Source: Erpobdella octoculata
Lineage: Eukaryota > Annelida > Clitellata > Hirudinida > Erpobdellidae
Length of the DNA stretch: 64,000 nucleotides
Assembly (NCBI GenBank): GCA_963978895.1
Contig: OZ022238.1
Span: 26,566,617-26,630,616, forward strand
Direction: 5' to 3'
Each line of letters begins with the position of its first letter. Positions within the stretch are counted from its first letter, which is position 1. Of this stretch, positions 1 to 64,000 are shown piece after piece. The translations under genes were made by a program, and so were the position numbers. The notes beneath the pieces are model-generated. The model was not told the DNA's origin and did not search any database. It was given only the letters and a program-made list of their open reading frames with translations.

Positions 1-2256
<2,256 letters not shown>

Positions 2257-2359
2257 TAACCAACTATCAAACATCTTGGCTGCCAAGATGTCAATGTCAT
2301 GCGTGAGAGCATTTACAAGTGCATTTTTATAACTTTATGCAACATTGACTTTTGGTGCC

Positions 2360-2560
2360 AGCGAATCCTTACGGACGTTTAAGTAATCAGGCTGCTGCAA
2401 TTGCCCGGCTGTTCGTCAGGGTTGCAATCGATAAAATTGCTACTGTGCCGGCGGTCTCGTATACCTACCTGAAAAAAGTAAAAAAAAAGTCTACAATTAA
2501 ACCCTAGCCCTAACCCTAACCCTTTAAAAAATATGTACATCTTTATAAATTAATAGAATC
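2360..2560 (-). repeat. Dispersed repeat carrying telomere-like CCCTAA units
   Basis: CCCTAA-type units (2501-2523) lie beside a segment reading TAGCAATTTTATCGATTG on the minus strand. The same pairing recurs at 59713-59812 on the plus strand (TAGCAATTTTACCGATTG). The telomere-like units therefore appear to belong to a dispersed repeat rather than to a chromosome end. It lies just upstream of the lyase gene. Confidence 0.55.
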
Positions 2561-2653
2561 AATCGTTTTGTTAAAACCGATGGAACAGCTGAACTTTTAT
2601 TGCTTATTGTCCCGGCAACCGGCTGGGTAATAGTTATAACGGTTCACTCATAG

Positions 2654-2660
2654 TATATAA
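2654..2660 (+). promoter_or_regulatory. Candidate TATA box of the ammonia-lyase gene
   Basis: TATATAA lies about 103 bp upstream of the first ATG (2763) of the lyase gene, a position compatible with initiation near 2685-2690. In DNA this AT-rich such a match is weak evidence. Confidence 0.35.
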
Positions 2661-2762
2661 ACCGTATTTAGAGTCCGAGCTGTTATTATTATAGCTTAAG
2701 CCGAGCTGTCAAGCACTTCAGATATTTAAAACGTTTTTTATTAAATTTCTTTTTAGATCTTC

Positions 2763-5700
2763 ATGGAGAAACAAAAGTATTACGATCACGTTGAAACAAT
2801 TGTGGGCTTGATTGAAAGTTTTCAAAAGTCTGCTAATACCCGATACATTATTGATGGAACGTGTATCGGTATTGCCGACATTGCAAACATTGCAAAACAT
2901 GATTTTTCTGATAGCAATATCAGAGTTGAAATGTCCACGAGTGCCAGAAAGAAACTAATTGAAAATGCTGCTTATCTCAGACACTGTTTAGATGAAAGAA
3001 TGATTATTTATGGAGTGAATACAGGTTACGGTGGCAGTGCTGATGTAAGAAACAAAAATATCGTAGAAAATCAGAAGACTCTAATTTTTCTTCTTAACTG
3101 TGGCTCGCTAAGTCAATGGTAATACTTTTTTCTTTGAATAAGGATATTCGCTAACTTTTTTTTAAACTATCCATACATCAGGATATATAATTTTTTATAT
3201 TTTTATTTCTATCAGTTTGGATGTTGGGCATGTAAGGGCTGCCATGTTCATTCGGGCTAACAGTTTGAGCCGAGGTTATTCAGGTGTTCGTCCTGAGGTA
3301 GTAGATCTTTTGTGTGGTATGATCAACAACGACATTGTTCCATTGGTGCCCCTTCGAGGTTCAGTCAGTGCGAGTGGTGATCTTTTACATCTCTCCTACA
3401 TAGCTGCTTGCATGAACGGTTCGAAACAAAAATCTAAAGTTTACTACAAAGGAATGTCAAATGAAACAGCAGAATCTGCTTTTTCTCTAGCCGGCTTGAA
3501 GTTTATGGAGTTTCAAGCTAAAGGTTAAAGCACTTACGCAAACATGCACTTTGGTTTTAATTGAAAAACTAAATGTAAAGAAGTAAATTTGAAAAATTTG
3601 AAAATTATTTATTTCTTTTTCAGAGGCTCTAGCCGTTACAAACTCAGCTTCTTGCGCTTCAACTCTGGCGGCGATCAACCTGTTTCATTTCGGCTATTCT
3701 ATTCTACTCACTGAATTGATTACTGCAATGTCTGTTGAATGTCTGAAAGGACACATCGAATCATTCCATCCAACCGTCTACAACTGCCTGCCTCATGCCG
3801 GGATGAAACAGTTTTCAATCAACATGAATCGGCTTTTAGAGAAATCACAATTCGCAAAGTAAATATGTATTTGATATTTTTACATTGAAGAGTAGTGCAT
3901 TATAGTGCCGCTTTGAAACAGAGCTCAGGCAGTAACAACAGGAGGGGCTCATGCGTATGGGACCACAGTTGGACAACCCATATATATATAACAAGTACAT
4001 AGGCTCTATCTACCCTTATGATCGACGTCCGACTTTAGCGTTTTTGTGTGGCCTGTCTAATGGCTCTGTAAGATGATCAATTTACCTTATTAACCTAAGT
4101 TGTTGACTTAGAATTTATTTAACTGGCCCAAGAAAAGTTGGCAACTCGGCCCGGCCCATTTCATAAGTTAAAATTCCACGCCTAGCCCGTTTTTACAGAC
4201 CTTACATCTCTATACCTGGAGCAAAAAACTTCGGCTTGGCCCGTCTGAAAACCACAAAATAAAGGCCCGTGCAGTACTTTAATTAGAAAGTTGAAATGAC
4301 CTTCACACGTGTGCCGCATTTGTACTTATGACGTGGTTATCGCGAGGTGGATGTGTTTACCACTCGGTTATTGACAGTTTAAATGCTTTATTCATCGTTA
4401 CATATGATTTAACAGATCATTTTTACAAAATATTATGAAAAATTTAAATATTTAAAATGTTAGAAAAGATTGTCAAACGGAATTTAGTTGAGCATCTAAA
4501 AATCAGCAAAGCCATGAAAAGCTTTGTAACAGGAAGATCCTGCTTAACTAATCTTCTAGACTTCTTTGAAAATGTTTACAAAAATCTGGATGAAAACAAC
4601 TCAATAGATCTAATTTATCCAGACTTTGCAAAGGTTTTTGACAAAGTACCTTATGAAAGACTAGAAAAAAAATTGCATGCAAATGGAATACAGGAGAAAT
4701 TACTTAAATGGATCACAAACTGGTTGAAAGATGAAAAACAACGAGTAACGATCAAAGAAGCGGTCTCAAGTTGGATATAGGTAACAAGTGGAGTTCAACA
4801 ATGGTCAGTGTTAGGAACACTATTGTTCATAATTTACATAGACTCCATTGACAATGGAAAAGCCTCAAAAATTTCAAAGTTTGCAAATGACACCAAATTA
4901 TGTGCAAAAGTTAACAACAAAGAAGAAGCAAACATTTTAGAAAGTGGTCTAGTAAGATTATTCGGGTGTTCTACAGACTAGCAAATGCTCTTCAATATTG
5001 ATAAATGTGCAGTAATGCACATAGGAGCAAGAAACAAGAAATTTGACTACCAACTTGGAGAAAAACAACTGAGATCAACAGAAAAAGAAAGGGACCTGAG
5101 AATCATCACCCACCAAGACTTGAAACCATCAAAACAATGTCAGACAGCTGCGACCAAAGCAATCAGAACTGTGGTAAGCAGAAAAAAATATTATTTTGAA
5201 CCTGTACAAAACTCTAATGCAGCCTCATCTAGAATACTGTGTCCACGCATGGAATCCGCACTTGAAAAAAACAAAGAAATTCTATAAAAAGTTCAACAAA
5301 AAGCAACAAAATTGATTAAGGAATTTCAAGCATTAAAATACGCGGATAGGCTGTCAAAGTGCAGCTTAACAACGTTGGAAATAAGAAGAAGTAGAGGAGA
5401 TCTGATTGAAACATTCAAGCTGATGATAAACAAAAAAGGTATTCCAGCATCAAGATATTTCTAAGCACCTGCGTTTGACGGTTTTGTGCGCATTCAAATA
5501 AAAAGCAAATCAAATAAAAAAAATATTTGCACCATCGAACAATTGCGAATAGCGCACCAAATTTTTATTTATTAGAATCCGCATTTTTCAAATAAATGTG
5601 CACAATACGTGCGCAATTGTTCGCATTATTTGCAATTGTTTGCAATTATTTGAAAAATTGTTTGAGATTATTGGATGTGAATGGAAAACTTTATACCAAA

Positions 5701-8190
5701 ATTTTTTAAGATGAGTCAGTAAGCATTTTTTAATTACAATTCTTTTGAAAATTAGTATAAATAATAATTATTTTGAATTGTTGACATAAATTCATTTTTA
5801 TTTGAAACTTTTCGTCATAAAAAAATTTCTAAAAGAATTTCTTGTTTCTGTTTTGCCGACACCGACAACACTCATATTTTGCGTTACTATCTTTCGTTTC
5901 CGCTTCTCTTCAATTCTCTTGAAATTTCTCAATGTCAGCGACTGTTTCTGAGGATGATGTTAGCGGTTTCAGTGTAGGAAGCGAGAGTAATTATAATAAA
6001 AAGTCAAGTAACATGTTATAAAGGTATTTTAAGAGAAGTAAATCCAACGATGGTTACACGACGAAATGCAATCTTTGTAATAAATGTTTCAAAATGGGCT
6101 AAAAAGCTACAACTTCTTCTGTGAATTATAATTTACATTCTCAACATCCATCCAAATAAAATGAATAACAGAACGTTTTTTAAATAACAACATAAATTAT
6201 CACTTTATGAAATATTGAAATTATTCAGTAAAATTCACAACAAACAGTAAAGAAAATTCTTGTGAACTTTGAAATCAGAGGTAATTGAAAATATTATAAA
6301 ACTGCTGGGCTTTGTTGCACCAAATTAATATTTTTATATGCGCAATTATTGGGTTTTTTGTGCGTAATAATTCGGTTTTTTGTGCACAATTATTCGGTTT
6401 TTTTGTGCGAAATTGTGCGTGATTTTTTAAGCAATTTTTGGTTCCTTGCTCACTTGCAAATGAGTGCGCATCAAATAAAATATTTTATTTGAACCTATTC
6501 GGATCGGATACAAATTGTGCTCAATTGTGCGATTTTCGCATAATGCGCCCAATCCCGCATCGAACGCAGGACCTTAGTTTAAATGCTTTATTTATCGTTA
6601 CTTATGATTTAAATAACCAATTTTACAAAATATTATAAAAAATTTAAACATTTTGTATGCAGACACAGTTTGGACAAGATGTTAAAATTTGGAAACAAAA
6701 TATCGGATGATAACACACTTGCTCAGGACAGATACGGCTTGCGGACTTCTCCACAGTGGTTGGCTCCATGCATTGAAACGTTGAACGAATCAATCAGAAG
6801 GATTGAAGTTGAACTCAATTCGTCCAATGACAATCCACTTGTTGACCACGTTCAAGGTCAAATACTTCATTGCGGAAACTTTCAAGGTTCAGTTTGCAAT
6901 ATTTTTCAGAAACATACTTAAAGAGAAATATTTTATTAACACACTTTGTACATGCAGGCAGTAGTATAACAGTTGCAATGGACCAAACAAGACAGTCAAT
7001 TCAAATGTGTGGCCGTTTGATATTTGCCCAATTGTCTGAGATTCACAATCACCACATGAACAATGGTCTTCCACCAAACCTCTCCGGGTGCGACTACACA
7101 AAAGATTTCGGATTCAAGGTTCGATTCGAAATTTGCAATGTTTTTAAATGTATTAATAATTATAATTTTATCTGTTTAAAAAAAGTTTGCTTGAATATGT
7201 CTTAATTACAGTTAAAAAAGTTTCAGTTAATATAATTAAAACTGTAATAATGACATCAGGGTATAGATGTTGCCGTGGCTGCGTACACAAGCGAACTGGA
7301 TTTCTTGTCTGGTCCCATGACAAACCACGTGATGAGTGCAGAAATGCACAACCAATCAATAAACTCGATGGCTTTGGTCAGTGCAAGAAAAACTGCCGAA
7401 ACTCTTGAATTGCTCAATTTACTTATTTCTTCGTCACTGATCAGTCTCTGTCAGGCTGTTGATTTGCGGTGGATCGAGAGTGAGATAAACAGAATATGGA
7501 CAAGCATCACAAAGGAGATATTCTCTAAAGAAATTTCAATGTATCATACGTTTTTTAAAACTCAATAATTTTTTATTAATGTATCATACTTTTTAGAACC
7601 TAATTATTTTCTATTAAAAAATTAAACTTAACAACTTTTTTTACGAATGGTAATTGCTGCAGGAAAAACCAATCTTGGCATTGGTATGACGCAGCTTTCA
7701 GATTTGACCAGATTGTCAGTCAGATGAGAGAAACAAACTCGTTCAAGCAGGCCACTGTCAATGGACAGAATACTAACGATCTGATAAACTCGTTAATTAA
7801 TAAATTCCATGAAGAAGTTAACTCATTATTAACTCTGATAAATAATGGACAACAAATTGAAAGAGTTTCTCAAATGTTGGGAATCGGTAAGTGACATTTA
7901 GATTTTACTTTAGTTCAGAAAAAGTAGACTAATCAGCAATTAGTTTGCGTGTTGTTTTATTAAGTTTTTAATGCTTCAAATTTTATTTGAATTGTAAGCC
8001 GTTTTATTTATATTTATTTATTTACACACATCCAGGCACAAGAAAAATGTATGTATACGTGAGAAGAACGCTTGGAATAAAATTTTACAACGGCACTGAA
8101 ACACTCGACACTTGTGTTGAAAAAATTCTCGAAGCTATCAAGGAACGAAGCATTTTGAATGTCATTTCTGATATTTTTAAACAGCAGTGA
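2763..8190 (+). CDS. Phenylalanine/tyrosine ammonia-lyase (PAL-type, MIO enzyme), 8 exons, 647 aa
   Basis: Non-oxidative deamination of an aromatic amino acid to the cinnamate-type product and ammonia, using an MIO cofactor formed autocatalytically from Ala-Ser-Gly. CDS exons: 2763-3118, 3216-3523, 3624-3858, 6663-6886, 6958-7118, 7260-7540, 7663-7886, 8036-8190 (1,944 nt, stop TGA). All junctions are GT-AG and phases join without a stop. Visible motifs: catalytic-Tyr loop YGVNTGYGGSADVRN (Tyr83), MIO triad in SVSASGDL (171-173), QDRYGLR, NDNPL, GNFQG, NNGLPPNLSG, SAEMHNQ and LCQAVDLR. The C-terminal part (YVYVRRTLGIKF) matches the extra domain of plant/fungal PALs, which animal histidases lack. 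GGSAD and the MIO context also favour fungal/plant PAL over histidase. Leu110-Leu111 occupy the substrate-selectivity site; the Tyr-selecting His is absent, so Phe is the likelier substrate (inference). An aromatic aminomutase remains possible. The exon 6 donor (7540) is the least certain junction. ATG 2763 is the first in frame. Confidence 0.92.
3859..4375. other. 5' part of lyase intron 3
   Basis: Intron 3 (3859-6662) is about 2.8 kb, against 71-149 bp for the other six introns. This part has no gene. Around 4136-4280 it contains degenerate CGGCCCGGCCC-like motifs that also occur, in the opposite orientation, at 57230-57420. Confidence 0.5.
4376..4453 (+). repeat. Left copy of ~78-bp direct repeat flanking an intronic insertion
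   Basis: This segment (starting AGTTTAAATGCTTTATT) recurs at 6576-6653 with about nine mismatches in 78 bp. The two copies bracket the LINE and hAT-like insertions. The right copy runs into the intron acceptor, so it is probably the original intron end and the left copy its duplicate. Confidence 0.8.
4454..5460 (+). pseudogene. Degenerate LINE reverse transcriptase in lyase intron 3
   Basis: Frames at 4457-4780 and 4985-5287, with stops between, contain decayed RT motifs: a KSFVTGRSCLTNLL segment, DFAKVFDKVPYERL, WITNWLKDEKQRV, VTSGVQQ-stop-SVLGTLLF and FANDTKL in place of the usual FADDTKL. The FADD to FAND change hits a catalytic aspartate. It is 5'-truncated, and differs in sequence from the LINE at 530-2066. 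Confidence 0.85.
5461..6576 (+). mobile_element. hAT-like element with BED-finger remnant and imperfect terminal inverted repeats
   Basis: The left end (CTAAGCACCTGCGTTTGACG) and the reverse complement of the right end (CTAAGGTCCTGCGTTCGATG) pair over about 35 bp. Inside, from ATG 5932, a broken frame shows a BED-type zinc-finger pattern (TKCNLCNKCFKMG then NLHSQHPSK), interrupted by two stops. AT-rich subterminal motifs containing TGCGCAATT recur. No clear 8-bp target duplication is visible. It sits 3' of the LINE remnant within the ~78-bp repeats. Confidence 0.65.
6576..6653 (+). repeat. Right copy of ~78-bp direct repeat
   Basis: This is the partner of 4376-4453. It ends nine bases before the acceptor AG (6661-6662) of lyase exon 4, so it is part of the splice-acceptor region. 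Confidence 0.8.
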
Positions 8191-8259
8191 CCAAAAATGA
8201 TTAAAAAAAATTAATTTGATGAATATTTTCCATTAATCAAGTTAACTATTCTGCTGAGT

Positions 8260-8273
8260 AATAAATGAATAAA
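8260..8273 (+). terminator. Polyadenylation signals of the lyase gene
   Basis: Two AATAAA hexamers (8260-8265 and 8268-8273) occur about 70-80 bp after the stop codon. Confidence 0.55.
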
Positions 8274-8439
8274 TTTTAGTGTAATGCGTATTGTCACTTC
8301 TTCACAAAAAAATTCGTTATAATTTCCAGACATATTCAATGCATGCAAACAAAAACACCAATAAATGAAAGAAATCACTTCACAATTTATATGCGTTTAT
8401 TAAATTAGGCCATCGTTTCCTTCATCACTGTTATCACTC

Positions 8440-8617
8440 TCACCGCCATCATTTTTCTAATATATCATTATCATCATTTTCCTTACATACCATTATCAAC
8501 ACCATCATTTTCCTAATATATTATTATCACCACCATCATTTTCCTTATATATCATTATCATCACTATCATTTTCCTTATACATCATTATCACCACCATTA
8601 TTTTACTTATATATTCA
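8440..8617. repeat. TATCATTATCATCACCATC-type minisatellite (left part)
   Basis: Degenerate units of roughly 40-45 bp are built on ATCATTATCATCACCATC and TTTTCCTTATA. The array resumes at 10856, on the far side of the SAP-type LTR element, so the LTR element appears to have landed inside the array. Confidence 0.75.
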
Positions 8618-8755
8618 TGTAAAATCGATGATTTTACGATCAGTTTTCCATTGATAGAGTTTAATAGGATTTATTAAGCTTCATGAATGAATTTTCCAAT
8701 AAAAACGGCAAAACCATTCTATGAAGCCCGGTATACGTTTGGTGATATCGTAACA
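8618..8755 (+). repeat. LTR, left copy, SAP-type element
   Basis: It starts TGTAAAATCGATGATTTTAC and ends TGATATCGTAACA. It matches 10290-10425 and 10717-10855 with few differences. It contains AATAAA (8699-8704 region). Confidence 0.85.
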
Positions 8756-8780
8756 TTGGTGTCAGAATTGGGATAAAAGA

Positions 8781-10286
8781 ATGGTTTTAAAATCATTGGA
8801 TGAGCTTTGGGCGAGTGAAATGAAAGACGAGCTGGAGAAACGTGGCCTGAGCGATACAGGTAAAAAGGACGAACTTATGGAACGCCTTTTAGCCACGTTA
8901 GTGAATGAAGGCTATGGGCCTGACGACGATGAATATTAGTTCGATATTGACGAGGAAGCTGTGGTTAAGCGGAGAAAATTGAAAAACAAAGTGCTGGAAG
9001 AAAAAAGACAACAAGTGAGAGAAAACATGGCAGCACAGGGGAAGACAGGAGAAGGAATGATTCTTGGCCACGAAAACAAAGTAGCAGCAGCCGGTACAAC
9101 TGTTGAGAGTTTGGTCGCAGAGTTGGCTGAGGCAGTGGTGGACACGGTTCTGGACCAGCGGGTTGCTGGTGATGTGGGTTGCTGCGGCGAAACCCAATTT
9201 GAACTGGAGTCCACCAGCTGTGTCTCAGAGCATGTGACGGATGACGGCCGCACAGACTGCACAAGTCAGGTGGGTCATGATGATGAGCCTGTCAAAGACG
9301 GTCATGATAAGGAACCTGTCAAAGACGGTCATGATAAAGAACCTGGCAAAGATGGTGACAATGGTACGAATAGCAAAACGATGAGGATGAAAGTGACGAT
9401 GATGATTATAATAATGGCAATAACAACTATGGCTTTTACCCATACAGCGACGGTTCTGAAACGGAAGCCTCCATAACAGACGACGGCACCGAATATTCAG
9501 GGTCAGATTTTAGTGACGAATCTGACTCGGATGAAGCAACCGAAGATTTAGAAACGGACGAAACTTCAATGGAGGAATACGTCAAAGTTAACTTGACAAA
9601 AAAAGAAGACACTGATTTGAGAGACGATGGCGATAATTTGAAGAAAGATCCGCTGGACGATACGAAAGTTGATACCGACGAAAGAGCCGAGTTGGAATGT
9701 GAAAAGAAAACGTTCGCTTGTAGCTTGGAAGAAAACAAACATGACGGCGATGAACTTTTCCAAAACAACAATAGCAAGCAAAAACTCTGAAAAAGATGAG
9801 CCAAGAACAGAGAACGGTACCGAGGGTTCTAAATCAGATGAATCCACAGAGGATTCTAGATCAGATAGACTAAGAGTCATTGTAAAATCAAATAACAGTT
9901 TGATGAAGGGATTTATTGGATTTATGGAACGTGTTTTCGAAAAACCTTTTGAAGAGTTTTTTGAGAAAGATCTAAAAGATGTGAAGGAAGAAGAAAAAGC
10001 AGACAATTCCGATAAACTGTGCAAAGATGTTCAGGACGAGGCATGCAAAAAAGGCTGTGATGAACCGTGCAGAAATGGCGACGATGAGCCAAAGAAAGAC
10101 TCTGTTGATGAGCCAAAGAAGGACTGGAAGAAACTGCATCAAACGGTCAAGAGACTTGACCATGTTGTTCGCGAATTGCGGTCAAAGCCACGAGTAAAGA
10201 TCAAGTTATTTTTGTGTTTGTGGCCGAGTCGCATTTCTCAAAAGCGACTATGCTGTTCGGGACGAACAGAATTAAGAAAGGGGTAA
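8781..10286 (+). pseudogene. SAP-domain, acidic gag-like protein of the LTR element, broken
   Basis: From ATG 8781 the frame reads SLDELWASEMKDELEKRGL then TGKKDELMERLL, a SAP-type helix-extended-helix motif usually linked to DNA binding. An in-frame TAG at 8937-8939 is followed by the same open frame to 9476. Beyond it, successive frames encode a highly acidic Asp/Glu/Lys-rich region with GHDKEPVKD repeats (about 9280-9350) and DEPKKD repeats (about 10080-10130), reached only through frameshifts. No zinc knuckle is seen. Gypsy element 2 has a comparable SAP-like segment at the start of its Gag. Function beyond that is unknown. Confidence 0.65.
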
Positions 10287-10289
10287 TCA

Positions 10290-10425
10290 TCTAATATCGC
10301 TGATTTTACGATCAGTTTCCCATTGATAGAGATTAAATTGGATTTATTAAGCTTCAATAATTATTTTCCAATAAACTGCAAAACCATTCCATTGAGCCCG
10401 GTATACGATGTGGTGATATCATAAC
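10290..10425 (+). repeat. LTR, middle copy, SAP-type element
   Basis: It is homologous to 8618-8755 but with a mutated start (TC in place of TG) and end. A pogo-like MITE follows 8 bp later. Confidence 0.8.
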
Positions 10426-10433
10426 TATATATA

Positions 10434-10614
10434 CAGTAATACTCCTCCCCAACGACCTCCCCATTTACGACTCTCTCTCATTTCCGACCATTTTTTTCTG
10501 ACGGATTGTTTTCTCATTAAGCGTCACCCCTGATCTACGACTCCCCATTTAAGACCCCTCCCTTTTAAGACCTGATTTCTATGACATTTTCAAAGTCGTT
10601 AATAGGGAGTACCA

Positions 10615-10617
<3 letters not shown>
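10434..10617. mobile_element. pogo/Tigger-like MITE, 184 bp
   Basis: The termini CAGTAATACTCC and (reverse complement of the right end) CAGTGGTACTCC are inverted repeats, flanked on both sides by the dinucleotide TA (10432-10433 and 10618-10619). This is the signature of Tc1/mariner-pogo elements. There is no coding capacity. The right TA merges with a (TA)n tract (to 10648). Confidence 0.8.
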
Positions 10618-10648
<31 letters not shown>

Positions 10649-10651
<3 letters not shown>

Positions 10652-10855
10652 CGAGTCGCATTTCGCAAAAGCGACTATGCTGTTCGGGACGAACAGAATT
10701 AAGAAGGGGGTAATCATGTAAAATCGATGATTTTACGATCAGTTTCTCATTGATAGAGATTAATAGGATTTATTAAGCTTCATGAATGACTTTTCCAATA
10801 AAAACGGCAAAACCATTCTATTGAGCCCGGTATACGATTTGGTGATATCGTAACA
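10649..10855 (+). mobile_element. Second 3' end plus third LTR of the SAP-type element
   Basis: 10649-10716 repeats the last ~70 bp of the internal region (GGCCGAGTCGCATTTC...), followed by an LTR at 10717-10855 (TG...CA). The order LTR-internal-LTR-internal end-LTR suggests a partial tandem or recombination between two copies. The minisatellite resumes at 10856. Confidence 0.75.
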
Positions 10856-10945
10856 ATATCATTATCATCATTTTCTTTTATATCATTATCATCACCATCA
10901 TTTCCTCATATATCATTAAATCATTATCATCAACGTCATCATGAT
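10856..10945. repeat. ATCATTATCATCA-type minisatellite (right part)
   Basis: This is the continuation of the array interrupted at 8617. Confidence 0.7.
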
Positions 10946-11064
10946 CGTCTAAGTTGTTTACGTGTGGTGAAGACCAGAATTTTTTATTTAAATGATTTCC
11001 TTTCAGTCATCTGTTGTTTCTCTGGCTGTAATTGTTCCGTCGTTTATGGCAACGTGTGCGGTTT

Positions 11065-11384
11065 ACATGCAATTCATCGTACATGCAATTCATCGTACAT
11101 GCAATTCATCGTACATGCAATTCATCGTACATGCAATTCATCGTACATGCAATTCATCGTACATGCAATTCATCGTACATGCAATTCATCGTACATGCAA
11201 TTCATCGTACATGCAATTCATCGTACATGCAATTCATCGTACATGCAATTCATCGTACATGCAATTCATCGTACATGCAATTCATCGTACATGCAATTCA
11301 TCGTACATGCAATTCATCGTACATGCAATTCATCGTACATGCAATTCATCGTACATGCAATTCATCGTACATGCAATTCATCGT
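11065..11384. repeat. Perfect 16-bp minisatellite, 20 copies
   Basis: Twenty tandem copies of ACATGCAATTCATCGT, all identical as far as I can read. Because 16 is not a multiple of three and no frame meets a stop, all three forward frames stay open and produce three overlapping spurious 147-174-aa ORFs. It lies about 0.8 kb upstream of the extracellular-protein gene. Confidence 0.97.
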
Positions 11385-12210
11385 ACATACAAAAAACGAC
11401 ACGATAATGTTGGAAGCCTCGTTAATATTTTGTTTAACGTTGAACATATTATTAAGCTGGGGTTTCATCACTTTCTCGTTGGGTCAACGAAAAAACACAC
11501 ATACATGCTATACTAACTGACCTAACTGAACTAAGACCTAACTTTTATTTGTGTCGGTATTTTAATTTTAAACCAGCCTAACTCTACCATGTTTTTGTGA
11601 GTAAAGTCACAAAACTTGGATAAAAAAAAGATGTAAAAAAAGAGTAGAAGAAAATTAAACAGGATCAATTTATGGTCGGCGTCAGAAAATATTTTGGTAT
11701 TTGTCACATACTGCTCCTGATTCAGTTTTAAAACACTGTGTCATGAAAACTATAAACTATAATAAAAAAAAGTACCTAAAACAAAATAAATAAGAAACAG
11801 CAAAAGTTGATCAAAGATTATTTAATATATTTCTGGCATACTTTATAAGCAAATAACTCCAACGAGTAATGAAAATTCCAATAACTGTTGCCTCTTGAAA
11901 AAAACCAATGACGACAACAGCCAAGCAGCTGCGATGATAGCTAAACAACAAGCACATTTGGACGTGTCACCTTTAGAATGGCGAGTTGCATTTTGTTGAT
12001 TCTCTTGATCGATGAAATGGTTACTATAGAGACAACGGTAAACAGTTCACTTAATGATCTTTGGTGCCCTAAAACACACCAGGTATTAACATCGCTAACC
12101 TCGACCGGCGGTCACAGAGATATTTAAATAGATTTTGAAAATAAGCAGCTCGTTTAATAACTGCTGAATAATCTTATAGAAATTTTTGAGCAAATTTTAA
12201 ACTCATCTAG
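11385..12210. other. Intergenic region upstream of the extracellular-protein gene
   Basis: AT-rich DNA with no gene recognised. The promoter of the downstream gene should lie here, but no distinctive TATA or initiator could be singled out. Confidence 0.4.
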
Positions 12211-33298
<21,088 letters not shown>

Positions 33299-34216
33299 TC
33301 CGTTTCCTTGCTGACTGGGCAAAAATACTGTTCACAATCCGGTTATTTGCAGATCTGAATTCGTAAACATGAATAAAACTTGACGCCACAGTGATATTTT
33401 TTAACTCGCTTTCTTCTTAGTAGAGTTTCCTGTTGTCAATTTGCTCAAAAACACAAAACTAATTTATATATTATTTTTATTCCTGACGGGTAACGTGTTT
33501 GTGTTAGATATGTCATTTATTATGTTAACTGAATTTTTAGGTTTAGTTCCGGTATCTCATATAAGATACTTTTTGATATTGTGATATATACTTGAATATA
33601 ATAATTTCATTATTCATCCAAAGAGTTTATTCTGCTTGCAATGAGGAAAAGAATTGCAACTACATAATATCCGATGACTATAGACACCATGATCTCTGCA
33701 TTAAATCCATCATTTTCAGATTGAGCAGCCATTTACATTTTTTTATTTTTGTTTTTATTTTTCATTTTACGTTTTGATATTTTGACTTCTACGTATAGTA
33801 AACAAGTTTTGTTAAATTTTGATCATATGAAAGCGTTTACTAAATTTAACAAAATTTTTAAAATATCGGATTTTGTCCGCTGCTTTGAAGCTTTATATTA
33901 AATTATGTGATTTGTGGGCGGCTAGCTCCGTAGAACTGCTTGCAATAAAAAAATTGTTTTTTAATCATATGTTATTTATTAATCTTCTTGAAAAAAAAAT
34001 ACATTTAAAAAATCAATGTCTTAATTTTTTAAATATCCTGTGAAAAACCCAGAAAAAAACGGTGCAGGTTAAGAATTCAAAAGTGGAAGTACTGTGTTAA
34101 TTTTCTGTCCACATCAAATTAGACATCTAAACGAATCAATTCTCAAATGTAATTCACGTGATAAACCATAGACATAAATTTAAGTGGGTCCCATAAAGGT
34201 GAAGTAGACAACCCTG
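33299..34216. other. 3' flank of the extracellular-protein gene
   Basis: AATAAA at 33372-33377 is a plausible poly(A) signal 74 bp past the stop. The rest is AT-rich with no gene seen. Confidence 0.45.
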
Positions 34217-34385
34217 GCGTTTAAACTCCGCCTCGCTAATTGCGAGCCAGTCCCAAGCCTGGATAAAGGAGGAGGGACAGTTAAAAGGATCATATTTTGA
34301 TCCACGACAGGAAGTATTTGTGTGCTTTCTACATACAGCCAATTCAGTCTTAAAATACTTGGTGTAAAGGACTATAAACTATTTT
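34217..34385 (+). repeat. Dispersed ~165-bp repeat, second copy
   Basis: This is the partner of 18428-18595, about 85-90 percent alike by eye. Confidence 0.75.
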
Positions 34386-35248
34386 TTTTTAAACCCTGGC
34401 GTTGAAGGGCTTCGTCAATATGTTGCGCCCGAGGTTTTGCTAAAATGACGTCATTGTAGGCTCAGCAATTGGGACGATTTTAATCTACAACGTATCAACT
34501 CAGCTCGCGAACTTCCCAAGGCATGTAAATAAAACAATAACGCATTTAAAAACAATTCTAATTCACACGAACTCTTCAATAGCACATACTTTGTTTTTAC
34601 ACACTTTTACTTAACTTGACTTCTCTGTCTGTCTGTCTGTCGGTCTGGCTGTCGTCAGATTTTGCAATCAATTTTAAACTAACTTCCCGATGAGCCAGAG
34701 ACTTAAAAATATAAACATACCTCCAGACTGATTAACAATGCATTCTATCAAATTTTCGGATCGATTGGACAAAATTTAATTAAATAATTATTTGTGATAT
34801 TTATGTCGAACTATTTATTGTCTATGCTAATATGCTCGTTGTTTATGTAACAGAATGTGGCCTACACAATCGATTATATAAAAGTGGGCTTTTAAAAAAA
34901 CTTTGTTTTTGCTTCACTTGTTTAATCTTTTATATTAACTTTGCCTTTCTGTTTTTCTGTCTGTTTGAGCACAAACCCTCTTCCCGTCATCCAATTGACG
35001 TGAAACTTGGTCCCTAGACTCATGAGGACCAAACATTAATTCTGAAATGGTCACGCTCAAAAAAAAATTTTTAATTCGTTATTTGAACGCTCAGCTTAAA
35101 ATTTTTATGCATCATTACGTCATTGTTTATTTCATTGAAAGACAACAAATTTGTAATTCCACTTTTAACCATGTCACGTATTCCTATCGATCTGAAGTTT
35201 TTTTTACGTCGAAACGATGATATATATATTATGCTTTTTTATTTATAA
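34386..35248. other. Repeat-derived intergenic DNA
   Basis: It contains a CTGT-rich tract (34621-34650, TCTGTCTGTCTGTCTG) followed by TTGCAATCAATTTT. The same combination recurs at 63895-63935, suggesting fragments of one element family. A related TTTCTGTCTGTTTGAGC lies near 34950. No gene was seen. Confidence 0.5.
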
Positions 35249-35545
35249 CTAGCGGGGTACCCGGCGTTGTCCGGGGTTTTTAGAAGGTTTTCTAAAGCTT
35301 GTCTTTTTCGCTCCCGTTTCCTTCCCCGCTTGCACTCCCGTTCCCGTCGCTTTCTCGCTTCCGGTCGGTTTTTCGCTCCCGGTAGCTTACCCGCTCCGGG
35401 TCACTTTCTCTTTCCCGCTTGCTCTTTTGATTTTGGTCGCTTTCAAGCTTTCGAATGCTTTCCCGGTAGCTTTTTTTCCCGCTCGCTATTTCGTTCTCAG
35501 TTGTTTTTCCGTTCCCGTTTGCTTTCAGGTTCCCGTTTCGGCTCA
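35249..35545 (-). mobile_element. Helitron-like 3' terminus (minus orientation)
   Basis: On the minus strand it ends CCCGGACAACGCCGGG, TACCCCG, CTAG, with T following. It continues into CGCTCCCGTTTCC-rich DNA as at 17738. The open frames across it are low-complexity artefacts. Confidence 0.6.
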
Positions 35546-36172
35546 TTTATGTATGTGTATATTTATATGTAATATATGTATATTGTCAAGATAGACATGT
35601 TGTGTATGTGATTATTGGTGGATGGGATGTGTTGTGTGTACGCTCGCTATTTGTTGTAGTATGAATGTTCACCTGTAGTTGTAAGAGTTGTTGTATATTA
35701 GTGGCTAGCGTGCTGTTTAGGCGGAGAAAAGTATGCGCAGAGTTTTTAGTGTAGTGAGAGTCGAGCTCGAGAGCGGTTGTCACGTAGTTAGGAGTGAATT
35801 GTGGTGAATTGTTGAATTGGCGAATTTTCGTATTGAAGTTCAATTTTCCGTTTTGTTAATTTTTTATTTAATAATAAAGACCTCTTAAGCTGAAGTTAGA
35901 GTTTTGTTGTTGAGCGGTTTGCCTAAGTTGACATATATATATATATAAGTATATACATATATATATAAATACGGTCTTTTTAGAGGTTTTTCTATAGTTT
36001 TTTTCTTACGCTCCCGTTTCCTTTCCCGCTTGCTCTCACGCTCCCGGTCGCTTTCCCATTCTTCGACCACATAGAGCTCTAAAATTTCAGGAAAGCTTTA
36101 TTCTGGATTAGGCCTTAAATCAATTAAAATTAATCAAACAGTTCACGATACTCTTTTATAGGAAACAGGTAT
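35546..36172. other. Intergenic DNA, no gene
   Basis: It includes a further partial copy of the GTTTTTAGAGGTTTTTCTA / CGCTCCCGTTTCC repeat (35965-36060) linked to Helitron-like ends, and short TA tracts. Confidence 0.4.
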
Positions 36173-36565
<393 letters not shown>

Positions 36566-36595
36566 ACTGGTGTCAGAAGCAGGATACTTTTGGAA

Positions 36596-39500
36596 ATGGG
36601 TTTAATTACTTTGGAAGAATTGAAGTGCTCAGATTTAAAAGGGCAGTTTCTTCTGAGGGGTTTATCTACTATTGGCAAAAAGAACGAGCTAAAAGAAAGG
36701 CTGCAACAATCTCTCGAAGGTGAAGGAAAAGACCCAGATACTTTTGAGTTTGAAATCAAAACCCCAATGGAATTGATGACATTGATGAGAGAGGAAAGCA
36801 TAACAGCACAAGAAGAAAACAGAGCAGCACAAGAAGAAAACAGAGCAGCACAAGAAGAGAACAGAGCAGCGCAACGAAAAATTGAAGAGCTAATTATTGA
36901 CGATCGGCTTCGTTTATCAGAAGTTGAAAACAGAGTCAGTAACCTAGAGAAGCTGGTGAAAGAAAACGTCGGAGAAATCGAAACAAGATTGAACAATATG
37001 GTCAAACAAGTACAGAATGGTTGCCATATCCAAGAAAGAATTCATTCCGTTAAACATGCCAAGACCCCGGCTTTTGATGGCACTGTGTCATGGTCCGTCT
37101 ACAAAGCTCAATTTGAAATTGCTGCCAGAAAAAATAATTGGTTAACCAGCCAGCAGAAGGCGGAAAATCTGGTATTTTCTTTGAGGGGAGAAGCCTTACA
37201 GCTTCTCGAGCTTATTGCAGATAGTGATGATTACGATGCAATCGTGAAGGTTCTCAAGAGCAGATTCGGTAATCAACACGCGCCAGAAATTTTTCGAGCT
37301 CAACTCAAGTGTCGACGCCAGAAACCCGAAGAAAGCTCGCAACAGCTGGAAGCGGATATAGAACGACTCGCAAATCTGGGATATCCCTTGTGCCCTCGAA
37401 ATGTCCTCAATACAATTATTGCGGATGGATTCATAGCAGCCTTGAAGAACTCTGAAACCCAAAAGGCTCTTAGGGTTGCCCGCGTAGCTAGTCCCAGCGA
37501 AGCTTTGACATTTGCAATAAATTATGAAGCCTCTGTGGAGCCATCTGATGGGTCTCGTCACGTAAAAAAATTGGGAAGCAAGGACGAAGATGAACTGGAT
37601 GATCGAGTCCGGAGAGTTATTAAGGAAAGAATTAACTGGAAAGGGAATAGCTCACCACGCTGCTGGAGTTGTGGAAAACCGGGACATCTACAAAAAGACT
37701 GTATAATTCAGATGTTTAGACCCAGGCAACAGGAGAAAATGGATCACTGTAGGCGTAATGATGTCAAACAAGGAAAACCCATAAAGGCCCAATCCAACAA
37801 GAAAAAATCAGATTCTGTGAAGGTAAAAGATAATTTGCCTTGCAGAGTTGTGCCAGTTACCGTTCTTGTAAAAGGAACTAGTTTATTTGTGGAAGGTAGA
37901 TTAGGAATGAGAAATTGTAAGTTTATTATTGATACGGGAGCTTCTTGTTCAATCATAAAACCTTGTTTGGCGAAAGGAGAGGTTTTACAAGGTGGAAAGC
38001 ACATCCGTTTAAAGACTGCAACAGGAGAGCTTGTTCCAGTAGTTGGCAAAATTTAAACTGAAATAAGGCTGGGAAATAAGACTTTTCAGCATCAGTTTTT
38101 GGTTGCTGATATAGAGGAAGAATGCCTACTTGGGCTTGACTTTATGAGAATTCAGGGATTTGCAGTGGACTTAAAAATGGGAACATTCAGACAGGGAAAT
38201 ATGGAAATACCTGTTTGCTATAAAGGCGAAACAAATTCGATAAAGCGAGTATTGGTAACAAAGAGCATCATTGTACCTGCTCAGTCGGAATCTTTGGTTT
38301 GGGCAAGAATAGAGAATGAGAAAAACTTAAGAGTTGTTGGGTTCATCGAGCCCCTGAACGGAGTTGAAAAACATGGATTAATGATTGGAAAAACACTGGT
38401 ACGAACGGAGTCAGGAAGCTACGTGCCAGTCAGAGTTATGAATGTGACAGAATGCGAAAAGCAAATAACAAAAGGTGATGAAATTGCGGTATGCAGCCCA
38501 GTCGATCACATAGTGGCATGTACCACAGTGGTTGGTAAAAATAATAATAAAAAGAGAATGAAGTACTCGCAAATTCAAAATCTGCTTGAAGCCGCTAAAA
38601 CTTCATTAAAACCAATGGACTATGTCAAAGCGGAAAAGCTGATTGAAGAATATTGTGATATAATAGCTATTGACGAAGAAGACAATGGGAAAACAAAGAT
38701 CGTTGAACACCGAATTCGAACTGGAAATACAGAGCCCATTCGTCAACTGCCACGAAGGCTTCCACTGGCAAAACGAGAAGAAGCTAGAAAGATGCTAGAA
38801 AAGATGAAGAAACAAGGAGTTATTGAACCATCCAATAGTCCATGGAGTTCACCTGTAGTACTTGTAAGGAAGAAAGATAACTCGCTACGTTTTTGTGTCG
38901 ACTACAGAATGTTGAACGAGGTCACACAAAAAGATAGTTACCCTTTGCCCAGAATCGATGACACCATCGATACACTTGCGGGATCTCGAATGTTTTCTAC
39001 TTTAGATCTTAAGAGTGGATATTGGCAAGTGGGAATACATCCCCAGGATCGCGAGAAAACTGCCTTTTCAATAGGTGAAGGATTGTGGCAATTTACAGTG
39101 ATGCCATTTGGCTTGTGCAACGCACCCGCTACTTTCGAGCGACTTATGGAGTATGTGTTACAAGGATTAAATTGGAGAACGTGTCTTGTTTATTTGGACG
39201 ACATTATTGTTGTTGGAAAGACGTTTGAAGAGCATCTACACAATCTTGGAGAAGTTTTCCAGAGGATCCGAGATGCTTGTATGAAGCTAAATCCGTCGAA
39301 GTGTGCACTTTTCAAAAGCAAGGTGAAATATCTTGGTCATATAGTTTCTGCCGAAGGGGTAGGAACCGATCCTGAGAAAATTGAAGCGGTTAACCATTGG
39401 CCTGTTCCGAGAAACTCTCAAGAATTAAGAAGCTTTCTTGGTTTGTGCACATATTATCGACGATTTGTAGCCAGCTTTTCCAGCATTGCAAAGGAACTAT

Positions 39501-41398
39501 ATAAGCTTACAGAAAAGAATGCACCGTTTGATTGGTCAGAGGCAAATCAACAGGCGTTCGAACGGTTAAAAATAGCTTTGAGTTTGACGCCAGTTCTGTC
39601 GTATCCAATCCCTGGAAAAGATTTCCTATTAGACACAGATGCAAGCAATGAAGGAATAGGGGCAGTGCTTAGTCAAATTATTGACGGTAATGAAAAGGTT
39701 ATAGCTTATTATAGCAGAACTTTGTCGAAACCGGAGCGCAATTATTGCGTCACCAGACGTGAGTTATTAGCAATCGTTGATTCTATTAAGCACTTTCACA
39801 AGTATTTATATGGTCAAAAGTTTTTGTTGAGAACGGATCACGCTGCTTTGAAATGGCTTTTAAATTTTAAAAATCCAGAAGAACAAGTGGCTAGGTGGAT
39901 CGAACGTTTACAATCATACGAGTTTGAAATTCAGCATCGGAAGGGTGAACAGCACAAAAATGCTGACGCACTGTCACGACGACCTTGCAATGATGAATGT
40001 AAGTATCGCATTCGCATGGAGGGAAAGGAAATGAATAATCAGTGTTTTCAGGTACGGTTTCAAATTGACGACACTTGGTCAGATGATGTGATTCGAGACG
40101 AACAGTTAAAAGATGATGATATACGGCCGATTTTGAGATGGATGGAAGAAGGGAAGAAACCTGACTGGCAAGAGATTTCTGAATTGAGTCCTGCTACTAA
40201 ATCGTATTGGGCACAATGGGACTCTCTAAGGATTGTAAACGGATCTCTAAAAAGAATTTGGGAAAGCACTGATGGTTCCACCAATGTTTTGCAATTAATT
40301 ATTCCAAAATTAAAAGTGCCAGAAGTGCTCCAACAAATGCACTCCGGAGTATCAGGGGGACATCTAGGGATGAATAAAACGTTGGACAAGATCCGCCAAA
40401 GATTTTATTGGGTATACTGTAAGATGGATGTAGAGGAATGGTGTAAAAAATGTGATACCTGTGCCGCTAGTAAAGGACCACACGCTAAAACAAAGGGCCA
40501 TTTACAACAGTACAATGTAGGTTCCCCTTTTGAAAGAATTGCTATAGATTTAGCAGGTCCATTTCCAGTGTCAAAATCTGGCAATAAGTACATTCTTGTG
40601 GTCATAGATTATTTTACAAAATTGCCAGAGGTTTTTGCTATACCTAATCAAGAAGCAGTGACAGTTGCCAACGTTGTTGTTGATGGCTGGGTTAGTCGCT
40701 ATGGAGTACCAATGGAGCTCCATTCAGATCAGGGCAGGAACTTTGATTCACAGCTGTTTAGAGAAATGTGCCGTGTTTTAGGCATACATAAAACCCGCAC
40801 AACTCCCCTTCATCCTCAGTCTGACGGTATGGTGGAACGATTTAATCGAACTATTCAACAGCACTTGTCTAAGATGGTCGGTGAAAACCAAGTTGATTGG
40901 GATAAACACATTCCGTTATTTTTGATGGCTTACAGAGGATCGGTTCACAACACGACGAAGGCCACTCCAAGTAAAATGTTATTTGGACGGGAGATGCGAC
41001 TTCCTTGCGATCTTATGTTTGGAAGTCCGGGAGACAAAGTAGAATCGGAAAGCGAGTATGCCTCACAATTGCGGGCTCGGTTAAATGAAATTCATTTTAT
41101 AGCCCGAAATAGGATCAAAGCAGCCAGCGAAAGAATGAAAACTCGGTATGATCGTCAATCAAATATGAAAGAGTTTAAAGAAAATGATTTTGTGTGGTTC
41201 TACAATCCACAACGTAAAATTGGGAAATCACCTAAACTTCAACAAGACTGGGAAGGACCATATAGAATTATTAAAAAGATCAATGATGTCATCTACCGGA
41301 TTCAAAAGGGCCAACGTACTAAGATGAAAGTAATTCATGTTGACCGCCTTGCCAAATATTATGGAGGCAATGAAACTGTTCGGGACGAACAGGATTAA
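36596..41398 (+). pseudogene. Gag-Pol polyprotein of gypsy element 2, one in-frame stop
   Basis: From ATG 36596 the frame gives an N-terminal SAP-like motif (LITLEELKCSDLKGQF, GKKNELKERLQQ), a short coiled coil with four near-identical AAQEENR repeats, a capsid-like region and a CCHC knuckle (CWSCGKPGHLQKDC, ~37661). An aspartic protease (IIDTGASCSII) and then a single stop at 38054-38056 follow. The same frame resumes with the end of protease, RT (YLDD at ~39190), RNase H (DTDASNEGIGAVLSQ) and integrase with HHCC finger, DLAGPF and HSDQGRNF. The catalytic-Glu region DGMVERFNRTIQ is present. The C-terminus (IHVDRLAKYYGG) resembles the tail of other gypsy integrases. Apart from the nonsense codon it looks complete, about 1,600 codons. 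The track start at 36500 lies in the LTR and is a TTG. Confidence 0.93.
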
Positions 41399-41406
41399 GA
41401 AGAGGG

Positions 41407-43679
<2,273 letters not shown>

Positions 43680-43917
43680 CAATTGCCTAAAGCTTTTATC
43701 TTCTGAACGGAAAGTTTGGTTCAAAATTTTTGTATTTACACCTAAATATTATTTTTTAGCTCTTAGTACAATTGTATATAAGCGTTGTTTTTTTAAACAT
43801 TTTTATATATTTTTTTTATTTTTTAGTGTTTAAATCTATTTTCTAAATTTAGAAACGGAAGAATATATTCTCACCGGATATAAACCTGAATGCATATAAT
43901 GATGTTTTACAACCATT

Positions 43918-43946
43918 ATTCGAGCACCATGCAATCACCCATACAT
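43918..43946 (-). pseudogene. 5S rRNA-derived fragment, 3' part
   Basis: The minus strand reads TATGGGTGATTGCATGGTGC, matching the box C / 3' half of 5S rRNA (typically GGATGGGTGACC...GGTGC). It is separated from its other part (47081-47142) by the 3.1-kb insertion. Confidence 0.6.
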
Positions 43947-44457
43947 GGGACATCCATTTATTAGGTCAACAAAATAGGGGGGATGGGGTTTGAAGAATTT
44001 TGACAATTGTTGACATGGGGGAAAGGGAAAGTTCAAGATAAATTGATGTCAACAATTCATTTTTTACGAGAGTTAATAAATCAAAAAATAGGAAAGTAAT
44101 AAATGCATTTTATGACAGTCAGTCAATTAAAATCTAGCTACCCCCAAAACATTCAAAACACTGCACTGTTTACGATAATCGTAAACTGTGTCGTAATTTG
44201 ATTTCTAATTAAAACTTAACTGTAAATTAAATAAAAAAACTGATTGAACTAAAATTGTAAGGTAAAACCGTAAGATCTCACACGTTTAAACTGTTGTATT
44301 CAGTCTTTGAAGTTTGACAAATAGCTACCTCGATCGGCAAAAGCATTCAAAATTCTTCCATATGATCTGTACTGTCCTTCCATTCAGTTGTCGTTGTTTG
44401 GACAAACATGCAAAATTTGCCACCTCTATGTTGCTTCACAAGTCATGTTAAAGAAGC

Positions 44458-44853
44458 ATGTTCAACAACACCGACAATGCGAATGCGATCTTGGGACTAG
44501 GCAATTACCACATGCTCCTCAACCGCAAAGAATTTGACCAAAGCGAGTGGCTGCCAAAAGACAGAGAACTGATGGCAATTATTGCGCATGCAGAGATGTT
44601 AAGAGCAGAATGGTTAGATGAAGATTATGTTGGCTTGCCGTGTGTATCGATTCATGGACTCCTAAATAAAAGCTATCTGGACACAAATCTGCCACGGCGT
44701 TATCTACCACATGGGGCGATTGTATCGCGTTACGCTTGGCTGTTTGAGAGAACTACATGTTATAAAAACTTTGACAACTTTTATTATTTTACACTTGAAC
44801 AACTGAAACACCAAAATAAAACATTTACTATTTGCCAATTGACACTCAAATAG
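44458..44853 (+). CDS. Unidentified ORF inside the 3.1-kb TIR element
   Basis: 131 codons from ATG 44458 to TAG. The sequence is not low-complexity: segments such as EFDQSEWLPKDRELMAIIAH and DEDYVGLPCVSIHGLL look like a real protein, but I do not recognise the family. Part of it (about 44640-44730) recurs in inverted, degenerate form at 46560-46690. It may be a piece of the element's cargo or of a host gene captured by it. No introns were inferred. Confidence 0.4.
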   Translation: MFNNTDNANAILGLGNYHMLLNRKEFDQSEWLPKDRELMAIIAHAEMLRAEWLDEDYVGLPCVSIHGLLNKSYLDTNLPRRYLPHGAIVSRYAWLFERTTCYKNFDNFYYFTLEQLKHQNKTFTICQLTLK

Positions 44854-45369
44854 TTTATTTTAAAACACAAAGTAATCTAAGCTAAAATGTTGTCAAGTGC
44901 AATTTATTAGTTTATCTATTTTTCTTCTTTAGCTCTATTATTCTTGTTTGCTTCTCTTGTTATTTCCTCCACTTATATTTTGATTAAAATGTGGAAAGGC
45001 TTGCAAACGATGTGACTTTGTTTGTAAATCAATGCTCTCATACCATGTTTTTTGCCCATGATATAATATTAAACGAGCTTCACCGGCTAACAAATGTCCA
45101 TCCATGAAAAGTTTTTAAACTATAAAATTTGTTGTGTTGTATTGCTCTTTAGAAACTAAAATTGACCTTGTATTTTCTTTAAAGGTAATGTTGTCATAAA
45201 ACAAAAATTTAGATAACTTAAGGACACAGCTCGAATCTTTCTATCGCTCTCCAGCGTCTGGTGCATTGAAGTGTAATAGTTGCTTCTGAAATTTGATAAA
45301 ACTATCCAAAACGAGACTATAAATTATCAGACTGAAGCTGACCAAGCCAATAATTAATTAGTCTTATAA

Positions 45370-45830
45370 ACTTCATTTAAGATGATCTCGATGGAACAGA
45401 AAACGAAAGGTCATTCTAAGTTCTTGGTCGATGATGCTAAAATTTCTGTCGTCAGGTGCTGAGCGTTACAAAACCAGCACAAACAGTTGTTGTCGATGAT
45501 GATCTGAGTCTCTGGCAGTCATGAAGAAAACTGATAGGTAAATGATAAAAGAACATGTGTATCGAATAGCTAGAAAAATCAAGTCTGAACTTTTTTGCAT
45601 CTTGCTTTACAATTTTTGGCCCGATGATCTCGAGGGAACAGAAAACGAAAGGTCATTCTAAGCTCTGGGCCAGATGATGCTAAAATTTTTGTCGTCAAGT
45701 ACTGAGCGTCACAAAACCAGCACAAACAGTTGTTCTTGTCGATGATGATCTGAGTCTCTGGCGGTCATGAAGAAAACTGATAGGTAAACGATAAATAAAC
45801 ATGTGCTGAATAGCAAAAAAATCGATGCTA
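45370..45830 (+). repeat. ~200-bp direct duplication (period ~243 bp)
   Basis: The block GATGATCTCGATGGAACAG... to AACATGTG at about 45380-45560 is repeated at about 45623-45805 with few changes. A partial third copy begins near 45828 (GATGCTAGAATTTCTGTCG). It lies within the 3.1-kb TIR element. Confidence 0.8.
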
Positions 45831-47080
45831 GAATTTCTGTCGCCAAGTGCTTCATGGTTGAACTGCACTAAAGTCTGCTCTGGAACCATGATGCAGGCTT
45901 CTTTAAAATTCTGGATACAACAATTTTTGACTGAAAATTGTTGTAAATATTTTTTAAGTCATACCCCCGGTAGAAAATGAGGAAGATGGTTTTTGTTCAC
46001 AGGATCAATTATATTAATCTTCAGTTTGTCCCCATGGGTTGATTGACAGAACATTGTCAGGTGAATGTTGTGTTTTCAACTGAAATGGTTAAATATATCC
46101 CTTCTTTAGCTGAGTTGAAATATACTTTCTTAGCCGATAAAAATTCATGTTGGAGTGTCTTCATGAATTCATATCTTCAATGATATAGTGTATAATGAAA
46201 TGAAGAAAACAACTTCTGAAATTAGCTAACACTCTATATTATTCTTGGATTGGCACGGTTCCATTTCTCATAAAAGAAACATAACGCAGAAAAGAGTGAA
46301 ATGATGAAAAGTAATACGAGCGTTGACTTGTTAGTTTTTACCGTGGCTAGTTTTGTATCCAAATGCTGAATATAATGTTAACAATGACAAAGTTTGAAGT
46401 TGTAAATAAACTGAATTGCTGAATAAATCCGAAAAATCTCAACTCTGGAATCAGAATATAATCTTTGTCAAAATAAAACCATTCGACAACGCCAAGCGCT
46501 CGAGACAATGAAATAATAAACAACGAGCTGAAGCGGCTCACAGCTTATAAGCTAGTATACGTCGATGCATGCTAGTATGCTACATTCGCATGCTTGTACA
46601 CAATCGCCTCATGTAGTCGACTCATTAGGTTCTCACCCATTCAGGTTTGTGTCCAGATAGCTTTTATTTAGAAGTCCATGATCGATTCCACAAGAAATTG
46701 ATCAATCAACCACTATGCTCATTATAACAATTGAGGAACATTTGAATTCCCCATGGGAAGATTTTAGAAGCTAGAATATAAATTCTCAATTTGTTCATGA
46801 AGTTCAAGTGCTGATAGTCAATTTGAAATCTGTGACGCAAGACTAAAAAACTGTATTATAAATTTTATTTGTAAAATTTTTAATATCTACATACGTACAA
46901 TTCTATTTTTAGCATAAAAGCCAGCGTATAAGATACTATTAGTTAATTTGTTGTTGTTTTTTGGGGAGAGGTAAAATTTGTTTGACATAATTTTGTTAGG
47001 AGGTGACTGAAAGTTTGACAGTTGTTGACAGAGTGTAACAATTTGCCTAAAAATTGTTGACATAATTAATGGACGTTCCC

Positions 47081-47142
47081 TACAAGTACTAACCGGGCTC
47101 GACGTTGCTTAATTTCGGTGATCGGACGAGAGACGATGCCTT
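47081..47142 (-). pseudogene. 5S rRNA-derived fragment, central part
   Basis: The minus strand reads CCGATCACCGAAATTAAGCA then ACGTCGAGCCCGGTTAGTAC, closely matching the middle of 5S rRNA including box A. The 5' part diverges. It could be a 5S pseudogene or the head of a 5S-derived SINE. Confidence 0.75.
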
Positions 47143-47187
47143 AAAGCCCAATACACACTGACCAATTTTTGCTGGTACTAGTCGTAC

Positions 47188-47267
47188 GGCACCAGAATCT
47201 GGAGTGTGTGTCACGACAACCGCGTCCAGAAATTATGTTAATTTTTGCACGTCCAGATTCTGGTGCC
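47188..47267. repeat. Hairpin: 16-bp perfect inverted repeat
   Basis: GGCACCAGAATCTGGA (47188-47203) and TCCAGATTCTGGTGCC (47252-47267). It lies in a stretch beginning AAAGCCCAATACACACTG, which may be the end of a small inverted-repeat transposon. Confidence 0.7.
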
Positions 47268-47768
47268 AGTTTTTGCCGGCCGATGCATGTTCTATTTCTC
47301 TCCAGAACTGGTCAAAAAAACTCATGCTATGCTTGGATGATTGGTTTATTTACTTTTATTTTTAAAAATAGAAGTTACGATGGAGTAGACGGATGATAAA
47401 TTGTTTGAATTGATCAGACTATTTGAAAAAAATCCGTGTGTTTTTGACATATAGAGTTCATTGCATCACTATTTTATGCGGAATTAGACAGTCGCATAGA
47501 TGAAACGCAACATTACGGAGAGGCCTAAATGGATGTTTTTAAAAAGTTTATTGGAGGACAAATACTGAAGCCACAATAACAATGACAACAAAGAAATACT
47601 TGTACGATGTTTTTTGAGCCAAGAAAATCTATCTAAACGCGTTCAGATGGTTTATTTTCCTTGATTTTTAGGACTGGCAATGTACATAATGTATAATTAC
47701 GTAATAACTTTTATTACATGTAATCGGATAACCTCTTGCATAATAAACTTAAGGAAAACGTTTTGGAT
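47268..47768. other. No gene seen
   Basis: AT-rich intergenic DNA. I see no supported feature. Confidence 0.4.
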
Positions 47769-48003
47769 CTTTTGGACTGATCAAGGATATCTTGGTATAA
47801 CAACTGGATCCAAAACCTACTCTAGTAGGCCTAATGTTTTATTGCTTCTTATATCATAATTATAAATAAATTGATTTAACAAACTCCATAGCATAGTAGT
47901 TATATCATATTTTTACAAATTTTGATGTAACTATGACGTAGCTGGTTGAACTGTCTAGGCCTTCTAGAGTAGGTTGTGGATCCAGTTGTTATATCAAGAT
48001 ATC
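47769..48003. mobile_element. MITE-like inverted-repeat element
   Basis: The left arm (GATCAAGGATATCTTGGTAT, AACAACTGGATCC, ACCTACTCTAG) and right arm (reverse complement of about 47950-48003) match over about 60 bp. A hAT element is inserted at its right end, and a further small palindrome follows at 48827-48880. Confidence 0.7.
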
Positions 48004-48011
48004 CTTGGAGT

Positions 48012-48826
48012 CCAAGGCGGTTCCGATATGACTTTTTGCCGATTATGCCGATACCGCGTATAGCCGATTATTAAAATTGCCGATACCGATTATGACGCCG
48101 ATTATTTTATACTTACTATTTCTTTAGTGAAAATGCTTCTTCCGAAACATACCGCCATAATAAAAGCGCGTGTTTTGCTGTTTGCATGCGCTAGCCGTGA
48201 TAATTCAACCAACGTTTACACAACCATAGAACAATAATTATTTATTAAAATTATAGTATTGAAAAGAATAAAATAATAATCCAGTAACTAATTCTAAACT
48301 AATAAAAATACAAAATGGATAAAAATTTATATTGAAGATAGCTACAGTTCAAGAGTTAATAATTAAAGCCAAGTTGAGGTAAGTTATATTTAAGTAATAA
48401 TAACATTTCTCTCTTCTCGGCGAGCAACGATCCACGCCGATCCGAAAAAATTTCTCCAGCGCCTTTGAAGAGCTGCTCACTTGGCACGCTGGAAGCTGGT
48501 GCAGATAAATAGCGTCTAGCTATTTTCGCTAAATAGGGATACTGAAACCTGTGAAGGTTCCACCAACTATACATGTCTTCCTCACGTGGCAACAGAGGGG
48601 CTGCCAGATAAAGCTCCAGCATGGCGTCAACCGCATCATCGCCATGTGTAATGGTAGTTTCATTTGCAGTTCGAACAGGTTCATCACAAGCCTCAGAAAA
48701 CAAGTACAAACAGTTTTTTTTTTAATTTTAATCGGCACCGATTACTTTTACCGATTACCGATTATGCCGATTACGTCAATAATCGGCCCGATTATGCGTA
48801 CGCCGATTAATCGGGCCCAGCCTTAC
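48012..48826 (-). mobile_element. Internally deleted hAT element, 815 bp
   Basis: Near-identical 8-bp flanks CTTGGAGT (48004-48011) and CTTGGACT (48827-48834) bracket termini CCAAGGCGG and, reverse-complemented, GTAAGGCTGGG. Subterminal GCCGATTA/TAATCGGC motifs are abundant. It retains only the transposase C-terminus on the minus strand. Confidence 0.82.
48356..48709 (-). pseudogene. hAT transposase C-terminal dimerisation domain
   Basis: The frame contains ELYLAAPLLPREEDMYSWW then YPYLAKIARRYLSAPASSVPSE and FSDRRGSLL...LLLLKYNL, the classic hAT dimerisation motif. The N-terminal BED finger and catalytic core are absent. Confidence 0.92.
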
Positions 48827-48980
48827 CTTGGACTGATCAAGGATATCTTGATATAACAAGATATCCTTGGACTGATACTGTACAATTCCGTGATAAATTT
48901 TATGACAAGCCTGCGCGCAGTAATTTTAGCAACTGCTGAAAGCTGTCTTCTGCGGCCGCTGCGTTATGCGACATTGCAAA

Positions 48981-49225
48981 CATACATACATACATACATA
49001 CATACATACATACATACATACATACATACATACATACATACATACATACATACATACATACATACATACATACATACATACATACATACATACATACATA
49101 CATACATACATACATACATACATACATACATACATACATACATACATACATACATACATACATACATACATACATACATACATACATACATACATACATA
49201 CATACATACATACATACATACATAG
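48981..49225. repeat. (TACA)n microsatellite, ~61 copies
   Basis: A second long perfect TACA array, about 30 kb from the first. It follows GCAAACA. Met-Tyr-Val-Cys and Tyr-Ile-His-Thr frames are artefacts. Confidence 0.98.
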
Positions 49226-50060
49226 GAAATTATGTAGATGTATATACAGTTTGAAAGGCAGTCATAAGTTAATATAAAGTTGTTTTGAGAGAAAAAGAAT
49301 AATGGCGCTCGACGTTGGTAGTCCTTCAATTTCCTTTATTTCTCCAGTCATTAGTTTTTTGGAAGAAAAAGTGTATAAAAATCTGAATTTTTTTGTAAAA
49401 AGTGTTTACTACTACCCTCTCCCCCCGGCTATTTTCTATTTACAAAAGAAAAAAATAGCATTACAAAGATAAAAATGTTCAATTTCTGGGTTTAAAAAAG
49501 ATTTTGCCTCCCCAAAAGTATTGCTGAAATGACGTCTCTGCAAGAGTGTGGAGACACAGTTGCGGATTCAGCTATAGGCCTGGAGGGGCAGCCTGTCCCC
49601 ACTCCCCGCGCCCCTGTTGGGTCTTAAATGGCGCCCTTTGGTGCCCCGCTACCACAATGCCGCTTTCTATGAACACTGAAAATCACAGGTGTTGAAGCTA
49701 ATGATCTTTTATGAATGTGTGCATTATTTCGCATTACTCGTTAAAATGCTATATTATCCAGCTGATGCAATCACAATGCTGCTCGAGCATAAATATGTAT
49801 TTGGTGGCGATGCCTAAGACTGTTGAGGATTTATCTCAAATTGTCCAAAGTTCAACCGGCTCAGCTTCATAGCCAGTGTCGGTTTTTTTCCAGCCAGTCA
49901 GCAAGCTTTACAATAATATTAAAATAACAGCCATGGCTGAATCAGTCCGTGATGGTAACAAAAGCAAATCAGGTGATAAATTGAGTGGAGCATCTAGGCC
50001 TAAACTGCCAAAAAAAGCAAGTCTTAAGGTAGATGCTAGTAATTGTGTTACCGCTATACC

Positions 50061-50062
<2 letters not shown>

Positions 50063-50140
<78 letters not shown>
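50063..50140. repeat. (TA)n microsatellite
   Basis: A TA run of about 78 bp directly upstream of the SINE head. Confidence 0.96.
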
Positions 50141-50143
<3 letters not shown>

Positions 50144-50300
50144 CGGTAGGGCATTCGCCTGTGGACCTGAGAGTCGGCGGTTCAAATCCCGCCGGCGTCA
50201 CCAGCGTCTGCAAAGGGTGTGGGTAGGCGTCTTTGGTTGTTCTGTCTAAATGGACCTACGAGTGAGTTGGATAAAATTGGATAAAGTGATTCGTGGCTTA
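50141..50300 (+). mobile_element. tRNA-derived SINE, plus strand
   Basis: The tRNA-like head (GCGGTAGGGCATTCGCCTGT) has a canonical box B (GGTTCAAATCCC, 50180-50191 region) and continues CACCAGCG, GGGTAGGCG. It shares these last elements with the minus-strand SINE at 54932-55122. The 5' end of the head seems truncated at the TA tract. Confidence 0.7.
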
Positions 50301-51903
50301 GAATTCTAACAATTAACGTTAAACATTGTTAAACTTTAAATTAACATAATTTATGACTAAAATACCAGCAGTTCAATCAGTTGAATTTTCTTCCAAATGT
50401 AAGCAAGCATCCGATTCAGGTGATCATCACCCAGCTGCGCATTCCAGTACATAGCCTATCGAAATTGACACACCAGCAGCAGCTCCTGGATTGCAACATA
50501 AGCAGACTGATCCGGAATTTGAAGCAGTTGAAGAACAATTTGCTGCATATATTATTCAGGAACCACTTCTTCCTCAATCACACATTTCGAAAAATCCAGG
50601 ACTCTACAATAATACGAGTTTAAGCACAAAACTGATACGAAAATTGTGTAAAATTGGACCATGTCAACCAGGGATCAAAAAACCATTTCCATTTCCGACA
50701 AATAAATTTGGACGCAAGTTTCAAATTTTTTGGCGCACAAAAAGTTTTGAAAAGTGTAGAATGAAAAGAGAAAAAATTGGCTGGTTTTTACACAGACAAA
50801 TCAAAAGATGTGCTGCCAAGCTTGCTGGTTATTTGCTGATTGTAAATCTAGAAATTTTAGCAAGAAATGGTGTCACCCAAATTCAGGAGTTTCAAATTAG
50901 AATAAAGGTATGGAAAAAAATTGTTAAACAAGAAACTTCTAATCAACATCAAAATGCGACATGTAATTACTTGCTTGCTAAATTTTGTATATCAAGTGAT
51001 AGAACTGTGATATATGGTTTGATCAGTCAGTAGCGTCGCCAAGAGTAAAAGAAAAGGAAAGTTTTAAAACGGATGATAGATGTGACGTTGTTCTTAGCAA
51101 AACAAGGTTTGTCATTCATTCAGGGAACACAGAAAACATTCTTGTTTTAGTGATAATGATAATTAATGATAAAAGTAGAAACACTGATTATTTTCGAGAA
51201 TTGTTGTCTTTTAAAACATTTCTGTTTAGATTGTTGAATCTAATTTTGACGTGTTCGGTCATTAGAATAAATTTAGTTTTTCGAATGTACTTAATACTAC
51301 TAAAAATTAGTATCTCCCCCTAAAATTCTCTTCGCCCCCCCCCCCACGCCATAAAACCTAAATCCGCCACTGAGAGGAGATATGAGAAAAGTAAAAGGTA
51401 CGAGAAACTTAGCGTGATATATAGAGACAAGCCGAAGGAATTAGCAAGCTAAGTAAAAAAAATGCTCAATTTTTTTTAATACTTCTGAGGGGGCCCGGCC
51501 TCCTTCTGGATTCGCCGCTATGCCACCTTGTCCACCTTGCTATCAATTAAGCTTTTTCAATTAAAAATGGTTTCTGTACGCGTCTCACTTTTAGGCATTC
51601 ATCGATTTGCTGTATTTAAAAAAAAATTTTTTTTAAACAATTATTTTCTGGACGGCTCTGCTGGCCTGCTGGTGATAACTCCTGTTTTTACTGCCTCGTT
51701 CTTAGTCGATTTTTTGCCAGCGCTTCCAACAATTTAAATTCCTCAAAATGCTTGCTGTCTTAAAAATAACTTGCACAAGACAATTTAAAATAATATAAAA
51801 CTTTTTGCAAAATTAAAAAAAACACTTAATTTTCAAAAGTACAATAGTCACCATTTCTTTTGTGTTGTCAACACCACGGTGAAAAACTTTCGAAAGTGTA
51901 AAC

Positions 51904-54900
51904 ATGTCTTCGCAGGCAGCGGCCCTCCAGGGTTATAACAACGAACTAGTCCAATGTATGTTTAGAAATATATGCTGTTTTTACGTTATTAATGTTTGTT
52001 GTTTTGAGCACTATTTAGTTGACTTTTATCCGCTCGCTGAGACTGTCGGTTTGTTTTAAAAAAATGCTAAGACTCATATCATATCCATATCTTATAGGGA
52101 GTCGCACGGAAAAATTTAATTGAAAAAAAATAATTAAAATTTATATTTTTATTAAAGATAACAACAATAGAAAACAAAATTTACCAACATTTTTCTTCTA
52201 CGTGTTATATTAACGAAGTTATATTGATTTGAAGTTCACGCGTCGGATCCCATCTCTAAGCCTGAATGAGCATTAAAAATGACCAAACGCATGTACGTCG
52301 CTTCTCATGCGCGATAGCACATTACAGGCTGAGCTCGCGTATAACTATATTACTCTTTGTATCTTTCAATTCTATACAGCCTTATAAATTATAAAGCCAA
52401 TATAAATTTTTATTTTGAAATAATTATTAATTCAGCTAATAGATAAAAGAATAAGTAAAAACACCACATAATTTAAAACATTTATTAATAAAACAAACAA
52501 AATGTAGCGAAAGTTCGTTGTCTGTTTGTTTTTTTAAGACTCATTTGTTCATGATGTAGGTCGCAGTCAATTACTTTCTGTAACTTATCAAAACTTGATC
52601 TTTAAATTGCCCCCTCCTCCTTTCCCAGGCTTGGGACTGGCTTGCCAATGCAAGGCGGAGTTACGGCGGCTGTCTGTCATGGAGAACGCTTGGATGACAG
52701 TAGAAAACGGAAAATGAATGATAGTTTCAACTTGTCAACTATACTTGACTGAAAATGTCCATCAGGACCATAGTTACTAAGCCTTAGTTACTTTAACGTT
52801 TACGTTATACTTACAATCTGGTGTTCGTGCCATAACTTGTAAGTTGTCTGTCACATGGAAAACTGTTGACAACTCCGAATACCCGCATCATCTTAAACAA
52901 GAAATTTTCCTACTCAGCGTCTAGATATAACTATAAATTTTTACCATGTTACAGATACATATCTGAAGTTTATACTTAAAAAAAGATAATTCATAAAACG
53001 TTGTTATTAAAAAAATTATAAGGTAGCAAACTTCAAACTATATTACTTAGCCTACTACGCGATTAGGGTGCGATAACTCCGAATACCCGCATCATCTTAA
53101 ACAAGAAATTTTCATACTCAGCATCTAGATATAACTATAATTTTTTAACATGTTATAGATACATATCTGAAGTTTATACTTAAAAAAAGATAATTCATAA
53201 AACGTTATTAAAAAAATTATAAGGTAACAAACTTCAAACTATACTACTTAGCCTACTAAGCGATTAGGGTGCAATAACTCCGAATACCCGCATCATCTTA
53301 AACAAGAAATTTTCATACTCAGCATCTAGATATAACTATAAATTTTTAACATGTTACAGATACATATCTGAAGTTTTTACTTAAAAAAAGATAATTCATA
53401 AAACGTTGTTATTAAAAAAATTATAAGGTAACAAACTTCAAACTATACTACTTAGCCTACTACGCGATTAGGGTGCGATAACTCCGAATACCCGCATCAT
53501 CTTTCTTAAACAAGAAATTTTCATACTCAGCATCTAGATATAACTATAATTTTTTAACATGTTATAGATACATATCTGAAGTTTTTACTTAAAAAAAGAT
53601 AATTCATAAAACGTTGTTAATATTAAAGTTATACGGTTTCTAGTAAGCGCTTATTTTGCTCAATATATACCGCTGCTTACAGATTAGGGCAGGCTTACGG
53701 CGCGTCAAAAACTAAAAAGTGCCTCTGTTCAAAAAACGTTTTTCCTATACCCAGCGTCCTCTTAGACAATAGAAATTTTAGTATGTTGTAACTGCATAAT
53801 TTCTTAGTATAGTAGCCTTGACAAAATAGAAAAAAAACACCCTCGTTTTAAGATAAATGATCTCAAAGAACCACTAACTTTGAACGAATGTTCAAGGAAA
53901 ATGATTTGAAAATAAGGCTATTTATAGGCTTCATCAAAGGCACGGGTTTATTACAAGTTCAATGATGTAACCATTTCTAAAATTGACCCAGTAAATCAGA
54001 AGCTATGCATTTTCTTGTAAACCCACTTCGAGCGGTGCATTTTTTTACGTTGGTCAATTTATTGCACACAGATAGCTTGGCGTGATTCGCCTGCGCGTCT
54101 CAGGCGTGCGACTCCCTACATATCTTAGCTTAGCCGTTAGCCTAACTAAGAAGACTATCAGTAAAGTTAAAGTTTCAGCTTTACATAGATTTTAGACCTG
54201 ACTTAATCCTTTTCAGGTAATTTGGCAATCATTTATAAGTAAATGATTACTTGGACTTACAGGTTGTAATATATTAATAAATGAACACGGGAAAGAGTGG
54301 CTTCTGAGTTAAAGTTAAAACAACCCAAATAAAATCAAATAAACTGTATTAATTAAATTGAACCAAGTTAAATTTGGAAAACTGATTTAAATAATCATAA
54401 GCGGAAATACGAGAGCTAACTTTACTACATTTTATTAGATATGTCAATGCTTATTGCTCTCATTCAATTTGACTTGAAGAAATGTAGCCGAGGGTGATTG
54501 ATTTTTAGTAGCCGTGCTATGAATTTAATAGAGGTCACTAGGAGAATGTAGTAGTTTAACTGTGTATTGCAAAACTTATTGTAACAGACTTGTATATGGT
54601 ATAAACTCAACGTATTCATCAAATAAATATTTTAAAATAAATAAATATTTTTAATTGAGCAGGTTTGGAGGCATTAAAAAAGAAAAGAGATGAACTGCAA
54701 GATTCAATTGTTGAAGAAGAAAATGAAAAAAAGAGACTAGAAACAGATATAAAGCATCTGACAGAACAGTTAGGAAGCACGAATCAAAGTTTAGCCAAAA
54801 AGATGCTGGCAAGGAATGAAATTGACAAGACTATATTAGAAACAGAAACAGCCTATTCAAAAGTTTGTGCTATGTTATATGAGCTTATTTTTTAGTACAC

Positions 54901-55684
54901 TTTTTTTTTCTTTTTTTTTTGACAATATTTAGAGTGGCGTAAATCCTAAAGGACTTCAAAGCCACTGAAGGGTTTTTTGCAGAGGCAGCCATTTATAGGC
55001 GCCTACCCCTTTAGCAATGCGAGTGAACTCCTTGCTTAAGGGAGTTACGCTGGTGCGGTGAGGCTTGAACTGCCGACCTAATGATCGACAGGCGAACGCT
55101 CTACCGCTCTGCCACCAGCGCCTCAACTGAGAGAAAAGATAATTTGGCAACTTTGCTGTTTGTCCAGTGTTCCTCAATGCCTCCTTCAATTTTGAAGATA
55201 TCGACCTAATTTTTTTGGTGGTAGGCAGCGTCTATGTGTATGTCCTAGTAGAGAACCAACAAAAGGAATTTGATTTGCTCAAAAGGGACGTGACAAAACT
55301 TGAAATTCTTTTTTAGCGTTAAAATTACTGTTTAAGCTCTATTTTAGTCAAGTTTGCAATAAGAAAAAAACTTGGGAAAAATATTGCACCACATATTAAA
55401 ATGTGAAAACTTTATTAAAAGTTTTATGCTTATTGATTTGTAATAATTATTAAAAACTTTCTATAAATTAATTTATTGAATTAAAATTTACTTATCTGCA
55501 TGACAAAAATGTTCTATGTATTTCGTTAATAAATATAGTTTTTTCAATGTTTTTATACTAAATAAATTAAATTACTTTTTAGATTTTAGAAAGCTCACAA
55601 ACACTGCTGAGATTTCTCAAGCAAGAAACTACAAAAACCACATCTTTACTGCCTGGGACCTCATCAATTTCAAAAAAATTATGA
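51904..55684 (+). CDS. SSNA1: SSNA1 (NA14-like) microtubule/centrosome coiled-coil protein, 3 exons, 117 aa
   Basis: SSNA1 proteins form coiled-coil fibrils that act at centrosomes, basal bodies and microtubule branch points. CDS exons: 51904-51955, 54663-54862, 55583-55684 (354 nt, stop TGA); both introns are GT-AG and phases join (1 then 0). The N-terminus MSSQAAALQGYNNELVQCLE, the middle KKKRDELQDSIVEEENEKKR and LARNEIDKTILETETAYSK, and ILESSQTLLRFLKQE match the family along its whole length. The size (117 aa) is that of the human protein (119 aa). The protein is nearly all helical coiled coil. Intron 1 (2.7 kb) holds a tandem satellite; intron 2 (0.7 kb) holds a minus-strand SINE. ATG 51904 fits the conserved start. 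Nothing suggests a link with the neighbouring genes. Confidence 0.95.
52610..52665 (-). repeat. Short copy of the GCGAGCCAGTCCCAAGCC repeat
   Basis: The minus strand reads AACTCCGCCTTGCATTGGCA then AGCCAGTCCCAAGCCTGGGA and GGAGGAGGGG, matching the head of the repeats at 18428 and 34217. Confidence 0.65.
52868..53640. repeat. ~204-bp tandem satellite, 3.8 copies, in SSNA1 intron 1
   Basis: Units begin at about 52868, 53072, 53273 and 53477, each containing AACTCCGAATACCCGCATCA, TAGATATAACTATAA, AAACGTTGTTATTAAAAAA and CGATTAGGGTGC. Units differ by a few percent. The last is truncated. Confidence 0.95.
54932..55122 (-). mobile_element. tRNA-derived SINE, minus strand, in SSNA1 intron 2
   Basis: On the minus strand the head has box A (TGGCAGAGCGGTAGAGCG) and a box B-like CAGTTCAAGCC. 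A body with GGGGTAGGCGCCTATAAATG follows, ending near GGATTTACGCCACT. Confidence 0.75.
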
Positions 55685-56014
55685 TATTTTTTTATAAATA
55701 ATTAAAACACTTAGACTCATTATTTTAACTATTTTAAAAAGTCTTTTGATGATCTGTGGTCAAGATATATATTTTAAAATGAAATGTAGGAGAATTGATG
55801 ATGTCTGTATGTCATGTAGTCAAGTAACTTTTTGTTGTGAAAATGTAGTTTTAGTTGTAGTAAAACAGTAAAAATTCTTTTAATAATATTTGAAAAACTT
55901 CCTAATTTTTGAATGTGTATAGAATCTGTTTATAATATAGACCATAATACTAAAAGTTTTATATATTCTGGTTTTTTTATTGTCTACAATATTTAATAAT
56001 TTTTAAAAACTGTT

Positions 56015-56045
<31 letters not shown>
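55685..56045. other. 3' flank of SSNA1
   Basis: AT-rich, with a short (TA)n at 56018-56045. No gene was seen. Confidence 0.4.
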
Positions 56046-56046
<1 letters not shown>

Positions 56047-57514
56047 CTATATATATAAAAGAACATGTCCTGACTGACTGACTGACTGACTGACTGATAA
56101 TCAACGCCGAGCTCAAACGCCTCATCCTAGGAACGTGAAATTTGGAACTTATATTACTTTTATTGCGTAAGCATCCGCTAAGAAAGGATTTTTGAAAATT
56201 TTGCTCCTGAGAGGAAGAAACTTGAAAACAAACTTTTTTCTAAAACAATGTATATCTCGAAAACCAAAAATGAGGAGATTTTGAAATTTGGTATATGGAT
56301 TCTTCTTGAAAAATGAAAAGATATGTGTTTCACCATTTTTTGAAAATTCAGTTTCCCGGACCTCAAATGTGGGTTGGAAAATTGGGTTATTTGGTTTTTT
56401 AAGTAGCTGCTACTCAAAAACTGTGAAAGCTACAGGAGTAAAAATTAGTATTTAGTTTTTACTCCAAAAATAATGAAATACGTGTTTTAGCATTTTTTGA
56501 AAATTTGGTTTCCAGGACTTCAATTGTGGGGTGGAAAATAGGGTTATTTGTTTTTTAAAGTAACTGCTACTCAAAAACTGTAAATACTACAGATGTAAAA
56601 ATTAGTATTTAGTTTCTATTCTAAAAATAAAGATATACGTGTTTTACCATTTTTTTAAAATTTTGTTTCCAGGACCTCAAATGTGGGGTGGAAAATAAGG
56701 TTATTTGGTTTTTAATGTAACTGCTACTCGAAAACTGTAGATGCTACAGGAGTAAAAATTAGTATTTGGTTTCTACTCCAGAAATAATGATATACGTGTT
56801 TTATCATTTTTTGAAAATTTGGTTTCCAGGACTTCAGATATGGGGTGGAAAATAGGGTTACTTGGTTTTTAAAGTAACTGCTACTCAAAAACTGTAAATG
56901 CTACAAAAGTAAAATTAGTATTTAGTTTTTACTCTAAAAATAATGATATACGTGTTTCACCATTTTTTGAAAATTTGGTTTCCAGGACCTCAAATGTGAA
57001 GTGGAAAAAAGGTTATTTGATTTTAAAATAACTGCTACTCAAAACTGTAAGTGCTACAGATGTGAAAATTAGTATTTTGAGGTTTTGTGCCGGTTAAAAG
57101 TAGATGAGTTCAGTTTATCACCGGATGGACGGGCGAAGCCGTTATTTTAGGGTCTTCATACGGCCCTGCCCAAACCTTAAATCAAGGTGGGACGGACCGA
57201 GATTTTTAACCAAGTATATAGATATTTTAGTGATTTTAGGATGTTCAGACGGGCCGGGCTAAACCTGAAGTCAAGGTGGGACGGGCCGAAGTTTTTCATC
57301 AAGTATATAGAACTTATAGGCCTGTAAAAACGGGCCGGGCCCATATTAGACGGGCCGTGCCGGGCCAGGAATTTCGGTTTTTGAAGCGGTCCGGGCTAAG
57401 TTGTCGACGGGCCGAGCGGAGACCTAAAAAATTGATCCATGCAGTACTCTACAATGTATGCACGGTTCAAATTCTCTAATTTCATGCGAGCGAAGCCGCT
57501 ACGGGCACTGCTAG
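56046..57514 (+). mobile_element. Complete non-autonomous Helitron, 1.47 kb
   Basis: The 5' end starts TCTATATATATAAAAG after an A, and contains CTGACTGACTGACTGACTGA. The 3' end is GCGAGCGAAGCCGCTACGGG, then CACTG and CTAG, followed by T. Start TC, end CTAG and insertion between A and T are the Helitron hallmarks. There is no coding capacity. The interior is mostly ~156-bp tandem repeats and a CGGGCC-rich segment (57120-57420). Confidence 0.82.
56310..57085. repeat. ~156-bp tandem repeats inside the Helitron, ~5 copies
   Basis: Each unit contains TTTTTTGAAAATTTGGTTTC, CAGGACCTCAAATGTGGGGT and ACTGCTACTCAAAAACTGTA. Unit starts are spaced about 155-157 bp (near 56340, 56500, 56655, 56812, 56967). 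Confidence 0.92.
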
Positions 57515-57542
57515 TATATATATATATATATATATACTTTAC

Positions 57543-57703
57543 CAACTCTGCCTCCAGAAATAGCTGATGACTGGGTGGTATTCGGGGGTACTTTACCAAG
57601 ATTTTTCTAAAACTCTTGAAATATTTGTTTCTTAAAATAGCTGATGACGGGGGTAGTCGGAGGTACATTTTTCAAAAATTTTCTAAAACTTCGTCTTTAT
57701 ACC

Positions 57704-57706
<3 letters not shown>
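57543..57706 (+). repeat. Direct repeat, copy 1
   Basis: 164 bp starting AACTCTGCCTCCAGAAATAG and ending TTTATACCCCA. It is nearly identical to 58020-58180 and contains AGCTGATGACGGGGGTAGT, a motif dispersed through the window. Confidence 0.92.
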
Positions 57707-57739
<33 letters not shown>

Positions 57740-58019
57740 TTCATCTCAAACCTTAGCGGTTCCTGCAAATTGATTTGCGCATTACTCTATTGCAGCAGTT
57801 CTCAAGTTTTGTAAGGGTCGCCTAAGACTTTCAGAAATTTGAGTTATTTTAAACTTATCTGCATTTCTCAAATAGCTATACACAGTGGTACTTATTCCTT
57901 TTCCCACATCACACCTTTGCAAAAAAAAAGCTTTTCAAGCTTATTAATTGTCAAGTCTAAATACAGGAGTAGGCTTAATGCTGAAAATGATTTGTGTTGT
58001 GCTCTCTCAAAGACTGAAA

Positions 58020-58180
58020 AACTCTGCCTCCAGAAATAGCTGATGACTGGGTGGTATTCGGGGGTACTTTACCAAGATTTTTCTAAAACTCTTGAAATAT
58101 TTGTTTCTTAAAATAGCTGATGACGGGGGTAGTCAGAGGTACATTTTTCAAAAATTTTCTAAAACCGTCTTTATACCCCA
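58020..58180 (+). repeat. Direct repeat, copy 2
   Basis: The second copy, 477 bp downstream of the first, differs by two or three bases and a 3-bp gap. The spacer has a short (TA)n at 57709-57737. Confidence 0.92.
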
Positions 58181-58365
58181 AACATTTTTCCTTAAATCCT
58201 TTAGAGGGCAATTGCCTTGCCGCCCCACTCCCAATTGATGCCCCTGAAAAACAACCCCGAATTTCTGACCTGTTGAGAATGAAGCAAACACAGTCTTCTT
58301 AGCAATTCTATTTTGGTATTTTGCTGCAGCATTCAAATTTTAAATTAAAAAATTATTTTTACATT

Positions 58366-58624
58366 ATAAACAATACATTTTTTTTAAAAACAACGTTTTT
58401 CTTGCGCCCTAAAAATATAAAATAATGTTCCTACAATTCCTATACAACGAAAAACGTTGCAGGCGCATTATTTTTTATAACCATTTGTTTTCTTAAAGTT
58501 TTGATGTTGTAGCCTATAATGTGCCCAGAACGTTTTCCGTTGTATATGAATTATAGGAATATTATTTTATACTTTTTAGGGCGCAGGAAAAATGTTGTTT
58601 TTTAAAAAATGTATTTTTTATTAT
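58366..58624. mobile_element. Foldback element with ~95-bp inverted arms
   Basis: The left arm 58366-58460 and right arm 58529-58624 are complementary (TTTTTAAAAACAACGTTTTTC / TTGCGCCCTAAAAATATAAAA against their reverse complements) with about 10 percent mismatch and a ~68-bp loop. No target duplication was determined. Confidence 0.85.
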
Positions 58625-58681
58625 CAAAAATTATTTTCTACTTTTTCGTTTTTGATGGGTGAAATTTTGTAAGCATTTGAG

Positions 58682-59550
58682 CAGTGTTGGAAAAAGTACT
58701 GTGTTTCAGTACTTAAGTAAAAGTACAAGTAATGCCTCAAAAAGTTACTTAAGTAAAAGTAGAAGTATTTGCTAAAAAATGTACTTAAGTAAAAGTAAAA
58801 AGTAACAGCACTTTAAAGTTACTTTTAAAGTAAAAAGTAAAAGTACTGAAGCCGCTTTTGTAATGGTCATTCGTCCTTCATCTAACTCTTGTCAAAAAAT
58901 TGGCATTAAGGAATGACTGTGAAACTGTCGTTTGGTGAAGTTTTTCGCTTCTTTGGCTCGCCATATTGGGAACTTCATCACTGTCTTCGTATTCCGATAC
59001 ATGCGCTGGAAGCACGCGTATCACGTCTTTCTTCAATTTCGACGGAGAATTGTGGAATGCTGGACACGTAGTGGCTTTAGGTTTGCACAGCAAGCATGTG
59101 AGTATTTTGACTAAATATGGCCATGAGTGTTTGTATTAAGTTCATTGTTGTTCCGCCTATCTTCGCCACCACTGTTCACGTTCGCTCCGGACGAATCCAT
59201 AATAAGCTCGAACAATCTATTGTACACCAAAACAAGTATGACCGCGAAAATCTTAGCTCCACCCACAAGCTTCAATACAATCAATACTACTAACATAAAA
59301 GTAAAATGGGTTCGAATCATAGACAATTAATACAACATCGATTTAGACTTTATGTCGTTTTATTAATTTTTTACAGTACTTTGTAACGTTTTGTCCTGAA
59401 AAAGAAACGAAGTAAAAGTAAGTCCGAAAATATTACTTCGTTACAAGTAAAAAGTACTGAAAATAATCTGTACTCCGTTACAGGTAAAAAGTACGTCGGA
59501 TGTACTTAAGTAAAGTAACGCGTTACTTTTACTTCGTTGCCGAACAACCG
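58682..59550. mobile_element. hAT-like non-autonomous element (AAGTAAAAGTA-type ends)
   Basis: It starts CAGTGTTGGAAAAAGTACTG with many copies of ACTTAAGTAAAAGTA. It ends in GTAACGCGTTACTTTTACTT then CGTTGCCGAACAAC, an imperfect inverse. Such termini are common in animal hAT-type MITEs. The target duplication is unclear. The frames at 58878-59330 show no known domain. Confidence 0.55.
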
Positions 59551-59712
59551 TTAATGCTATTGCCACGGCGGTACGCGATCTTTGATTCGCTATATCTTTA
59601 TTAATTTTATTTTTTGTACACTATATGGTATATTCAAACTCAGAATTTGTACCTTTATATAAAAATATTAATGAAATTTAAAAAAAATTATTTTGAAATT
59701 TTTGTGCTACTA

Positions 59713-59812
59713 CCTAGGATAGGGTTTAGGCCGGGGTAGGGATAGGGTTAGGGTTCGGGTTAGGGTTAAGGTTAGAGCTAGGGATAGGGTTCGTAGCAAT
59801 TTTACCGATTGG
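59713..59812 (+). repeat. Degenerate TTAGGG-like repeat within a dispersed element
   Basis: About 12 variants of TTAGGG/TAGGGA/TCGGGT are followed by GTAGCAATTTTACCGATTGG. The same combination, inverted, occurs at 2360-2560. Confidence 0.7.
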
Positions 59813-60000
59813 TGCTAGGTTAGCTGAGTTGGTAGAGCGTTAGCCTTGAATGTGAGAGCTTCACGGTTCGACTCCCACTCACTGCCTAGTAGCCCATGTC
59901 AACGGAAAACTTAGCGGGTAAAATCGTTCTCTCCGTGGGGCATGTAAAAGAACAGCGCCTTTGAACAAAGCGGAAAAGGAGCTCAATAAATTATCAAAAA
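59812..60000 (+). mobile_element. tRNA-derived SINE, second family
   Basis: The head has a near-perfect box A (TTAGCTGAGTTGG, 59820-59832) and box B (GGTTCGACTCC, 59865-59875). A body follows, then the tail CTCAATAAATTATCAAAAAT. The acceptor stem does not pair, so it is not a tRNA gene. Confidence 0.75.
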
Positions 60001-60632
60001 TTTACATTTAAAAAATTTACATTGTAATCACGTCGAACCGCCGGGGCAATAGCAGCGACCCGAACAACACTGCATTTGAGATTGTTTAGTTTTTTTCGCT
60101 AGGTGCCCGTTGAATTTAAAATTTTATAACTTTTTTATTTTTTTACTTTTTTTCGCTAGGTGGTAAAATCGGGTACATGTTTAAAAAAATAAGTTATTAA
60201 CTCTGTCACAACAGTGACTATGAAAGTTCATTCATATTCATGATTATTCGTTATTTCTTCCCCAGCATGCATTTGACACATATCGTCACCAACTAGATGC
60301 TAATTGAACTTTCTGACTCATCGTAACTAAGAAAGTAAAAAACGAGAGAAAGAGAGGGAGGGAGAATGGGAGAGAGAGAGAATAAAATGGCTTGCGAGTT
60401 GCTAGCATGCTTGCGATGATGCGATGCATGCACGAGAGAGAGGGGAGAGCGAGAGTATAAAGACGTTTGTGGACAGACAAAATCACAACTCGCGGACAAA
60501 CCAACAATAAGTGACCTAATAAAAACGTTGTAAAAATGATCAATCTCATTTGCTTGTAAATAGTAAAATAATATTGCTGGGAAAAATCTTCTTTATTTGC
60601 TTTATAATAGGTTAAATTATAATTTAGAGGCA
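60001..60632. other. Intergenic DNA, no gene
   Basis: It contains two short copies of TTTTTTCGCTAGGTG (60090-60165) and a purine-rich GAGAGA stretch (60335-60460). I see no supported coding region. Confidence 0.4.
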
Positions 60633-60830
60633 CTAGAGGGGTACCCGGCGTTGCCTGGGGTTTTTAGAGGTTTTTCTAATGCTTGTCTCTCTCGCTCCCG
60701 TTTCCTTCCCGCTTGCTCTCCCGGTCGCTTTCCCGTTCCTGCTCGCTATCCCGTTCCCGGTCGCTTTCCCGTTCCCGGTCGCTTTCCCGCTCTCGGCCAC
60801 TTTCCCGCTTCCTCTCTGCTGGTAAAAATT
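60633..60830 (-). mobile_element. Helitron-like 3' terminus (minus orientation)
   Basis: The minus strand ends CCCAGGCAACGCCGGG, TACCCCT, CTAG, then T. As at 17738 and 35249 it adjoins GTTTTTAGAGGTTTTTCTAA and CGCTCCCGTTTCC repeats, here in an especially regular form. Confidence 0.6.
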
Positions 60831-61049
60831 GTTTTTTGGTGTACCGTGGTGTGATTATTGATAGTTTATGGGTCTGAAAACTCGGCTATTAATTAGTGAT
60901 ATCAAAACTTTAAAAAGAAATAGTTATTCAGAGCTCTTTTAAGGCGTCCGTCATTTCACATTCTAAACATTGAGAAGAAAACGGTTCCACGTTTTAAGAA
61001 ATCTGATTGTCATGCGAACAATTTACATATATGCCACTTTCTGCTGCAA

Positions 61050-61165
61050 AAATAATTAGCCGCCGCTGGCCACAAAAATGACGACTAGTCGTAAATTAAG
61101 CCGCAAAAGTGCAAAGCCGGCCGAAACGGTCATTGAGCCGCCTTAGGAGTCTATCCCCCGGTCAT
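61050..61165. mobile_element. Isolated end of the GCCGGCCGC-type hAT family
   Basis: AGCCGCCGCTGGCCACAAAA ... GAGCCGCCTTAGGAGTCTAT resembles the right end of the complete element at 62606-63841. Confidence 0.6.
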
Positions 61166-62605
61166 TATTTATTTTTGGAGGAAAAGATGACAGATGGGAT
61201 AATCTAGAAGAGCTTTCTTTAGACTTTGCCCCGGGCGCCAAAACCACAGCTACACGACTACACGTTTCCCAGGCGTCGTTTGAAAGGAGCACCAAAAACC
61301 TTCTGGAAGTGGCACCAAAACATTTGGAAAAAGTACCTGCGACTACCCCAGTTACCAGTTATATGTTTTGGAACATTTTTGGAAAAAGTACCTGTGACTC
61401 TATTTCCAGGTCATCAGCTATTTTTACACGCTTTTATTTACCTCACACTGTATCTTGTATGTTGTATTTTCAGGTTTTTTAAATCGATTTTTCGACCAAT
61501 TCTACACGTCCAATTGACTTGAAAATTTCAAAACACATGTATTCAATGACAATGCAATATTTTAATATCATAAAAATATTTATTTAAACTATAATTAACT
61601 AAAATACGCCAATGCAATCAATAAGCAGTCTGTGAATTCAGGCCTACATAGCGGCGTTCTCTCTATCATTGCTAACGTTGCATGTGGATTCAGGCCTACA
61701 TAGCGGCAATCTCTCTATCATAGCTAACGTAGCCTGCACCTTATACTTATACATACTTATATAACTATACTTATGCACATATAAACGCACATACACCACA
61801 CACACATTGAAAAACGCTCTACTGGCGCAGGTGACATGGGCGGAGTCAACCTACATTAATAGCCATGAAAGCTGCATGATAGACGTGTGGTTTATCTTAA
61901 TAATTACAAATTTAGTAAACAAGAAGATTTGAACAAAGTCTTTTTACGTAAATTCGCAAACGTTGTGTTTCTTGTTAATGTTTCTTGTTCTTGTTAATAC
62001 AAGACCAAAAATTATAAAATAATATTACGAAAAAAAATACTTTTTTTCAAAAAACACGCTTTTATTTATGTGTGGAAAGTGCACTACAGGGACGTCATTT
62101 CAGCAAAACCTTAGGGGGGGCAAGATGTTTTAGAGGCCCACTCAGGGTCCTCTGCGCCTGGGCACAAAACACAAAATCTGCGCCCCCTGCATAACATCTT
62201 TTGATTCTTGCTCCCAAAAAAACCTGATGACGGGGAGGGGGTAGTTGGAGTCACTTTTTTAAAAAAAATTTGAAACCCTTGTTTTATTTTTCCTCCCAAA
62301 AACCTGATGACCGGGGGAGGTCACATACCATAACATCTGAGTGATCATAAGAGCATTTCCAACTGTCTCTACGAACAAGGCTATAGCTATCAAATCTGCT
62401 GTGAACGGTAATTAATATTGATGAACGAAAGAAGCTATAGTCATTTAATTCGGAAAAAGTTAGTATAATATGTATACACTGAACCCTCTTTCTGTCACCC
62501 CCATGATGTCGCCCGGGGCAGCTTGCTTACCCCCTTAGCCACACCTCTTGGCCCAATAATGCAAGTATCTACTGAATTTTTATGAAATGGATCTAGGCTA
62601 ATAGT
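61166..62605. other. Intergenic DNA with small repeats
   Basis: A 51-bp tandem duplication (GATTCAGGCCTACATAGCGG, about 61633-61735) and further copies of the CTGATGACGGGG repeat (62220-62330 and, inverted, 61140-61420) are present. No gene is supported. Confidence 0.5.
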
Positions 62606-62889
62606 TAGACCCCTCAGCCGCCGGTTTAGCCGGCCGAGCCGAGCCGCAAAATTGCGAAGCCGCCGCCGGCCGCGAAAATCGGGGCTAAGCTGCAAGCCGG
62701 CCACAAAAAAATTAAGCCTCGCCGGCCGCGAAAATGGCGGCTAGCCGTGATTTAAAAAAATTTAGGTTATAATTTTTTAAGTTGATTATTTCTTCATTGC
62801 CGCAATCAAAATCATAAACTTTACAGCCATACATTAATGTCTATGGTTTTTGCGCATTACAACTTCTGGCTGAACTCAATGACAATGCA

Positions 62890-63010
62890 ATTTTAACAAA
62901 AAGATCAGATGCAGAAATATTACAACTTGAGCTCGATGGATATCTAGCAAGCACTATTAGTGATGAAGTTTTAATAGCAAAGTATTCAGGAAATCCACTC
63001 TCCTATTGAG
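62890..63010 (+). pseudogene. hAT transposase fragment (start of dimerisation domain)
   Basis: The frame reads AILTKRSDAEILQLELDGYL then SDEVLIAKYSGNPLSY and a stop (TGA at 63007-63009). It follows the ELD.YL ... PL.YW pattern of hAT C-termini, with the stop where tryptophan is usual. Confidence 0.7.
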
Positions 63011-63401
63011 CAGAAATTGTTATGAGTAGTTATGACACTGTAGCAGCTTGCTTCTTTGTTTCTTGTAAACCTTAGGCTGGCTATAGACCCTGCTCTCCCC
63101 CAGGAGGAGGGGTTATGTAGACTTTCTAGAGGAGGTCCAATAGTACACGAATCCACTTGTTTGCCTCAAATTTGGCGGTGGGTGTGGCATTGGCGGCCAT
63201 TTTTTAAAATGGCCGATATCGAACTTTACAAGTTCTTATAGTAGGTAAAATACTAGGCATAACTCAGTTCAAATGTTAACTATGAACTTGAATTAAATGC
63301 TAAATAATTTTAAGTCACTGTTACTTAAAAAAAATAATTTTTTTATATTAAAACCTTTGAAAAATATAAAAAATAAGTCGAAAAATCACAGAAAGTTATT
63401 C

Positions 63402-63493
63402 ATGGACATGAGTATATATGATTTATGGACATGAGTAAAATGATTTATGGACATGAGTATATATGATATATGGACATGAGTATATCTGATTTA
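63402..63493. repeat. ~23-bp minisatellite, 4 copies
   Basis: Four units of ATGGACATGAGTATATATGA (plus TTT) with small variations lie within the hAT element. Confidence 0.88.
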
Positions 63494-64000
63494 GAATTGA
63501 TATTTGCCAGTTGGCATTAGTTGGACAAATTTTTGAAAAAAATATTGTGATTTATAATTTTATGGAGTTGAAATCACTACTAATGATGGGTGATATTGAA
63601 ACAATTTAGGAAAAATAGTGATTTAAAGTTTTTTCAGGGCATCTCAAATTTTCACCATTTTGCGTTTTGAAACTTCTGATTGACAAGTGGCAAATTTACA
63701 TATAAGCCGAGAATTAAGCCGCCGCCGGCCACAAAAACAGTTAGCCGCCGCCGGCCGCAAAAATCTCGGCTCGCCGTAAATTAGGCCGCAAAACGTGCTA
63801 AGCCGGCCGTGAAACGGTTACTTAGGCGGCTGAGGGGTCTACTAATAGTTCATATCTTTTTTTTACCAATGCTTTTATTAACTCGTCGTCTCTGTTTCTC
63901 TGTCTGTTTCAAATCTTGCAATCAATTTTTGAGTCACTTCCTGATTGCAAAATTTGTGTTTTAATTACATATAAAAGCATTGGGTTTTAAAAATTCGTTT

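Follow-up and report, generated by a model that had tools for sequence, protein, structure and literature searches.

Phenylalanine ammonia-lyases (PALs) are tetrameric enzymes that eliminate ammonia from L-phenylalanine to give trans-cinnamate, and in fungi they serve in phenylalanine breakdown. The plant enzyme (parsley, 1w27/6rgs/6f6t) and the fungal one (Rhodotorula/Rhodosporidium, 1y2m/1t6j) have the same PF00221 fold as the annelid protein described here, with the same Ala-Ser-Gly triad, the same catalytic Tyr/Asn/Gln/Arg/Lys/Glu set and the same C-terminal region beyond the bacterial length. They are 40% (parsley, partial) and 37% (yeast) identical to it, and differ in length (716 residues against 647), in the selectivity pair (Phe-Leu or His-Gln against Leu-Leu) and in belonging to separate clades. 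Tyrosine ammonia-lyases (TALs; Rhodobacter 2o6y, FlxA) share the MIO fold; in fold length they stand apart from the eukaryotic clade, and the annelid protein reaches 248.9 bits on the FlxA profile, whose cut-off is 700. The substrate preferred is read from two neighbouring residues, given as Phe-Leu in PAL, His-Gln in mixed enzymes and His-Leu in TAL (PMC3789393), the pair being a sign of preference and not of whether a protein belongs to the fold family. A TAL has been turned to phenylalanine, with lowered activity, by a change of His to Leu, at the second place of the pair and not the first (PMC8750797), and a solved structure of the Rhodobacter TAL variant His89Phe with cinnamate is on record. 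In a study from 2009, the eukaryotic PAL cluster was stated to hold solely plants and fungi, and transfer between the two was proposed (PMC2657906); a published reviewer view holds that presence of PAL in the common eukaryotic ancestor, followed by losses, is not excludable.

The window, that is the whole stretch of 64,000 nucleotides analysed here, covers positions 26,566,617-26,630,616 of contig OZ022238.1 (52.9 Mb) of the Erpobdella octoculata genome (386 Mb in 94 contigs). On its forward strand, 2763-8190 holds a PAL-type gene of eight exons for 647 residues plus stop (Table 1); the 648 codons of the first-pass annotation were reproduced as described, stop included, with a reading frame free of internal stops. 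That annotation had also spoken of short GT-AG introns, which is right for the boundaries of all seven and wrong for the length of intron 3 (2804 nt). An in-frame stop at 2754 lies upstream of the start with no ATG in between and, together with the TATATAA and AATAAA signals, fits an intact gene. In-frame alternatives at three junctions (3112/3182 for intron 1, a start at 6669 for exon 4, an end at 7549 for exon 6) allow eight models that preserve the frame; the exon set used is the one that homology favours, but the predicted end of exon 6 may be 7540 or 7549. A 38-nt tandem duplication at 7538-7617 spans this end and therefore supplies two candidate donor sites.

Table 1. Coordinates of the PAL-type gene and its signals, numbered within the window.
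Feature	Position	Strand	Remarks
TATA-like TATATAA	2654..2660	+	about 110 nt 5' of the start codon; pattern only
Exon 1	2763..3118	+	Met1 to codon 119, phase 2 end; includes Tyr83 (catalytic Tyr loop) and Leu110-Leu111
Selectivity pair, codons 110-111	3090..3095	+	CTT CTT, Leu-Leu; tandem paralogue CAT CTC, His-Leu
Exon 2	3216..3523	+	contains the predicted MIO-forming Ala-Ser-Gly
Codons 171-173, Ala-Ser-Gly	3370..3378	+	MIO-forming in the PAL family (family knowledge)
Exon 3	3624..3858	+	
Intron 3	3859..6662	+	2804 nt
Exon 4	6663..6886	+	QDRYGLRTSPQW and NDNPL blocks; in-frame alternative start 6669
Exon 5	6958..7118	+	
Exon 6	7260..7540	+	Lys428/Glu456/Gln460 region divided over exons 5-6; in-frame alternative end 7549
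Exon 7	7663..7886	+	C-terminal region begins
Intron 7	7887..8035	+	phase 1 after LGI^G; many homologue models stop here
Exon 8 and stop codon	8036..8190	+	TRKMYVYVRRTLG block common to full-length relatives
Two AATAAA polyadenylation-type signals	8260..8273	+	at 8260 and 8268

Comparison with known families supports the earlier proposal that this gene encodes a full-length PAL-type aromatic ammonia-lyase. In the domain scan the predicted protein matches PF00221 with an E value of 6.5e-127 (424.5 bits, cut-off 27.3), and among the NCBIfam models it passes TIGR01226, phenylalanine ammonia-lyase, by a margin of only 5 bits (524.4 against 519.15), all other matched families scoring under their own cut-offs; a tandem copy of the gene falls just under the same cut-off at 516.4. 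All 14 positions inspected, comprising the Ala-Ser-Gly triad and the catalytic residues, are identical to parsley PAL. Among solved structures the best matches are plant PALs (354.7 bits) and then fungal PALs (327.5 bits); further down come a cyanobacterial PAL (216 bits), chain 9eq5 (208 bits), which one list labels a histidase and another a Planctomyces PAL, and histidases (163 bits or less). Residues 500-647 align with full-length relatives, which bears out the claim that the C-terminal region of eukaryotic PALs is present. A structural model of one relative, P0001 (not of the window protein), aligns with plant PAL for some 600 residues, as far as residue 627; its best fold match is the Taxus aminomutase, level with plant PAL, and fungal PALs come below bacterial ones by Z, a score that at 39-46 does not by itself tell PAL and histidase apart. 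Of 100 family columns with at least 95% conservation, the window protein deviates at 7, including Pro177 to His, four residues past the triad (Helobdella, 9/98; fourteen other rows, 0-8). On family knowledge, Ala171-Ser172-Gly173 would presumably cyclise to MIO in a tetrameric enzyme that removes ammonia from L-phenylalanine to yield trans-cinnamate, with tyrosine a possible second substrate. Its role might then be phenylalanine breakdown or the supply of cinnamate- or coumarate-type compounds.

The same kind of protein is found well beyond this genome. Of 8000 candidates scored in a search with the single sequence, the best 120 were listed, and 83 of the best 84 form an animal-type group, the other being a cotton protein; after these, among the matches listed, come plants at 34-36% identity. 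Organism names are attached to 22 of the 83, and every one named among the matches listed is an annelid (Helobdella, Ridgeia, Lamellibrachia, Capitella, Dimorphilus, Owenia), a bivalve (Mytilus, Mya, Dreissena, Mactra, Pinctada) or Lingula; taxonomy was looked up for the leech Helobdella and for Lingula, and the phyla of the rest are those to which we take them to belong. Two or three copies occur in several of the species. Searching with a profile of 25 members added two fragments (Mya, Ridgeia), with plants again next among the matches listed, and non-lophotrochozoan animals with PAL may stand further down than the best 120 of 8000. A tree of 71 rows comprised the window protein, 46 of the 83 animal-type relatives, 8 plants, 9 fungi, 5 bacterial lyases or mutases and 2 bacterial histidases, leaving out fragments, near-copies, cyanobacterial PALs and animal histidases. 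The animals (window and 46 relatives) are joined at 100/98, fungi at 100/100, plants at 100/99 and all three together at 100/100, the 64 eukaryotic rows being split at 100/100 from 7 bacterial rows, four of which have long branches. Within the animals, one group unites bivalves with Lingula (100/99) and a second holds most annelid rows (100/98), with Owenia outside both. The nearest relative in the tree is the Helobdella PAL-like protein (HELRODRAFT_78007; 100/99), 58-62% identical to the window protein. It belongs to one clade with the window protein, as do database entries such as the Lingula 'phenylalanine ammonia-lyase 2-like' and Mytilus 'PAL' proteins, and the intron 7 site may be common to them. 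The best explanation of these comparisons is that the gene belongs to an old PAL-type family of lophotrochozoan animals. The description of PAL as not a standard animal enzyme thus needs qualifying: an animal PAL it is, and exceptional to one genome it is not. A gene private to E. octoculata is rejected by the spread of the family over many annelids, bivalves and Lingula.

How the family entered these animals is a more evenly balanced matter. That an early lophotrochozoan received the gene horizontally, from fungi, a relative of plants or a eukaryote not sampled here, and did not inherit it by vertical descent, has in our estimate about an even chance. It is favoured by the restriction of all 22 named members, among the matches listed, to annelids, bivalves or Lingula, by the position of animals beside fungi in the best tree (95/71) and by the plant-and-fungus make-up stated for the cluster in 2009, with the transfer proposed there (PMC2657906). 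Against it, the animal clade is not nested within the sampled fungi or plants, plants joined either to fungi (p 0.44) or to animals (p 0.47) survive as alternative groupings, and 61 of the 83 relatives are without an organism name in a list of the best 120, so that other animals or protists may exist. Since the tests leave fungi and plants even as sister group, neither an old transfer nor vertical retention is set aside; the spread over annelids, bivalves and Lingula means that any transfer was old and not recent in this lineage. A close bacterial donor is rejected within the material scanned: in 84,980 prokaryote species, searching with two conserved peptide patterns left a single confirmed locus, 26% identical and of TAL/TAM type, and among the 40 plasmid records listed of 854 the best is 30-32% identical.

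The introns offer a further, slighter view of this history. The protein models of 40 of the 83 relatives stop soon after LGxG, the site of intron 7 in the window, while 16 continue and 27 were left unsorted; P0024 is doubtful among the 40, and several of the 27 end there by eye. BLAST alignments end exactly at residue 597 in 16 of the 83 and, for P0080, at residue 375, the intron 4 site; at the remaining five junctions, no alignment among the 83 ends at a distance of 3 residues or less. These patterns hint weakly that intron 7 is common to the relatives and that introns 1-6 are absent where the relatives' frames stay open across them. Degraded reverse-transcriptase fragments lie in intron 3 (PF00078 at 4448-4780, E 1.2e-7), about 2.1 kb of which is flanked by a 78-nt direct repeat (4376-4453 and 6576-6653, 88%).

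A tandem paralogue lies 27 kb upstream on the same strand (26,537,099-26,542,337 of the same contig; L016:1099-6337). It has the same eight exons, open throughout, and groups with the window gene at 100/99. Between the two proteins, 19 of 647 residues are different (dN 0.0138, dS 0.0299), nine of them encoded in exon 1, and at codon 110 a single T/A difference separates CTT (Leu) in the window copy from CAT (His) upstream. A tract of 745 nt (7440-8184, +) is identical in both copies; none of 20,000 random placements of the 91 differences left such a tract free of them, and gene conversion is its likely cause. The differences near the selectivity codon, 8 in 42 nt, are only weakly clustered, being equalled by 836 of 20,000 placements.

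The selectivity pair is Leu-Leu in the window copy, which has neither the Phe-Leu of PALs nor the His-Leu of TALs, Phe-Leu in Helobdella and His-Leu in the paralogue, as in the TALs. Across the 79 readable of 84 animal-type rows, the first place is mostly His (47), with Leu in 21, Phe in 5 and others in 6, and Leu-Leu recurs in 15 other rows. With at least 14 changes along the tree, the site is labile and a weak guide. Because His is present in the three nearest relatives outside Helobdella, we infer that it is ancestral at position 110 and Leu new. By the published rule, the window copy may have shifted towards phenylalanine and the upstream copy may be tyrosine-capable. The PAL gene was duplicated in tandem, the upstream copy probably retaining the His of most relatives and the window copy acquiring Leu through one base difference, which would have moved its preference towards phenylalanine. 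We consider it probable that the window gene is a phenylalanine-preferring ammonia-lyase derived in this way from a His-type ancestor, within the old lophotrochozoan PAL family. That it is instead a tyrosine ammonia-lyase or a mixed enzyme, Leu110 tolerating tyrosine and p-coumarate being a main product, is an appreciably smaller chance: His at this site in 47 of 79 relatives and in the tandem copy, and Leu-Leu in 15 other rows, speak for it, but the published rule ties His, not Leu, to tyrosine.

Were the two copies a false duplication, two haplotypes assembled end to end, the Leu/His difference would be an allelic polymorphism. Divergence outside the identical tract is 3-4%, within the range of heterozygosity of some invertebrates. 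The extent of the duplication was measured by comparing the 30 kb upstream (L016-L018) with the whole window, for matches of at least 300 nt at 85% identity. The upstream sequence matches only in the gene blocks 2643-3920 and 6598-8444 and in an 89% element at 8703-10125; the flanks of the two copies are otherwise without match, and intron 3 of the tandem copy matches that of the window only in part. The gene alone is thus duplicated, and the identical tract fits conversion between copies, so that a false duplication is improbable. The element at 8703-10125 recurs at L017:1807-3313 (89%), carries a charged, repeat-bearing frame and is probably dispersed.

Less probable still is an aromatic aminomutase, a former of beta-amino acids with the same fold and MIO group. 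The Taxus phenylalanine aminomutase (39% identity) is among the top sequence and fold matches, being the top fold match of the modelled relative, and one source so names the Lamellibrachia relatives. The window protein nevertheless reaches 363.5 bits where the Taxus type (NCBIfam TIGR04473) requires 1250, and in the tree the Taxus row sits in the clade of the eight plant rows, separate from the animals. Histidine ammonia-lyase (hutH) also shares the MIO fold, and two bacterial members are about 25-26% identical to the window protein. Histidase identity is rejected: the hutH profile gives 245.2 bits against a cut-off of 539.15, and grouping of the window protein with the two bacterial histidases in the tree is 193 log units worse (p 7.7e-6). 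The genome has a third PF00221 place, on another contig (C8:24156780-24163318, L019), where all four pieces tested are best matched by hutH among the profiles. An ordinary animal histidase thus appears to exist alongside the PAL pair. As tested with those two histidases and the family profiles, the first-pass reading of a PAL-type enzyme distinct from animal histidase stands.

The setting is that of an animal chromosome. An EGF/cadherin-type gene begins at 12211, 4 kb downstream of the PAL gene (cadherin match E 1.3e-5, 26 bits, under the Pfam cut-off of 28.8), and an SSNA1 gene lies at 51904-55684, about 44 kb downstream (PDB match E 2.1e-5); of the neighbours cited in the first-pass annotation against contamination, SSNA1 and an EGF/discoidin gene, SSNA1 and an EGF-type gene are present, the discoidin part being putative. 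Its further claim of an integrated nuclear gene agrees with the chromosome-scale contig, the same gene layout in the upstream copy and the annelid, bivalve and brachiopod clade. Contamination or a mis-assembled foreign contig, for which nothing was found beyond a gene type alien to textbook animal metabolism, is scarcely credible and is rejected, given a 52.9-Mb contig with a tandem copy 27 kb off, the cadherin/EGF and SSNA1 genes close by, Helobdella as sister and relatives on 37-107 Mb contigs of Mya, Mytilus, Dreissena and Owenia.

Cinnamate- or coumarate-type acids in such animals are commonly taken as dietary or microbial; annelids and bivalves may themselves produce them. Database PAL-like proteins of the branch have mostly His at the selectivity site, with Phe in Helobdella against Leu in the window, and a near-identical tandem pair makes the substrate switch directly testable in natural enzymes. 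We suggest, as a doubtful possibility, that these genes represent a third eukaryotic PAL branch predating the split of annelids, molluscs and brachiopods; that a recent tandem duplication divided a tyrosine-capable ancestor into His-type and Leu-type enzymes by a single base, the 3' halves being kept identical by gene conversion; and that an unrecognised animal cinnamate/coumarate pathway results. If true, this would be a natural counterpart of the laboratory switch from tyrosine to phenylalanine. A supported third branch in lophotrochozoan animals alters the parsimony count in the debate on PAL origin and calls for a recount. The kind of enzyme is well known, and sequences of the animal branch are already public under automatic names. 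The branch itself seems undescribed: no description of an animal PAL was found in the literature searched, which mostly fell outside subscription journals and preprints, nor is one mentioned in the accessible part of PMC9002059.

The remainder of the window is rich in remnants of Ty3/gypsy, LINE, hAT and Helitron type. A LINE-type reverse transcriptase frame lies directly 5' of the PAL gene (398-1321), flanked by long AT arrays. Two Ty3/gypsy-type retrotransposons (25824-30189 and 36482-41395) keep long open frames with RT, RNase H and integrase domains. The minus strand carries a Helitron-like PIF1-type helicase frame (41966-43084) and a hAT dimerisation fragment (48359-48721). Between the PAL and EGF/cadherin-type genes, at 11064-11392, is a tandem array of a 16-nt unit (TACATGCAATTCATCG) in 20.6 copies with 99% match.
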